Source: Amylibacter marinus | GTDB lineage: Bacteria > Pseudomonadota > Alphaproteobacteria > Rhodobacterales > Rhodobacteraceae | Reading direction: 5' to 3' | Assembly (NCBI RefSeq): GCF_030160015.1 | Contig: NZ_BSNN01000008.1 | Coordinates: 62,001-126,000, forward strand | Length of the DNA: 64,000 bases | In this document: positions 1 to 64,000 of the stretch, one piece after another | Layout of the letters: each line of letters begins with the position of its first letter | Position numbering within the stretch: position 1 is the stretch's first letter | Notes under the pieces: model-generated | What the model was told of the DNA's origin: nothing | The model's input: only the letters and a program-made list of their open reading frames with translations | Databases searched by the model: none | Position numbers and translations under genes: made by a program

Positions 1-454
1 AAGGGTCTGGAATTCGAGCCTCTGGGGTGAAATCCAATTTGTTGATGATATCACCGCGGTAGCTGGGCAATTCCACGCCATCGATGGTTTCCGTTGGGGC
101 AGAACGTGGTTTAGCAAATTGACCCGCAACGCGACCAATTTTCACCACCGGCACCTTGGCACCAAAGGTTAAAACCACAGCCATTTGTAACATTACCTTG
201 TAGGTATCGCGCAACGTGTCCGCATCAAACTCATCAAAACTCTCGGCGCAATCGCCACCCTGTAGCAAGAACGCATCGCCACGTGCTGCAAGGGCAAGTT
301 TGGCACGCAGAGCTCTGGCTTCGCCAGCAAAAACTAACGGTGGATAAGACGCCAGACGAGCTTCTACTGCGTTTAACGCTGCTTCGTCGGTATATTCTGG
401 CATCTGGATCCGCTCTTTGCTGCGCCATCCTGATTTTGTCCAAGCCGTTGTCAT
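1..454 (-). CDS. Class II 3-deoxy-7-phosphoheptulonate (DAHP) synthase, N-terminal part
   Basis: The minus strand reads [20 protein letters not shown] and continues with the stretch [18 protein letters not shown] typical of class II (plant-type) DAHP synthases, which join phosphoenolpyruvate and erythrose 4-phosphate in the first step of the shikimate pathway. About 151 codons are present; the C-terminal two thirds lie outside the window. The ATG at 454 is preceded by GGAG at a good distance, which favours it over an out-of-frame ATG at 467. The family assignment rests on the conserved N-terminal block and is firm; class I enzymes do not have this sequence. The 179 bp between this gene and the divergent regulator must hold both promoters; no clear operator was seen there. 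Confidence 0.93.
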
Positions 455-633
455 TTTCTGACTCCATAAATTTTATAAGAACCTAAGCTGTAAAACATGA
501 TTCGTGATGAAACCAGCGCTTTTTCTAATCTATCCCCACATGAGCGTAGAACTTCGATGATTTTCTATTGAATTAGCGCCAAAGTGGCGTAAAGCTCGCC
601 AAGTCCGATCAATAGTTCATCAAGGGTACAGCA

Positions 634-1599
634 ATGTCCGAGACTAAACCTAACAAACGTTTTGTATTTTTGTTGCTCGAGGAATTTTCTCAACTGCCTT
701 TCACCTGTGCCGTAGAGACACTGCGCCATGCAAACCGCTATACTGGGCGGCTGATTTACGATTGGATATTAGTCGGAGAGACTGGGGAAACCGCGCGTGC
801 ATCGAATACTATTTCGTTCAACCTGAACGCGGATCTTATTGAAACAAAACGCGATGATGTAATTGTGGTGTGCGGCGGGATCAACATAAAGGAGAACACC
901 ACCGCGCCCGTTATAAACTGGCTGCGCAAAGAGGCACGCAAGGGTGTTCAGATTGGCGCGATTTGCACGGCCCCTTATGTCCTGGCCAAGGCGGGATTAC
1001 TGGATGGTAAGCGCTGTACCATCCACTGGGAAAACCTAGACAGCTTTCAAGAAGATTTCCCGGAGTTGGATCTGCAAAAGACCGTCTTTGCTGTGGATGG
1101 AAATCGTTTTACGGCCGCGGGCGGCGTATCTTCGATCGATCTGATGCTGTCGATCATTGGCACCGACATTAGCCAGGATGCATCGAATTGGGTTTCGGAT
1201 CAGCTGATTTACAATACCGCACGCACCGAGCGCGATGGTCAGCGCCTATCGATCCCAACCCGTATTGGTGTGCGCCACCCGAAGCTTGCGAATGTTATCA
1301 AAATGATGGAAGGCAATATCGAAGAGCCGATCTCGCCTTCGATGCTGGCCCAAGAGGTTGGCATGTCGACGCGGCAATTAGAACGTCTATTTCGCCGGTA
1401 CCTAGATCGCTCGCCCAAGAGATATTATATGGAATTGCGCCTGCAAAAGGCGCGCAACCTGTTGATGCAAACGGATATGACGGTGATCAATGTCGCCCTT
1501 GCCTGCGGATTTACCTCGCCTTCGCATTTTTCAAAATGCTATCGCGCGCAATATGACACCACCCCCTATCGTGAACGCGGCGGCCCGATTAGCGGCTGA
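634..1599 (+). CDS. GlxA-family AraC-type transcriptional regulator
   Basis: 321 residues with a DJ-1/PfpI-like (type 1 glutamine amidotransferase fold) sensor domain at about 8-190, including the nucleophile-elbow-like Cys111 in the AICTAP motif, and a C-terminal AraC helix-turn-helix pair at about 217-312 ending in CGFTSPSHFSKCYR. Regulators of this architecture control catabolism of quaternary amines and amino acids (GbdR, CdhR, ArgR of pseudomonads). The N-terminal half resembles GbdR-like proteins, but the flanking genes do not name a target, so no symbol is given. The ATG at 634 has AAGGG upstream. Its 3' end overlaps the convergent sugar dehydrogenase by 11 bp. Confidence 0.9.
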   Translation: MSETKPNKRFVFLLLEEFSQLPFTCAVETLRHANRYTGRLIYDWILVGETGETARASNTISFNLNADLIETKRDDVIVVCGGINIKENTTAPVINWLRKEARKGVQIGAICTAPYVLAKAGLLDGKRCTIHWENLDSFQEDFPELDLQKTVFAVDGNRFTAAGGVSSIDLMLSIIGTDISQDASNWVSDQLIYNTARTERDGQRLSIPTRIGVRHPKLANVIKMMEGNIEEPISPSMLAQEVGMSTRQLERLFRRYLDRSPKRYYMELRLQKARNLLMQTDMTVINVALACGFTSPSHFSKCYRAQYDTTPYRERGGPISG

Positions 1600-2644
1600 T
1601 CCGATAGGCCGCATTATCCCCAACGGATAAGAACCAAATAGATCCATCAGGTGCTTCGCGGATATCACGGATGCGATTGTAGTGATCCTGAAACAGGCGC
1701 TCTTTTTCTGACAACTCGTCCATCTCTAGGGCGCTGCGCGAAATCATATCAAATTTCAGCGAGCCTACAAAAATATCCCCCTGCCATTCGGGAAACATAT
1801 CGCCTTGATAAATCATCATTCCCGAGGGTGCGATTGAGGGGTCCCAAAACAGCATTGGTTGCTCGTGCCCAACCTTGTGTGTGCCTTCACCCACCTTTAG
1901 ACCGCTATAGTGACGCCCGTAGGAGATAACCGGCCAACCATAATCAAGACCAAACTTGGGTTGATTGATTTCATCACCTCCCTTTGGCCCATGCTCTACA
2001 ATCCATATTTGCCCCAAATCATCCAGCGCCCCTCCTTGTGGATTACGGTGCCCAGATGAATGTATCTCTATGGTCCCCTCACGGGTGACGCGCATGACCT
2101 TGCCGCTATAGTGATCCATACTTTGCGCGTGTTTCGGGGTGCCGTGATCACCAATGGTTACAAACAGATCTCCGTTCTCAGCCTCTACCACGCGTGATCC
2201 GAAGTGCTTGCCCTTGGTCGATGCTCGTTTCATTCGAAACAATTCTTGCACCCTTGTCAGACTTTGGTGATCGGAGGATAGGGTCGCCACGGCCATGGCC
2301 GTTCCGGCACCTTTGCCCATAGGCGCAGCATAGGTCAGAAAAATCTCGCGGGTCTTGTCGAAATCACGTGAAATAACCACATCCAGCAACCCGCCCTGCC
2401 CCTTGGCAACCACTGTTGGTAGGCCAGAGACCTCTTTGCGCCCGTCTTTTGAAACCCATAACATTTTGCCTCCCCGCTCTGTGATCAGAACAGTGCCGTT
2501 GGGCAGGATACCAATGGCCCAAGGTTCTTTTAGACCCCCAACCATTTTCTGCACTTGAACGGTGCCTGCCATCGTGTCACGCGGCTCCGCCAAGGAAAAA
2601 CCGCAACTTAACGTTAGAAAAATCAGGCATAGATATCTCAGCAT
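1589..2644 (-). CDS. PQQ-dependent sugar dehydrogenase (YliI/soluble aldose dehydrogenase type)
   Basis: 351 residues when started at the ATG at 2644, which has GAGGA just upstream and begins a signal peptide (MLRYLCLIFLTLSCGFSLAE). A longer in-frame reading back to 2737 lacks a signal sequence at its start and is unlikely. The mature part is a six-bladed beta-propeller of the glucose/sorbosone dehydrogenase family, with the usual stretches LKEPWAIGILPNG, GQGGLLDV, HRNPQGG, EHGPKGGDE and DYGWP. Family members oxidise aldose sugars in the periplasm with PQQ as cofactor; the substrate here is unknown. It is divergent from 3-hydroxybutyrate dehydrogenase across 71 bp. Confidence 0.88.
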   Translation of the reverse strand: MLRYLCLIFLTLSCGFSLAEPRDTMAGTVQVQKMVGGLKEPWAIGILPNGTVLITERGGKMLWVSKDGRKEVSGLPTVVAKGQGGLLDVVISRDFDKTREIFLTYAAPMGKGAGTAMAVATLSSDHQSLTRVQELFRMKRASTKGKHFGSRVVEAENGDLFVTIGDHGTPKHAQSMDHYSGKVMRVTREGTIEIHSSGHRNPQGGALDDLGQIWIVEHGPKGGDEINQPKFGLDYGWPVISYGRHYSGLKVGEGTHKVGHEQPMLFWDPSIAPSGMMIYQGDMFPEWQGDIFVGSLKFDMISRSALEMDELSEKERLFQDHYNRIRDIREAPDGSIWFLSVGDNAAYRISR

Positions 2645-2715
2645 AGCGTCCTCATAAAAATATCTTTCGAATTCTTGATTCATCCCTAATATACCGCTGA
2701 TTGAAGGAGTTTCAT

Positions 2716-3498
2716 ATGCTTGACGGAAAAATTGCACTGATCACTGGTTCTACCAGCGGAATTGGCGCAGGTATCGCGCAACATTTGGCGCAACAAGGTG
2801 CACAGGTGATCATAAACGGGTTTGGCGAGCAATCGGTTATAGATACCCAACTGGCCGAACTATCTGAAGCATCTGGCAGAGCGGCACAATATTATGGTGC
2901 AGACATGAGCAAGCCGGCGCAAATCCGCAGGATGATTGCAGACATTCAAAATGATCATGGCCCGATAGAAATTTTGGTGAACAATGCGGGTATCCAGCAC
3001 GTCGCCCCAATCGAGGATTTTCCCGATGAAAAATGGGATGCCATTATTGCCATTAATCTAAATTCTGCGTTTCACTGCACCAAAGCGGTGATCGGCCCCA
3101 TGAAACAGGCCGGTTGGGGACGCATTGTAAACATCGCATCCGCCCACAGCATTTCAGCATCCCCATTTAAATCTGCCTATGTGGCCGCAAAACACGCGAT
3201 TATGGGCCTAACCAAGACCGTAGCCCTAGAGGTGGCAGAGGCAGGCGTTACCGTAAATGCCGTATCGCCGGGATATGTTCTTACCCCCTTGGTCGCCGCC
3301 CAGATACCCGACACGGCCGCTGCGCGCGGCATTAGCGAAGAGGCGGTTAAGCGCGATGTTCTCTTGGCCGCGCAGCCAACGCGAGAGTTCGTAGAAATCA
3401 CAGATGTCGCATGTGCGGTTGGTTTTTTATGCTCGGGCGCGGGTAAGGCGATAACCGGCACGAATATATCAATGGACGGCGGATGGACCGCAAAATAG
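2716..3498 (+). CDS. bdhA: 3-hydroxybutyrate dehydrogenase (short-chain dehydrogenase)
   Basis: 260 residues from the ATG at 2716, which follows AAGGAGT; an in-frame TTG at 2701 lies upstream of that ribosome site and is rejected. It is a classical SDR with the cofactor loop TGSTSGIG (10-17), NNAG near 90, and catalytic Ser142, Tyr155, Lys159. The sequence from NNAGIQHVAPIEDFP to the C-terminal NISMDGGW matches the D-3-hydroxybutyrate dehydrogenase family, which interconverts 3-hydroxybutyrate and acetoacetate with NAD in PHB and ketone-body metabolism. Acetoacetate is also a product of the carnitine route at 62 kb, though nothing in the sequence ties the two loci together. Confidence 0.92.
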   Translation: MLDGKIALITGSTSGIGAGIAQHLAQQGAQVIINGFGEQSVIDTQLAELSEASGRAAQYYGADMSKPAQIRRMIADIQNDHGPIEILVNNAGIQHVAPIEDFPDEKWDAIIAINLNSAFHCTKAVIGPMKQAGWGRIVNIASAHSISASPFKSAYVAAKHAIMGLTKTVALEVAEAGVTVNAVSPGYVLTPLVAAQIPDTAAARGISEEAVKRDVLLAAQPTREFVEITDVACAVGFLCSGAGKAITGTNISMDGGWTAK

Positions 3499-3656
3499 CC
3501 AAGTACAACGCAGGGCAAATTGATCAGAATTTGGTATCTAGTTCTGAAATTACCTTGAAATACCGAAATTGGTTTTTAATTAACCCCAAATTATTGCGTT
3601 TCGCAGAACAAACTGTATGTGACGCACAGACGTGAACACTTTAATCGGAATTTATC

Positions 3657-5363
3657 ATGACCGCAGAAAACCTCCTTCCTGTTCCTGAACTATACGCGCC
3701 ATTTGATATGGCGGATCAGCTAAAGCTGGAGGCGGCCGATTTGATCTCTTGGGATTTGACCCCGCGCCAAATTTGCGATCTAGAGCTGCTGTTGAACGGC
3801 GGCTTCTACCCCCTAACCGGATTTCTGGGCGAAGAGGACTACACCAGCGTTGTTCAGGATATGCGCCTAAGCGATGGGCATCTGTGGCCAATGCCAATCA
3901 CGCTTGATGTGGGCAAGGATTTTGCGCAAACGCTAAAGACCGGTCAGAAAATTGCCCTGCGCGATCAAGAAGGTGTAATTCTGGCGACCCTTGATGTAGC
4001 CGATATTTATACTCCCGATAAATCCAAAGAGGCCGAGCTGGTTTTTGGGGCTGATGATCAGGCCCATCCTGCGGTAAATTATCTGCACAACACCGCAGGC
4101 GAGGTTTACTTGGGTGGTAAGATTACTGGTATTCAACAGCCCGTTCATTATGATTTTCGCGCGCGCCGCGATGGCCCCAATGAGATGCGTTCCTATTTTC
4201 GCAAGCTGGGCTGGCGCCGCATTGTGGCTTTTCAGACCCGTAATCCCCTGCACCGCGCCCACCAAGAGCTGACCTTTCGCGCGGCCAAAGAGGCCCAGGC
4301 CAACCTGCTGATCCATCCGGTGGTCGGCATGACCAAGCCTGGCGATATCGATCATTTCACCCGCGTGCGCTGTTACGAAGCGGTGCTGGATCAGTATCCA
4401 TCCTCTACCACCACGATGAGCCTGTTGAACCTTGCTATGCGCATGGCCGGCCCACGCGAAGCCGTGTGGCATGGATTAATCCGCAAGAACCACGGCTGTA
4501 CCCACTTCATCGTTGGCCGCGATCACGCAGGGCCGGGCAAGAACAGCGCCGGCGAAGATTTTTATGGCCCCTATGATGCACAGGATCTGTTCCGAACACA
4601 TCAAGAGGAAATGGGCATTGAAATGGTCGATTTCAAACATATGGTTTATGTTCAAGACCGCGCCCAATACGAGCCAGCGGATGAGGTAGAAGAGGGTGTG
4701 ACGGTTTTGAATATTTCGGGCACCGAATTACGCCGCCGTCTTGCCGAGGGTTTGGATATCCCAGAATGGTTCTCATTCCCACAGGTGGTGAAAGAGCTGC
4801 GTAAATCGCGCCCCCCACGCGCACAGCAAGGGTTTACAGTATTCTTTACCGGGTTTTCGGGTTCTGGAAAATCCACAATTGCCAATGCGGTTATGGTCAA
4901 ACTAATGGAAATGGGCGGACGCCCCGTTACCCTATTGGATGGTGATTTGGTTCGCAAAAACCTGTCTTCGGAATTAGGCTTTTCTAAGGAGCACCGAGAC
5001 CTAAATATTCGCCGCATCGGCTATGTAGCGTCTGAAATCACGAAAAATGGCGGTATCGCTATCTGTGCGCCTATTGCCCCCTATGCCACTACACGGCGTG
5101 CGGTACGCGAAGATATCGAAGGTTTTGGCGCATTTGTAGAGGTGCATGTTGCAACCTCTATCGAGGAATGTGAACGCCGTGATCGCAAAGGTCTATATAA
5201 ATTGGCCCGAGAAGGTAAAATCAAAGAATTTACTGGCATTTCCGACCCCTACGATGTACCCGAAAACCCAGAACTTCGTATAGAGACCGAAAACGCAGAG
5301 GTTGATAACTGTGCGCAACAAGTCATTCTAAAACTTGAAAGCATGGGGCTGATCAAGGCCTAG
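3657..5363 (+). CDS. Bifunctional sulfate adenylyltransferase / adenylylsulfate kinase
   Basis: 568 residues. The N-terminal part (to about 385) is a Sat-type homomeric ATP sulfurylase with the H-x-x-H motif in NPLHRAHQEL near residue 200 and GRDHAGPG near 285. The C-terminal part is an APS kinase with P-loop GFSGSGKST at about 397-405 and the DGDLVRKNL stretch. The fused enzyme makes APS and then PAPS from sulfate and ATP in assimilatory sulfur metabolism. This Sat-CysC order is known in alphaproteobacteria and differs from CysDN/CysNC. No other cys genes are nearby. A 158-bp leader precedes the ATG; no sulfur-related riboswitch was recognised in it. Confidence 0.95.
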   Translation: MTAENLLPVPELYAPFDMADQLKLEAADLISWDLTPRQICDLELLLNGGFYPLTGFLGEEDYTSVVQDMRLSDGHLWPMPITLDVGKDFAQTLKTGQKIALRDQEGVILATLDVADIYTPDKSKEAELVFGADDQAHPAVNYLHNTAGEVYLGGKITGIQQPVHYDFRARRDGPNEMRSYFRKLGWRRIVAFQTRNPLHRAHQELTFRAAKEAQANLLIHPVVGMTKPGDIDHFTRVRCYEAVLDQYPSSTTTMSLLNLAMRMAGPREAVWHGLIRKNHGCTHFIVGRDHAGPGKNSAGEDFYGPYDAQDLFRTHQEEMGIEMVDFKHMVYVQDRAQYEPADEVEEGVTVLNISGTELRRRLAEGLDIPEWFSFPQVVKELRKSRPPRAQQGFTVFFTGFSGSGKSTIANAVMVKLMEMGGRPVTLLDGDLVRKNLSSELGFSKEHRDLNIRRIGYVASEITKNGGIAICAPIAPYATTRRAVREDIEGFGAFVEVHVATSIEECERRDRKGLYKLAREGKIKEFTGISDPYDVPENPELRIETENAEVDNCAQQVILKLESMGLIKA

Positions 5364-5387
5364 AAACCAAATAATTAGGGCAAGCAA

Positions 5388-5849
5388 ATGACATTACGAA
5401 ATCCGCTTTTAATTGCTGGCCCACTATTCCTAATAGTCAGCTTCGCCCTAATGGGCGTGGGATACGTCCTGTTTGGGAAAAATAACAGCTGGGAAAAACA
5501 AGGCGTTGAAGTCATCGCCTTGGTAACCAAGGTGGACACACGGCTTCAAAGCAAAAAGAAAAAGAACGGCCCTGGGCGATTAACAAAAACCCTATATAGC
5601 CCCGTTTATCGCATCCAAGATCAAGACGGCAATGTTGTTGAATACGCATCAGACGTTTGGAGCAGCGAAACAAACTTTAGCGTTGGGCAACAGGTGGATG
5701 CGCTTTACAATCCGAATTCAGGAAAGATTATTGCAAAGAGTAGCCAAGGCACTAATAGCCTGATCTCTTATGCATTAATGGCAGCAGGGGCTCTGTTTTT
5801 CGTAATCTCACTGCTGATCATTCGAGCCAGCCTGCGCCGGCGTTCTTAA
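5388..5849 (+). CDS. DUF3592 membrane protein
   Basis: 153 residues with a transmembrane helix at about 8-30, a soluble beta-rich middle containing YSPVYRIQDQDGNVVEYAS, and a second helix at about 125-146 followed by a basic tail. This two-helix plus extracytoplasmic beta domain layout is that of DUF3592 proteins, whose function is unknown. It starts 24 bp after the Sat-CysC gene and is probably cotranscribed with it. It converges on the DUF1150 gene with only 9 bp between stop codons. Confidence 0.75.
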   Translation: MTLRNPLLIAGPLFLIVSFALMGVGYVLFGKNNSWEKQGVEVIALVTKVDTRLQSKKKKNGPGRLTKTLYSPVYRIQDQDGNVVEYASDVWSSETNFSVGQQVDALYNPNSGKIIAKSSQGTNSLISYALMAAGALFFVISLLIIRASLRRRS

Positions 5850-5858
5850 AACGCCAAA

Positions 5859-6083
5859 CTAGTGTACGGATTGCAGATTGAATTCGTGCTCTTTGGCCAA
5901 TGCGAAGGCCACGTTTTGATCCTCGACCAAGGCGATCTGCGTGCCATCTTCTGAGAAAACCGCAAACAATGGCGTGTTATCGCCCAGCTCCATCTGAATA
6001 TCCCGCGGCAGGTCCGCTAGCGTAATCGGACGAATGTAAACGATATTGCTGGGTAGGCCCATTTGTTCAAATACTGGTGTCAT
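5859..6083 (-). CDS. DUF1150 family protein
   Basis: A 74-residue protein starting MTPVFEQMGLPSNIVYIRP, matching the small DUF1150 family found almost only in alphaproteobacteria, often directly after an Hsp20 gene as here. No biochemical role is established; the position suggests a link to the heat-shock response. An in-frame TTG at 6095 would overlap the hsp20 stop (TTGA) and add four residues, so the start is uncertain. The ATG at 6083 was chosen as the more ordinary start codon. Confidence 0.82.
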   Translation of the reverse strand: MTPVFEQMGLPSNIVYIRPITLADLPRDIQMELGDNTPLFAVFSEDGTQIALVEDQNVAFALAKEHEFNLQSVH

Positions 6084-6091
6084 GTCTTGCT

Positions 6092-6505
6092 TCAATTCTT
6101 TTTAATTTCGATCGTCTGTACGATTGTGTCAGGCACTGTTCTGCTGAGGTCTACATGCAACAGTCCGTTTTCTAGATTAGCGCCTGCGACCTCGACACCG
6201 TCTGCTAAAACAAAGCTACGCTGGAATTGGCGCGCGGCGATTCCACGATGCAGGAAGACCCGCCCCTCAGAATCGTCAACTTGACGCCCCCGAATAACCA
6301 GCTGGCTATCCTCTAGGGTTATTGCCAAATCTTCGTCACGAAATCCAGCCACAGCTAAGGTGATGCGATAGCTGCTCTCGGAGCTTTGCTCAATATTATA
6401 TGGGGGATAACCTTCGTTACCTGATTTTGCAGTACGTTCCACCAAGCGATCCAACTGTTCAAAACCCAGCAAAAACGGGTGGGAGGCAAAAGATATCTTT
6501 GTCAT
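6092..6505 (-). CDS. Hsp20 (alpha-crystallin family) small heat-shock protein
   Basis: 137 residues with a central alpha-crystallin domain at about 36-128, including YRITLAVAGFRDEDLAITLE and the conserved HRGIAARQFQRSFVLADGV. These ATP-independent chaperones (IbpA type) bind unfolding proteins in the cytoplasm and hand them to DnaK/ClpB. A sigma-32-like promoter lies upstream at 6562-6590. The gene is followed directly by DUF1150, so the two form a probable heat-shock operon. Confidence 0.93.
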   Translation of the reverse strand: MTKISFASHPFLLGFEQLDRLVERTAKSGNEGYPPYNIEQSSESSYRITLAVAGFRDEDLAITLEDSQLVIRGRQVDDSEGRVFLHRGIAARQFQRSFVLADGVEVAGANLENGLLHVDLSRTVPDTIVQTIEIKKN

Positions 6506-6561
6506 GTTTTAGCCCTTTATAAAGCGACTGTCTGTGGCCCCAATCGGCGGCCTGAAATATA

Positions 6562-6590
6562 ATATGGTTATTAATCAAAGGATTCTCAAG
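6562..6590 (-). promoter_or_regulatory. Predicted sigma-32 (RpoH) promoter of hsp20
   Basis: On the minus strand CTTGAGA (6584-6590) is separated by 15 bases from ACCATAT (6562-6568). This fits the RpoH consensus CTTGAAA-N11-16-CCCATNT with one mismatch in each box, and it points at the hsp20 start 57 bp downstream. It is a motif match only. Confidence 0.65.
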
Positions 6591-6661
6591 CGAATTTGAG
6601 TGAAATATTCAAACATTCCCGTTATAAGCTCGATAAGAGAAGAGCAGAGCATAACTAAACC

Positions 6662-6880
6662 ATGACAGAATCACCCAAAATGAACCGCCAAGAAGTGCTG
6701 CGCATTGAATTAGCGCAAAAACGATTGGCCCATAGGGATCTAAACGATTCTATTGATGCGCTTCATCTATCCGTAAATCCAGATTTGCTAACGTTACAGC
6801 GGCTAAAGCGCAACAAACTGGCGATAAAAGACGAAATCAAGCGGTTAGAAGACGCAATCACGCCGGACATCATTGCCTAA
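6662..6880 (+). CDS. YdcH family (DUF465) small protein
   Basis: 72 residues, nearly all alpha-helical and highly charged, with the phrase RLKRNKLAIKDEIKRLED characteristic of the YdcH/DUF465 family of small coiled-coil proteins. Function is unknown. It lies 48 bp upstream of purE on the same strand; many Rhodobacteraceae keep a DUF465 gene just before purE, so it may be cotranscribed. Confidence 0.8.
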   Translation: MTESPKMNRQEVLRIELAQKRLAHRDLNDSIDALHLSVNPDLLTLQRLKRNKLAIKDEIKRLEDAITPDIIA

Positions 6881-6928
6881 GGCAAGGCATCGGTTTATAT
6901 CCGCCTTTTGTTGGCTTTGGGAACGCAT

Positions 6929-7417
6929 ATGGCACAGATAACAGTTGGAATCATCATGGGGTCGCAATCAGACTGGACCACCATGAAGGAAGCTGCGGAT
7001 ATTTTAGACACACTGAGTATCCCCTACGAGAAAAAAATCGTATCTGCCCATCGCACGCCAGATCGGCTGTGGGATTATGGAAAAACGGCCGTAGATCGCG
7101 GGCTAAAAGTGATTATCGCTGGCGCCGGCGGTGCGGCGCATTTGCCCGGTATGATGGCCAGTAAGACCCGTGTACCTGTCTTAGGTGTACCGGTTCAGAC
7201 CCGCGCACTTAGTGGCGTTGACAGCCTCTATTCCATCGTTCAAATGCCCAAGGGCTTCCCTGTGGGTACCATGGCAATTGGGGCAGCGGGGGCAGCGAAT
7301 GCCGGGCTAATGGCGGCCGCGATTTTGGCGAATAATGATCCCGATTTAGCCGCGCGATTGGATAAATGGCGCACTGATCTATCCGCATCGATTGCAGATG
7401 AGCCTGTCGATGAGTAA
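6929..7417 (+). CDS. purE: N5-carboxyaminoimidazole ribonucleotide mutase
   Basis: 162 residues from the ATG at 6929. The N-terminal MGSQSDW substrate loop, SAHRTP with its catalytic His, and [11 protein letters not shown] are diagnostic of class I PurE, which converts N5-CAIR to CAIR in purine synthesis. A longer reading from a TTG at 6908 adds a non-conserved leader and is rejected. The end overlaps purK by 8 bp, so the two are translationally coupled and together replace the single-step eukaryotic carboxylase. Confidence 0.95.
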
Positions 7418-8486
7418 TCCCCTAAAACAAGGCGCTGTAATTGGTATACTCGGCGGTGGCCAACTGGGCCGTATGCTGTCTATGGCCGCGGCGCGGCTGG
7501 GATTCAAAACCCATGTTTTTGAACCCGGCGCCAATCCACCTGCACAGGATGTATGCCACCAAGTAACCACCGCCCCCTATACGGATGTGGCGGCCTTGGA
7601 AAAATTCGCGAAATCTGTGGATCTGATAACGTTTGAATTTGAAAACGTGCCTGCGGATGCCTTGGATTTGCTGGAAACCTTGCGCCCCGTTTTACCCCAG
7701 CGCCGTGCACTGGCCACTAGCCAAGACCGCATCGTCGAAAAGGAATTTCTCTCTGACCTTGGCATTGATGTTGCTCCCTTTGCCAATGTAGAGAACAGCG
7801 ACGATCTGGCGCGTGCCGTAGAACGCGTGGGCGCTCCATCCATCTTGAAAACCCGCCGCTTTGGGTATGATGGTAAGGGCCAATATCGGTTAAAATCCCG
7901 CGATCAGGCACAGCAAGCATGGTCAGAACTGGGCCAGGAACCCTGTGTACTAGAAGGTTTCGTTGATTTTTCTCACGAGGTTTCTGTCATTGGCGCGCGC
8001 AGCCAATCAGGCGAGGTAGTTTGTTACGATCCTGGTCAGAATGTACACAAGAATGGGATTTTAGACACCACGACCGCACCGGCAAAAATGGTTGGATCTC
8101 AACGCATGGATGCAGTTTTGCTAACTGGTAAGATATTGAATGCATTAGATTATGTGGGCGTAATGGGCGTAGAGCTGTTTGTAACACCCAAGGGGTTGAT
8201 CGTTAATGAAATCGCACCGCGCGTACACAATTCCGGTCATTGGACTCAAGATGGCTGTGCGATTGACCAGTTCGAACAACACATTCGCGCCGTTGCCGGA
8301 TGGCCCTTGGGCGACGGATCACGCCACTCTAATGTTTTGATGACCAATCTGATTGGAGAGGATATTTTCGCGCTCGAAGACGCGGCCCAAGATCCCGATG
8401 TTTGTATTCATCTATATGGCAAGGCCGAAGCAAAGGCCGGACGAAAAATGGGTCATACCAATAAGATTTCACCCCGCACGAACTAG
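7410..8486 (+). CDS. purK: 5-(carboxyamino)imidazole ribonucleotide synthase
   Basis: 358 residues from the ATG at 7410 inside the end of purE (two upstream in-frame ATGs in purE are less likely). It has the N-terminal [12 protein letters not shown] motif, an ATP-grasp core with [14 protein letters not shown], and the C-terminal [14 protein letters not shown]. PurK carboxylates AIR with bicarbonate and ATP, supplying the PurE substrate. Its stop shares the tetranucleotide CTAG with the stop of the convergent hydrolase gene. Confidence 0.95.
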
Positions 8487-9199
8487 TCGGCTGGGTGGTC
8501 AAATCGGCCATTGGCCAGAAATGCCAAAATTTGCGCAAAAACTGCGCGGTCATTCATCATGAATGTATGGGTGACCGGCAGAACAATGTGATCATCCATG
8601 CCTTCGATGATGGTGCTGCTTACAGATACTTTGCCATCATCTTCGCCGTCAATCAGACCAGAGAAGTAGGGCGAGACCGATTGATCCCCTGCGATAACAC
8701 CCAGTTCAAACTCAACAGGCCCTAACTGATTAGGCAGGCTGTTGGGATCAGTTCCCAATCGCAATCCCACCTCGCCATTCAACAGCTCAAACCCAACCCA
8801 ATCTCCAGTTTCATCTACGATTTCGGACCCATTGTTAGGCGGGCCTAACATCACAGTGCGCGCCCAGTTTTCAGGAATATCGCCGTTCAAACTCTCGTGA
8901 TATTTCCTCAGCAAAATCCCACCCAAAGAATGGGTAATGAAATGCATCCTTTTGGCATCTTTGCACATCTCAACCCCCTTCGCAGGGCCCACTTCAATCA
9001 GATGTTCAAAGCTCTCTCTGCGGCTGGGGTAGTCGATATTCTCTACCTGATATCCCAGACGTTCTAGACGCCATTCAAGGATTGTCATCGACAAGGCACT
9101 GCGCGCCAACCCATGCAATAGCACCACACAATCCTTTGCATGCACGGGTTGCCCCAATTGGAAAACAGCAAGAGCGGTGAAGATTATGCAGCGTATCAT
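8483..9199 (-). CDS. Secreted alpha/beta hydrolase (lipase-like)
   Basis: 238 residues with a signal peptide ending near QPVHA-KD (cut about residue 21). The oxyanion region [10 protein letters not shown] and the nucleophile elbow THSLGG (Ser91) show an alpha/beta hydrolase, with a probable catalytic His in LPVTHTF near residue 210. It resembles the PGAP1/triacylglycerol-lipase-like group that acts on lipids or esters; the substrate is unknown. It is exported to the periplasm and stands alone between purK (4-bp convergent overlap) and an EamA transporter 43 bp upstream on the same strand. Confidence 0.82.
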
Positions 9200-9242
9200 C
9201 AGTATCTATCAAAAGGCTATCTATTGCCTTCAACCCTAAGAC

Positions 9243-10076
9243 CTAGCTGTGCTTTCGTCCATAGAGAGAAAATATAATACCACCAATCACCACCGTACTG
9301 GCGATCAATACACGTGCCTCAATAGGTTCAAATAACAGCAGTGCGCCAGCCACTATTGCAATGATCGGCACCGACAGCTGAAAGATCGCGGCCCGCGTTG
9401 TACTTATTTTGGGCAAAACCGTATACCACACCAAATATCCCAGACCTGATGTTCCTGCACCAGATAAAGCCGCCAACAAAGCACCCCTTGCGCTAAGTGT
9501 TTCGGATGGCGCAACGAGCCATATACCCAAAACCACCGGCAGGATCATTGCAAAGCTCAGCGTTGTTGCCTGTAGCGGTTCGCGCGCGCCCTGCCCTGCG
9601 ATAGAAAACAAGGCCCAGCCGATGCCAGCAGCGATCATTACAACAATCGCGCGCCCGCCACCGACTTGTAAATCAGGATACAACAGATAGACCAAACCAA
9701 CGAAAGCAACCATCGCCCCAAGGTATTCAAAGACATGTGGGCGTTGCCCGCGTAGGATCGCCCCGATAAACATCGATATTTGCACAGATCCGAACAGCAA
9801 CAACGCACCAAAGCCAGCATTCAGTGCCACATAGGCCAGTGAGAAGGCCACCATGTAGATCAATAGACCAACCGGCCCCATCACGCCGATATCGCGCTTG
9901 GGTAGTCTGCGATGTTTGGCCAGAAATACCAACAACAGCATCCCTGCCCCAGACAGCACGCGAATAGCGGCGAATCCAATTGGCCCGATAGCACCAGAAG
10001 ACAGCGCATACCGATTTAACAGGGAGTTGCCAGCAAAAGCCGCAAGGGCTGTGAGAATAAGGATGTAAAGACGCAT
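9243..10076 (-). CDS. EamA/DMT-family transporter
   Basis: 277 residues forming about ten hydrophobic helices in two EamA repeats, beginning MRLYILILTALAAFAGNSLLNRYAL and ending in the second-repeat phrase FQLSVPIIAIVAGALLLFEP. Drug/metabolite transporter family members export amino acids, nucleosides or other metabolites across the inner membrane; the substrate cannot be read from sequence. The EPxxAR signature near the end is typical. It lies 43 bp upstream of the secreted hydrolase and downstream of the groEL terminator. Confidence 0.87.
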   Translation of the reverse strand: MRLYILILTALAAFAGNSLLNRYALSSGAIGPIGFAAIRVLSGAGMLLLVFLAKHRRLPKRDIGVMGPVGLLIYMVAFSLAYVALNAGFGALLLFGSVQISMFIGAILRGQRPHVFEYLGAMVAFVGLVYLLYPDLQVGGGRAIVVMIAAGIGWALFSIAGQGAREPLQATTLSFAMILPVVLGIWLVAPSETLSARGALLAALSGAGTSGLGYLVWYTVLPKISTTRAAIFQLSVPIIAIVAGALLLFEPIEARVLIASTVVIGGIIFSLYGRKHS

Positions 10077-10156
10077 ATGCTGTGTCTTGCAGGTGCTGAG
10101 CGCACTGTCAAATCCGGATCAGTCATTGGCAGGCATATCACGCAGACGTTAGAATT

Positions 10157-10184
10157 GAAAAAGGCCGCCCCTAGGGCGACCTTT
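10157..10184 (-). terminator. Rho-independent terminator after groEL
   Basis: On the minus strand a 10-bp stem (AAGGTCGCCC / GGGCGGCCTT, one wobble pair) with a 3-nt loop runs into a T run, about 75 bp past the groEL stop. Confidence 0.75.
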
Positions 10185-10256
10185 CAGTATTTAGCAAATC
10201 GGCAATGCCGCATGCGTATAAATCGTATCAATGGCCAAGGCCATAGAAACCGATTA

Positions 10257-11921
<1,665 letters not shown>

Positions 11922-11938
11922 CTAAACTCGTGGGTTAA

Positions 11939-12223
11939 TTAAAGCAGACCTAGAATGTCTGATTCTTTCATGATCAACAGCTCTTCGCCGTCAAGTGTCA
12001 CTTCTGTGCCGGACCATTTTCCAAACAGAACTTTGTCGCCAGCTTTTACAGACATTGGGATCAATTCTCCGCTGTCTTTGCGAGCGCCTTCGCCTGCAGA
12101 AATGATTTCGCCTTCGGCTGGTTTCTCTTTTGCTGATTCTGGAATGATCAGGCCGCCTGCGGTTTTCTCTTCGCCTTCTATGCGACGAACCAGTACACGG
12201 TCGTGTAGAGGTGTAAATGCCAT
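11939..12223 (-). CDS. groES: 10-kDa co-chaperonin GroES
   Basis: 94 residues, usual length, starting [20 protein letters not shown] and carrying the mobile-loop region [16 protein letters not shown] and the [14 protein letters not shown] roof segment. It caps the GroEL ring. GGAG precedes the ATG. First gene of the groESL operon. Confidence 0.98.
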
Positions 12224-12265
12224 TGGATTGCTCCGTGTAAGTTATAACTGGAGGAAAGGGAATTA

Positions 12266-12292
12266 TTAGCACTCTCCTCCATTGAGTGCCAA
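12266..12292 (-). promoter_or_regulatory. CIRCE operator (HrcA-binding) of groESL
   Basis: The inverted repeat TTAGCACTC-N9-GAGTGCCAA matches the CIRCE consensus (TTAGCACTC-N9-GAGTGCTAA) at 17 of 18 arm positions with the exact 9-base spacer. It sits between the predicted -10 box and the groES start, where bound HrcA would block transcription. Confidence 0.92.
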
Positions 12293-12299
12293 CGCAGAA

Positions 12300-12328
12300 T
12301 TTGTAGGCACTGTATTTATCCCTGTCAA
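12300..12328 (-). promoter_or_regulatory. Sigma-70-type promoter of groESL
   Basis: On the minus strand a perfect TTGACA (12323-12328) lies 17 bases before TACAAA (12300-12305). The predicted start point falls at the edge of the CIRCE element. Confidence 0.75.
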
Positions 12329-12358
12329 GCGCTAAACCCTATGCTTTTGGGCCCAAAA

Positions 12359-13234
12359 TCAGCGCCCGCGTTTCAGGATGAACAGCCCAGATAGAACAAC
12401 GATAATGCTGCCAATAATCATGGTCGTATCCAGCGTTTCATCAAAGAATAAAACCCCGCAACCCAACCCAAAGACTAGCCGTGTATAGCGAAACGGCGTG
12501 ACAGCCCCTACATCCCCCGTGCGCATGGCATTCATCAGAAACGTATAGGCCAACACGCCAAACAGCACCGATACAAGTAATGCGCGCACCCACCCCCAAC
12601 TTAATACTGGCATCGGTTGCCCTTGCCACAGGGCAAACCCTGCCCCAACCACCGCCATGGTCAAAAACCCATACAAGCCCAACAGCGTGGTGTGAATGGT
12701 GCGCGGCGCGGCGCGGCTGGCCAAATCTCGCCCCGCAAAACCAATCATCCCCATCACCGCAAAGAGCGAGTAAATGGTAAAACTATCCGAGCTAGGCTGA
12801 ATAATCACCATCACCCCAATAAACCCCAAGAAAATCGCCATCCAACGGCGCGGGCCGATATGCTCGCCAAAGAATAGGGCCGCCCCAGCGACCACCACAA
12901 CCGGTGTTGCCTGTAGAATCGCAGTGGCCGATGACAAAGGCGCCAGTGCCAAAGCCAGCGTGTAGAACAAACGCCCCGTAGACTCAAACAGCATTCTGGT
13001 GCGCATCGGCGGCGAAAGCACCTCTGGGATATATAACCGGCGGCCCTGCGCGCGCGCGCAACATGCGAATATTATTGCCCCACAAACCCCAAACAGAGCC
13101 ATCGCATATCCAATAGAAATGCCCTGCATCGCACGCTTTAAGAATACATCCTCTAATGCAAAACAGGCCATAGCGGCAATCATCCATGCGGCACCGATCA
13201 GGTTGCTATTGGCGAGTTTGGGGGGCGTATTCAT
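12359..13234 (-). CDS. EamA/DMT-family transporter
   Basis: 291 residues with about ten transmembrane helices and two EamA repeats; the N-terminal AAWMIAAMACFALEDVFLKRAM and the later PFRYTRLVFGLGCGVLFFDETLD are family phrases (the latter the usual F/Y-R-Y-T segment of repeat two). It is an inner-membrane metabolite exporter of unknown substrate. It is a distinct paralogue of the genes at 9243 and 47510. Upstream, 124 bp separate it from the divergent HAD phosphatase; downstream it abuts the groESL promoter. Confidence 0.87.
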   Translation of the reverse strand: MNTPPKLANSNLIGAAWMIAAMACFALEDVFLKRAMQGISIGYAMALFGVCGAIIFACCARAQGRRLYIPEVLSPPMRTRMLFESTGRLFYTLALALAPLSSATAILQATPVVVVAGAALFFGEHIGPRRWMAIFLGFIGVMVIIQPSSDSFTIYSLFAVMGMIGFAGRDLASRAAPRTIHTTLLGLYGFLTMAVVGAGFALWQGQPMPVLSWGWVRALLVSVLFGVLAYTFLMNAMRTGDVGAVTPFRYTRLVFGLGCGVLFFDETLDTTMIIGSIIVVLSGLFILKRGR

Positions 13235-13358
13235 AATTAAACACAGGTCTCATAAGTATCTTTGCCGTTTAGATATGGTGGCGGCGGAAATAACAAGAGG
13301 TCTGTGGCGCCCAAGGTTTCATATTTCCATTTATTCGATAACCTGCTAGGCCCAATTT

Positions 13359-14243
13359 ATGACAACTATTATTAAGAACCTTGCCGAAGTTTCCGCCACC
13401 TATGACGCCGTATTCTGCGACCTGTGGGGATGTTTACACAATGGGGTTACGCCCTTCCAAGCCGCAGTTGATGCCCTGTATGAATACCAAAAGACCGGCG
13501 GCATTGTACACCTGCTGACCAATTCGCCCCGCCCCGCATCGGCTGTGTACCCACAGCTGGATCAAATCGGCGTACCGCGCGATTTGTACCACGGGATCAC
13601 CGCCAGTGGTGATGCATCACGTGCGGCCCTTGCATCTGGCGCCTTTGGACAGCGTGTCTATCACATTGGCCCTGATCGCGACGAGGCGTTTTTCCAGGGG
13701 GTCGATACCGAAGATTTCTATCAAGGGTTGGATGTGGAGCGCGTTCCCCTTGATCTGGCCGAGGGCGTGGTGTGCACTGGATTGTTCGATGACAATACCG
13801 AAACGCCCGAGGACTACCGCGAGGTGTTGCTGAATATAAAAAACCGCGGGCTGAAAATGCTCTGTGCCAATCCAGATATCATGGTGGACCGCGGCGATCA
13901 GCGGATATATTGCGCTGGTGCAATTGCCGCGACCTACAACCAGATGGGTGGCGAAGCGCATAATTTTGGCAAGCCACATGCACCAATCTATGATCTGGCG
14001 CGCAACAGAGTAACGGCACAGGCTGGTCGCGTGATAGATGATGCAAAAATCCTATGCATTGGGGATGGCATAAATACCGATATTCGCGGTGCGCTAGGGG
14101 AAAACATGGATTGCCTCTTTATCACGGGTGGGCTTGCGGCCCAAGAAACCGGAACAGAGACCCAACCCAACGAGCAAAAACTTCAAGCCTTCTTAGATGC
14201 GGCACAGATGAACCCAACATATTCCATTGGATTCCTAAGATAA
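13359..14243 (+). CDS. HAD superfamily class IIA phosphatase (TIGR01459-like)
   Basis: 294 residues. The motif FCDLWGCLHNG carries the nucleophile Asp21 in the class IIA (NagD-like) variant of HAD motif I, LLTNSPRP is motif II, and CIGDGINTDIRGA near the end is motif IV. It belongs to an alphaproteobacterial NagD-like group; the physiological phosphoester is unknown. It lies 10 bp upstream of ribF; a role in removing phosphate from flavin-pathway intermediates is possible but not shown by the sequence. Confidence 0.85.
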   Translation: MTTIIKNLAEVSATYDAVFCDLWGCLHNGVTPFQAAVDALYEYQKTGGIVHLLTNSPRPASAVYPQLDQIGVPRDLYHGITASGDASRAALASGAFGQRVYHIGPDRDEAFFQGVDTEDFYQGLDVERVPLDLAEGVVCTGLFDDNTETPEDYREVLLNIKNRGLKMLCANPDIMVDRGDQRIYCAGAIAATYNQMGGEAHNFGKPHAPIYDLARNRVTAQAGRVIDDAKILCIGDGINTDIRGALGENMDCLFITGGLAAQETGTETQPNEQKLQAFLDAAQMNPTYSIGFLR

Positions 14244-14253
14244 GAGACCAGCC

Positions 14254-15201
14254 ATGCGGATCATAAGAGATTATCAATTCATCGCCCCCGAAGATCGCGG
14301 CGCGGCTGTTGCCATCGGAAATTTTGATGGGGTGCATCTCGGGCATCAGGCCGTATTTGATCTGGTGCGCAAGGTGGCGGGGGATGCCCCCTTGGGGATT
14401 CTAACCTTCGAGCCCCACCCCCGCGAGTATTTCGCACCCGATGCCCCTGCTTTTCGATTGATGAGCGCTAATGCCAAGGCTCATCGCCTAGAGAAGCTGG
14501 GTATTCAACATCTGTATCAGCTGAACTTCAATGCCGCGCTTTCTGCCCTTACAGCCGAGGAGTTTGCACGTGATGTGATCGCAGATGCACTTGGCCTGTG
14601 CCATGTGGTGGTGGGGTCTGATTTCAAATTCGGTAAGAACCGTGAAGGCAGCGCCGAAGATTTGATACGTTTTGGCGCGAAATACGGGTTTCAGGTGACG
14701 ACATCAGATTTGCTTTGTGAAAATGGCGAGGTTTTTTCATCCACTGCTATCCGTCGCGCATTAAGCGAGGGTCGCCCGGAGGATGCTGCGCGCATGCTGG
14801 GCCATTGGCACCGTATCGAGGGGCGCGTTATTCATGGCGATCAACGCGGTCGCGAGCTTGGTTTTCCTACCGCCAACCTGTCAATTGATGGGCTACATCC
14901 GCCCAAATACGGGGTCTATGCAGTGACAGTCGATATCCTAGATGGTCCATCCAAGGGGCGCTATTTTGGGGCGGCCTCAATCGGCGAACGCCCGACCTTT
15001 GGTGTATACAAACCCAACCTAGAGGTATTTTTATTTGATTTTTCGGCCGATATTTACGGTGCCAGTATCTCCGTGGCCTTGGTCGATTATCAGCGCCCAG
15101 AGCTGAAATTCGATGATCTGGGTGCCTTGGTGGAAACCATGAATGCCGATTGTGAACAGGCGCGAGAGACCTTGGATAATATGTATACAACCGCGCTATA
15201 G
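14254..15201 (+). CDS. ribF: Bifunctional riboflavin kinase / FAD synthetase
   Basis: 315 residues. The N-terminal adenylyltransferase half has GNFDGVHLGH (22-31); the C-terminal flavokinase half has the GFPTANL motif near 208-214 and YGVYAV. The enzyme turns riboflavin into FMN and then FAD in the cytoplasm. It is 10 bp after the HAD phosphatase gene. Its stop overlaps that of the convergent DUF2161 gene in the palindrome CTATAG. Confidence 0.95.
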   Translation: MRIIRDYQFIAPEDRGAAVAIGNFDGVHLGHQAVFDLVRKVAGDAPLGILTFEPHPREYFAPDAPAFRLMSANAKAHRLEKLGIQHLYQLNFNAALSALTAEEFARDVIADALGLCHVVVGSDFKFGKNREGSAEDLIRFGAKYGFQVTTSDLLCENGEVFSSTAIRRALSEGRPEDAARMLGHWHRIEGRVIHGDQRGRELGFPTANLSIDGLHPPKYGVYAVTVDILDGPSKGRYFGAASIGERPTFGVYKPNLEVFLFDFSADIYGASISVALVDYQRPELKFDDLGALVETMNADCEQARETLDNMYTTAL

Positions 15202-15864
15202 TCTCTCGATCTGTGCTGCGTAATCCTTCGCGGCCTGTGCGCCGACTGTGCTCAAATCATAGAGCCCACGCTCTACACGATAAAACCAACCATAATAATC
15301 ACGCGACAGCATTGTGGGGGCCTTGGTAATCCCCTGCGCCACAAAATCCTTGGGACGGGCTGGGCCATTTTTTGACATGTGTTTGACGATGCGCAGAACA
15401 TCCTGACGATAGGCGGTCATCACGCTGCGCCTTGTCTGGCCACCGGTATTTGGATCGCCAACTCTCTTGTCAAATTCGCCCAGCAATGCCGCCCGGCGTC
15501 TCTTGTTTTTGCGCGGTTGATAGGGCGCGGGATCACAATGAACGATGACTGACCCATCAGAAACGCGCACTGATAGGATACCTACACCTAGGCGCCGGCA
15601 CAATTTGCACGCGCCTTTTATCTGGGTTTGAAACCTTTTACCCTTACCGCGCGGGATGGCGATGTACACAGTATCACTTAGGCTTTGTCGATCTACGGCC
15701 TGTATTAGCAAATCCACTGATAAACTTGTTTTTAGCTCGACTATCAACGGCGGTAAATCTGCTTGTACTGCTACAACATCACATTCCAAAATTTCGGATT
15801 TCACATCAAAGCCCCGCGCCTGTAGGAAAGCCTTGATCGGAGGATATAATTCTGTTTCAAGCAA
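15196..15864 (-). CDS. DUF2161 family putative PD-(D/E)XK phosphodiesterase
   Basis: About 222 residues when started at the TTG at 15864. The family core begins at ETELYPPIKAFLQARGFDVK and includes ECDVVAVQADLPPLIVELK, where Asp and the E-x-K look like the PD-(D/E)XK nuclease metal site. No in-frame ATG exists near the conserved N-terminus; a reading from an ATG at 16053 would run about 146 bp into the divergent YcgN gene with a low-complexity Ser-rich leader and is judged a shadow. The start is therefore the weak point. Function is unknown; family annotation as a phosphodiesterase is by fold only. Confidence 0.75.
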   Translation of the reverse strand: MLETELYPPIKAFLQARGFDVKSEILECDVVAVQADLPPLIVELKTSLSVDLLIQAVDRQSLSDTVYIAIPRGKGKRFQTQIKGACKLCRRLGVGILSVRVSDGSVIVHCDPAPYQPRKNKRRRAALLGEFDKRVGDPNTGGQTRRSVMTAYRQDVLRIVKHMSKNGPARPKDFVAQGITKAPTMLSRDYYGWFYRVERGLYDLSTVGAQAAKDYAAQIERL

Positions 15865-15907
15865 ATCTGGGGTTTTCTTTTTCTGTTCTGCGTGTTCAGT
15901 AGACCTG

Positions 15908-16369
15908 ATGACGGATAAAAACACAACGCTACGTGCCAAATTTTGGGAAAAATATGACCTCGCCGATCTAACCCGCCCCGAGTGGGAAGCGCTATGTGAT
16001 GGCTGTGGAAAATGTTGCCTACTTAAGCTGGAAGATGAAGACACTGGCGACATAGCCTACACCAGTGTCGCCTGTCGTCTGTTTGATGACAGCACCTGTC
16101 ACTGCAAAAATTACGCCCTGCGTAAACAACTGGTGGCGGGCTGTGTCGTTCTTACCCCTGAGAATATTTCACGCATTGCATATTGGATGCCAGAAACTTG
16201 TGCCTATCGGTTGCGCTATGATGATGCGCCATTGCCTACATGGCATCCGCTGATTTCTGGTGACAAAAACACGCCTCACACATCTGGCAATTCGGCCAAA
16301 GACCGTACAATTCCTGAATTCGAGGTCGCAGAAGACGACCTCGAAGACCATATCATTGGAGATTTTTAG
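15908..16369 (+). CDS. YcgN/UPF0260 cysteine-cluster protein
   Basis: 153 residues from the ATG at 15908 (MTDKNTTLRAKFWEKYDLAD). A run of cysteines in CDGCGKCC and the following SVACRLFDDSTCHC segment defines the UPF0260/YcgN family, predicted to bind metal or an iron-sulfur cluster; no function is proven. Sequence upstream in the same frame belongs to the opposite strand's DUF2161 gene. The stop is followed with no gap by the threonine aldolase ATG (TAGATG). Confidence 0.87.
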   Translation: MTDKNTTLRAKFWEKYDLADLTRPEWEALCDGCGKCCLLKLEDEDTGDIAYTSVACRLFDDSTCHCKNYALRKQLVAGCVVLTPENISRIAYWMPETCAYRLRYDDAPLPTWHPLISGDKNTPHTSGNSAKDRTIPEFEVAEDDLEDHIIGDF

Positions 16370-17422
16370 ATGTTTTTTGCCTCAGACAACGGTGCCCCAG
16401 TTCACCCCAGCGTCTTGAACGCCCTATCCGAAGCCAATACGGGATATGCAGGCGGGTATGGCGCTGATGCGCTGTCACTTGAGGTAGAAGAGCGCATTCG
16501 CACCCTGTTCGAGGCACCTGAGGCACAGGTGTTTCTGTTGCCCACAGGCACGGCGGCAAATGCGCTGGCTCTGGCCACTATATGCCAACCTTGGCAGACG
16601 ATATATTGCCATCGCAACGCCCATATCGAAGAGGACGAAGCCGGCGCGCCCGAGTTTTACACCAATGGTGCCAAAATCACTTTGGTAGAGGGAGAACATG
16701 GCCTGATCGATCCGGCTCTGTTATCCGCTGTGATTACCAACGCCGCCGCCTCTGGCGTGCATAACGTACAACGCGGATGTCTTTCGATAACCACCGCAAC
16801 AGAATGCGGCACTGTGTATTCCCTTGACCAGTTAAAAACGCTGACATCGATCGCGGCCAAGTTTGATATGCCCTGCCATTTGGACGGGGCGCGTTTTGCC
16901 AATGCGCTGATAAAGCTAGGCTGTAGTCCCGCAGAAATGACGTGGAAGGCTGGGATTGATATCCTGTCTTTTGGCGGTACAAAAAACGGCCTGATGGGGG
17001 TGGAAGCCGTAGTGATTTTTGATCCCAAAACCACATGGGAATTCGAACTACGCCGTAAGCGCGGCGGGCACTTGTTTTCCAAACACCGCTATCTGGCGGC
17101 ACAATTCAAGGCATACCTAGACAATGACCTTTGGCTGACGCTTGCACGCCAAGCAAATGCCAGCGCGCAGACCTTGTTATCAGAACTTGCGAGCGTTGAT
17201 AACTTTTCCTGCCTGCATCCGGTGGACGCCAATCTACTATTCGTGGAATTTCCACGCGCGCTGCACCGCAACCTTGCCAAAGCCAAGGCGCAATATTATT
17301 TCTGGCCCTTCAACCAAACATTGGAAGGGCCAGATCACGAAATGATCTCTGCGCGGCTGGTTTGTAGCTGGTCAACGACGCAGGATGATATCCGCAAATT
17401 TATTGGTGCAATACACGCTTAA
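16370..17422 (+). CDS. Low-specificity threonine aldolase / beta-eliminating lyase family
   Basis: 350 residues, PLP-dependent fold type I. MFFASDNGAPVHPSVLNAL is the family N-terminus, HLDGARFANA carries the PLP-contacting Asp and Arg, and Lys205 in SFGGTKNG is the Schiff-base lysine. Such enzymes cleave threonine or allo-threonine to glycine and acetaldehyde, with broad beta-hydroxy amino acid specificity. It is directly joined to the YcgN gene and ends 2 bp from the stop of the convergent isomerase gene. Confidence 0.9.
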   Translation: MFFASDNGAPVHPSVLNALSEANTGYAGGYGADALSLEVEERIRTLFEAPEAQVFLLPTGTAANALALATICQPWQTIYCHRNAHIEEDEAGAPEFYTNGAKITLVEGEHGLIDPALLSAVITNAAASGVHNVQRGCLSITTATECGTVYSLDQLKTLTSIAAKFDMPCHLDGARFANALIKLGCSPAEMTWKAGIDILSFGGTKNGLMGVEAVVIFDPKTTWEFELRRKRGGHLFSKHRYLAAQFKAYLDNDLWLTLARQANASAQTLLSELASVDNFSCLHPVDANLLFVEFPRALHRNLAKAKAQYYFWPFNQTLEGPDHEMISARLVCSWSTTQDDIRKFIGAIHA

Positions 17423-17424
17423 AG

Positions 17425-18018
17425 TCACAACTCCGCAAGATAGTCATCTAGGTAGCCGAGCCGGTCTTGGCCCCAAAACACCTGCCCGTTGATCACATAG
17501 CTGGGGGCCCCAAATACGTTGTTCTTGACCGCATCTTCGGTATTTTGGGTAAACTCTTGGGCACTGGTCAACATATCGCTGTCTGCCAGAGCGGGATCAA
17601 ACCCGTTGGCGCTTAGAGCCTCGCGGATTACATCGTCTTGCGAGATGTCTTTGTCTTCTACCCAGCAAGCCCGCAGGAAAGACTGGCAAAGCCCACCCAG
17701 ATCTCCCCCACCTGCCCTCTGTGCCGCAATCACGGCATAGCAGCTGGGCACCGCATTTGTGGGCCAAAAGGCTGGCGTCTCGGAAATGGGCATATTGGTA
17801 GCTTTGGCCACGCGCGCCAATTCCTGGGCGCGGTAGGATTTGCGCGAGATATGGCGCTGAGCCGGTGGTGTGCCACCAGTTTGGGCGAACACTTCCATCA
17901 AGGCCATGGGTTTATAGGTGATTGTTGCGCCGTGTTTTTGCGCGATTTCTTCCAGCCTATTCCCTGCTAAATATGCAAAGGGTGAGAGCGGGAAAAAATA
18001 GTAATCAATATGTGCCAT
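17425..18018 (-). CDS. 2-hydroxychromene-2-carboxylate isomerase family (DsbA-like)
   Basis: 197 residues with a thioredoxin/DsbA-like fold. The N-terminal [11 protein letters not shown] has Ser where thiol oxidoreductases have CxxC, which is the mark of the glutathione-dependent HCCA isomerase (kappa-class GST) group; [18 protein letters not shown] is the conserved C-terminal loop. Named for the naphthalene pathway enzyme NahD, but most chromosomal copies have no aromatic pathway around them, as here, so the substrate is open. Confidence 0.85.
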
Positions 18019-18151
18019 TGGGTTTCCTTTATTGCTTCAGAACGACGCTATCAGGGTCGATCACACTAGGCAAAAGCCAATTGGAATGCTAAGGGGTGCG
18101 CAGGGGAGAATCCCGTCACAACTCTGTTACATCAGGCATCTGGAGCCCAGA

Positions 18152-19159
18152 ATGAACACTTTGATCGAGCCCAAAATTATCACCGGAAATTCTAACCCGC
18201 CATTGGCCAAAGCGATCTCTTCGCGCATGTCAATGTTGCGTGGCAAGCCCGTTTCGTTGATTGATGCACGGGTAGAGCGCTTTAACGATGGCGAGATATT
18301 CGTCGAGGTTTACGAAAACGTACGCGGGGAGGATATGTTTATTTTACAATCCACCTCGAACCCCGCAAATGACAACCTGATGGAGCTGTTAATTATGGCC
18401 GATGCGCTGCGCCGCAGCTCTGCCGATCGTATTACCGCCGTGATCCCCTATTTTGGTTATGCACGCCAAGATCGCCGTACCAAGGCCCGCACACCGATTT
18501 CTGCGAAATTGGTAGCCAACCTGCTAACCCAAGCCGGTGTCGAACGAATTTTGACAGTTGATCTACACGCCGCACAAATTCAAGGTTTCTTTGATATCCC
18601 TGTGGATAACTTGTATGCCGCGCCTGTTTTTGCGCTGGATGTTATGCATCATTTCAAAGACATGAGCGATGTCACCGTGATCTCGCCAGATGTGGGCGGG
18701 GTTGCCCGAGCGCGTGAGCTGGCCAAACGTATTGGCGCAGACCTGGCGATTGTGGACAAGCGCCGCAACAACCCCGGTGAGATAGCCGAGATGACCGTTA
18801 TTGGGGATGTAACGGATCGACGTTGTATTATCGTAGACGATATCTGCGATACGGCGGGAACCCTGTGCAAGGCGGCGGAAACCTTGATAGAGCAAGGCGC
18901 TAAAGAAGTGCACTCTTATATCACTCATGGTGTTTTATCGGGCCCTGCGATTGAGCGGATAGAGAAATCAGTTATGAAGCAATTGGTGATTACGGATTCT
19001 ATTCAAATCAGCCCAGAAGCGGCGGCATGTTCAAAAATCAGAACCGTGCCCTTGGCGCCTATGCTGGCGCAAGCAACCTTGAACATTGCCAATGGCACCT
19101 CTGTATCATCCTTGTTTGATGAGGACACTTTGGGCCCATTGTACCAAGGCACCTATTAA
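18152..19159 (+). CDS. prs: Ribose-phosphate pyrophosphokinase (PRPP synthase)
   Basis: 335 residues from the ATG at 18152, which has GGAG 7 bp upstream; an in-frame start at 18032 adds a non-conserved leader. Key segments are [30 protein letters not shown], the flexible-loop RRNNPGE and the PRPP site [11 protein letters not shown]. It makes PRPP from ribose 5-phosphate and ATP for purine, pyrimidine, His and Trp synthesis. A strong hairpin without a T run follows at 19168-19193. Confidence 0.97.
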
Positions 19160-19167
19160 CGCGTTGA

Positions 19168-19193
19168 TGCCCCATGCCATGTGATATGGGGCA
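19168..19193. other. Hairpin between convergent prs and lectin genes
   Basis: Perfect 8-bp arms TGCCCCAT / ATGGGGCA enclose a 10-nt loop in the 49-bp gap between the two stop codons. It could act as a terminator or 3'-end stabiliser for both genes, but no T run follows on either strand. Confidence 0.5.
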
Positions 19194-19208
19194 CGACCCG
19201 CACAGGTA

Positions 19209-19562
19209 TCAATCGATATCAACCCAATCGTCATCGTTGAACGTAGGGCCAATGGCCAACCAGTGCATAGAGGCACGGGCGATTTTAGTGTCGCCCCATG
19301 TTTTAAAGATAGCAGTGAACCCCTGTTCGCTGACTTCTTCTACCAAGAGATCGAAGCGCTGATTTGAGTTTTGCGCCATATCCATCATTTTCAACGAAAC
19401 ATGAACGCTTGGCTCTTCTCTAAAAGCTGTTGGGAAATCCACCCTAACACGACGCGCGCGTTGGCCCTTGCCGGTCCACATTGATCCGCCAGAATCAAAA
19501 TCAGAGAAAATCAAGACATCGCCTTGATCCACCCCGATCACACTTGAAAATATCTTTTTCAT
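19209..19562 (-). CDS. H-type lectin domain protein
   Basis: 117 residues, essentially a single H-type lectin domain: VRVDFPTAFREEPSVHVSLK, then NSNQRFDLLVEEVSEQGFTAIFKTWGDTKIA and a closing MHWLAIGP. This six-stranded sandwich occurs in snail agglutinin, discoidins and many small bacterial proteins; a carbohydrate ligand is only inferred. There is no signal peptide, so a cytoplasmic location is most likely. It lies downstream of atpC beyond a terminator and so is probably a separate transcript. Confidence 0.75.
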   Translation of the reverse strand: MKKIFSSVIGVDQGDVLIFSDFDSGGSMWTGKGQRARRVRVDFPTAFREEPSVHVSLKMMDMAQNSNQRFDLLVEEVSEQGFTAIFKTWGDTKIARASMHWLAIGPTFNDDDWVDID

Positions 19563-19601
19563 TCAAACCCTCTGTCCAGATAAAATCAGAATTTTAGACA
19601 G

Positions 19602-19629
19602 AAAAAAAGCCCCAATTCATGGAGCTTTT
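19602..19629 (-). terminator. Rho-independent terminator of the atp operon
   Basis: On the minus strand AAAGCTCC, a 7-nt loop and GGGGCTTT (one wobble pair) lead into a run of seven T, about 25 bp after the atpC stop. Confidence 0.8.
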
Positions 19630-19654
19630 CTAAATCACGATTATTTCGAAGGTG

Positions 19655-20044
19655 TTAAACCAGCTCGAGCAAGGCCTTTGTATCTGCGATACGCTTGTGT
19701 GCCGCGTCTTTTTCTGATGGATCAGCAGTCTCTGCAGCGGTTGTTGCCGCCTCGACCAAGCCATCAACCAATTCGCGGGTTACATCCGCCACTGGTAGGG
19801 CCTGTTCCGCCAGAACCGATGCATTGGTCGCAGACAGCTCGACAAAGCCACCGGTAACCAAATACTCGCTGGTTTCGTTACCGGCCACCACCCGCAATAC
19901 GCCTGGGCGCAATGTGGTAAGAACCGGCGCGTGATCAGCCATTGCAGTAAAGTCGCCATCGGCACCCGGAATTTGAATTTCGGATGCCTCGATAGAGGCC
20001 AGCTTACGCTCTGGTGACACTAGGTCAAATTGGATCGTAGCCAT
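19655..20044 (-). CDS. atpC: F1 ATP synthase epsilon subunit
   Basis: 129 residues with the N-terminal beta-sandwich (IQFDLVSPERKLASIEASEIQIPGADGDFTAMADHAPVLT) and a short helical C-terminus (DPSEKDAAHKRIADTKALLEL). Epsilon is part of the central stalk and can inhibit ATP hydrolysis; the C-terminal helices are short, as usual in alphaproteobacteria. Last gene of atpHAGDC, 18 bp after atpD, followed by a terminator. Confidence 0.96.
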   Translation of the reverse strand: MATIQFDLVSPERKLASIEASEIQIPGADGDFTAMADHAPVLTTLRPGVLRVVAGNETSEYLVTGGFVELSATNASVLAEQALPVADVTRELVDGLVEAATTAAETADPSEKDAAHKRIADTKALLELV

Positions 20045-20062
20045 GTTTTTGGCCCCTTTCGA

Positions 20063-21514
<1,452 letters not shown>

Positions 21515-22387
21515 TTAAAGCGCTTCCGCGCCCGAGATAATCTCGATCAATTCGTTTGTAATCGCGGCTTGACGTGAACGGTTAAATTCAATCGTCAGTT
21601 TGTCGATCATGTCGCCAGCATTGCGGGTTGCGTTATCCATCGCGGACATACGCGCACCCTGCTCTGATGCACCGTTTTCCAGCAAAGCTGTGAAAACCTG
21701 GGTGGATAGGGCACGAGGCAGCAAGTCTGCCAAGATTTCTTCCTCACCTGGTTCGTAATCATACAAAGGAGCATCTGCACCTTCTTCTGTTTCAAACGAT
21801 GCAGGGATCAGTTGCAGTGCTGTTGGAATTTGGCTCATCACTGATTGGAACTTGTTGTAGAAAATCGTCGCTACATCAAATTCACCAGCGTTGAAGCGGG
21901 CAATGACATCAGTTGCGATATCAGAAGCATTAGCATAGCCAACTTTTTTCACTTCTGAAAGATCGATGTGATCTATCATTAAATCGCCCAAGTCACGTTG
22001 CAATTGCTCGCGACCTTTTTTCCCGACGGTTAGGATTTTCACGGTTTTTCCAGCTGCTTGCAACTCTTCCGCTTTGGCGCGAGCCAATTTAGCGATTGAA
22101 GAGTTAAAGCCACCACACAAGCCACGTTCAGCGGTCGCAACCACCAACAAGTGAACTTGATCATCACCAGAGCCAGCCAGCAACTTTGGCGCGCTATCAG
22201 AACCAGCTGAAGCGCCTGCCAAATTTGCCATCACCGCATTCATGCGGTCAGCATAGGGGCGGCCTGCTTCGGCCGCCTCTTGCGCACGGCGCAGCTTTGC
22301 AGCTGCAACCATTTGCATCGCCTTGGTGATCTTGCGCGTTGACTTAACGCTGTCGATCCGTGTTTTTAGGTCCTTGAGGTTTGGCAT
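21515..22387 (-). CDS. atpG: F1 ATP synthase gamma subunit
   Basis: 290 residues starting [32 protein letters not shown], the N-terminal axle helix, with [12 protein letters not shown] in the Rossmann-like part and the C-terminal helix [17 protein letters not shown]. Gamma is the rotating central shaft of F1. It lies 32 bp after atpA and 18 bp before atpD. Confidence 0.98.
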
Positions 22388-22419
22388 CTATCCAAACTCC
22401 TTGTTCCAAAAGGCTTCAG

Positions 22420-23954
<1,535 letters not shown>

Positions 23955-23955
<1 letters not shown>

Positions 23956-24515
23956 TATCCGACCTCTTTCATTACATTTTGAAGATTTGAGAGTTTCGAT
24001 TTGATCGAGCTATCGATCATCTTGGAACCCACTTTTACGATCAATCCACCGATAAGAGTTTCATCGATGGAGCTGTTTATGATTACATCTTTGCCCACGG
24101 TCTTTTTCAAGGTCGCGGCCAATTTCTTTTCCTGAGCGGCCGTTAGCTTCTTAGCGGCAACAACATCTGCAGTAACCTCGCCATTTTCCTCGGAGATCAT
24201 ATCCTTTACGGCTGTGATCAATGCAGGCACCACAAACAGACGGCGCTTTTGCGCCATCAACCCAAGGGTGCTGCCCAACAATGGTGAGAGTTTCATTTTC
24301 TTGGCCAAGGCAGCAACCGCGCCTGCGGCCTCTTCTCGGCTATAAACTGGTGATTTAATCAAATCCTGTAAAGCAGGGTTATCAGCAAGTGCTGCACCCA
24401 ATGCATCAAGATCCTTTTCAACCGCTGGTAATTTCTTGGCGTCTTTCGCCAGATCAAACAGTGCCGTTGCATAACGCGCGGCGACGCCTGATGATATCGA
24501 AGCTGTGTCGGACAC
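23955..24515 (-). CDS. atpH: F1 ATP synthase delta subunit
   Basis: 186 residues from the GTG at 24515 (reading [19 protein letters not shown]). An ATG six bases upstream (24521) overlaps the GGAAGG ribosome site itself, leaving no spacing, whereas the GTG has AAGGA at five bases; relatives also begin with a short S-x-x-ASIS leader. Delta (OSCP type) links F1 to the peripheral stalk. First gene of the F1 operon; the F0 genes are not in this window, which is normal for alphaproteobacteria. Confidence 0.95.
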
Positions 24516-24971
24516 GTGCATCCTTCCGATATAAGTGGGCCTAGGCCCGTTCCCAAATTAAACTAGATGGCTTGCACCTAAGTTTACCCTAATCTCGGCG
24601 CGTGATATCAAAGCTAGGTCCACTGTGCAACTGTGATAAATAGGCCCGTTACATGGCCCAACCCAATGTTTTCAACGACTTAGCAGATTGCCGCGACAAT
24701 CTGCGCAAAATCCATGTGCAAAATGACCATAAATTGGCAAATCATTCCCGCGAAAATTGCCGAATCTTAACAAATATTAATGCGATCTCTGATTTTCTCT
24801 TTAAATCTCTATAGATCTCGACAACTATAATTGAATCACAAAACAGTTCCCGGCCCCAGTCAGATTATGTAATTTTGCGCCAAAATCGTGGGTTTATCAT
24901 TCTAAAATTGACCTTAGTAGAAATTGTCGACACTCTGGCATCATAATTGACCATGATTGGAACACGATATT
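24516..24971. other. 456-bp gene-free region with atp leader palindrome and a hairpin
   Basis: This divergent region must hold the atpHAGDC promoter and that of the M16 peptidase pair. The perfect 12-bp palindrome GGGCCTAGGCCC (24537-24548) lies in the likely atpH leader. Perfect 8-bp arms GCAGATTG / CAATCTGC (24683-24690 and 24697-24704) form a hairpin with a 6-nt loop. The part from about 24765 to 24835 is AT-rich with repeated ATCTCT words. No reading frame of convincing quality, tRNA or known RNA family was recognised. Confidence 0.6.
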
Positions 24972-26252
24972 ATGAAATTTACCGCGCTCTTTGCTTTTCT
25001 TGGGATGATCAGCCATCCCGCTTTGTCTCAAGAGGTGATCGAACTCGAGGATATCGCTGGACTTCATTCCGCCTATGTGATCCCCATTCACGAGCGCAAC
25101 CGTGTGGATGTTCAGGTTATCATTCTATCAGGCACCTATGACGAGGGCGAGGTTTCTGGGATTGCGCATTACACCGAGCATCTGGCCGCACTTTCGGCGG
25201 ATAAGGCGGTGCTACAGCAACCCCGCCAACGCGATCTGAATGCCTCTACCTCGCCGATTTCCATTGTTCATACCAATTCGGGCACCCCAGACGAGATCGA
25301 CAAGATTATGTCTTTGTCGCGCGCAGTGCTGGATACACCAGAGCTTACGGTACCCTTTCAGCTCAGCGAGATTGATATCGTAAAGCGTGAAGTGTTTTAC
25401 AAAGAGCGGGTTGCCCCGATCCGTTGGCTGCGCCGGCGCTCATTGCAAAACCTCTATGGGGCTACATCTGGGCGCGCCGAAGACCCGATTGGCGATATCG
25501 AACAGATCACCATCGAGGGCGCCCTAGATTTCCACGCCCAGCATTACACAGCATCGAACACCATGATCATTATATCTGGCGATATCGATCCCAGTCTTGC
25601 ACAGCAAAAGCTGTCAGAATATTTTGGCGATACCGAAACCACCCGTCAGGTTCCTGATACATGGCTTGATCTGCACCCAACACCCGGTCTGCATCATGTT
25701 GAAAAAATCACCTCGGATCGATTGCTAGACGACAGTATCTCATTCTCGAAATTTTTCGAATTCCCAAACCCCGAGGATGTGCTGTCGATGCAGGCCTCGT
25801 TTTTCATCGCATCAGATATCTATAACTCGCATCTTAATCGCGCACTTTATCTAGAAGGGTTTATCGCTCAGAACTTTTCGCAAGGGTCATATTTGGCTGT
25901 GGATGGTGATTTGGAATACAATGCATTTTTGGTACCCTTCGAGGGCGTTAGCCTAGAGGAGGCCTTGGCTGGGTTGGAAACCGCCATTGCGAACCTCCAA
26001 GATGCCACCATCACCAGTGACGAAATCGCCATCGCCCGCGCCAAAAACGTGGCCTATACCAAGTCCTTAGAAAACAGCCCTCGCGCTTATCTGGATTTTT
26101 TCCAGAACCTAGGCTCGGATGGATTGCCCCCCGTTTCCCCATCGCAATTTTCCCAGATGATAAAAGACGCCCCCGACAGCGAGGTGTTACGCTTCATCGA
26201 GGCCTTTGCATCTAACAGCCCAACAGCCGCCGTTTTAGCAAAGGCAAATTAA
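24972..26252 (+). CDS. M16 family zinc metallopeptidase, active partner
   Basis: 426 residues from the ATG at 24972, with a signal peptide (MKFTALFAFLGMISHPALSQ). The inverted zinc motif HYTEH (66-70) identifies an M16 (pitrilysin/insulinase) peptidase; the downstream EIDIVKREVFYKE region supplies the usual third ligand and charged helix. The size fits the half-length M16B type that works as a two-subunit clamp. An upstream TTG at 24957 is in frame but gives a worse signal peptide. Its stop is one base before the ATG of the partner gene. Confidence 0.88.
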   Translation: MKFTALFAFLGMISHPALSQEVIELEDIAGLHSAYVIPIHERNRVDVQVIILSGTYDEGEVSGIAHYTEHLAALSADKAVLQQPRQRDLNASTSPISIVHTNSGTPDEIDKIMSLSRAVLDTPELTVPFQLSEIDIVKREVFYKERVAPIRWLRRRSLQNLYGATSGRAEDPIGDIEQITIEGALDFHAQHYTASNTMIIISGDIDPSLAQQKLSEYFGDTETTRQVPDTWLDLHPTPGLHHVEKITSDRLLDDSISFSKFFEFPNPEDVLSMQASFFIASDIYNSHLNRALYLEGFIAQNFSQGSYLAVDGDLEYNAFLVPFEGVSLEEALAGLETAIANLQDATITSDEIAIARAKNVAYTKSLENSPRAYLDFFQNLGSDGLPPVSPSQFSQMIKDAPDSEVLRFIEAFASNSPTAAVLAKAN

Positions 26253-26253
26253 C

Positions 26254-27594
26254 ATGAAACTCTCACTTTTAACCGTTTTGTCCGTTGTTGTATCCCTTAT
26301 CCTTGGCACCACACATAGCGCGACTGCGCAACAATCCTCTTATCCGATCACCATCCTAAGCGGGCTAGACCGCGGCCAAGCCAGTGTCAGCCTGGTCTGG
26401 AATATCAATTTTGAAAACGCCGCCCAAGAGCGCGCCCTGCATGTCCTGTTGTTAACCAAATTAAATGCAGGCTCCCCGGCACTGGATGCCAGCGAATCCC
26501 AAGACTTTCGTACAATCAACAGCGCGGAATTCCTGATCGGCGGATCGCCAAACCATTTGGTTTTAACTCTTTTAGCTCCGCACGAGACCTTTGATCAGGT
26601 GGTTGATCACGCCGCCGAGAAGCTGGCAAATAAGGAAATTGACCCCAAGTGGTTAAAACGAATTGCGCGCAATTTTCGCCCAATCCCATCTAGCAAGGTG
26701 CGTCGCCCAGAAAACGTAGAGGCCGAACTTACAAACTATATTCTATTTGGCGGTGATGGCGGCGCTACCCCCCCACTGACGGATGTCCATCAAATCATTT
26801 TGCAAGCACCAGATCAGATCATCTTAAATTCCCAAGAGTACAGCTTCGGGGATGTGCCCACGCGACTGAAGGATGCCTTTGGTCCGCCAACTACCGAAAA
26901 CCAGGCCCTGCAACCGCATCAACCTAACCCCCTGCCCGCGGGGCTGATTTATGTATCAGACCCAGAAGCCTCGGAAACATTGGTATTTTTGGCCAACAGC
27001 CAAGAATTTAGCACCGATACCAACCAAGCCGCGGCAGATGTTCTGTACAAGTATATGGGCTATGGCCCAGGGTCAGAGATGTTTCGAATTGTGCGCCAAG
27101 AACAGCGGGCCTCTTATGATCCGCGCTCGCATTTTACACAGCTGGGCAACCGGCTGGTTCTCTCGGGGCTCAGCGCCACAACCGAGGCAGAAATCTGGCA
27201 GGACACCCACCAAGTGATTGAACAAATTTACCGCGATGCCCGCAACGGGAAAAGCACGGCCGAGGGCTTGGAAAATTCCAAGAATTCGATGCTTAATGCG
27301 TTGATCGGCAATTTACGTCGTGAACCCAACTGGCTGGCGGCGCGCTATCTAGAGCAGTACCCAGAACGTCCCCCAGAGGGCGCAATTCAATTAGGCCTAT
27401 TGGGAGCCAGCTTTGACCTAGAGGTTGAGCAGCTAAACCAATTAGCGCCAGAGGCGTTGAAACCTATCGATCAGATGCTCACGATTGTTATGGGCGGAGG
27501 TACAGAGCCACCCGCGGAATTGCGCAACGGAAATTTTTGCCAGTTGGAGATCGGCCAGCCCCTATCGGTCTGTCTGGATCAGCTATCTGATTGA
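26254..27594 (+). CDS. M16 family peptidase-like protein, inactive partner
   Basis: 446 residues with a signal peptide ending near HSATAQ. The fold-level pattern of M16 proteins is present (an N-terminal [19 protein letters not shown] strand and helix and a C-terminal half with [21 protein letters not shown]), but no HxxEH motif occurs, so it cannot bind zinc in the normal way. In M16B heterodimers one subunit carries zinc and the other substrate-binding Arg and Tyr; the RQEQRASYD segment is a plausible counterpart. The start is one base from the stop of the active partner. Its 3' end overlaps the convergent methyltransferase by 16 bp. Confidence 0.85.
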
Positions 27595-28364
27595 TCAAGG
27601 GTTTGCGGTTTATAGCCGCGCACCGGTTGATTGGGCGGGGCCGCAATACCACCCAGTACCTTTAGCGGTCGCTTTACCGCCTGTCCCAACCCGACCTTGG
27701 GGCGGGCATAAACTCGTTTGGTGGCTTCGATCATCACCACACCAGCCGCCAAGGGCACAACGCCGCGCAGACCAAAGCCCTCCCAATATTTCGCAAATCG
27801 TAACCAAAATGGCCGGTGGCTGGGCGGAAAGAACAGCGCCGATACATGCCTCTCTACCAAAAAATTATGACTGCGCAATTGGGATTCCAGCTGACCCAAG
27901 CTGTAGGGGCGGCCAAATCCAAAGGGGGTTTTATCACTGCGCGCCCATAGGCCTGAACGATTGGGTACAATAAACAAAACCGACCCCCCAGGGCCAAGAA
28001 CACGCCAGATTTCATTCAATAGCTCACTTTGATTATCGCAGGTTTCTAGCCCGTGCAGCACAACCAATTTATCAATGAATCCATTTGCAACGGGCCAAGA
28101 TGTTTCTGGGGTCAGGACTGAATGATTTTCTTGCCCCTCGGGCCAAGGCATCACCCCTTGTTGTCCAGGCATCAGGCATAGAACACGCCGCGCGGGTTTT
28201 AAAAACGGACGCAACATCGGTGCTGCGAAACCAAATCCAGCAACAGTTTGACCCTTACTATCCCCCCAGATTTTTTCGACCTGTTCACGCAATGCACGCT
28301 GTGCGATGCGCCCAAGTTTGGTGCGATAATAAAACTTGCGTAGATCTATTACATCCAAGTGCAT
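27579..28364 (-). CDS. Class I SAM-dependent methyltransferase-like protein
   Basis: 261 residues. The central part, [31 protein letters not shown], is the post-motif region of Methyltransf_11-type enzymes. The glycine-rich motif I is poor: [12 protein letters not shown] stands where E/DxGxGxG is expected, so SAM binding may be atypical. Substrate unknown. Roseobacters commonly keep this gene divergent from gloB, as here (63 bp between starts). Confidence 0.75.
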
Positions 28365-28427
28365 TGCGGTGCTCGTGCCTATCTGGTTTAGTCTGCCTAT
28401 CTGTAACTGAATTGCGATCGAATATCT

Positions 28428-29195
28428 ATGACCTTAGACATTACCATAATCCCCTGTTTGTCCGACAACTATGCCTATCTGCTTCGCTGTTGCGATACAA
28501 ATGAGGTGGCGGTGGTGGATGTGCCCGCGGCGGGCCCGATTTTAGCAGAGTTAAGGCGCCAAAAACTGACACTGAGACAGATATTCATAACCCATCACCA
28601 CGCTGACCACATTGATGGTGTGGCCGAAGTGGTTGCAAAAACAGGGGCCCGTGTGATTGGGGCGATGGCCGATGCCCATCGCCTGCCGCCATTGGATCAT
28701 GCACTAAAGGATGGCGATACCCTTATGCTTGGGACCTGCAAGGCGGAGGTATTTGATGTTTATGGGCATACCATCGGGCATATTGCATTTCATTTTCCAA
28801 CCGAGCGCGCAGTTTTCAGCGCCGACAGCCTAATGGCACTGGGCTGTGGGCGGGTAAATGAGGGCACCCATGATCAAATGTGGCAGACACTGTTGAAATT
28901 TAAGGCACTGCCTACGGATACATTGGTTTATTCGGGGCATGAATATACCGCCAGTAACGCAAAATTTGCGCTGAGTGTTGATCCACAAAACTCCGATCTG
29001 ATTGCGCGCGCGGCAGAAATAACGGCCACCCGGGCAAGGGGTGAATTTTGTGTCCCCTCATCCATGGCACTAGAGTTGGCCACAAATCCGTTTTTGCGCG
29101 CCGATACCCCCACACTAAAGGCGGCAATCGGTATGGCAGAGCAAAGCGATGCCGCCTGTTTCAGCGCATTGCGCACCGCCAAGGATAACTTCTGA
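28428..29195 (+). CDS. gloB: Hydroxyacylglutathione hydrolase (glyoxalase II)
   Basis: 255 residues, metallo-beta-lactamase fold. The motif [10 protein letters not shown] gives metal ligands His56, His58, Asp60 and His61; [12 protein letters not shown] and [14 protein letters not shown] carry further ligands and glutathione contacts. It hydrolyses S-lactoylglutathione to lactate and glutathione in methylglyoxal detoxification. The stop overlaps the next start by one base (TGATG). Confidence 0.94.
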
Positions 29196-29974
29196 TGGGT
29201 CTTTCAAATTGGTTTCCCCAATCCCCCGCCGCCGAGGTCCAATCTGGCACTCTTCAGGTTGGCTGGATGTTAACCGAAACCAAGGCAGGCATTGTCTATT
29301 ACCCGCCAGAGCGGGTTCGCTCGGCCAGTATGAATAAGGGACATGCGAAATCTGCCTCTAGATGCCCTGCCATTATTGATATGGAAAGCCGCCATTTTGT
29401 TGTTCGTGTGCCCTTTGATTTACACCTGCGCTTTAGCCGCGATAAATCGGGCAAACCAGGGTTGCGGAATATTCTGGGCGATAAATCCCCAGTACGACCA
29501 TCCATTTTAAACAAGGTCTTGCACGTGACCAAAGAAAGTGAGTGGCGATACGCAGACAAGCCGTCAATTCAGGTCAGCCTACCCTATCTGTTTATTGCAG
29601 ACGAACCCACCTATATGACACAGCTTGATGCCTTTATGCATTATCGCAAAACGCCCCTACCAGGGACAATATTTGGTGGCCGCTTTCCGATCGATGTCTG
29701 GCCGCGCCCCTTGATGTGGGCCTTTGAGTGGCACGACATACAAGAGGATCTCATTTTGAAGCGCGGCGATCCGTGGTTTTATTTGAAATTTGAAACCACC
29801 CCCCAAAACCGGCCCGTTTCGCTGGTCGAGGCCACATCAACACCAGAACTTGAGGCCTATCTCAGGCATCTTTCGTCGGCAGTAAACTATGTTAACCAAT
29901 CGTTTTCATTGTTTAAAGAGGCGAAAAAAGTGCGCCCCGCGCAACTGTTAGTCCCTAAAAAACACACAAAATAG
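29195..29974 (+). CDS. Unrecognised conserved-looking protein between gloB and clpA
   Basis: 259 residues, not assigned to any family I recognise. No signal peptide or transmembrane helix is visible. It is rich in Trp, Tyr, Phe and Pro, with blocks such as MESRHFVVRVPFDLHLRF, RYADKPSIQVSLPYLF and GGRFPIDVWPRPLMWAFEW that read like a folded beta-rich enzyme or binding domain. The ATG overlaps the gloB stop by one base, so it is translationally coupled to gloB and clearly real. Function unknown. Confidence 0.8.
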   Translation: MGLSNWFPQSPAAEVQSGTLQVGWMLTETKAGIVYYPPERVRSASMNKGHAKSASRCPAIIDMESRHFVVRVPFDLHLRFSRDKSGKPGLRNILGDKSPVRPSILNKVLHVTKESEWRYADKPSIQVSLPYLFIADEPTYMTQLDAFMHYRKTPLPGTIFGGRFPIDVWPRPLMWAFEWHDIQEDLILKRGDPWFYLKFETTPQNRPVSLVEATSTPELEAYLRHLSSAVNYVNQSFSLFKEAKKVRPAQLLVPKKHTK

Positions 29975-30109
29975 AGATTTTTCATCACTCAAGCGTGAAT
30001 TTTTAAATTTTCCGCTTGAAGCTTAGGGAAATTGAGAGAAATCTAGGGTTAGGTATTTCGGATAACTTGGACCATCGTCCACAGAAATACATTGAAAGGT
30101 ACGGTAAAG

Positions 30110-32428
30110 ATGCCCTCATTTTCGAGCAGTTTAGAAAACGCAATTCACATGTCACTTGGCTATGCCGCAGAACGCAAGCACGAGCTGGCCACCTTGGAAC
30201 ATCTTTTACTGGCTTTGTTAGAAGAGCCCGACGCCGCACGCGTTATGCGCGCTTGTGGCGTATCGATCTCCAACCTGCGCGCAAAATTGCTAAACTTTCT
30301 CGATACCGAATTGGACAGCTTGGTCACAGATGTTGATGGGTTGGAATCCTCGCCCACCACCGCCTTTCAGCGGGTTATTCAACGCGCTGCAATTCATGTT
30401 CAAAGCTCTGGTCGCCAAGAGGTGACCGGTGCCAACGTCTTGGTGGCTATTTTTGCCGAACGAGAAAGCCATGCGGCCTATTTCTTGCAGGAACAAGATA
30501 TGACCCGCTATGATGCCGTTAACTTCATTGCTCATGGGCTGGCCAAGGATGCATCTCTAAATGAGGCACGCGAGGTCGCAGGTGCCGACGATATCGAGAA
30601 TGTCGAAACCGATAACGCCGTTGAAGAGGCCGAAACTGCATTGGCGAAATATTGTGTCAATCTTAACGCCAGAGCCGTAGAAGGCCAGATTGATCCGTTG
30701 ATCGGGCGTAGCCATGAAATAGAACGCTGTATCCAAGTGTTGTGTCGCCGCCGGAAAAACAACCCCATTTTGGTCGGTGACCCCGGCGTAGGTAAAACCG
30801 CCATCGCAGAGGGGCTGGCCGTGCAGATCGTGAATGGCGAAACCCCTGAAATACTGGAAGAGACAACAATCTATTCACTGGATATGGGGGCGCTATTGGC
30901 AGGCACGCGCTACCGCGGTGATTTCGAAGAACGCCTAAAGGCGGTAATGACAGAGCTGGAAGACCATCCAGATGCGGTGCTGTTCATCGATGAAATCCAT
31001 ACAGTTATTGGTGCGGGTGCCACGTCAGGGGGCGCGATGGATGCCTCGAACTTGCTGAAACCTGCGCTTCAAGGCGGCAAGCTGCGCTGTATGGGATCAA
31101 CCACCTATAAAGAGTATCGTCAACATTTCGAAAAAGATCGCGCATTGGCCCGTCGTTTCCAAAAAATCGATGTGAACGAGCCAACGGTTGAGGATGCCAT
31201 CAAAATTCTACGCGGGCTAAAACCACATTTCGAAGAGCATCACGATGTGAAGTATTCCTTGGATGCGCTGAAAACCGCGGTTGAATTATCGGCTCGCTAC
31301 ATTCACGACCGTAAATTGCCCGACAAGGCCATCGATGTGATCGACGAAGCAGGCGCGCGCCAGCGGGTGTTGCCGATCAAGAAACGGCGCAAATCCCTTG
31401 GCGTGAAAGAAATCGAGGATGTGGTTGCAAAAATCGCCCGCATTCCGGCCAAAAACGTGTCGCGTGATGATGCAGAGTTATTAAAGGATTTAGAAAGTTC
31501 GCTGAAGCGTGTGGTCTTTGGCCAAGACAATGCCATCGAGGCGCTATCCTCGGCGATCAAACTGGCCCGTGCGGGGCTGCGTGAGCCCGAAAAACCCATC
31601 GGCAACTACCTGTTCGCAGGGCCAACGGGTGTCGGGAAAACAGAAGTCGCAAAACAGCTGGCCGATACGCTCGGCGTCGAATTGATCCGCTTTGACATGT
31701 CAGAGTACATGGAAAAACATGCAATCAGCCGCTTGATCGGTGCTCCTCCTGGCTATGTCGGCTTTGACCAAGGTGGGTTGTTGACAGACGGGGTAGATCA
31801 AAATCCGCATTGTGTGTTGCTGTTGGATGAGATCGAAAAGGCCCATCCAGATGTGTTTAACATTTTGCTACAGGTGATGGATCACGGCAAACTTACAGAC
31901 CATAATGGCCGCACCACCGATTTTAGGAATGTCGTTTTGATCATGACATCCAATGCCGGTGCATCCGAACAGGCCAAAGAGGCCATCGGGTTCGGCCGTG
32001 ACCGCCGCGAAGGCGAAGATACCGCAGCAATCGAACGCACGTTTAGCCCGGAATTCCGCAACCGATTGGATGCCATCATCAGCTTTGCTGCCCTAAGCAA
32101 AGATGTGATCATCAAGGTGGTCGACAAATTCGTGCTACAGCTAGAGGCTCAGCTGATGGATCGCAATGTGACGTTCGAGCTAACGCCAGAGGCAGCTGGT
32201 TGGCTGGCGGATAAGGGCTACGATTCTAAAATGGGTGCCCGCCCTCTATCGCGGGTGATCCAAGAGCATTTAAAGAAACCGCTGGCCGAGGAGCTGTTGT
32301 TTGGCAAGCTGTCCAAGGGGGGGCTGGTTGTGGTGCGCCTGCGCGATGGCAAACTGGATTTAAAACTGGTACCACCAGAAAATCCAAAAATATCGAAGAA
32401 AAAGCCCCCACTTTTAACCGCAGATTAA
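30110..32428 (+). CDS. clpA: ATP-dependent Clp protease ATP-binding subunit ClpA
   Basis: 772 residues from the ATG at 30110. N-terminal Clp repeat domain (SSSLENAIHMSLGYAAERKHELATLEHLL), first AAA+ module with Walker A GDPGVGKT near 223-230, second with GPTGVGKTE near 505-513, and the ClpP-docking loop IGFG near 626-629, which separates it from ClpB. It unfolds proteins and feeds them to ClpP. No clpS is seen next to it. An in-frame start at 30092 adds six residues of unconserved sequence. Confidence 0.96.
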   Translation: MPSFSSSLENAIHMSLGYAAERKHELATLEHLLLALLEEPDAARVMRACGVSISNLRAKLLNFLDTELDSLVTDVDGLESSPTTAFQRVIQRAAIHVQSSGRQEVTGANVLVAIFAERESHAAYFLQEQDMTRYDAVNFIAHGLAKDASLNEAREVAGADDIENVETDNAVEEAETALAKYCVNLNARAVEGQIDPLIGRSHEIERCIQVLCRRRKNNPILVGDPGVGKTAIAEGLAVQIVNGETPEILEETTIYSLDMGALLAGTRYRGDFEERLKAVMTELEDHPDAVLFIDEIHTVIGAGATSGGAMDASNLLKPALQGGKLRCMGSTTYKEYRQHFEKDRALARRFQKIDVNEPTVEDAIKILRGLKPHFEEHHDVKYSLDALKTAVELSARYIHDRKLPDKAIDVIDEAGARQRVLPIKKRRKSLGVKEIEDVVAKIARIPAKNVSRDDAELLKDLESSLKRVVFGQDNAIEALSSAIKLARAGLREPEKPIGNYLFAGPTGVGKTEVAKQLADTLGVELIRFDMSEYMEKHAISRLIGAPPGYVGFDQGGLLTDGVDQNPHCVLLLDEIEKAHPDVFNILLQVMDHGKLTDHNGRTTDFRNVVLIMTSNAGASEQAKEAIGFGRDRREGEDTAAIERTFSPEFRNRLDAIISFAALSKDVIIKVVDKFVLQLEAQLMDRNVTFELTPEAAGWLADKGYDSKMGARPLSRVIQEHLKKPLAEELLFGKLSKGGLVVVRLRDGKLDLKLVPPENPKISKKKPPLLTAD

Positions 32429-32434
32429 CCAACC

Positions 32435-32456
32435 TGCGCCGCGTAACTGCGGCGCA
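32435..32456. other. Hairpin directly after clpA
   Basis: Perfect 8-bp arms TGCGCCGC / GCGGCGCA with a 6-nt loop start 7 bp after the clpA stop. It is GC-rich enough to be a terminator stem or a 3' stability element, but no T run follows. Confidence 0.5.
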
Positions 32457-32531
32457 ACGCCCTAAGTGTGTGTATTTTCACTTGCAGTTTATTTTTTTCC
32501 CCCTAGCGTGATGCATGGGGAAACGAAATTT

Positions 32532-33776
32532 ATGACTTTGAAGCAAACATTTTTACAGCAGCTCTTCCTGTGGCTGGAAACTGGTACGCAGGATTTTACC
32601 GGCCATACACGGCGGCGTTTGATTGTGATCAATGCCCTAATGACGGTTATCCCATCGCTGGCATTCATTTACGTTGTTGTCCTGTCGATAATTGATTTCT
32701 CAGGGTTCCGTATGCCCATTCTGTTTATTACATTGGGTGCACCGCTGTTCTTAATTACCCCGTTTTTATGGCAAATCAGCGTCCGTACTGGCACCATTTT
32801 CAACCTATGCTATTGGTTGGTGTTCAATCTGATCTTATCCATGCTATTGGGGCGCGAAAGCGGCATCCACCTATTGTTTTTGGCCGGCACAACTATGTCG
32901 ATATTGATTTTTGGGGTGCGCTTTAATTTGATGTCTTTGATATCACTCTCTTCTGGGGTGGTTTGTTACTCTGCCGCACAGAAGCTTTTCATCGACCACT
33001 CAGCAGAGTTTGTAACGGCCAGCCCCGAGTCAATCGGTTTAGTCTTTTATCTTAGTACCTTCATCTACGTGATGGTCAATTTTTGCATTATCTCTTATGC
33101 CTTTGCACAGGCCCATCGCGCCGAGCGGCTATTGGAAACAGAATATGCCTATTCCGAGGGGTTGTTGAATTCAATGATGCCCCGCGCAATTGCAGATCAG
33201 CTGAAAACCGATCGTCAAAAAGTGATTGCGGAATCCTACGACGAGGCCAGCATTCTCTTTGCTGATCTAGCAGGCTTTACCGATCGTGCATCCCGCTCTA
33301 CCCCAACCGAGGTGGTTAATTTTCTAAATCTGTTGTTCACACGCTTTGACCAACTGGCGGTAATCCATGGGGTCGAAAAAATTAAAACCCTAGGCGACAG
33401 CTATATGGCGGCGGGTGGTCTACCACGACGCCAAGCGGATCACGCAGAAAGAATTGCCAACTTTGCCCTAGATGTGATCCAAGCCGCAGAGACCCTATCT
33501 GAAAGTATCGATGAAAAGTTTCAGCTGCGTGTAGGGTTCCATTCTGGCCCAGTGGTTGCAGGGGTTATCGGTGCCGAGAAACCGTTCTATGATGTATGGG
33601 GCGATACCGTGAATACCGCAGAGCGGTTGGAAAATTTGGCCGAGGTCGGCAGAGTGCAGGTAACCTATGCCACCAAGGTGAAATTGGAGCACAAATTCAA
33701 TTTTGAAAAGCGTGGAAACATGATGATGAAGGGCAAAGGCGAGCAAGAGGTTTGGTACCTACTCGGCCCCAAATAA
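32532..33776 (+). CDS. Membrane-bound class III adenylate cyclase
   Basis: 414 residues from the ATG at 32532, which has GGGGAAACG upstream (an ATG at 32511 is in frame but poorly placed). Five or six hydrophobic helices fill about 28-205; a class III cyclase domain follows at about 235-405 with the metal site ILFADLAGFT, the substrate loop EKIKTLGDSYMA, and FYDVWGDTVNTAERLE. The Lys and Asp at the base-selecting positions point to ATP rather than GTP. The membrane part has no recognised sensor motif. The product cAMP would act through a CRP-like protein elsewhere. Confidence 0.88.
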   Translation: MTLKQTFLQQLFLWLETGTQDFTGHTRRRLIVINALMTVIPSLAFIYVVVLSIIDFSGFRMPILFITLGAPLFLITPFLWQISVRTGTIFNLCYWLVFNLILSMLLGRESGIHLLFLAGTTMSILIFGVRFNLMSLISLSSGVVCYSAAQKLFIDHSAEFVTASPESIGLVFYLSTFIYVMVNFCIISYAFAQAHRAERLLETEYAYSEGLLNSMMPRAIADQLKTDRQKVIAESYDEASILFADLAGFTDRASRSTPTEVVNFLNLLFTRFDQLAVIHGVEKIKTLGDSYMAAGGLPRRQADHAERIANFALDVIQAAETLSESIDEKFQLRVGFHSGPVVAGVIGAEKPFYDVWGDTVNTAERLENLAEVGRVQVTYATKVKLEHKFNFEKRGNMMMKGKGEQEVWYLLGPK

Positions 33777-33790
33777 CGCCGATCATAAAT

Positions 33791-35704
33791 CTATTTCTCT
33801 GTGAACTTCAGCTCGATGCGACGATTGATGGCATAGGCCTCTGGTGTTTCAGCATCACTTAGAGGCTGGAACTCTCCAAACCCGTTCGCTGCCAAACGAT
33901 CCGCGGGAATTCCCTGTTCATTGATTAAATACCGCACCACAGATAATGCGCGTGCTTGGCTTAATTCCCAATTGTCATTAAACGCCCCGCCTGCGGATAA
34001 GGGTGTGCTATCGGTGTGGCCGTCCACGCGCAAAATCCAATCTATTTCGCGCGGGATCTGATCGGCAACTTGATGAATAATGCTGGCCACATTTCGAATT
34101 TCCGCCTGTCCCCCGGCCCCCAGATTTGCTGATCCTGGCGCGAATAGTACTTCGGATGAGAAAACAAACCTGTCCCCGACAATTCGAACGCCTTCGCGCC
34201 CTTCCATAATTTCGCGTAGCCGGCCAAAAAACTCTGATCTGAATTTGCGCAGATCATTAGCCTCGGCCGCAAGGCGCTCTTTTTCACGCTCTTCTAGTTT
34301 TGCGCGTTTCTTCTGTTCTGCGGCCACCCTTGCAAGGGCGGCATTCAGGTTCTTGCCAAGGTTTTGCAATTGAACCTGCGATTGTTGATCCGCCACCGCA
34401 GAGGCATCCAGCAAACCCTGTAGATCATCCAATTGCTTTTGTAGCTCCTCGGTTTGGGCATTTAACAGCGCCACTTTGCGCAGGCTATCTGCGGAAACCG
34501 CCTGTTCTTGTGCCAGCATATCATTTGCAATGGCCAACAATGTTGCGTTTTTCTGGGCCTCGGTTTGGTCAATCTGCTCGGCAATTATCTTCTCATTGGC
34601 CAGCTCTGCCGCGGCTAATAACGTTAGCGTTTCTTCGGCCTCGCGACGCTGGGCCTCTAGCGCCAATGTCATCGCAGATAATTCCGTATCCGCCGCAAGC
34701 AAACGTTGGCGCAGGGCCTCGGCGGCGGCACTTTCTAGCAGTTGTTCTTTTTGCGCATCACTTAGGGCTTGCTCAACATCCCGCAACTGGTCGCTTTGCA
34801 ATTTATCACGTGATTGCAGATCCGCAATCAGCGCCTCTAGCGCTTGACGCTTGGCCAGATCCAGTGCCGCGGATTGTGCGTTGGCATCCAGCTTGGCCGT
34901 TAGATCCGCCATTTCCGCTTCTGTCGTCTGTTTCGCCGCCTCTGCGGCCAATAACAATGCCATGGTTTCCTCGGCCTGCTTTCGCTGAGCCTCCATCGCA
35001 AGGGTCATGGCCGATAAGGCCGCACCGGAATCCGATAACCGTTGTTGCAACGCTTGCGCCGCTGCTTGTTCCAACACTCTGGCTTGCTCCAATTCGCTAA
35101 GCTCTTGGCGTGTGGCAGCAAGCTGTTGTTCGCTAAATGCCCCCGAGGCCTCTAGATCTGCGATCAAGGATTCCATTGCCTCGCGCTTGGCCGCCGCTAA
35201 ACGGGCCTGCTCTGCCTGTAAATCAATTTCATCACGCGCAGATGCCAGTGCCAGTTCAACTGCTTCTTTTTCGCTCAGTACGGCTTGGTTTTCCTGTTCT
35301 AGCGTCTCTTTGGTCACCAGCAGGGCCGCGATCTGCGTTTCAAACTCGCTTAATCTTTCGGCCTGTGTGTTTGACTTGTCGGTCAGCGCTAGAATTGTGG
35401 ACAGTTGCGATGCCACCTGCGCCTGGGCCGCATCTAACGCATTTTGAGAACTGGACAAAGAAGCCTGTAGCGAGCTGACCCTTTGTTGTTCTAAACCTAG
35501 CGCTTCTGCCAATCCGGACAGCTCGATCGTTAGATCATCCAATGCGTTGCTTTGGTCAGAAATGGTTTCGCGTAGGGTAAATTGCACGATCATAAAAATC
35601 GACAGCACGAAGAACAATATCAACAGCAACGCGGTCATTGCATCCACAAATCCCGGCCAGATGCTGGCCTCGAACCGGTTTCCTGCGCGACGCCGAATTG
35701 CCAT
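33791..35704 (-). CDS. MotB/OmpA-like protein with long coiled-coil stalk
   Basis: 637 residues. One N-terminal transmembrane helix (about 19-43) contains Asp21 in PGFVDAMTALLLILFF, matching the proton-carrying Asp of MotB/ZorB-type stators. Residues about 45-490 are a continuous Ala/Gln/Glu/Leu-rich coiled coil in which units 170-282 and 283-395 are visibly duplicated. Residues about 505-635 are an OmpA/MotB peptidoglycan-binding domain (VDGHTDSTPLS, NWELSQARA, NRRIELKF). It would anchor a membrane channel to the wall through a stalk far longer than in MotB. It starts within the stop of the MotA-like gene (TAATG). Function unknown; not flagellar by context. Confidence 0.88.
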   Translation of the reverse strand: MAIRRRAGNRFEASIWPGFVDAMTALLLILFFVLSIFMIVQFTLRETISDQSNALDDLTIELSGLAEALGLEQQRVSSLQASLSSSQNALDAAQAQVASQLSTILALTDKSNTQAERLSEFETQIAALLVTKETLEQENQAVLSEKEAVELALASARDEIDLQAEQARLAAAKREAMESLIADLEASGAFSEQQLAATRQELSELEQARVLEQAAAQALQQRLSDSGAALSAMTLAMEAQRKQAEETMALLLAAEAAKQTTEAEMADLTAKLDANAQSAALDLAKRQALEALIADLQSRDKLQSDQLRDVEQALSDAQKEQLLESAAAEALRQRLLAADTELSAMTLALEAQRREAEETLTLLAAAELANEKIIAEQIDQTEAQKNATLLAIANDMLAQEQAVSADSLRKVALLNAQTEELQKQLDDLQGLLDASAVADQQSQVQLQNLGKNLNAALARVAAEQKKRAKLEEREKERLAAEANDLRKFRSEFFGRLREIMEGREGVRIVGDRFVFSSEVLFAPGSANLGAGGQAEIRNVASIIHQVADQIPREIDWILRVDGHTDSTPLSAGGAFNDNWELSQARALSVVRYLINEQGIPADRLAANGFGEFQPLSDAETPEAYAINRRIELKFTEK

Positions 35705-36846
35705 TACTTACCCTTTGCCACGGCCGTTATCGCCTGTGTCAACGCAGAGATATCAGTTCGTAGATCATTGGTTGAGCTGGCGCGCCCATCTGACATCTCT
35801 TCTAGGATACGCAGCAATTGGGTGTCGATATTCCGCATGCGCATGCGGGTTTCCGCATCCAAAATACCGTCGCCTTCGCTTTGCATACGGGCTAGTGCAT
35901 CAACAATTTGGTTTTGCCCCGATGCCAAATCTTGTAGCGAACGGGTGTTTTCCTCGTAAAGCGCAGAGGTGTGTTGAATGTGGCGTTCGACTGTGACCGC
36001 CAGCTGATCCATCCGACCCGCGGATTGGGCCAGAATTTCCTGCATGTTTTCCATATTCAAACTGGCGTTTTGGAACATATGCGAGCCAGCCAGATCACCA
36101 CTCCCCTCGCCGCCACCAGACGTGATTTTGGTAATCGAGGACAACCAATCCTCTAGTTCAAGGTAAAATCTATTTTGCCCACGCCCCGCAAACAAATCCA
36201 ACAGGCCTACAACCAAAGACCCCGCCAAACCTAACAGAGATGACCCAAAGGCTGTCCCCATGCCCCCCAACTGTGCCTCAAGCCCATGCATCAGGTTTTC
36301 AAAAACATTGGCACCAGATTGCCCATCTTGCGGGGCAAGGGATCGAATAGTGTCGACCACCGCAGGTACAGTGGTCGCCAACCCATAAAATGTTCCCAAT
36401 AGTCCAAGGAAAATCAACAGGTTGATGATGTAGCGAGTGATTTCGCGCCCCTCATCAAGGCGCGTGGCTGCACTATCCAGAATGGATTGCATCGAGGTAG
36501 AGGTCAGCGCATGACGCGCGCCCGCCTCGGACAGCAAAGCCGCCAAAGAGGCCAGCAATTTGGGCGGTTGTACCAAATTATGCCCAACCCGATCCAGCGC
36601 AAACCCTTCGGCCCATGTAACACATTTCACCAGTGCAAAGACCTGTGTAAAGCAGGAAATCAACCCACCTACGAACACCAGAACTATAAAGCCGTTTAAA
36701 TAGGGTGAAGATAGGAAAATACCAGCAAGTGCTGGATAGGCCAGCACTGCCCCAACCCCAACCACGATAACGATCAAAAACATCGTCAGAATTTGATTAA
36801 CTGGTTGTGTGAATTGATATCTCAGCGAGGCTTCGGTATTTACCAT
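35704..36846 (-). CDS. MotA/TolQ/ExbB-like proton channel protein
   Basis: 380 residues from the ATG at 36846; a TTG at 36906 is in frame but unlikely. Four hydrophobic helices at about 18-45, 51-73, 138-160 and 193-220; the last two hold LLGTFYGL and GGMGTAFGSSLLGLAGSLVVGLLD, the MotA/ExbB channel core. A 150-residue helical cytoplasmic C-terminus follows. It forms a stator-like complex with the MotB/OmpA-like protein encoded next. TolQ or ExbB proper would be shorter and sit with TolR/ExbD. Divergent from the SPFH gene across 159 bp. Confidence 0.87.
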   Translation of the reverse strand: MVNTEASLRYQFTQPVNQILTMFLIVIVVGVGAVLAYPALAGIFLSSPYLNGFIVLVFVGGLISCFTQVFALVKCVTWAEGFALDRVGHNLVQPPKLLASLAALLSEAGARHALTSTSMQSILDSAATRLDEGREITRYIINLLIFLGLLGTFYGLATTVPAVVDTIRSLAPQDGQSGANVFENLMHGLEAQLGGMGTAFGSSLLGLAGSLVVGLLDLFAGRGQNRFYLELEDWLSSITKITSGGGEGSGDLAGSHMFQNASLNMENMQEILAQSAGRMDQLAVTVERHIQHTSALYEENTRSLQDLASGQNQIVDALARMQSEGDGILDAETRMRMRNIDTQLLRILEEMSDGRASSTNDLRTDISALTQAITAVAKGK

Positions 36847-37005
36847 AATCTTGCTCTGAATTGTCCTGTTTCCACTAGTAGTAAACTGTTGCCTCTGGTT
36901 TTCCAAACATTATGTTTTATGGGTTGAAATAACACATAGAGGTTGAAAACTGGCCATGTAATCCCCATATTTACCTCAATTCTATTCAATTCTGGAGATA
37001 TATAG

Positions 37006-37941
37006 ATGGACACGATTATCGGATTCGGAGCCACCTCACTGGTGCTGCTTTTCTTTGCTCTTATTTTGGTTTTCATGGCCGTGCGCTCTGTTCCCCAAGG
37101 CGAAAATTGGACGCTAGAGCGCTTTGGCCGCTATACTCGCACCTTGATGCCGGGTTTAAATTTTATCGTACCATTTATTGATAAGGTCGGCGCCAAGATC
37201 AACATGATGGAAACCGTATTAGATATCGACAGCCAAGAGGTGATCACCAAGGATAACGCCATGGTTATGACCGATGCGGTGACATTTTTTCAGGTCATCA
37301 ATGCCTCTAGTGCCGCATATGAGGTACGTGATCTATACCGCGCATTGTCCAATCTAACCCAGACCAACATTCGTGCTGTGGTGGGTAACATGGATTTGGA
37401 TGAAAGCTTGTCCAACCGCGATGTCATCAATTCAAAACTGCTAAGCGTGATCGACGAGGCCGCGTCACCGTGGGGCGTAAAGGTTACACGTGTTGAAATC
37501 AAAGACCTGTCCCCACCCGAGGATATTAACGAGGCGATGGCACGCCAGATGAAGGCAGAGCGCGGGAAACGTGCAGAAATTCTAACCGCCGAGGGTCACA
37601 AGCAATCTGCGATTTTGCAGGCCGAGGGTGAGAAGGAAAGCCAAGTTCGCGAGGCCGAGGGCCGCCGCGCAGCGGCATTCCTAGATGCCGAGGCCCGCGA
37701 GCGCGCCGCCGAGGCCGAGGCCCTTGCCACCACCATGGTTTCCGAGGCGATTGCCAAGGGCGATGTACAGGCGATCAACTACTTTGTTGCGCAGAAATAC
37801 ACCGATGCTCTGCGCGATGTAGCCGCCAGCCCAAGCGCCAAAACCGTGATGATCCCACTAGAGGCGTCTAGCCTGATCGGATCAATTGGCGGCATCGCCG
37901 ATATCGCCAAGGCCGTAACAGACGCCAAAGATGGTAAATAG
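37006..37941 (+). CDS. SPFH/Band 7 domain protein (QmcA/stomatin-like)
   Basis: 311 residues with one N-terminal transmembrane helix (about 4-27), the SPFH domain (VPQGENWTLERFGRYTRTLMPGLNFIVPFID onward) and a long Ala/Glu-rich coiled coil at about 185-250 containing repeated AEG blocks. Such proteins form large membrane-attached cages or scaffolds in ordered lipid zones and associate with FtsH or NfeD partners. GGAG precedes the ATG. The NfeD gene follows 16 bp later, the usual operon partner. Confidence 0.93.
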   Translation: MDTIIGFGATSLVLLFFALILVFMAVRSVPQGENWTLERFGRYTRTLMPGLNFIVPFIDKVGAKINMMETVLDIDSQEVITKDNAMVMTDAVTFFQVINASSAAYEVRDLYRALSNLTQTNIRAVVGNMDLDESLSNRDVINSKLLSVIDEAASPWGVKVTRVEIKDLSPPEDINEAMARQMKAERGKRAEILTAEGHKQSAILQAEGEKESQVREAEGRRAAAFLDAEARERAAEAEALATTMVSEAIAKGDVQAINYFVAQKYTDALRDVAASPSAKTVMIPLEASSLIGSIGGIADIAKAVTDAKDGK

Positions 37942-37957
37942 AGGAGCGCTACAGTAG

Positions 37958-38422
37958 ATGCTTGATTTTTTAAACGGTATATCACCTTGGTGGTGGCTGG
38001 CATTGGCGCTCGCATTGGGGGCGCTGGAGATGGCTACATTTTCGCTGTTCCTGATTTGGCCTGCGGTCTCTGCGCTGATCATGGCGGTCTTGCTGGCCTT
38101 GGTGCCTGATATGTCGCCTGCTTCGCAGATTTCGATATTTGCAACGGTTGCCATTCTTTCGACAATTGTTGGGCGTTTTCTCTTTCTGCGTTACGGCGAC
38201 GGGGGCGGGACAGATAACCAAGACCTGAACAATCGCGGTGCGCGTTTCATTGGCCGTGATGCCAAGGTTTTAGAATTTTCCAACGGCCACGGTGTGGTGG
38301 AAATCGAGGGCATGCGTTGGCGGGCCCAATGGAACCCCAATGAAGTATCAGCGGTAGATGAGCAGGTGCGCATCACCCATGCAAATGGGTTGCTATTATC
38401 GGTGGAACCGATCGCTAGCTAG
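37958..38422 (+). CDS. NfeD family membrane protein
   Basis: 154 residues: two or three hydrophobic helices in the first 70 residues (LALALALGALEMATFSLFLIWPAVSALIMAVL) and a C-terminal OB-fold at about 85-150 (GRDAKVLEFSNGHGVVEIEGMRWRAQW). This is the short NfeD1b form without the peptidase domain that pairs with SPFH proteins. Its stop overlaps that of the convergent ChaC gene over 8 bp (CTAGCTAG). Confidence 0.9.
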   Translation: MLDFLNGISPWWWLALALALGALEMATFSLFLIWPAVSALIMAVLLALVPDMSPASQISIFATVAILSTIVGRFLFLRYGDGGGTDNQDLNNRGARFIGRDAKVLEFSNGHGVVEIEGMRWRAQWNPNEVSAVDEQVRITHANGLLLSVEPIAS

Positions 38423-38957
38423 CTCGAATTTCTTGTACACGATTAGACAGCCACTCAAGCTCTGGGTCCTCAAGATCCAGAGCTTTTAAATTTTGGGCTA
38501 CATTGATCAGATATTCAGAATTAGGGCCCCGATTACCGGTGGCATGAGCGATAACTTGGGCTTGGTGTTCCAATTTCAATACCCCAGTGTACTGTTCGTG
38601 ATCGGGATCTACCACATAGAAATAGGCCTGAACACATTCACCGCTTTGCAACTCGACCTCGCGGATCACCTCTATATAGGCCGAAGAGACCAGCTCGCGC
38701 TCACGCAGGTACGCCAGGGTTTGTGCCGCATCTTGCGCAGATACCCGAAAGGCCACGCCATCACAGCGCGCGCCTTTCTGGTAATCCAGCGCAAGAACCA
38801 GCCCCATATTTTCAGGGGTTCCACGATGATGAATAGACCACATGCAAAAACTGCGTTGATAATCCCGCAAAGAAGCGATCTTTTTATCTGTGAAAACAAA
38901 CCCCGGCTGCCAGACCAATGAGCCATAGCCAAACACCCAAATATCGTTGTTATTCAT
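38415..38957 (-). CDS. ChaC-like gamma-glutamylcyclotransferase
   Basis: 180 residues from the ATG at 38957 (a TTG- or ATG-started longer reading to 38993 adds unconserved residues). VFGYGSLVWQPGF holds the YGSL substrate-binding loop, and the Glu in YLRERELVS is the expected catalytic acid. ChaC-type enzymes cleave glutathione to 5-oxoproline and Cys-Gly in the cytoplasm. It is divergent from the DUF2125 gene across 63 bp. Confidence 0.9.
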   Translation of the reverse strand: MNNNDIWVFGYGSLVWQPGFVFTDKKIASLRDYQRSFCMWSIHHRGTPENMGLVLALDYQKGARCDGVAFRVSAQDAAQTLAYLRERELVSSAYIEVIREVELQSGECVQAYFYVVDPDHEQYTGVLKLEHQAQVIAHATGNRGPNSEYLINVAQNLKALDLEDPELEWLSNRVQEIRAS

Positions 38958-39020
38958 TTCTTGGCCCTTTTTACATCGCTTGCTATAGAGCATTTTATAT
39001 CTCCCTTAGAAAGGTTCAAT

Positions 39021-40019
39021 ATGCGCTGGTTGGTTCTAAGTATTTTCTCTGCGGCCCTTGCATGGTCTGCCTTTTGGTTCGTCGGCAAAACCATGCGCCA
39101 CGCGGCACTAGAAGAATGGTTCGCAGATCGCAACACCGCTGGGTGGGTGGCCCATAGCGATATTCAACTGCGCGGCTATCCCAATAGATTTGATGCGGTT
39201 CTTGGCGACATTGATCTAGCAAACCCCAAAAACGGATGGGCATGGGCTGCGCCACATTTCCAAATTCTACAACTTAGCTATCAACCAAATCACATCATCG
39301 CCCTGTGGCCAGAGACACAGACCCTATCCACCCCGAAGGAACAAATCACGATCAACAGCAGTGATATGCGCGCCAGTGCGGTTTTCGATGATCCCAAAAC
39401 ACTCGTCATAAATCGTGCCACCCTAACGGCAGAGAAACTTCGCCTTGTAAGCAATCAGAATTGGACAACAACAGCGGATAATATTCAGCTGTCATTGCGT
39501 CAGTCACCAAACGCAGAAGCACGATATGACCTTGCACTAACCACGGATGCCCTACAGCCGAAGTCACTACAGAAGATCAACTTGGGGAACGGGGCTATTT
39601 TGCCAAACAGCTTTGATACCTTTAATCTGCGTGCAGTACTTGAATTTAGCGCCCCGCTTTCGAAACAAAGTTTTGAATCTGGGACAAGTTATTTGAAGCG
39701 TATTACGCTGGAAGATGTTGATTTCAAATGGGGTGATTTAGAATTGCGCGCCGCGGGGACCCTTGCGCTAGATACCCATGGCTATCCGACCGGCACCCTA
39801 ACAATTCGGGCCGTGAATTGGGAAAAGATGGTGGAATTGGCCGGTGCCCATGGTGCAATCAGCACCGAGATGACCGATGCATTGAATTCCGCGCTCTCAT
39901 TGCTATCTACATTTTCTGGGCGATTGAACACTTTGGATATTCCGCTAAATTTTTCACGCCAGAAAATCCGCATCGGGCCTGTAGCAATCGGCAAAGCCCC
40001 AAAAATTCGTTTCCCCTAG
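39021..40019 (+). CDS. DUF2125 family periplasmic protein
   Basis: 332 residues from the ATG at 39021 with AAAGG upstream. An N-terminal signal/anchor helix (MRWLVLSIFSAALAWSAFWFVG) is followed by a beta-rich body; GYPNRFDAVLGDIDLANPKNGWAWAAPHFQILQLSYQPNHIIALWP is the typical DUF2125 block. Function unknown; repeated beta structure resembles lipid-handling AsmA-like domains only loosely. Its stop shares CTAG with the extensin gene. Confidence 0.87.
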   Translation: MRWLVLSIFSAALAWSAFWFVGKTMRHAALEEWFADRNTAGWVAHSDIQLRGYPNRFDAVLGDIDLANPKNGWAWAAPHFQILQLSYQPNHIIALWPETQTLSTPKEQITINSSDMRASAVFDDPKTLVINRATLTAEKLRLVSNQNWTTTADNIQLSLRQSPNAEARYDLALTTDALQPKSLQKINLGNGAILPNSFDTFNLRAVLEFSAPLSKQSFESGTSYLKRITLEDVDFKWGDLELRAAGTLALDTHGYPTGTLTIRAVNWEKMVELAGAHGAISTEMTDALNSALSLLSTFSGRLNTLDIPLNFSRQKIRIGPVAIGKAPKIRFP

Positions 40020-40681
40020 CGGCAATAACTTCCGTTGCGATGACGTGCGGTATCGAAATGAAAATGGTCTTGGTGATAAGCATCTGCATTTGGCCCCAGT
40101 ACCGTCCCAAAGGTGCCACAGGCCTTTTTGTGCATCTTCTTCATAACGCTGGAATTTTTGCCGCGCCAATCTTTTAGCACCGTTAAGGTTTCCCCTGACT
40201 TTAGCGTAAAGCTGGAAATATCCACACCATTGCCCTTGGCGTGTTCTGACAATTTTGCACCCTTGCGAGAATTGCGCGTTCGGCACGAATAGCTGGCCGC
40301 AACCCGCACCGACACCAAACCACCCCCCTTGCGTTTCAAGGCAGGAACAGCAGCCGTGTCCATCCATTTTTGCAAGGCCTGCGCCGTGGCACAATTCAGC
40401 GTAGCGCCATTTTGCAATGCTACGCCAGCAACACTGGTAATGCGCACGGGGTTCTTGATGCCACAGGGGCCATTGCTGATTGGGGCCACCGGCTTGCCGA
40501 TGATTTGGCGGTCACCACAGACAGAATTCCCCCTTTGGCGCACCTTTTTATTGCGCTTGCCAAAGAGACCCGCCATTTGAATTGGCGCATTGCGTGACTC
40601 TAGTATCTGCACATCTTGTACCACTGGCGCCGCCCAACCAGTACAGGGCAGGATAAAGATTAGGGGTATTAAAAATTTCAT
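40016..40681 (-). CDS. Extensin-like (VanY-related fold) secreted protein
   Basis: 221 residues with a signal peptide (MKFLIPLIFILPCTGWA). The C-terminal domain has SEHAKGNGVDISSF and DHFHFDTA, whose His, Asp and His match the zinc ligands of the VanY/endolysin-type peptidase fold, plus several cysteines likely in disulfides. In bacteria this Extensin-like C-terminal family is thought to act on cell wall, but activity is not established. Its ATG overlaps the stop of the upstream dehydrogenase gene (ATGA). Confidence 0.87.
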   Translation of the reverse strand: MKFLIPLIFILPCTGWAAPVVQDVQILESRNAPIQMAGLFGKRNKKVRQRGNSVCGDRQIIGKPVAPISNGPCGIKNPVRITSVAGVALQNGATLNCATAQALQKWMDTAAVPALKRKGGGLVSVRVAASYSCRTRNSRKGAKLSEHAKGNGVDISSFTLKSGETLTVLKDWRGKNSSVMKKMHKKACGTFGTVLGPNADAYHQDHFHFDTARHRNGSYCR

Positions 40682-41601
40682 GCCCCATCCCCGTCGCCAC
40701 GGCCAAAATTAGGCACATCAGTATCTTGGCCGGCCTCGATAATTCCGCGCCGGATCGCGCGGGTACGCGAGAAATAATCGAACAGTTGCTGGCCGTCGCC
40801 ACGGCGAATGGCCCGTTGCAGATCAAACAGTTCTTCGGTGAAGCGCCCAAGGATTTCCAGCGTAGCCTCTTTGTTATTCAGAAAGACATCGCGCCACATG
40901 GTGGGATCGCTGGCGGCAATGCGGGTGAAATCCCGAAACCCAGCGGCGGAATAATTGACCACCTCGTTGTCGGTGACGCGGCTTAGATCATCCGCGACCC
41001 CCACCATCGTATAGGCAATCAGGTGCGGCGCATGGCTGGTAACGGCCAACACCAGATCGTGGTGGTCTGGGTCCATTTCTTCCACATTGGCACCCATACC
41101 TTCCCATAGATTTTTCAGGCCGTCCAAGGCGGCGGCATCCGTATTGGCAAGGGGTGTTAGAATGCACCAGCGGTTTTTAAACAAATCAGCAAATCCAGAT
41201 CGTGGCCCCGAATTCTCGGTACCCGCAAGTGGGTGCCCGGGGATAAAATGAATGTCCTCAGTGATATGTGGTGAAACCAGTTCAATAATGGAACGTTTGA
41301 CAGACCCTACATCCGTTAGGGTCGCACCGGCTTTCAGAACCGGCCCGATCTCTTTGGCCACCGCTGACATGGCGCCTACGGGCACACAAAGCACCACCAA
41401 ATCAGCATCTCGCACAGCCTCGGCCGCGCTACTTTCTACACGGTCCACGAATTCAAGCTCTAGCGCTATTGCGCGGGTCTCTTCTGATTTTGCAAAGCCG
41501 ATGATTTCACTGGCCAACCCATCACGCTTCATTGCCTTGGCCATCGAAGATGCAATCAATCCCAGACCAATCAATGCAACTTTTTTATATACCTTGCTCA
41601 T
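40678..41601 (-). CDS. Prephenate/arogenate dehydrogenase
   Basis: 307 residues with an N-terminal Rossmann motif (LIGLGLIASS, 10-19), GSVKRSIIE and IPGHPLAGTENSGP, all conserved in TyrA-type dehydrogenases. It oxidises prephenate or arogenate with NAD(P) toward tyrosine. The start overlaps the hisC stop by 4 bp and its stop overlaps the extensin start by 4 bp. The hisC-tyrA order is common in alphaproteobacteria, where HisC also serves as aromatic aminotransferase. Confidence 0.94.
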   Translation of the reverse strand: MSKVYKKVALIGLGLIASSMAKAMKRDGLASEIIGFAKSEETRAIALELEFVDRVESSAAEAVRDADLVVLCVPVGAMSAVAKEIGPVLKAGATLTDVGSVKRSIIELVSPHITEDIHFIPGHPLAGTENSGPRSGFADLFKNRWCILTPLANTDAAALDGLKNLWEGMGANVEEMDPDHHDLVLAVTSHAPHLIAYTMVGVADDLSRVTDNEVVNYSAAGFRDFTRIAASDPTMWRDVFLNNKEATLEILGRFTEELFDLQRAIRRGDGQQLFDYFSRTRAIRRGIIEAGQDTDVPNFGRGDGDGA

Positions 41602-42686
41602 GCCCTAGCTTCCTGAAATTGGCGCAACACTGAAATTATCCGCTGGCAGTCGACGCCTTTGCCCACAGTTATCCTTAGGCACTGTGGTAGATTATAACTG
41701 CCAACCTTGCGAATGATCAGGCCGTTTTCAGCCAAGGCGCGTTCGGCTGCATTTGCCTCCTCTTCGGATGCGAAACGGGCAAGGACAAAATTCGCAAATG
41801 TTGGATCACATTGTATCCCCAGCGCATTTAGCTCTGTCACCAGATAATTCGACCATTTTTTGTTCTCAATTAGGCATTTATCTAGATATTCGCGGTCAGA
41901 AATCGCGGCCTCTGCCGCCGCAAGGGCCGCAACATTCACGTTAAATGGCCCGCGCATCCGCGCCAATACATCAATAACCGCTTGGGGTGCATAGGCCCAG
42001 CCAACACGCAGCCCGCCTAGGCCGTAGACCTTGGAAAAGGTACGCGTCATGACCACGTTGTCAAATGCGGTGACCAAGGATGCCCCGCCATCATAGCCCT
42101 CGACATATTCCGCATAGGCAGAGTCTAGAACCAGCAGGCACTGTTGTGGAATTGCCGCCGCCAGCCGTGCTAACTCGCTGCTGTCAACAAATGTGCCCGT
42201 GGGGTTATTGGGGTTCGCGACGAAAATAATTTTCGTGTTCTCTGTGATCCCTGCGATCAGCGCATCAACATCGGTGACGCGATTATTTTCAGGAACCTCT
42301 ACAGGTGTGGCCCCAGCAATTTGGGCACAAATGCGATACATCGCAAACCCGTGTTCGGTGAACAACACCTCGTCCCCAATACCGGCATAGGCATTACATA
42401 AGAAGCTGATAATTTCATCCGACCCGTTACCACAGATTATGTTTTCTGCTGGTATATCATGCACATCGGCAATGGCCGCACGCAATGCCCCATGATCCGA
42501 GCTGGGATAAACCGCCAAGAAATCTGCCTGAGCACGATACGCCTCGCGCGCCGCCTTGCTGGGGCCATGGGGGTTTTCGTTAGAGCTCAGCTTTACACTA
42601 TTGGCAACACCCTGCGCAGGGGCCTTGCCCCCGACATAAAGCTCGATGTCCAGTATCCCAGGTTGCGGGGTGATCTTAGTCGTCAT
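41598..42686 (-). CDS. hisC: Histidinol-phosphate / aromatic aminotransferase
   Basis: 362 residues from the ATG at 42686; a GTG at 42698 would add four residues. PLP fold type I with KLSSNENPHGPS, NPNNPTG, and TRTFSKVYGLGGLRVGW carrying the Schiff-base Lys. Makes histidinol phosphate in His synthesis; coupling to the prephenate dehydrogenase gene suggests it also handles prephenate or 4-hydroxyphenylpyruvate. Confidence 0.94.
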   Translation of the reverse strand: MTTKITPQPGILDIELYVGGKAPAQGVANSVKLSSNENPHGPSKAAREAYRAQADFLAVYPSSDHGALRAAIADVHDIPAENIICGNGSDEIISFLCNAYAGIGDEVLFTEHGFAMYRICAQIAGATPVEVPENNRVTDVDALIAGITENTKIIFVANPNNPTGTFVDSSELARLAAAIPQQCLLVLDSAYAEYVEGYDGGASLVTAFDNVVMTRTFSKVYGLGGLRVGWAYAPQAVIDVLARMRGPFNVNVAALAAAEAAISDREYLDKCLIENKKWSNYLVTELNALGIQCDPTFANFVLARFASEEEANAAERALAENGLIIRKVGSYNLPQCLRITVGKGVDCQRIISVLRQFQEARA

Positions 42687-42760
42687 AGATTTGCTCACTT
42701 AATTTCGGCTCTTTTTAGACCTAGCCTGCTGGGATTGCACGTATAAATCATCGGTGGGTC

Positions 42761-44959
42761 TTAATAGAAGCTTTGCGGGTCAATATCGATACTTACGCGC
42801 ACATTATTTGGTATGCGTGCCTGATCGCGCCACCTTGCCAATGCCCCCTGTAGGGGCACATCTTTCGCGGCCTTCATCAGCATGCGCACCCTATGTTTGC
42901 CGCGTACACGGGCAATGGGCGCAGGGGCTGGCCCGTAAATCTCTATACCCAAGGCCCGAAGCGCATCGGCGTTTTGGGCCATCATTTGCGCCACATTAAA
43001 TACCGCCTGCGCGTCTGAGCCAGTGAAGATAATCCCTGCCATCCGCCCAAATGGCGGCACGCCCGCTTGTTTGCGTGCAATAGCCTCGGCTCGCCAAAAA
43101 CCCTCCTCATCCCCCCCGACAATGGCCTTGATCACCGGATGATCGGGCTGATGGGTTTGCAGATAGGCGCGCCCCTTCTTCTTGGCACGCCCAGCGCGCC
43201 CCGCAACCTGCCGCATTAATTGAAAGGTGCGCTCGGCGGCGCGCAGATCCCCGCCCTGTAGCCCCAGATCAGCATCAATAACCCCAACACAGGTCAGCAG
43301 AGGGAAATTATGCCCCTTGGCGACCAGCTGTGTACCCACGATGATATCTGTGGCCCCGCTGGCGATCTCGGTAATCCTTTGTTTTAGGGCGCGTGCAGAC
43401 ATCGACATATCAGAAGACAAAACCGATATGCGCGCATCAGGGAAGCGCTCTTTGGCCTCGTCAGCCAATCGCTCGACACCCGGCCCAACTGCGGCCAATT
43501 TTCCCTCTTCATTGCATGAGGGGCATTGCGTGGGCATAGGCTTGGTATCTCCGCACTGATGGCACATCAGATGGCCATGAAAGCGATGCTCGACCATTCG
43601 GGCATCACAGAAGTCACAACCAATCTGCTCGCCACACGCACGACAAACAGTGATAGGCGCATATCCCCGCCTGTTCAGGAACAGCAGGGATTGCTCGCCA
43701 CGTTCTAGGCCTTGGGTGACTTCGCCGGCAAGTGCTGGGGATATCCAACTATTCGATCCCATCTCTTGTTCGCGCAGATCGATGGTATCCATATCCGGCA
43801 TAACCGCAGCCCCGAAGCGTCGCGATAGATCAACGCGGTTATATTTTCCCGTTTTACCATTCACCCAAGTTTCAAGCGAGGGTGTAGCCGAAGCCAAAAT
43901 CACCGACGCCTTGCACCCAGATGCGCGCAGCACCGCCATATCACGCGCTGAGTAAAAAACACCCTCTTCCTGCTTGTAAGAGGTATCATGTTCCTCATCC
44001 ACCACCACAAGGCCAAGGTTCTGATAGGGTAAAAACAGTGCGGAGCGCGCGCCCACAACCACCTGAGCTTTGCCCGCCCCCACCATACGCCAACAGCGCC
44101 GCCTTTCGGTCATGGTGACGCCAGAGTGCCATTCGGCGGGCTTGTGGCCAAAACGCTTCTCGATCCGATCGATAAATTCCACCGTTAGGGCGATCTCAGG
44201 AATGAGAACCAGCGCTTGACGTCCCTGTTTCAGGCATTCAGCGACCGCCTCTAGATAGACCTCGGTTTTCCCTGATCCTGTCACACCTTTTAACAATGTG
44301 GTTTGATATGTTTGGGTTGCCACAAATGCGCAGAGCGCCGCCGCGGCGGTTTTTTGATCATCTGTTAGGTCTTTGGGGGGCAGATCTGGGTTCAAGTTTG
44401 GATAGGCCACATCTCGGGGCGTTTCCAGCTCTATAACCACCCCTTGTTTAGCCAAGCCCTTTATCACAGATGGCGTGACGCCAGCAATATCCGACAATTC
44501 TTTGCTGGTAAAACGCATACCATCATTGGCCGTTAGGGTATCGATTACGCGCTGGCGCGCATCTGTTATGCGATCTGGCGCCCCCTCGCCCAGGGCGAAC
44601 ACCCGTTGCATGCTGGGCGGGTTAGCAAGCCCAGGTGCGCGGGTTGCTAGGCGCAGCATCGCATTCATTGGGGTGAGCGTGTAGCGCCCAACGCGTTCTA
44701 GGAAATCCCGCATTTCAAGGCGCATGGGGGTAACATCCAGAACACTGCGGATTGTACGAATTTTCGAGGCATCGAACTTGCCCTCGCCCGCCCCCCAAAC
44801 CACGCCAATAACCTTGCGTGGCCCAAGCGGAACCTCGACAAAGGCCCCCATAAAAACCCCGCCCTCAGGGGCCTTGTAATCTAGAAACCTGTTCAGAGGC
44901 TCTGCGGTTAGCACCGCCACCAAACGGTTTGCGGCAAAATGGGTCGGTTCTTCAATCAT
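42761..44959 (-). CDS. priA: Primosomal protein N' (replication restart helicase PriA)
   Basis: 732 residues from the ATG at 44959 (an upstream TTG is possible). Walker A GVTGSGKTEVYLE, Walker B VVVDEEHDTSYKQE, a zinc-binding cysteine cluster (CRACGEQIGCDFCDAR and CHQCGDTKPMPTQCPSC) inserted in the helicase, and the helicase motif VAGRAGRAKKKGRAYLQT. PriA reloads the replisome at stalled forks. It stands alone between hisC and the divergent DUF484 gene. Confidence 0.97.
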   Translation of the reverse strand: MIEEPTHFAANRLVAVLTAEPLNRFLDYKAPEGGVFMGAFVEVPLGPRKVIGVVWGAGEGKFDASKIRTIRSVLDVTPMRLEMRDFLERVGRYTLTPMNAMLRLATRAPGLANPPSMQRVFALGEGAPDRITDARQRVIDTLTANDGMRFTSKELSDIAGVTPSVIKGLAKQGVVIELETPRDVAYPNLNPDLPPKDLTDDQKTAAAALCAFVATQTYQTTLLKGVTGSGKTEVYLEAVAECLKQGRQALVLIPEIALTVEFIDRIEKRFGHKPAEWHSGVTMTERRRCWRMVGAGKAQVVVGARSALFLPYQNLGLVVVDEEHDTSYKQEEGVFYSARDMAVLRASGCKASVILASATPSLETWVNGKTGKYNRVDLSRRFGAAVMPDMDTIDLREQEMGSNSWISPALAGEVTQGLERGEQSLLFLNRRGYAPITVCRACGEQIGCDFCDARMVEHRFHGHLMCHQCGDTKPMPTQCPSCNEEGKLAAVGPGVERLADEAKERFPDARISVLSSDMSMSARALKQRITEIASGATDIIVGTQLVAKGHNFPLLTCVGVIDADLGLQGGDLRAAERTFQLMRQVAGRAGRAKKKGRAYLQTHQPDHPVIKAIVGGDEEGFWRAEAIARKQAGVPPFGRMAGIIFTGSDAQAVFNVAQMMAQNADALRALGIEIYGPAPAPIARVRGKHRVRMLMKAAKDVPLQGALARWRDQARIPNNVRVSIDIDPQSFY

Positions 44960-45150
44960 AGATATATTCGTTTTATCGCCACCCAATTTAAACGTTTCCT
45001 ACAGCCCCATAGACCATGTGTATGCTATTAGGTCACAATGCACCATATACTGAACACGCCAAGGTACGAAATTCTTTGCTAGGGCCGGGATAAATGTTAA
45101 CCAATGCGTGGTGCGGTAATCTGTAGCCAGAAAAGACGATAGAGGCTCTA

Positions 45151-45870
45151 GTGGAAAACAACGATCAATTAAGCGAAATCAGAACACGTATTTTAGCAGA
45201 CCCAGATGCTCTGTTAAATGATCAAGAGGTCATGCGCGCCTTGGTCAGCGCGTCCGATCCCAGCGCCAATAACAACGTAATCGACCTGAAATCGGTGGTT
45301 TTGCGTCGACTAGAGGAACGTCTTGATGAAATGGAAGGGCAGAAAAGCACCATCCTATCGGCGGCCTATGAAAATATCTCGACCACAAATCAGGTGCATC
45401 GTGCAATCCTAGAGGTTCTTGGCCCCAATACTTTCACTGGTTTTTTAGAATTCCTGCGCGGCCCTTGGGCCGAAAGTCTTCAGGTTAGCGTGGCGCGTTT
45501 GTGCCTAGAGGCTCCAGCTGTGCCCCTAACCGATATGCCTCCTCTTCAGCGCGAGTTTGGTCCCGGTGTTGTTTTTCTTCAGCGCGGCGAAATTGATTAT
45601 TACATCACCCTAGGGCGCGATACCGCAGCGCGTCCAATCACCCTACGCCAAGTGAAAAAGGGTGTGCCAAAAATCCACGGGGTTCATGCCGAAAACATCC
45701 GATCAGAGGCCTTGCTTAAAATTGACCTAGGGCCCGGGAATCGCCCTGGGATGATCATGCTGGGCAGTGACAACCCCGATCAGTTTGTGCCAAATATGGG
45801 CACGGATTTACTGGTGTTTTATGGTTCGGTATTCGAGCGTCTGGTACAATCCTGGCTGGCGCATGAGTGA
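45151..45870 (+). CDS. DUF484 family protein
   Basis: 239 residues from a GTG at 45151 with AGAGG upstream. An N-terminal helical part (to about 85) is followed by a GAF-like domain (LEVLGPNTFTGFLEFLRGPWAESLQVSVARL). The family sits next to xerC in many proteobacteria, as here, with no known function. The last 8 bp overlap the xerC start. Confidence 0.88.
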   Translation: MENNDQLSEIRTRILADPDALLNDQEVMRALVSASDPSANNNVIDLKSVVLRRLEERLDEMEGQKSTILSAAYENISTTNQVHRAILEVLGPNTFTGFLEFLRGPWAESLQVSVARLCLEAPAVPLTDMPPLQREFGPGVVFLQRGEIDYYITLGRDTAARPITLRQVKKGVPKIHGVHAENIRSEALLKIDLGPGNRPGMIMLGSDNPDQFVPNMGTDLLVFYGSVFERLVQSWLAHE

Positions 45871-46783
45871 CACCCTAGAGGCGCATCAGCTGATGGATGA
45901 GTGGCTCTTGCATCTTAGGGGCATCAATGGTGCGGCCGAGAAAACAATATCGGCCTACCGCCAAGACGTGGCAGCATTTCTAGGGTTTATCACCACGCAC
46001 AAGGGCATGGGCTGTTCAAAGGCCGCATTGGCCTCTATAGATATTAAGGATATGCGCGCATGGATGGCTGCCTCTCGCCGCGCTGGGTTGGGGGCGCGGT
46101 CACTGGCGCGGGCGCTTTCCTCGGTGAAATCCTTCTATCGGTGGCTGGGCGAACAATTTAACCTGCCGATCACTTCGGTTCTGGCTACGCGAGCGCCAAA
46201 ATTTGAGAAGCCGCTTCCCCGCCCCGTAGAGGCAAATGCCGCCAAAGCCTTGATTGACTGTGTAGAGATACAGGCCAAGCAAGGCTGGGTGGGCGCGCGC
46301 GATGTAGCTGTGATGACGTTGCTCTATGGGTGTGGCATGCGGATATCCGAAGCGCTGGGTCTAAACGGAGATGCGGCCCCCCTGCCCGACAGTCTGAAAA
46401 TTATGGGCAAGGGCGGAAAACAGCGGCTGATACCAGTGCTGCCGATCGCCAAACAGGCGGTTCAGACCTATCTGCGCCTATGCCCGCACCCCCAAGAGGC
46501 CGATCAACCCTTATTTCGCGGGGTGCGTGGCGGGCGTCTTAATCCGCGCGCAATCCAAAAGGTGATGGAACAGTCGCGCATGCAACTGGGACTGCCAGCA
46601 TCCGCAACCCCCCATGCTATGCGCCACAGCTTTGCCACCCATCTGCTTGAGGCGGGTGGGGATCTGCGCAGTATTCAGGAATTGCTAGGCCATGCGTCAC
46701 TTACCAGTACTCAGGCCTATACAGCAATCAACCAAGCCCATTTGATGGAAGTCTATCGCAAAACCCATCCCTCCGGGTCTTAG
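45863..46783 (+). CDS. xerC: Tyrosine recombinase XerC
   Basis: 306 residues from the ATG at 45863. The SAM-like N-terminal DNA-binding part (to about 105) and catalytic domain carry the tyrosine-recombinase residues Arg160, Lys183, His251, Arg254, His277 and nucleophile Tyr286. With XerD it resolves chromosome dimers at dif. The DUF484-xerC arrangement marks the chromosomal recombinase rather than a phage or integron integrase. Confidence 0.95.
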   Translation: MSDTLEAHQLMDEWLLHLRGINGAAEKTISAYRQDVAAFLGFITTHKGMGCSKAALASIDIKDMRAWMAASRRAGLGARSLARALSSVKSFYRWLGEQFNLPITSVLATRAPKFEKPLPRPVEANAAKALIDCVEIQAKQGWVGARDVAVMTLLYGCGMRISEALGLNGDAAPLPDSLKIMGKGGKQRLIPVLPIAKQAVQTYLRLCPHPQEADQPLFRGVRGGRLNPRAIQKVMEQSRMQLGLPASATPHAMRHSFATHLLEAGGDLRSIQELLGHASLTSTQAYTAINQAHLMEVYRKTHPSGS

Positions 46784-46821
46784 CCCTTGAAAAGCCGTAT
46801 ATATTTGGTAGGTGTTTGCCT

Positions 46822-47526
46822 ATGACACTTCGTATCAAGGCGCTTGGCGTACATTACCTAACGGCCACTGGGGCCGTTTTTGCCATGCTGGCACTGCTGG
46901 CCGCGGTTGATCTGATGTGGGATATGATGTTCCTGTGGTTGGTGGTTGCGTTTTTCGTAGATGGCATCGATGGGCCATTGGCGCGCAGATACAACGTAAA
47001 AGAGAATGCCCGCGAATACGATGGGGTATTGCTTGATTTGATTATCGACTATCTGACATATGTGTTCATCCCAGCATTTGCCTTGTTTAAATCGGGCCTG
47101 TTCAATGGATGGACCGGATGGGCGGCGATTATCATAATCACATTTGCCTCCGCCCTTTACTTCGCCGATACCCGTATGAAAACCAGAGACAATAGCTTTG
47201 CAGGTTTTCCTGGGTGTTGGAATATGTTTGCCGTGGTGATTTTTGCCACCAAACCCAATTTCTGGATTATTTTTGCACTGGTGGTTGTCCTGTCTCTATC
47301 CATGGGAACGCGGCTAAAATTCATCCATCCCGTGCGTACAAAACGCTGGCGCACCATCAGCCTTCCCATCGCCCTGTTGTGGACAGTATTGGCGGGCATC
47401 TGTGCATGGACCAATTTTCAAGCAGGGCCAATAGTGACAGTGCTGTTATCCGCCAGCTCGCTCTACCTTTTGTTTGTTGGGATGGTTCAGCAACTGATCC
47501 CCGCAAGGGCTAAAAAGCCCGCATAA
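46822..47526 (+). CDS. pcs: Phosphatidylcholine synthase
   Basis: 234 residues from the ATG at 46822 with about seven to eight membrane helices. DGIDGPLARRYNVKENAREY followed by DGVLLDLIIDYLTYV is the CDP-alcohol phosphotransferase motif in the spacing of Pcs proteins. It makes phosphatidylcholine directly from CDP-diacylglycerol and choline in the inner membrane. Presence of the Pcs route implies choline uptake. The 3' end overlaps the convergent EamA gene by 17 bp. Confidence 0.94.
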   Translation: MTLRIKALGVHYLTATGAVFAMLALLAAVDLMWDMMFLWLVVAFFVDGIDGPLARRYNVKENAREYDGVLLDLIIDYLTYVFIPAFALFKSGLFNGWTGWAAIIIITFASALYFADTRMKTRDNSFAGFPGCWNMFAVVIFATKPNFWIIFALVVVLSLSMGTRLKFIHPVRTKRWRTISLPIALLWTVLAGICAWTNFQAGPIVTVLLSASSLYLLFVGMVQQLIPARAKKPA

Positions 47527-48349
47527 TCACAATGCCAGCCAAAATCACACAAGCCGCCAGTATCTTGGTGCGATCTGCAGTTTCCCCAAGGAAAACCACC
47601 CCGATCAAAACCGCGAACAACACAGACGTTTCGCGCAGTGCTGTGACGATCGCAATCGGCGCCTTGGTCATCGCCCAGACAGCTATCCAATAGGCCCCAA
47701 CCGAGGCCATGCCGGCGAATAACCCAAGGGTCAATACGCGCCAATTTCTGGGCAACAGCCCGCGACCCCGCCGCGCAATACCCCACCCCGTAAACAAACA
47801 GGCATCCAAGAAGAACAGCCACCCCACATACCCAGAGACAGAGCCAGACAAGCGCGCACCCATGCCATCGGATATGGAATACCCCGCCGTACCCAGCGCC
47901 GCCATCAGGGCAAATGGCACCAACGTCGCCGCCTCTCGGTTGGCAAAAACACCCCGCGCCATCATAAAAATCCCCAGACCAACCGCAACGATCCCACAGG
48001 CCTCAATCAGGCGCAAGGTATCAGATAAAAGCAGAGCAGAAATACCCAGCACCACCAATGGCGCAGTGCCGCGCGCAATTGGGTAAACCCGACTAAGATC
48101 ACCGCGATGGTACGCCCCCGTTAGAAACGCCTTGTACCACAGATGAAACCCAACCGATGCCGCCAACCAGCCCAGAGCCGCGGGGCTGGGCGCAGGAAAC
48201 ACCATGATCATACCCGCCCCGATCACCCCATGGGCAACAGACAACAGGACCATACCCTGAAACTTGTCTTCGCCAAATTTTATGATGGCGTTCCAGCCCG
48301 CATGTAACAGGGCCGCAAAAATGACCGCCGCGAATACCCCAGAGGTCAT
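47510..48349 (-). CDS. EamA/DMT-family transporter
   Basis: 279 residues, about ten membrane helices in two EamA repeats; VFAAVIFAALLHAGWNAIIKFGEDKFQGM and the second-repeat segment PIAIVTALRETSVLFAVLIGVVFLGE are characteristic. Substrate unknown. Its ATG overlaps the ogt stop by 4 bp, making it the last gene of an ileS-ogt-EamA operon. Confidence 0.87.
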   Translation of the reverse strand: MTSGVFAAVIFAALLHAGWNAIIKFGEDKFQGMVLLSVAHGVIGAGMIMVFPAPSPAALGWLAASVGFHLWYKAFLTGAYHRGDLSRVYPIARGTAPLVVLGISALLLSDTLRLIEACGIVAVGLGIFMMARGVFANREAATLVPFALMAALGTAGYSISDGMGARLSGSVSGYVGWLFFLDACLFTGWGIARRGRGLLPRNWRVLTLGLFAGMASVGAYWIAVWAMTKAPIAIVTALRETSVLFAVLIGVVFLGETADRTKILAACVILAGIVIMRAF

Positions 48350-48798
48350 ATCAACAATCCCGCGCCCTCGAATTTCAGAAACCAGACCTTGGTTTCCACC
48401 CCCCCTGCCCCAGAATACCCCCCCAGCGTATCCGCGCCCAGCACACGGTGGCAGGGAATGATCAACGGTATTGGATTGGCGCCACAGGCATTTCCCACCG
48501 CCTGAGCAGCACCACCTACCTCATCCGCTATCTGGCCATAGGTGCGGGTATGACCAAATTTTATCCCATTGATTTGATCCAAAACCTGGGCTTGGAATTC
48601 CGTTACATCTGGGGCCAAGGGCAGGTCAAAATTCTCAAGGCGGCGATCAAAAAAAGCGCTGACCTGTGCCAACGCTTCTTTTAATACATCTGATCGCGTT
48701 CCCGCATTTTGGCCACGCCAATTTAGATGCGTAATCGCACCGCCCTGTTCCGTTATCGCCAACTGGCCAAGCGGGGTTAGGACGGTGCCAATATTCAT
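48346..48798 (-). CDS. ogt: Methylated-DNA--protein-cysteine methyltransferase
   Basis: 150 residues with the alkyl-acceptor motif IPCHRV (Cys116), the helix-turn-helix region RTYGQIADEVGGAAQAVGNACGANP, and the closing LGGYSGAGGVETKVWFLKFEG. It repairs O6-alkylguanine by taking the alkyl group onto Cys116. No Ada regulatory domain is attached. It overlaps ileS upstream and the EamA gene downstream by 4 bp each. Confidence 0.94.
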   Translation of the reverse strand: MNIGTVLTPLGQLAITEQGGAITHLNWRGQNAGTRSDVLKEALAQVSAFFDRRLENFDLPLAPDVTEFQAQVLDQINGIKFGHTRTYGQIADEVGGAAQAVGNACGANPIPLIIPCHRVLGADTLGGYSGAGGVETKVWFLKFEGAGLLI

Positions 48799-51698
48799 CC
48801 CAGCGCGTCGCTACAGCGCTTGCAGCAGCCAACGTGGGCATGTTGACCAACGTCTGGCAAAACTTTCCAACAGCGCTGGCATTTTTCGCCCTCGGCCTTG
48901 GCAAATTGCACAGAAACGCCCTCGGTGCCATCTAGGGTAAATCCGTTCGAAACTGCGCCCAGTTCAACCCCAGATGTGATGCAGATATCATCAAACTCGA
49001 TTGAGCCAACCAAATCCTTCACGCTGCTATCATCGATTTGAACCACCGGAGCGGCCTCTAGGGACGAACCGATAGTTTTCTCGCGGCGCTCGATTTCCAA
49101 GGCCCCAGTAACAACGCGGCGCACAGAGCGTATCGCATCCCATTTAGCCGCCAATTCGGCATCTTTCCAAGAGGCAGGTGTTTTGGGGAAATCTGTTAGA
49201 TGGATAGAGGACTCATCTGCGCCGTAGCGTTCCAACCATGCCTCTTCCATCGTAAACACCAAAATGGGTGCCAACCATGCGGTCATGCGGTGGAACAAGA
49301 TATCCAGTACCGTACGCGCGGAGCGGCGGCGATTTGTATCGCCATCACAGTACAAAACATCTTTGCGGATATCGAAGTAGAATGCCGATAGATCCAATGT
49401 GGCAAAATTAAACACTGCCTGCCAAACCGCATTGAAATCAAAGGCGCGATAGCTGGTCTGAATCTGCTCGTCCAATTCAGCCAAGCGGTGCAGTACCCAG
49501 CGTTCCAGCTCGGGCATATCGGCCGGGTCTGTGCGGTCTGCCTCGGTGAAATCACCCAAAGAGCCTAGCATATAGCGCATGGTATTGCGCAGGCGACGAT
49601 AGCTATCCGCTACCCCTTTTAGGATTTCTGGGCCAATACGCTGGTCGGCGGTGTAATCTGTTTGGGCCACCCACAGGCGTGCGATATCTGCACCGTATTG
49701 TTTCACGATTTGATCTGGTGAAATGGTATTGCCGATGGATTTGGACATTTTCATGCCCTTTTCATCCAGCGTAAACCCATGTGTTACCACGTTTTTATAG
49801 GGCGCGCGCCCCTTGGTACCACAGGCCTGTAGTAGCGATGAATGGAACCAGCCGCGGTGCTGATCGGTGCCTTCCATATAGACATCTGCGATTCCATCTT
49901 CGGTGCCATCTTCGCGATCACGCAGAACAAATGCATGGGTCGAGCCACTGTCAAACCACACATCCAAAACATCAAACACCTGATCGTAATCGGCTGGATC
50001 AGCGATGCCACCAAGAACCTTTTCCTTGAACCCCTCTTCAAACCACACATCAGCGCCATGCTCTTCAAACTCGGCCTTAATACGGGCATTCAGTTCTGCA
50101 TTGCGCAACAGGTAATCTGCATCCGTTGGCAATGCCCCCACCTTGGTGAAACAAGTTAGCGGCACACCCCATGCACGTTGGCGAGATAATACCCAATCTG
50201 GGCGATCAGAGATCATCGCATGCAAGCGGTTGCGACCCTTTTGCGGGGTCCATTGAACCAGCTCGTCGATAGAGCGCAGGGCGCGTTCGCGGATCGTGTC
50301 GCCGTAATCGCCCATACCGTCATCCATTTTGCGGTCTACAGATGCAAACCACTGTGGGGTATTGCGATAGATGATCGGGGCCTTAGAACGCCACGAATGC
50401 GGATAAGAGTGCTTGATCTTGCCACGGGCCAACAGGCCACCAACCTCGACCAATTTGTCGATCACGGCCTTGTTCGCATCACCCTCACCGCCCTTGCGGT
50501 TCAGGATGTATTTACCACCGAAAAACGGTAAATCGGCGCGAAAACCACCATCATCCATAACGTTGTAGGTGATAACCTTCTCTAGCATGCCCAGATCGCG
50601 GTATAATTCGAATTCCTCCATACCGTGAGAGGGTGCGCAATGCACAAAACCCGTACCCTCGGTATCGGTTACAAAATCTGCGGCGCGAAAATCGCGCGGC
50701 TGATCCCATTCACCACCTGAACCATCAGTGCCAGCAAGTGGGTGAGAGAGTTCAATGTTGGTCAGTTCATCAGCGCCGACACTACGCAGACGCGTATACT
50801 GGCCCTCTTCTAAACGCGCCTTTTTAAAGACATCATCGGCCAAATTATCCGCCAAAAGGTATTTATCACCTACAGACAACCAGCATTCATCCGGCGTGCC
50901 GGTAACCTCGTAGAGACCATAATCAATGCCAGCCCCAAAAACCACCGCCTTGTTGGACGGGATTGTCCACGGCGTTGTTGTCCAGATCACCACAAAGGCA
51001 TCGTTCAAGTCAGCGTTGCCGCTCACCTTAAACTTCACCCAGATCGTGTGACTCTCTTTGTCATGGTACTCGACCTCGGCCTCGGCCAATGCGGTTTTCT
51101 CGACCGGCGACCACATAACAGGCTTAGAACCTTGGTACAGGGTGCCATTCATCAGGAATTTCATGAACTCATCCGCGATCACCGCTTCGGCGTGATAATC
51201 CATCGTCAGATAGGGGTTTTCCCAGTTACCCGTAATGCCCAAGCGCTTGAACTCTTTGCGCTGTACGCCAACCCATTCTTCGGCAAAGGCACGACATTCA
51301 CGGCGGAAATCCACCACATTTACGTCGTCTTTATTCTTGCCCTTCTTGCGGTATTTCTCTTCGATCTTCCACTCGATCGGCAGGCCATGACAATCCCAGC
51401 CAGGAACATAGCGCGCATCATGTCCCATCATTTGATGGCTACGCACGATGATATCCTTGATTGTTTTGTTTAGCGCGTGCCCGATATGCAGATGCCCGTT
51501 GGCATAGGGGGGGCCATCGTGCAGCACAAACGGCGTGCGGTTATCTGATTTGCCTTTTTCGCGCAGGCGATCGTAAACACCGATCTTTTCCCATCGCGCC
51601 AGCCACGTTGGTTCGCGTTTGGGTAGGCCCGCGCGCATAGGGAAATCTGTTTTAGGCAGGTTGATTGTTTCTTTGTATTCGGGAGTGTCAGCACACAT
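48795..51698 (-). CDS. ileS: Isoleucyl-tRNA synthetase
   Basis: 967 residues, class I synthetase. GHLHIGH near 70 is the HIGH motif, KMSKS near 613 the second signature, and a C-terminal zinc finger (CQRCWKVLPDVGQHAHVGCCKRC) closes the protein, marking the bacterial IleS type. The editing domain holds WTTTPWTIPSN. It charges tRNA-Ile. No T-box leader was recognised in the upstream 204 bp. First gene of the ileS-ogt-EamA operon. Confidence 0.98.
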   Translation of the reverse strand: MCADTPEYKETINLPKTDFPMRAGLPKREPTWLARWEKIGVYDRLREKGKSDNRTPFVLHDGPPYANGHLHIGHALNKTIKDIIVRSHQMMGHDARYVPGWDCHGLPIEWKIEEKYRKKGKNKDDVNVVDFRRECRAFAEEWVGVQRKEFKRLGITGNWENPYLTMDYHAEAVIADEFMKFLMNGTLYQGSKPVMWSPVEKTALAEAEVEYHDKESHTIWVKFKVSGNADLNDAFVVIWTTTPWTIPSNKAVVFGAGIDYGLYEVTGTPDECWLSVGDKYLLADNLADDVFKKARLEEGQYTRLRSVGADELTNIELSHPLAGTDGSGGEWDQPRDFRAADFVTDTEGTGFVHCAPSHGMEEFELYRDLGMLEKVITYNVMDDGGFRADLPFFGGKYILNRKGGEGDANKAVIDKLVEVGGLLARGKIKHSYPHSWRSKAPIIYRNTPQWFASVDRKMDDGMGDYGDTIRERALRSIDELVQWTPQKGRNRLHAMISDRPDWVLSRQRAWGVPLTCFTKVGALPTDADYLLRNAELNARIKAEFEEHGADVWFEEGFKEKVLGGIADPADYDQVFDVLDVWFDSGSTHAFVLRDREDGTEDGIADVYMEGTDQHRGWFHSSLLQACGTKGRAPYKNVVTHGFTLDEKGMKMSKSIGNTISPDQIVKQYGADIARLWVAQTDYTADQRIGPEILKGVADSYRRLRNTMRYMLGSLGDFTEADRTDPADMPELERWVLHRLAELDEQIQTSYRAFDFNAVWQAVFNFATLDLSAFYFDIRKDVLYCDGDTNRRRSARTVLDILFHRMTAWLAPILVFTMEEAWLERYGADESSIHLTDFPKTPASWKDAELAAKWDAIRSVRRVVTGALEIERREKTIGSSLEAAPVVQIDDSSVKDLVGSIEFDDICITSGVELGAVSNGFTLDGTEGVSVQFAKAEGEKCQRCWKVLPDVGQHAHVGCCKRCSDALG

Positions 51699-51902
51699 TT
51701 GAAAGTCCAGTCAGTGAGGATATTGGGTTTGAAGCGGCGCGAAAATCAACACCTTTTCCCGACAGTTCTGGAAGATCAGAACGTCGGGCTGATAATTCGA
51801 ATAGCGATTGCGAATATATGTCCCATGGGCGCTTTATACTGTGTCATTTTGGGGGCGTCTAGCCTAGAACGATATCTAGCAATTTCGGTTTTAGGGGCAG
51901 AG

Positions 51903-53087
51903 ATGAAGATCGCGATACTTGGCTGTGGTATTGGGGGGCTGGCGGCGGCGATTTTCGCCCAAAGGGCTGGGTTCAACGTATCCTTGTTTGACCAATTTGA
52001 TCAGCCCCAACCGGTGGGGTCTGGGTTGGTTATTCAACCGATTGGACAGCACGTACTAGATCGGATCGGGGTCTTAGATGATGCAATTGCCCGTGGAGCC
52101 AAGGGCTATCATATGCTTGGACACGATGCCCGATCAAAGATCAAGGTTTTGGATGTATCCTATGGGCCGATGGGGCGCGATATGTTTGGGCTGGGCATAC
52201 ATCGCGCCGCCCTTTTTGATATCCTGCTTGGCGCGCTAAAAAGCTCAGGCGCCGAAGTGATCAACAACCACAGGGTGGCGTCCAGCACGCTGGTCGAGGA
52301 TGCGCGGTATCTACACTTTCACAACGGTGCAGAAATCGGGCCATTTGATCTGGTGATCGATGCCACGGGGGCAGGTTCTCCAATCAGCCCACTGCGCGCA
52401 AAACCGCTAAAATACAGCGCCATCTGGGGTACGGTTGATTGGCCCGATAGCACCTGCCTGAACCAGAATATGTTACAACAACGCTATCGCCGCGCCTCAA
52501 AGATGATTGGCATTCTGCCAATTGGCCTAATCCCCAATGACCCAACCCCAAAAGCCGCGCTTTTCTATTCCATGCCAAGGGCAGGCTATGGCGCATGGCG
52601 CGATGCACCTTTGCGCGATTGGCAATCTGAGGCGCGCGCCCTGTGGCCCGCACTCGACCCGTTTATCAGTCAGATCACATCCCACGATCAAATGACCTTT
52701 GCACAATACAGCCACGGCACATTGCGCCGCCCCTTTGCAACGCGACTGGTGCATATTGGCGATGCCGCGCATCGCGCCAGCCCACAGCTAGGCCAAGGGG
52801 CCAATATGGCGCTGGTGGATGCAGATACCTTGATCACATGTTTGCAAAACCATTCACCACCACACGCCTTGGCGGCCTATGCCCGCGCTCGCCGCTGGCA
52901 TATCGAAACCTACCAAGCGCTAAGTTGGCTGTTTACCCCAATGTATCAATCCGATAGCCGCCTGTTGCCGTTGCTGCGCGATCGCATACTAGCCCCGCTA
53001 AGCACCCGACAGCCGGCGCGCGGTTTGTTGACACGCCTTGTCACTGGCACATTGATCGCGCCGACCTTCGGCCTTAGGAGCCGCTAG
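51903..53087 (+). CDS. FAD-dependent aromatic-ring-type monooxygenase
   Basis: 394 residues from the ATG at 51903. GCGIGGLAAAIFAQRAGF is the dinucleotide-binding motif, and GDAAHRASPQLGQGANMALVDA is the second FAD motif of the UbiH/salicylate-hydroxylase (PHBH) family. The substrate is unknown; flanks do not suggest a pathway. Its stop shares CTAG with the stop of nsrR. A longer frame to 51699 adds a non-conserved leader. Confidence 0.88.
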   Translation: MKIAILGCGIGGLAAAIFAQRAGFNVSLFDQFDQPQPVGSGLVIQPIGQHVLDRIGVLDDAIARGAKGYHMLGHDARSKIKVLDVSYGPMGRDMFGLGIHRAALFDILLGALKSSGAEVINNHRVASSTLVEDARYLHFHNGAEIGPFDLVIDATGAGSPISPLRAKPLKYSAIWGTVDWPDSTCLNQNMLQQRYRRASKMIGILPIGLIPNDPTPKAALFYSMPRAGYGAWRDAPLRDWQSEARALWPALDPFISQITSHDQMTFAQYSHGTLRRPFATRLVHIGDAAHRASPQLGQGANMALVDADTLITCLQNHSPPHALAAYARARRWHIETYQALSWLFTPMYQSDSRLLPLLRDRILAPLSTRQPARGLLTRLVTGTLIAPTFGLRSR

Positions 53088-53512
53088 GCCAGTAAGGCGG
53101 CCATCAGTTTTTGATCCTTGACCACTTGTTTCAGGGTATAGTTATCCAGCACCTCGTAGAATGCCTGTTGAGCGCGCTGTAACGGCCCACGCAGCCCGCA
53201 TTGAGCAAAGGCTGCGCAATCTGCCCCATCCTTTGCGAAACATTCAGCAACGGGCACATCCCCGGTTAGGTGGCGTACCACCGCCCCAATGTTAATATGA
53301 TCGGCAGGCGTTGCGAGCACCAATCCCCCTGTGCGCCCTCGCCCCGAAATTACAAATCCGCCTTTGACCAAGGCGGATGCCACCTTGGCCACATGGTGTT
53401 CTGAGATGTCAAAACTTGCTGCAATCTGAGTGACCGAAACCCGTAGGGGATGGCATGCGGCTAGGTGCATCAGCACTCGTAACCCATAATCTGTAAACTT
53501 GCTTAACTGCAT
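53084..53512 (-). CDS. nsrR: Rrf2-family NO-sensing repressor (NsrR-like)
   Basis: 142 residues. Winged helix N-terminus MQLSKFTDYGLRVLMHLAAC and the Rrf2 phrase GGFVISGRGRTGGLVLA. Three cysteines, Cys91, Cys99 and Cys105, have the C-x7-C-x5-C spacing of NsrR iron-sulfur sensors (IscR and RirA differ). NsrR represses NO-detoxification genes until its cluster is nitrosylated. It is divergent from the small membrane protein and haemoglobin genes, with a large palindrome between them (53548-53575). Confidence 0.85.
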   Translation of the reverse strand: MQLSKFTDYGLRVLMHLAACHPLRVSVTQIAASFDISEHHVAKVASALVKGGFVISGRGRTGGLVLATPADHINIGAVVRHLTGDVPVAECFAKDGADCAAFAQCGLRGPLQRAQQAFYEVLDNYTLKQVVKDQKLMAALLA

Positions 53513-53527
53513 ACAATATATTTAGCA

Positions 53528-53556
53528 TTTACATTGCGGAATTAAAAGCGTATTTA
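53528..53556 (+). promoter_or_regulatory. Predicted promoter of the NO-response genes
   Basis: TTTACA (53528-53533), a 17-bp spacer and TATTTA (53551-53556). The -10 box lies inside the palindrome at 53548-53575, so a bound repressor would exclude RNA polymerase. Confidence 0.5.
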
Positions 53557-53575
53557 TTACGCATAATAAATACGC
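53548..53575. promoter_or_regulatory. Perfect 28-bp palindrome, predicted NsrR operator
   Basis: Arms GCGTATTTATTA and TAATAAATACGC are perfect complements around a 4-bp centre. It lies in the 78-bp gap between nsrR and the divergent genes and overlaps the predicted -10 box. AT-rich long palindromes of this kind are the usual form of NsrR sites, but the link is by position. Confidence 0.75.
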
Positions 53576-53590
53576 AATTAAAGGCAAGCC

Positions 53591-53755
53591 ATGACTTTTG
53601 CAAATAAAATAGGGGATCTGGTGTTGTTGCCCGGCACTGTGATGTGTCGATATTTCAAGATCAACCCAGAGGATGAGATGGGCTTGATGCGCTCTTTCTT
53701 TAATTTTCTGTTCTGGTTACCATTGGGAATTCTGGCAATCTATCTATATGTCTAG
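53591..53755 (+). CDS. Small membrane protein of the NO-response locus (54 aa)
   Basis: 54 residues, start MTFANKIGDLVLLPGTVMCR, with AAGGCAAGCC before the ATG. A middle FKINPEDEMGLMRSFFN segment is acidic and amphipathic, and the C-terminal LFWLPLGILAIYLYV is one transmembrane helix. The stop overlaps the haemoglobin start by 8 bp, so it is translated from the same message. Not assigned to a family I recognise; its place in an NsrR-controlled unit implies a role in NO or anaerobic stress. Confidence 0.78.
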   Translation: MTFANKIGDLVLLPGTVMCRYFKINPEDEMGLMRSFFNFLFWLPLGILAIYLYV

Positions 53756-54158
53756 CGCTCTTACCCCCCCAAATCCGATAACGCGTTCGGATATTTCCCG
53801 TGTTGTTAAGTCATTTTATTCCAAGGTAAGAACAGACCCCCAACTAAGCGCGGTATTTGCTCAGTCCATTCCTGCAGATCATTGGCCTGCGCATGAAGAT
53901 AAAATCACAGATTTTTGGGCCAACGCGATCCTGCAAGAACGCAGATATTCCGGCAACCCTTTACAGGTCCACAGGGCTCAAGGGCATATCCAGCCAGAAC
54001 ATTTCGCGATATGGCTTGACCTGTTCGATCAAACCTTGGCTGAAATCCTACCCAGCCAACATGCTGCGGCATTTTCAAAATTGGCCCATCGCATTGGCGC
54101 CAGCCTGCGCATGGGAATGGAACCACCGAAGGCGCAGGGAATTCCTAGCCTAGGTTAA
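53748..54158 (+). CDS. Group III truncated haemoglobin
   Basis: 136 residues with the trHbIII pattern: FYSKVRTDPQLSAVF in the N-terminal helices, DHWPAHEDKITDFWANAIL, the RRYSGNP turn, and QVHRAQGHIQPEHFAIWLDLF where a conserved His is the likely haem ligand. Group III globins of this type (Campylobacter Ctb) are NO-inducible and bind O2/NO. Coupled to the small membrane protein gene and under the predicted NsrR operator. Confidence 0.9.
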   Translation: MSSALTPPNPITRSDISRVVKSFYSKVRTDPQLSAVFAQSIPADHWPAHEDKITDFWANAILQERRYSGNPLQVHRAQGHIQPEHFAIWLDLFDQTLAEILPSQHAAAFSKLAHRIGASLRMGMEPPKAQGIPSLG

Positions 54159-55150
54159 CCGCCCCTCGGGAATAACCCTGTCAATGCACTGGAAATTACG
54201 GCCGTAACGCGCGGTTTTTGTTCTGGACTAAAGGCCATCGGGCGGCAAACCTCCATGGTGGCAATGCCGACCCGCACGGTTAATGCGCCATTGATCACGC
54301 CCTCGCCGAATCTTCTGGAAATTTTGGATAACACTCCACCACCTGCAAGGCTGGTAATCATATCATCCCCAATCGCCACCGCACCCGTCGCCAGTAAATG
54401 CGTAAAGACCATACGAAACAGCCGCCAAGATCCCAAAACCCCCGCCCGTGCTCCATAGATCTCTGAAATGCGGCGAATCATGCGCATATTGGTGGTTAGG
54501 GCAGCCAAAACATCCAACAATGCTAGCGGCACTATGATAGTGGCCCCAGCCACCGTTTTGGCCGCCGCTTCAATCTCGCCAAGTGCCGCGCGATCCAACG
54601 GGGCCACCAACTCCGTCTCGATATGCAAAAGCGCCGCTGATGCATCTAAATGCTCGTCTTTTCGCTCTTTATACTTGGCAATATGCCACTCCATTTCACC
54701 GCGGTGACGCATCGATTTTACAAGCAACGCCCCAAATTTCTGTGCCCCATCGCGGCTTTCGTTCTGGTGGGCATGCCTGGCCTTATCGCGCAAATCATCT
54801 ACATGCCTCAATCGAAGATACCCGCGTAATTCTCCCCAGAAAAACAGCAACGCGCAGGCCACTAAAACACCCAACAGCACCACTCCAAACCGGCCAAGCC
54901 AAATATTACGCGCCATCAACCCCGCAACGAAATCCCAAAATGCTAAAGATAGGGCAAACCCGATAAATATCCCCAACACCCAAAGAAACACGCGCATCGC
55001 CAAGGATCTCCGAGCAGAAACCACATGGCTGGCGCGGATCATCGCGGGGGCATCGGCTATGCGGTCCTCGATTACGGGAGCATCTGCGGGTGACAATTCG
55101 GTCTCATCCGCTGAAAGGATTACTGGGCGTTTTTGTGACACTTCACTCAT
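54155..55150 (-). CDS. TIGR01620/YcjF-like (DUF697) membrane protein
   Basis: 331 residues with two membrane helices at about 52-74 and 84-110 (VFLWVLGIFIGFALSLAFWDFVAG and LGRFGVVLLGVLVACALLFFWGE) and a C-terminal DUF697-type hydrophobic domain. E. coli YcjF belongs to the phage-shock regulon. The ATG overlaps the YcjX stop by 4 bp. Function unknown; the pair is thought to act at the inner membrane. Confidence 0.88.
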   Translation of the reverse strand: MSEVSQKRPVILSADETELSPADAPVIEDRIADAPAMIRASHVVSARRSLAMRVFLWVLGIFIGFALSLAFWDFVAGLMARNIWLGRFGVVLLGVLVACALLFFWGELRGYLRLRHVDDLRDKARHAHQNESRDGAQKFGALLVKSMRHRGEMEWHIAKYKERKDEHLDASAALLHIETELVAPLDRAALGEIEAAAKTVAGATIIVPLALLDVLAALTTNMRMIRRISEIYGARAGVLGSWRLFRMVFTHLLATGAVAIGDDMITSLAGGGVLSKISRRFGEGVINGALTVRVGIATMEVCRPMAFSPEQKPRVTAVISSALTGLFPRGG

Positions 55151-56523
55151 TGCAATTTGTCCCCGATCAGGAATTCAATGGCGCGATCCAAGCGTATATG
55201 CGGTGGGCCATCACCCGCGCGTAAATTGTTTTTGGCTGGCAGAAAACGCGTTGCTTGATACTCTGCGTTCAGCCATGCGGCCTGGTCTGGATCAGCTAGC
55301 AATACTTGTTTGGGATCTTCGGGTAATTCCCCTGCATAGATCACCGCCTGTTTTCCCGTTTCCATCACACGGCCGCGCACGGCATCTAGTGTCTGCCCTT
55401 GATGCTGAATGCGTTGTTCCACGGTGGTGCGCAGCGCGGCCAAGGCGAGGCTTTGGGTTTGAGCGCCGCTGAATTCTGCGCGATCCGATGCATCCGTCAA
55501 CAATGCGTCGGTGATGCGCGACATGGCGCCATGTTGGGAATGATGCAAATGATCCGCCTTGGTGGCTGCAAACAATATTCGATCAACCGAGCGACCAAAC
55601 AAAAAAGAAAACATCCCGTTTTTCCCCACCTTAAAACACGTTAGTACATCCACCATGGTTTGGCGCAGATCATGCACCGCCGCAGGCCCCGAGGCCATGG
55701 CACCCAAAACATCCATCAACACAACTTGGCGATCAATTCCCGCTAGATGATCTCTGAAAAATGGCTTGATCACACGCGATTTATAGCTCTCGAACCTGCG
55801 CTCGAATGCATGATACAATGATCCCTTTTTCCCGCCACCTAACAGCGGCGCAAAGGTCAACACGGGCGAGCCCTCTAGCTCGGCAGGTAACAAAAAGCGT
55901 CCCGGGCTACAGGACGCTAGCCCTGCATCATGACTATGCCGCAGATAATCGGTGTAGGCGCCGGCGACTGTCTGGGCCATAGTTTCGTCCAAGGGGGCGT
56001 CTGGATCAATTTCCAACTGGCGCCATGCTTGGCTGAATTTCGCGCGGCGCGTTGATTTGGCCTGCTCAATCGCCTGTTGAGACCATTGCTGGTAGCTTTG
56101 TTTCAGCATCGGTAAATCCAGCAGCCATTCGCCAGGATAGTCGACAATATCCAAATGTACTAAATGTGTGCGGCGCATCCCTGAGAAAAACCCCTGAGGG
56201 TGGATTTTGAAGGTCAGGCGTAACTGGCTGATGGCGCGGGTGGATTGCGGCCATTTGGGGGCCTCATTGGTGCCCAATATATCGCCAAGATGCTGTTCGT
56301 AGGCAAATCTCGGCAGGGTATCATTCGGTTGTGGACGCAGGTAAACACCCGCTAGAGAACCACGTGCAATAGCAGGCACCTGTGTCAGGCGACCCCGTTC
56401 CAGAAGATTGGCAATCAGGCTGGTGATAAATACGGTTTTGCCCGCCCGCGATAGGCCCGTGACACCCAGCCGTATCGTGGTTTCAAACATGCGCTCTTGC
56501 GCGTTCTCCAATATATTCTGCAC
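55147..56523 (-). CDS. YcjX family P-loop GTPase-like protein (DUF463)
   Basis: 458 residues from the GTG at 56523, which has AAGGAAG at proper spacing. P-loop GLSRAGKT at 23-30, HLDIVDYPGEWLLDL as the switch II-like DxPG motif, and VLMDVLGAMASGPAAVHDLRQTM further on. E. coli YcjX is a dynamin-like GTPase of the Psp response. No psp genes adjoin here, only the TIGR01620 partner. Confidence 0.92.
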   Translation of the reverse strand: MQNILENAQERMFETTIRLGVTGLSRAGKTVFITSLIANLLERGRLTQVPAIARGSLAGVYLRPQPNDTLPRFAYEQHLGDILGTNEAPKWPQSTRAISQLRLTFKIHPQGFFSGMRRTHLVHLDIVDYPGEWLLDLPMLKQSYQQWSQQAIEQAKSTRRAKFSQAWRQLEIDPDAPLDETMAQTVAGAYTDYLRHSHDAGLASCSPGRFLLPAELEGSPVLTFAPLLGGGKKGSLYHAFERRFESYKSRVIKPFFRDHLAGIDRQVVLMDVLGAMASGPAAVHDLRQTMVDVLTCFKVGKNGMFSFLFGRSVDRILFAATKADHLHHSQHGAMSRITDALLTDASDRAEFSGAQTQSLALAALRTTVEQRIQHQGQTLDAVRGRVMETGKQAVIYAGELPEDPKQVLLADPDQAAWLNAEYQATRFLPAKNNLRAGDGPPHIRLDRAIEFLIGDKLQ

Positions 56524-56621
56524 GCAACTTCCTTACTGGTGTTCGAGGCTAACCTAATCATTCCCCTTGCCTATGCCTAGTACCCCTTGGCAAATCCATA
56601 TTTTGGGTCTATCGCAGGGCC

Positions 56622-57395
56622 ATGCCAAATTATGCGATAAAAATAGAATATGATGGCCGCCCCTATCACGGATGGCAACGCCAGCGCGATGTGCCATCTG
56701 TTCAGGGCACAATCGAGGACGCCCTGTCTAAAATATGCCCAACACCCGTAGAAATTCAGGGCGCGGGGCGTACCGACAAGGGGGTGCATGCCTTGGGCCA
56801 AGTTGCCCATGTGCATCTGGACAAAGAGTGGCAACCCTTTCGCCTGAATGAGGCGTTGAATTTCCACCTGCGCCCAGCGCCCATTTCCATTACCGCCTGT
56901 GCGCAGGTAGATAATGATTTCCATGCCCGTTTTGGTGCAATAGAGCGGCGCTATGTGTTTCGTCTGGTCTCGCGGCGCGCGCCCGTTGTTGTAGATGCGG
57001 GTTGGGTATGGCAGGTGGCCTATGGCCTGGATATCGACAAAATGCGTGCAGGTGCTGCCCATCTAATCGGGAAGCATGATTTCACCACGTTTCGGTCTAG
57101 TATTTGTCAAGCGCAAAGCCCTGTGAAGTCCTTGGATGAGTTGAGTATCGAGGAAATACCATCGCGCACGGGGATCGAATACCGCTTTACCATCCGCGCA
57201 CGCAGTTTTCTGCATAACCAAGTGCGCAGTTTTGTTGGCACATTAGAGCGCGTGGGCGCAGGCGCATGGCACCCAGATCAGGTGCGTGAGGCGCTAGACG
57301 CCAAAGAACGTGCGGCATGTGGGCCGGTCTGCCCTGGGCATGGGCTGTACCTAGACGAGGTCATTTACCAAACTGACCCCTTTGCAGGCCCTTAG
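56622..57395 (+). CDS. truA: tRNA pseudouridine(38-40) synthase
   Basis: 257 residues. [21 protein letters not shown] and the catalytic Asp52 in [14 protein letters not shown], then [21 protein letters not shown], are TruA signatures. It isomerises U38-40 in tRNA anticodon arms. Stands alone between ycjX (divergent, 98 bp) and the sit operon. Confidence 0.97.
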
Positions 57396-57422
57396 GATTA
57401 ACTGATCACGACCTCTTGTTGC

Positions 57423-57437
57423 GAATGATTATCATTC
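57423..57437 (+). promoter_or_regulatory. Fur/Mur-like box upstream of sitA
   Basis: The 7-1-7 perfect palindrome GAATGAT-T-ATCATTC matches the core of Fur-family sites and lies 63 bp before sitA. In Rhodobacteraceae a Fur-family protein (Mur) controls sitABCD in response to manganese. TTTACA at 57441-57446 could be the adjoining -35 box. Confidence 0.7.
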
Positions 57438-57499
57438 CTATTTACAGCTAAGACTAATTCTCATATGCAAGTGTCAAATCAGACCGAATAGGATAAAAT

Positions 57500-58405
57500 A
57501 TGCCCAAAACAGCACAGCGCCTTCTGAAAACCGCCCTTGGTGCATTCTGCGCGGGCCTTCTGGCAACAGGCGCCATTGCAGATGGTGATAAATTCAAGGC
57601 CGTTACCACCTTTACTGTGATTGCCGATATGGCGCGCAATGTGGCCGGCGATGCCGCCATCGTCGAAAGCATAACCAAGGCAGGTGCAGAAATTCACGGG
57701 TACCAACCAACCCCTCGCGACATTATCCGCGCCCAAGATGCGGATCTGATCCTGTGGAATGGATTGAATTTAGAGCTGTGGTACCAACAGTTTTTTGCCA
57801 ATCTATCGGATGTGCCCAGTGCCACATTGACTGCTGGAATTGCTCCAATGAGCATTGCGGAGGGTGAATATCAAGACAAACCCAATCCCCATGCATGGAT
57901 GAGCCTATCTGGTGCATTGATTTATGTGGATAACATCCGCGATGCATTTGTGGCTCATGATCCAGATAATGCAGAGATTTATAACGCCAATGCCGCGGCC
58001 TACAAAACCCAAATAACCGAGGCCATTGCCCCGCTGAAACGCGACATATTGGCCATACCCGCGGATCAGCGCTGGCTGGTGTCCTGTGAAGGCGCCTTTA
58101 GCTATCTAGCACGGGATTTTGAAATGCAGGAATTGTATTTATGGCCCATCAACGCGGATGCACAAGGAACCCCACAACAGGTACGCAAGGTCATTGATGG
58201 GGTGCGCACCAATGGTATTCCAGCTGTTTTCTGTGAAAGCACGGTTTCCCAAGCACCTGCCAAGCAGGTCGCACGCGAAACTGGTGCTAAATACGGTGGT
58301 GTTCTGTATGTAGATAGCCTAACCGAGGCAGATGGCCCCGTTCCGACATATCTAGACCTGCTGCGCGTTACATCTCAGACCTTGCTGCAGGGTCTTTCTA
58401 AATGA
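57500..58405 (+). CDS. sitA: Mn/Fe ABC transporter substrate-binding protein
   Basis: 301 residues with a signal peptide (to about ATGAIADG). Cluster A-I metal-binding pattern: His in EIHGYQPTP, His in [12 protein letters not shown], Glu in VFCESTV and Asp in LYVDSLTE. No His-rich loop, which argues for Mn/Fe over Zn. It delivers metal to SitBCD. Its stop overlaps sitB by 4 bp. Confidence 0.93.
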
Positions 58406-59259
58406 GCACCCCGCACGCAGGATCGGGCATCTCGGCACGCGACGTGACCGTTACCTATCGCAATGGCAATACGGCCCTGCGTGATGCGACATTCGAGGTG
58501 CCCAGCGGCACCATTACCGCATTGGTTGGTGTGAATGGCGCGGGAAAATCCACACTCTTTAAGGCCATCATGGGCTTTGTTCCCGCTGCCAAGGGCCAGA
58601 TTTCAGTACTCGGCATGCCAGTTAAACAGGCCCTTAGCCAGAACTTGGTTGCCTATGTTCCGCAAGCAGAGGAAGTCGATTGGACCTTCCCTGTTTTGGT
58701 CGAGGATGTGGTGATGATGGGTCGCTATGGCCATATGGGTTTTTTGCGCCGCCCGAAGGCCGATGATCATACAGCCGTAACGCAATCCCTTGCCCGTGTG
58801 GGCATGACCGAATTTCGCCATCGTCAAATCGGCGAGTTATCCGGTGGTCAACGTAAACGCGTCTTCTTAGCGCGGGCATTGGCCCAAGAGGGGCAGGTGA
58901 TCCTGTTGGACGAGCCCTTTACCGGTGTGGATGTCCAGACAGAGGACGCCATCGTCAAGCTGCTACGCGAAATGCGCGACGAGGGACGTGTGATGTTGGT
59001 GTCGACCCATAATCTGGGCTCAGTACCCGAATTTTGCGACCGAACAGTATTGGTAAAAGAAACAGTTCTTGCCTATGGCCCCACTGAAGAAACTTTTACC
59101 CGTGATAACCTAGAAATCGCCTTCGGCGGGGTCTTGCGCCATTTCGTTCTTGGGGGGGCAGATTTGCACGATGATGATGATGCACGCAAAGTACATGTAA
59201 TCACCGATGACGAGCGCCCATTTGTGATCTACGACGACCAAAAGCAGAGCAAAAAATGA
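58402..59259 (+). CDS. sitB: Mn/Fe ABC transporter ATP-binding protein
   Basis: 285 residues. Walker [10 protein letters not shown] near 43-51, signature LSGGQRKRV near 149-157, Walker B VILLDEPF, and a His switch in VSTHNL. An acidic, Asp-rich tail follows the ATPase. 4-bp overlaps with sitA and sitC show tight coupling. Confidence 0.94.
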
Positions 59260-60113
59260 TAGAGACCCTGCTTCTGCCCTTTAGCTATGGGTATATGTTT
59301 AACGCTATGTGGGTATCGGCGCTGGTGGGCGGTGTCTGTGCGTTTTTATCAGCATATTTGATGCTAAAGGGCTGGTCGCTGATTGGCGATGCCCTTAGCC
59401 ATTCTATCGTTCCTGGTGTTGCGGGGGCTTATATGCTGGGCCTTCCCTTTGCCCTAGGGGCCTTTGCGGCTGGGGGATTGGCCGCGGGTACCATGTTGTT
59501 TTTAAACGCCCGCTCTGGGCTAAAAGAGGATACGATCATTGGCCTGATCTTTACCTCATTTTTCGGGCTGGGGCTGTTCATGGTATCACTTTCCCCCACA
59601 TCGGTTAGCATCCAAACCATTACCATGGGCAATATCCTGGCCATTACCCCCAGTGATACGCTGCAATTGGCCCTTATTGGCCTTGTGACCTTGGCCATAC
59701 TAACGGCCAAATGGAAAGATCTGATGGTTACGTTTTTTGATGAAAGCCATGCGCGATCAATCGGCATCAACACGTGGTATTTGAAGGGGGTGTTTTTCAC
59801 TTTGCTCTCAGCCTCTTGTGTGGCCGCACTACAGACCGTAGGGGCGTTTTTGGTTATTGCGATGGTTGTTACGCCCGGCGCGACGGCCTATTTGCTAACG
59901 GATCGGTTTCCGCGCCTGCTGGTGCTAAGCGTTGCGATCGGTGCGGGCACCAGCTTTCTTGGTGCATATTTCAGCTTCTTCCTTGATGGGGCAACGGGGG
60001 GGTTAATTGTATCCCTGCAAACCTTGATCTTTGTTTTGGCTTTTTTCTTGGCGCCTAAGCACGGGTATTTATCCGCACGCCGCCGCGCCGCTGCCGCAGT
60101 GGAGCCCCGATAA
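59256..60113 (+). CDS. sitC: Mn/Fe ABC transporter permease
   Basis: 285 residues with about eight to nine membrane helices. [28 protein letters not shown] is the ABC-3 permease signature, and the [44 protein letters not shown]-region is the coupling segment. One-base overlap with sitD (TAATG). Forms the membrane channel with SitD. Confidence 0.93.
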
Positions 60114-60940
60114 TGGAGATACTCCTACAGCCCTTTCAATTCGCCTTTATGAACAATGCGTTTTTGATGCTGGCGATCATCTCTCTGCCCACCAGTCTGC
60201 TGTCGTGCTATTTGGTGCTAAAGGGCTGGTCATTGATGGGCGATGCCATCAGTCACGCGGTTCTTCCGGGGGTCGTCTTGGCCTATCTGTTGCACATCCC
60301 CTTGATTATCGGGGCCTTTTTTGCCGGTATGGTCTGTGCGGTGGCCACTGGGTTTCTGGCCGAGAACAGCCGCGTAAAAAAAGATACCGTGATGGGAATT
60401 GTTTTCTCGGGTATGTTTGGTTTTGGGATCGTGCTCTATACGAAAATCACCAGTGACGTGCATTTGGATCACATCCTGTTTGGCAATATGCTGGGCGTCA
60501 GCGCGGGCGATCTGATGACATCGGCGCTGATCTCAGCGGCCGTAGCCTTTGTGGTAATTGCCAAGCGACGCGATTTCTTGTTGCATGCCTTTGACCCGAT
60601 ACAAGCACAGGCGGTTGGCCTTCGGGTTGCTTGGCTGCACTATGGTCTCTTAACCCTAATTTCGCTCACCATTGTGGCCACGCTTAGTTCTGTTGGCATC
60701 ATTCTGTCCATTGGTCTGCTGATAGCCCCTGGTGCGATTGCCTTTCTGCTGACTAAGAGGTTTGAGCATATGCTACCCCTAGCGGTTCTGGTCACGATGA
60801 TCTCTGGGTTTCTGGGTGTCTATGCCAGCTTCTATCTCGACAGCGCGCCTGCCCCGACCATCATATTGGTTTTGACCGTGATTTTCATTGCGGCCTTTGT
60901 GCGTACAAATATACGTATGCGACGCCTTCAGTCCACCTAA
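60113..60940 (+). CDS. sitD: Mn/Fe ABC transporter permease
   Basis: 275 residues, a second ABC-3 permease similar to SitC (LVLKGWSLMGDAISHAVLPGVVLAYLL and IGLLIAPGAIAFLLTKRF). Two distinct permease genes are the mark of the SitABCD/MntABCD layout. Last gene of the operon; its stop overlaps that of the convergent regulator (CTAA). Confidence 0.93.
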   Translation: MEILLQPFQFAFMNNAFLMLAIISLPTSLLSCYLVLKGWSLMGDAISHAVLPGVVLAYLLHIPLIIGAFFAGMVCAVATGFLAENSRVKKDTVMGIVFSGMFGFGIVLYTKITSDVHLDHILFGNMLGVSAGDLMTSALISAAVAFVVIAKRRDFLLHAFDPIQAQAVGLRVAWLHYGLLTLISLTIVATLSSVGIILSIGLLIAPGAIAFLLTKRFEHMLPLAVLVTMISGFLGVYASFYLDSAPAPTIILVLTVIFIAAFVRTNIRMRRLQST

Positions 60941-61884
60941 GCTGGTGCACGTAGATCACGCAGCGAAACCGCGAACTCAGCGCGAAAAGCCCGCGCAAGC
61001 GAAGCCCCCGATGCATAGCCACAACGCAGGGCAATCTGTTCCTGCGACAAGCCCGTGCCCAGCACCAGATCTCGCGCTTTTTGCAAACGGAACAGGCGAT
61101 AATACTTCCCCACAGATAGTCCCAACTCGCGCTGGAAGGCGCGATTTAGCCCACACTCTGAAACCCCAACCTGTGCCGCCAGTTCAAAGGTGCTGAGCGG
61201 GTCTTCGATATGTTCGGCCATGACATTCAGTGCATTCAATACCTTTGGGGGCCCAGTTCGGCGCAGCACCTGTGCACCGCGCCCAAATTCATTTTGCCGC
61301 GCTGGATCATACAAAAACATATTCGATGCATCAAAGGCCGCCGCCGTGCCAAATCGCTCTTTGATCAACTCTAGGATCATCTCCAAGGCGGTACTAGCCC
61401 CACCACAACAAATGAATTGCCCCGCACGGGTAAAGCGTGCCGTGGAGACCTTGACCGCGGGAAACGCCTCTTGAAAATCTGCGAACTCTTGCCAATGGAT
61501 CGTAGCGGCCTTGCCATCCAGCAACCCCGCCGATGCCAGCATCCAAGCCGCCCCATCCATGGCGATAATCGGGTCATTATGGCGCGCGACTTGGCGCAGT
61601 TTCTTTTCTAAATCGACGGTAATCTGGTCTCGAAAAAAATAACCCGATAGTAAAATCAAGGTGCGCCCTGATTGCGCGGCGTCAAATTTAGTGTCGGGCG
61701 CAATTCGTAGCCCGCTAGAGCTGCGAAGCTCTTGACCATCCAACGTGCTCACCACCCAATTCAATTTCGCCCCTTGGGCACGCATTTTCACATCACGCAA
61801 TGGTTCCAGCGCACTGGCCAAAACCATGTTTGAAAAACCGTCAAACACCAGAAACTCAAAAGTATGCATAGATTTATCCGACAT
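60937..61884 (-). CDS. GlxA-family AraC regulator of carnitine catabolism (CdhR-like)
   Basis: 315 residues: DJ-1/PfpI-like domain (about 8-190) with FLVFDGFSNMVLASALEPLRD, and AraC HTH at about 218-312 with RLQKARDLVLGTGLSQEQIALRCGYASGASLARAFR. CdhR of Pseudomonas has this architecture and activates carnitine dehydrogenase genes. Its divergent neighbours here are the carnitine enzymes, which supports the assignment. The GlxA-type Cys is replaced: AMDGAAWMLASAG lacks it. Confidence 0.87.
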   Translation of the reverse strand: MSDKSMHTFEFLVFDGFSNMVLASALEPLRDVKMRAQGAKLNWVVSTLDGQELRSSSGLRIAPDTKFDAAQSGRTLILLSGYFFRDQITVDLEKKLRQVARHNDPIIAMDGAAWMLASAGLLDGKAATIHWQEFADFQEAFPAVKVSTARFTRAGQFICCGGASTALEMILELIKERFGTAAAFDASNMFLYDPARQNEFGRGAQVLRRTGPPKVLNALNVMAEHIEDPLSTFELAAQVGVSECGLNRAFQRELGLSVGKYYRLFRLQKARDLVLGTGLSQEQIALRCGYASGASLARAFRAEFAVSLRDLRAPA

Positions 61885-61899
61885 TTGTAAGATTTATGC
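61870..61899. promoter_or_regulatory. Direct repeats spaced 20 bp, candidate AraC-type site
   Basis: AGATTTATCC (61870-61879) and AGATTTATGC (61890-61899) differ at one base and lie two helical turns apart, the usual layout for AraC-family binding. The first copy is inside the first codons of the regulator gene. Confidence 0.45.
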
Positions 61900-61905
61900 C
61901 GAATT

Positions 61906-61920
61906 TTGATTACATATCAA
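61906..61920. promoter_or_regulatory. Palindrome TTGAT-N5-ATCAA before the carnitine genes
   Basis: Perfect 5-bp arms with a 5-bp centre, 55 bp upstream of the BKACE start. It resembles an FNR/CRP-type half-site pair but has one base too many in the centre, so the binding protein is unclear. Confidence 0.4.
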
Positions 61921-61974
61921 GCCCGCGTCCCCGCTAGCCTCGATAATGCAATACCCCAGCAAAGAAGGACAGAG

Positions 61975-62910
61975 ATGCCCCTAGAAATGAACAACGCGGT
62001 TTTCATCACCTGTGCCGTAACCGGATCCGGTGCTACCCAAGATCGCAGCCCCCATGTACCCCGATCGCCCAAACAAATCGCGGACTCGGCGATAGAGGCC
62101 GCCAAGGCGGGCGCGGCCGTGGTGCATTGCCATGTGCGCGATCCAGAAACAGGCGCCCCAGCGCGGCGCTTGGATCTATACCGCGAGGTCACAGACCGCA
62201 TTCGAGATGCAGAGGTTGATGTGGTGTTAAATTTAACTGCCGGCATGGGCGGGGATATGGTGTTTGGCCCCAGCGAATGCCCCCTACCCTTGGATGATAC
62301 CGAGACTGATATGGCCAGCGCCAGCCAGCGCATGGCCCATATCGCCGAATGCCTGCCGGAAATTTGCACTTTGGATTGTGGCACGATGAATTTTGCCGAA
62401 GCTGATTATGTGATGACAAACACCCCAGGGATGTTACGCGCTATGGGGCAGATGATGACCGATCTTGGCGTTAAACCAGAGATCGAGGCGTTCGACACCG
62501 GCCATTTGTGGTTTGCCAAACAATTGGTCAAAGAAGGTATTCTTGAGAGCCCAGCCCTTGTTCAGCTGTGTATGGGGGTGCCTTGGGGCGCACCAAATGA
62601 CTTGAGTACCTTTCTGGCTATGGTCAATAATGTGCCGCCAGATTGGCACTGGTCGGCCTTTAGCCTTGGCCGCGCACAAATGCCCTATGTGGCGCAATCA
62701 ATTTTGGCCGGTGGCAATGTTCGTGTGGGACTAGAGGATAATCTGTGGCTGGACAAAGGCGTTTTGGCCACCAATGCACAGTTGGTTGAGCGTGCAGTCG
62801 GTATCATCGAAGGATTGGGCGCACAGGTCATCGGCCCCGAGCAAGTGCGTACGCGCCTTGGCCTGATAAAACGCGCGCCAAGTGCGCAAGGGGTGATGCG
62901 CAATGAGTAG
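61975..62910 (+). CDS. 3-dehydrocarnitine cleavage enzyme (BKACE/DUF849 family)
   Basis: 311 residues from the ATG at 61975 with AAGGA upstream. The zinc site VHCHVRDPETG (His51, His53) and NLTAGMGGD belong to the beta-keto acid cleavage enzymes. In carnitine degradation this family reacts 3-dehydrocarnitine with acetyl-CoA to give betainyl-CoA and acetoacetate. The substrate is inferred from coupling (8-bp overlap) to the carnitine dehydrogenase-thioesterase gene. Confidence 0.9.
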   Translation: MPLEMNNAVFITCAVTGSGATQDRSPHVPRSPKQIADSAIEAAKAGAAVVHCHVRDPETGAPARRLDLYREVTDRIRDAEVDVVLNLTAGMGGDMVFGPSECPLPLDDTETDMASASQRMAHIAECLPEICTLDCGTMNFAEADYVMTNTPGMLRAMGQMMTDLGVKPEIEAFDTGHLWFAKQLVKEGILESPALVQLCMGVPWGAPNDLSTFLAMVNNVPPDWHWSAFSLGRAQMPYVAQSILAGGNVRVGLEDNLWLDKGVLATNAQLVERAVGIIEGLGAQVIGPEQVRTRLGLIKRAPSAQGVMRNE

Positions 62911-64000
62911 TGCTCCGAAAAGTGCTGCGATTATTGGCGGCGGGGTTATTGGCGGCGGATGGGCAGCGCGGTTTTTGCTAAATGGGTGGAATGTGCGTGT
63001 TTTTGACCCAGATCCAGAGGCCAGCCGCAAAATCAGCACTGTTCTAGACAATGCCCGCAGATCCCTGCCCGCGCTCTATGATCGCCTACTCCCCCCCGAG
63101 GGTAGGATCAGCTATCACGAGGCCCTATCTGATGCGCTGGACGGCGTGGACTGGATCCAAGAAAGCGTGCCAGAGAGGCTGGACATAAAACATGAAATTC
63201 ACGCCAATATCAACACCCATGCCCCAGAGGTCGCAATCATCGCATCCTCTACATCAGGTTTTAAACCTTCAGAGTTAAACACCAACGGCCAACGTATCAT
63301 TGTGGCCCATCCCTTTAACCCAGTCTATCTATTGCCGTTGGTCGAGTTGGTCGGAGATCCGGATCATTGTGCCAGAGCCAGCATGGTTCTGAACGCGCTT
63401 GGAATGTATCCCCTGATGGTGCGCAAAGAGATCGATGCCCATATCGCAGATCGCTTGCTCGAGGCTGTCTGGCGCGAAGGGCTTTGGTTGATCAAGGATG
63501 GGATTTGCACCACCAAAGAGCTAGACGATGCCATCTGCATGGGGTTTGGTCTACGCTGGGCGCAAATGGGGTTATTTGAAACATACCGCATTGCTGGAGG
63601 CGAAGCTGGCATGAGACATTTTCTGGCCCAGTTTGGCCCAGCGTTGAAGTGGCCTTGGACAAAGCTGATGGATGTGCCGGAATTTACCGAGAGCTTGGTT
63701 GATCTGATCTCTGACCAATCGGATGCCCAATCAGGCCATCTATCAATTCGACAACTAGAGCACCTGCGCGATGATAATCTGGTGGGAATGATGCGCTCAC
63801 TGAAAAAATCTCAATCAGGGGCTGGAGCGACGCTATCTACCCATGAGCAAACGCTGAAGTTACCAAAATCACATGACCTGCCCATCACCGTTTCGCGCGC
63901 CATCCCCCAAAGCTGGACTGACTATAACGGTCATATGAACGAAGCACATTTCCTAGAGGCCGCATCTCTTGCCACCGATCAATTCATGGAAATGATCGGA
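62903..64000 (+). CDS. Carnitine 3-dehydrogenase fused to betainyl-CoA thioesterase (3' end beyond window)
   Basis: 366 codons are present and the frame is open at the window edge. The N-terminal Rossmann motif IIGGGVIGGGW and catalytic His136 in AHPFNPVYLLPLVE define the 3-hydroxyacyl-CoA-dehydrogenase-like carnitine dehydrogenase. After about residue 325 a hotdog thioesterase domain begins with Asp340 in DYNGHMNEAHFLEAA. The fusion performs the first and third steps, carnitine to 3-dehydrocarnitine and betainyl-CoA to glycine betaine, with BKACE between them. Confidence 0.92.
   Translation, partial: MSSAPKSAAIIGGGVIGGGWAARFLLNGWNVRVFDPDPEASRKISTVLDNARRSLPALYDRLLPPEGRISYHEALSDALDGVDWIQESVPERLDIKHEIHANINTHAPEVAIIASSTSGFKPSELNTNGQRIIVAHPFNPVYLLPLVELVGDPDHCARASMVLNALGMYPLMVRKEIDAHIADRLLEAVWREGLWLIKDGICTTKELDDAICMGFGLRWAQMGLFETYRIAGGEAGMRHFLAQFGPALKWPWTKLMDVPEFTESLVDLISDQSDAQSGHLSIRQLEHLRDDNLVGMMRSLKKSQSGAGATLSTHEQTLKLPKSHDLPITVSRAIPQSWTDYNGHMNEAHFLEAASLATDQFMEMIG

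Follow-up and report, generated by a model that had tools for sequence, protein, structure and literature searches.

An alphaproteobacterial gene pair with features of a wall-anchored, ion-driven motor related to ZorA

We analysed a stretch of 64,000 nucleotides from Amylibacter marinus (the window), in which two overlapping genes, A and B, encode a putative channel subunit and its wall-binding partner. We consider the chances slightly better than even that A and B form a housekeeping ion-driven motor of the 5:2 type, located in the inner membrane, anchored to the wall and different from a flagellar stator. This reading draws on family membership, conserved residues at the ion and wall sites, close pairing of the two genes, a wide distribution in the class and the lack of a tie to FlhA, which sequence comparisons and predicted models demonstrate. 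The earlier note had described an ion-driven pair of unassigned task, and this description holds: motor-type features are kept, and the open-access papers searched describe no task.

Both genes lie on the minus strand. B occupies positions 33791..35704 (637 aa; membrane helix, stalk and OmpA-type domain) and A positions 35704..36846 (380 aa from ATG; a MotA/TolQ/ExbB/ZorA-type channel subunit). The stop codon of A overlaps the start codon of B in TAATG (35702..35706, minus strand), with one base in common. Reading frames and overlap agree exactly with the earlier note; an in-frame TTG could lengthen A to 36906. Of 73 relatives, 65 have the two genes 0 to 4 bases apart, and three have the spacing of −1 seen in the window. 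We then compared 100 A/B pairs, with the proteins at relatives' loci picked by homology guidance. All 100 pairs, which were retrieved using the family's own sequences, keep both the W-x-G-x-V-D Asp of B and the LLG[TS] of A, and 97 keep the second A motif as patterned. Eleven loci with A for which no B was found were excluded from these counts. No B was seen downstream of the A relative at five of them (L045, L047, L048, L206 and L211), and some of the other six (L075, L089, L094, L095, L100 and L122) are short of downstream sequence. L206 and L211 carry a weak B-like ORF upstream. Because Asp and LLG[TS] are present in every pair compared, the A/B pattern is not due to chance.

A hydrophobicity scan of A gave peaks at residues 19–37, 41–72 (two overlapping), 140–158 and 198–221. 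Four membrane helices are predicted, with a cytoplasmic tail at about 245–380 (~135 residues) and the motifs LLGTF (T152) and GMGTAF.SS (S203). The predicted model aligns over 182–202 residues with TolQ (Z 12.5), ExbB (11.7), ZorA (10.5) and MotA (9.6), where a Z of 10–12 falls inside the tool's warning range for helical bundles. The 44 best rows of a Foldseek search with this model were all ExbB, TolQ or ZorA chains, with a best E of 0.01 and no match at E ≤ 0.001. The sequence of A found no match in the PDB up to E 1, and Pfam MotA_ExbB scored 15.9 bits, below its 22.9 cut-off. NCBIfam returned weak ZorA and CrcB matches only, far below the cut-offs (NF033917 25.2 bits versus 500), and no NCBIfam entry names A. 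Judged from the model, A is most likely a channel subunit with the MotA/ExbB/TolQ/ZorA fold. The four hydrophobic regions and the fold alignments bear out the MotA/ExbB-like four-helix protein proposed at the outset.

B has one hydrophobic segment, at residues 22–40, and carries Asp21 (GFVDAM) in its sole membrane helix. The Asp21 codon (35642..35644, minus strand, by arithmetic from the ORF) encodes the predicted ion-binding residue. The OmpA-type domain (residues 520–628; 33821..34147, minus strand) scores 63.4 bits in Pfam with a cut-off of 27.2, so that the earlier description of Asp21 in the only membrane helix and an OmpA domain at the C-terminus was correct. D565 and R585 of this domain sit at the positions with which OmpA binds the wall. 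The wall domain was found in all 100 B proteins examined, and its D...R pair was recognized in 92 by pattern and in the remaining eight by eye. It aligns with the solved wall domains of MotB and PomB. B belongs to NCBIfam NF006542 (PRK09039, 'peptidoglycan -binding protein') with 754.5 bits and a cut-off of 388, and is a long form of the family covered by NF006542–NF006546. A 302-aa relative clears the NF006543 cut-off (406.6 versus 305), and thus short forms also belong to the PRK09039 family. The NCBIfam name of B is therefore already known, without a function; the entries name no function, partner or motor.

The stalk of B (residues ~45–483; 34256..35572, minus strand) consists of predicted helices with low-confidence breaks at 139–145, 261–273 and 376–380. 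A motif-to-motif count gave 441 residues, in agreement with the roughly 440 first estimated. The B model has four helices (17–139, 145–260, 275–375 and 382–500), separated by the low-confidence breaks. We measured heptad power against 2000 shuffles. None reached the value of helix 46–139, whereas 356, 506 and 52 reached those of the second, third and fourth stalk helices, and one reached that of 46–483 as a whole. The label 'coiled coil', originally applied to the entire stalk, is too strong; of the four helices, only the first exceeds every shuffle in heptad power.

Within the stalk, residues 153–269 and 265–381 form an internal duplication (34562..35248, minus strand) with 47% identity over 117 residues. 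Residues 201–300 of B lie opposite gaps in 72–98% of 39 other B proteins (20-residue bin means). Comparison of these sequences indicates that the window stalk is lengthened by the ~117-residue duplication. A strict up-and-down hairpin appears less likely as the stalk's shape, an inference from the duplication, whose added length corresponds to roughly one helix instead of two. Among the 100 A/B pairs the stalk ranges from 110 to 949 residues. B proteins at the 73 nearest named loci measure 472–1145 aa, 40 of them shorter than 637 aa, and relatives of 302–346 aa also occur. The window protein is thus mid-range, and the 'exceptionally long' stalk of the earlier note is not borne out. With such an elastic stalk (110–949 residues), a straight rod across the periplasm is impossible. 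Stalk length varies and does not define the system.

This range fits poorly with a precise mechanical length and counts against the motor reading. It fits better with a passive or sensing tether, in which A and B would maintain or sense how far the membrane is from the wall, with ion flow as a signal that does no work. Zorya, which has a sensing role, offers a precedent. Open-access passages of PMC11890865 state that the ZorB wall domain is needed for defence. However, the Asp and LLG[TS] kept in 100 of 100 pairs are as expected of an energised machine, and we regard a tether as rather unlikely.

To assess how widely the motor candidate occurs, we profiled 290 sampled Alphaproteobacteria genomes. 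A is present in 198 of them, as a single match except in 11 genomes, and some carriers have only 0.7–1 Mb. The label 'orphan' in the earlier note is not upheld, given this spread, the frequent presence of a third gene (C) and the existing NCBIfam name of B. Against the motor reading, 92 of the 290 genomes manage without A, and the five loci named above have A without a downstream B. The surroundings of A and B are conserved at the nearest named loci, with ChaC at 58 of 62 and clpA at 53 of 66. The SPFH/NfeD genes (37006–38422) were rejected as partners: they occur at only three of 62 nearest named loci that include 8 kb of upstream sequence. SPFH/NfeD genes adjoin A in L049–L052, L053, L059 and L112. 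The tolQ, exbB and motA labels, like those of metabolic neighbours, are provisional assignments based on score, length and gene neighbourhood.

A and FlhA occur together in 120 genomes, A alone in 78, FlhA alone in 45 and neither in 47 (odds ratio 1.6, Fisher p 0.07), and FlhA has no match in the window genome. The occurrence of A is not tied to FlhA. The wide conservation outside flagellar loci anticipated at the outset was thus found by genome profiling. Two flagellated genomes (G062 and G233) have a separate MotA-type gene at most 4 kb from flhA; G233 also has A at a distance of about 24 kb from flhA, which we take as coincidence. The TolQ-type match of the window genome is on a different contig from A/B, and a Pfam scan of seven window neighbours detected no tol, exb or flagellar family. 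This agrees with the first description of the pair as far from flagellar, tol and exb genes.

These counts bear on a flagellar or alternative flagellar stator. Such a role would be consistent with a distant kinship: like A/B, MotAB and PomAB combine a channel subunit with an OmpA-domain partner that carries a membrane Asp, and B matches the solved MotB and PomB wall domains. Its scores against flagellar MotB/MotD/MotS-type NCBIfam models range from 92 to 49 bits, every one below cut-off. However, the window genome and 78 of the 198 A-bearing genomes are without FlhA. The open-access passages of PMC12505986 describe a torque interface of at least four helices in flagellar A subunits; in the A model there is a single short helix (96–106) between the second and third membrane helices. 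Neither this interface nor a plug is apparent in the A/B models. MotA is distant from A in two trees, which show ZorA-type proteins as the closest relatives beyond the family; the refuting outcome named at the outset, a placement among ordinary flagellar stators, did not arise. We find a stator role hardly credible.

In both trees, A and ZorA form a joint group with support of 99/96 and 99/95, which covers the group and not the order inside it, and A falls outside the TolQ and ExbB rows. The tool issued a long-branch warning, and gliding subunits (AglR, GldL) were left out. ZorA rows of the first tree were recruited by the A profile, a choice that favours close placement. The zorA label comes from PADLOC for L197 and L205 and from PDLC00597 (293–473 bits) for L229–L231; the other seven zorA rows were labelled by likeness and an adjacent B, and two zorX rows reach only 42–45 bits. 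Both trees place A together with ZorA of Zorya defence and apart from MotA and TolQ/ExbB.

A Zorya-type role in defence against phages would account for this grouping. The ZorA and ZorB genes of Zorya types I and III are tightly paired like A and B, and ZorB has a wall domain. The Asp of ZorB (D24 or D21 in the open-access passages of PMC11890865) is at the same place as Asp21 of B. In PADLOC, ZorA1 gives 39.1 bits to A, over part of PDLC00597, and ZorB3 71 bits to B. However, A has no full-length ZorA-model match, and proteins that match at full length score far higher, from 293 to 1509 bits. Ten window neighbours matched no Zor model in PADLOC, including the effectors ZorC/D, ZorE and ZorF/G; ClpA accounted for AAA-type matches of up to 129 bits, and one cyclase match reached 41 bits. 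The conserved position and wide spread are also unlike defence genes. Nine ZorA-type proteins are 675–1074 aa with a long tail, and their B partners are only 213–227 aa; in the window pair it is B that carries the long arm, and the tail of A is just ~135 residues. Passages of PMC12505986 place a beta-sheet in the ZorA cytoplasmic domain, whereas no strand is seen in the A model. A defence role of this kind is very improbable.

TolQR and ExbBD share with A the fold (Z 11–12.5 for the best), an LLGT-type channel helix and a small cytoplasmic domain, but lie on different tree branches. TolR and ExbD have a short domain; in its place, B carries an OmpA-type domain and a stalk. We examined 46 distinct class loci from outside the window's family, 28 of the 46 selected as top hits, and 36 have C upstream of A. 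Its product is secreted-looking and Pro-rich with a degenerate OmpA domain, as judged by eye, and OmpA is its sole Pfam match. The Pfam scan of the seven window neighbours showed no TonB or TolA partner gene. The wall-binding Asp of this domain is missing in eight of nine sequences by eye, and C may therefore bind something else.

These features of C would suit a Ton/Tol-like energiser, in which A and B drive outer-membrane work via C in place of TonB or TolA. TonB and TolA are membrane-anchored, whereas C appears by eye to be cleaved. The window genome has no C, its best C-domain score being 30.6 bits versus 103–128 for C at loci outside the profile. The clustering of A with ZorA, and not with TolQ/ExbB, also speaks against an energiser, and we think it improbable. 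A long stalk substituting for C is no general rule: at L207–L210, L212, L214 and L215, C is absent and B is only 343–387 aa.

For the preferred motor, we propose that an A pentamer surrounds a B dimer and that ions, probably protons, pass Asp21. The OmpA domain would anchor B in the peptidoglycan, and ion flow would turn the A ring against B. Torque or shortening could travel along the helical stalk, and the machine would put strain on the wall or set its position with respect to the inner membrane. The secreted C found in many relatives would act on the periplasmic side. The 5:2 stoichiometry, the ion and the rotation are inferred from homologous systems. Conservation suggests the wall as the site of output: all 100 B proteins have the wall domain, while in eight of 100 A proteins (243–313 aa) the tail is largely or entirely missing.

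The A/B/C set is not described in the open-access passages of PMC12505986, PMC9389320, PMC5539429, PMC12864828, PMC9275681, PMC10787603, PMC10470522 and PMC11890865. PMC12505986 mentions, in these passages, generic transporters 'with unknown function', to which A may or may not belong. Those of PMC10470522 report that RSP_1033 (OmpA family) and RSP_1880 co-precipitate with DalA, and either may or may not be B. The grouping of A with ZorA, the upstream C and the elastic stalk were not found in the open-access papers searched.

More tentatively, and at somewhat less than even chances, A/B/C may join Tol-Pal and Ton as a third energised machine that spans the envelope and is widespread in Alphaproteobacteria; it would be a housekeeping sister of Zorya with a common motor ancestor. 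The window's family would have lost C and shifted its reach into the elastic, duplicating B stalk. To our knowledge, ion-driven motors of the A/B kind are few (flagellum, Tol, Ton, gliding and Zorya), and every one of them gave rise to a field of research. A widely conserved and apparently housekeeping motor with no described task is a gap in the envelope biology of a class whose members include plant symbionts and marine bacteria. Kinship with ZorA would make the origin of the Zorya motor a testable question, and the elastic stalk raises the question of how a motor operates with an arm length that varies more than eightfold.

The channel-type subunit A (380 aa, 35704-36846, minus strand) is the first gene of the pair, and its partner B (637 aa, 33791-35704, minus strand) follows with the sequence TAATG, in which the A stop and the B start have one base in common; an earlier note on this DNA read this as translational coupling. 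Spacing between the two genes was compared in 73 relatives drawn from the 80 nearest named loci, whose titles are nearly all Rhodobacteraceae or kin: 65 have a gap of 0 to 4 bases, with 3 bases in 44, and 3 share the -1 of the window. Pfam MotA_ExbB matched A at 15.9 bits, under the cut-off of 22.9. In the AlphaFold2 model of A (mean pLDDT 77.9, pTM 0.59; 44 sequences), the membrane segments lie within helices 16-46, 48-83, 116-169 and 178-244; a single short helix (96-106) separates the second of these from the third, and the tail comprises helices 255-323 and 331-378. Comparison with solved structures placed TolQ first (Z 12.5, 188 residues, 3.5 Å), followed by ExbB (11.7), ZorA (10.5) and MotA (9.6), values that helical bundles easily reach. 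The 44 best Foldseek rows were all ExbB, TolQ or ZorA chains, at E 0.01 or worse. These alignments agree with the proposed MotA/ExbB-like channel protein.

Conservation was assessed in 20 diverse A proteins, all of which keep L147-G151, T152, G195-G197, S203 and S210, and in 100 A/B pairs: that of the window, 17 taken from L033-L052, 74 from L053-L132 and 8 from L207-L215. LLG[TS] occurs in all 100 A proteins and a second motif in 97. As the earlier note described, B carries Asp21 in its single membrane helix and a C-terminal OmpA-type domain (Pfam, 63.4 bits). The D...R of this domain, which we take to be the peptidoglycan-binding positions, as in OmpA and Pal, was found by pattern in 92 of 100 B proteins; in the remaining 8 it was recognised by eye. 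The membrane-helix Asp is present in all 100, as expected for an energised machine; a passive tether between membrane and wall is an unlikely alternative, which the variable length of the stalk would suit.

The stalk of B comprises 441 residues by motif-to-motif count, close to the roughly 440 noted before. As one straight helix it would measure 65 nm, and the Gram-negative periplasm is about 20 nm; therefore, the stalk has to be folded, tilted or coiled to fit. The model of B (mean pLDDT 75.1, pTM 0.34; 40 sequences) splits it into helices 17-139, 145-260, 275-375 and 382-500, the pTM saying nothing on packing. The expected coiled coil is well seen in only one part: the heptad periodicity of residues 46-139 was reached by 0 of 2000 shuffles and that of the whole stalk by 1, and that of helices 2, 3 and 4 by 356, 506 and 52. 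Residues 153-269 and 265-381 form an internal duplication (47% over 117 residues). Compared with 39 other B proteins, 72-98% of which (20-residue bin means) have gaps opposite residues 201-300, the duplicated unit is for the most part peculiar to the window; extra length elsewhere clusters around residues 120-140 and 361-380, close to or at breaks of the model. The arm, previously called exceptionally long, is long beside ZorB-type proteins (213-227 aa) but typical of its surroundings: B spans 472-1145 aa in 73 of the nearest named loci, where the window's exceeds 40 in length, and 302-960 aa in L033-L052. Stalks were measurable by motif count in 95 of the 100 B proteins and range from 110 to 949 residues.

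To place A among its relatives, we built two trees, both with a long-branch warning. In the first (62 rows, 220 columns), A and ZorA, a motor subunit of the anti-phage system Zorya, group apart from MotA, TolQ and ExbB with support 99/96. The second tree, extended by three type I ZorA and two doubtful rows (67 rows, 239 columns; bootstrap not settled), gave 99/95 for the joint group, 88/96 for A with its two divergent relatives and no firm order inside the joint group. Divergent A relatives at L206:5140-8558, from outside the class, and L211:6111-8636 (444 and 563 aa) have a weak B-like ORF upstream rather than downstream. The kinship with ZorA speaks for a defence system, which is nonetheless a very unlikely reading; structure comparison does not single ZorA out, TolQ and ExbB scoring slightly higher.

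The A profile matched 47 of 61 genomes of relatives, 198 of 290 class genomes (completeness at least 95%) and 93 of 299 phylum genomes, 78 inside the class and 15 outside. Five of the latter are strong (G394, G442, G457, G448, G521; E 7e-97 to 2e-129), possibly transfers or misplaced genomes, one is middling (G589) and nine are weak (E 6e-12 to 1e-17, in reading frames of 698-1117 aa next to a small B); PADLOC assigned L197 and L205 to ZorA type III (1509 and 992 bits). The four loci read from strong matches (L207-L210) have B and no C, the third gene of relatives. A 0.9 Mb genome holds A (G097:C2:75924-76757, locus L215) with a 356-aa B; one TGA and one TAA were counted within this match, yet most of it is spanned by a 258-aa ORF.

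Were the pair an ordinary flagellar stator, A should follow flagella. Across the 290 class genomes, 120 have both A and FlhA, 78 A only, 45 FlhA only and 47 neither (odds ratio 1.6, Fisher p 0.07; FlhA counted at E ≤ 0.001, 155 of 165 matches over cut-off), which bears out the expected conservation outside flagellar loci. FlhA had no match in the window's genome, where the MotA_ExbB family comprises only a TolQ-type match and A itself. G062 and G233 have a separate MotA-type gene within 4 kb of flhA; in G233, A lies about 24 kb from it. The tree position apart from MotA also speaks against a stator.

Next to the pair, the nearest named loci share a recurring set of tyrA, extensin, DUF2125, ChaC, A, B, clpA and gloB. 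ChaC occurs in 58 of the 62 loci whose sequence extends 8 kb upstream, and clpA in 53 of the 66 that extend 6 kb downstream; in L056 and L115 clpA is on the upstream side. SPFH/Band 7 and NfeD genes (37006-38422) adjoin A in the window and in L049-L053, L059 and L112, and in only 3 of the 62 loci. Convergent with B lies an adenylate/guanylate cyclase with a MASE7 domain (32466-33776; 41-bit match to a Pycsar cyclase), a type also adjoining B in L049, L051, L052, L058 and L059. Between gloB and clpA, a 259-aa protein (29195-29974) was matched by nothing in Pfam, NCBIfam or PADLOC under the thresholds applied. Farther away, at 54155-56523, a TIGR01620 family protein (282 bits) follows a 458-aa protein with no NCBIfam match, which resembles YcjX-type NTPases.

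Outside the window's family, a third gene, C, was counted at 40 bits or more, upstream of A on the same strand, with a profile from L036-L044. It was found in 9 of 13 of L036-L048, in 28 of 30 top hits of the class survey (L133-L162, where L133 and L160 are the same loci as L036 and L040) and, among L211-L215, in L213 alone: 36 of 46 distinct class loci. No C reached this threshold in the 7 loci of the window's family (L033-L035, L049-L052) or in L206-L210, which come from outside the class; the best C-domain match in the window's genome scored 30.6 bits vs 103-128 for C in L133-L162. In L036-L042 and L044, C and A are preceded by efp and an inositol monophosphatase gene, both identified with Pfam in L036 only; L045 has the two in front of A but lacks C, and L043 has C but neither of the two. 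By eye, C has a secretion signal as well as a Pro-rich stretch. Its C-terminal OmpA-type domain scored 33-45 bits in 5 of 6 proteins scanned and was not matched in the sixth (L046); of 9 sequences inspected by eye, 8 lack the wall-binding Asp, and two C proteins scanned had no NCBIfam model over cut-off. A Ton/Tol-like role through C is an unlikely alternative: the 36 loci that have C speak for it, and the lack of a C in the window's genome speaks against it.

The earlier note proposed the pair as a candidate for an uncharacterised system. B already belongs to a named family (NCBIfam NF006542, 754.5 bits, cut-off 388), and the literature searched held no description of the A/B machine; within those limits, both the kinship with ZorA and the set C-A-B are new. 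Residues and predicted fold show a predicted ion-driven pair, tightly paired, with a wall domain and widely retained without a tie to FlhA. By analogy with MotAB, ExbBD, TolQR and ZorAB, five A would form a ring around two B, ions would flow past Asp21, and the motor would turn. Since the A tail is mostly or wholly missing in 8 of 100 A proteins (243-313 aa) while every B keeps its wall domain, the output of the machine would probably lie at the wall.
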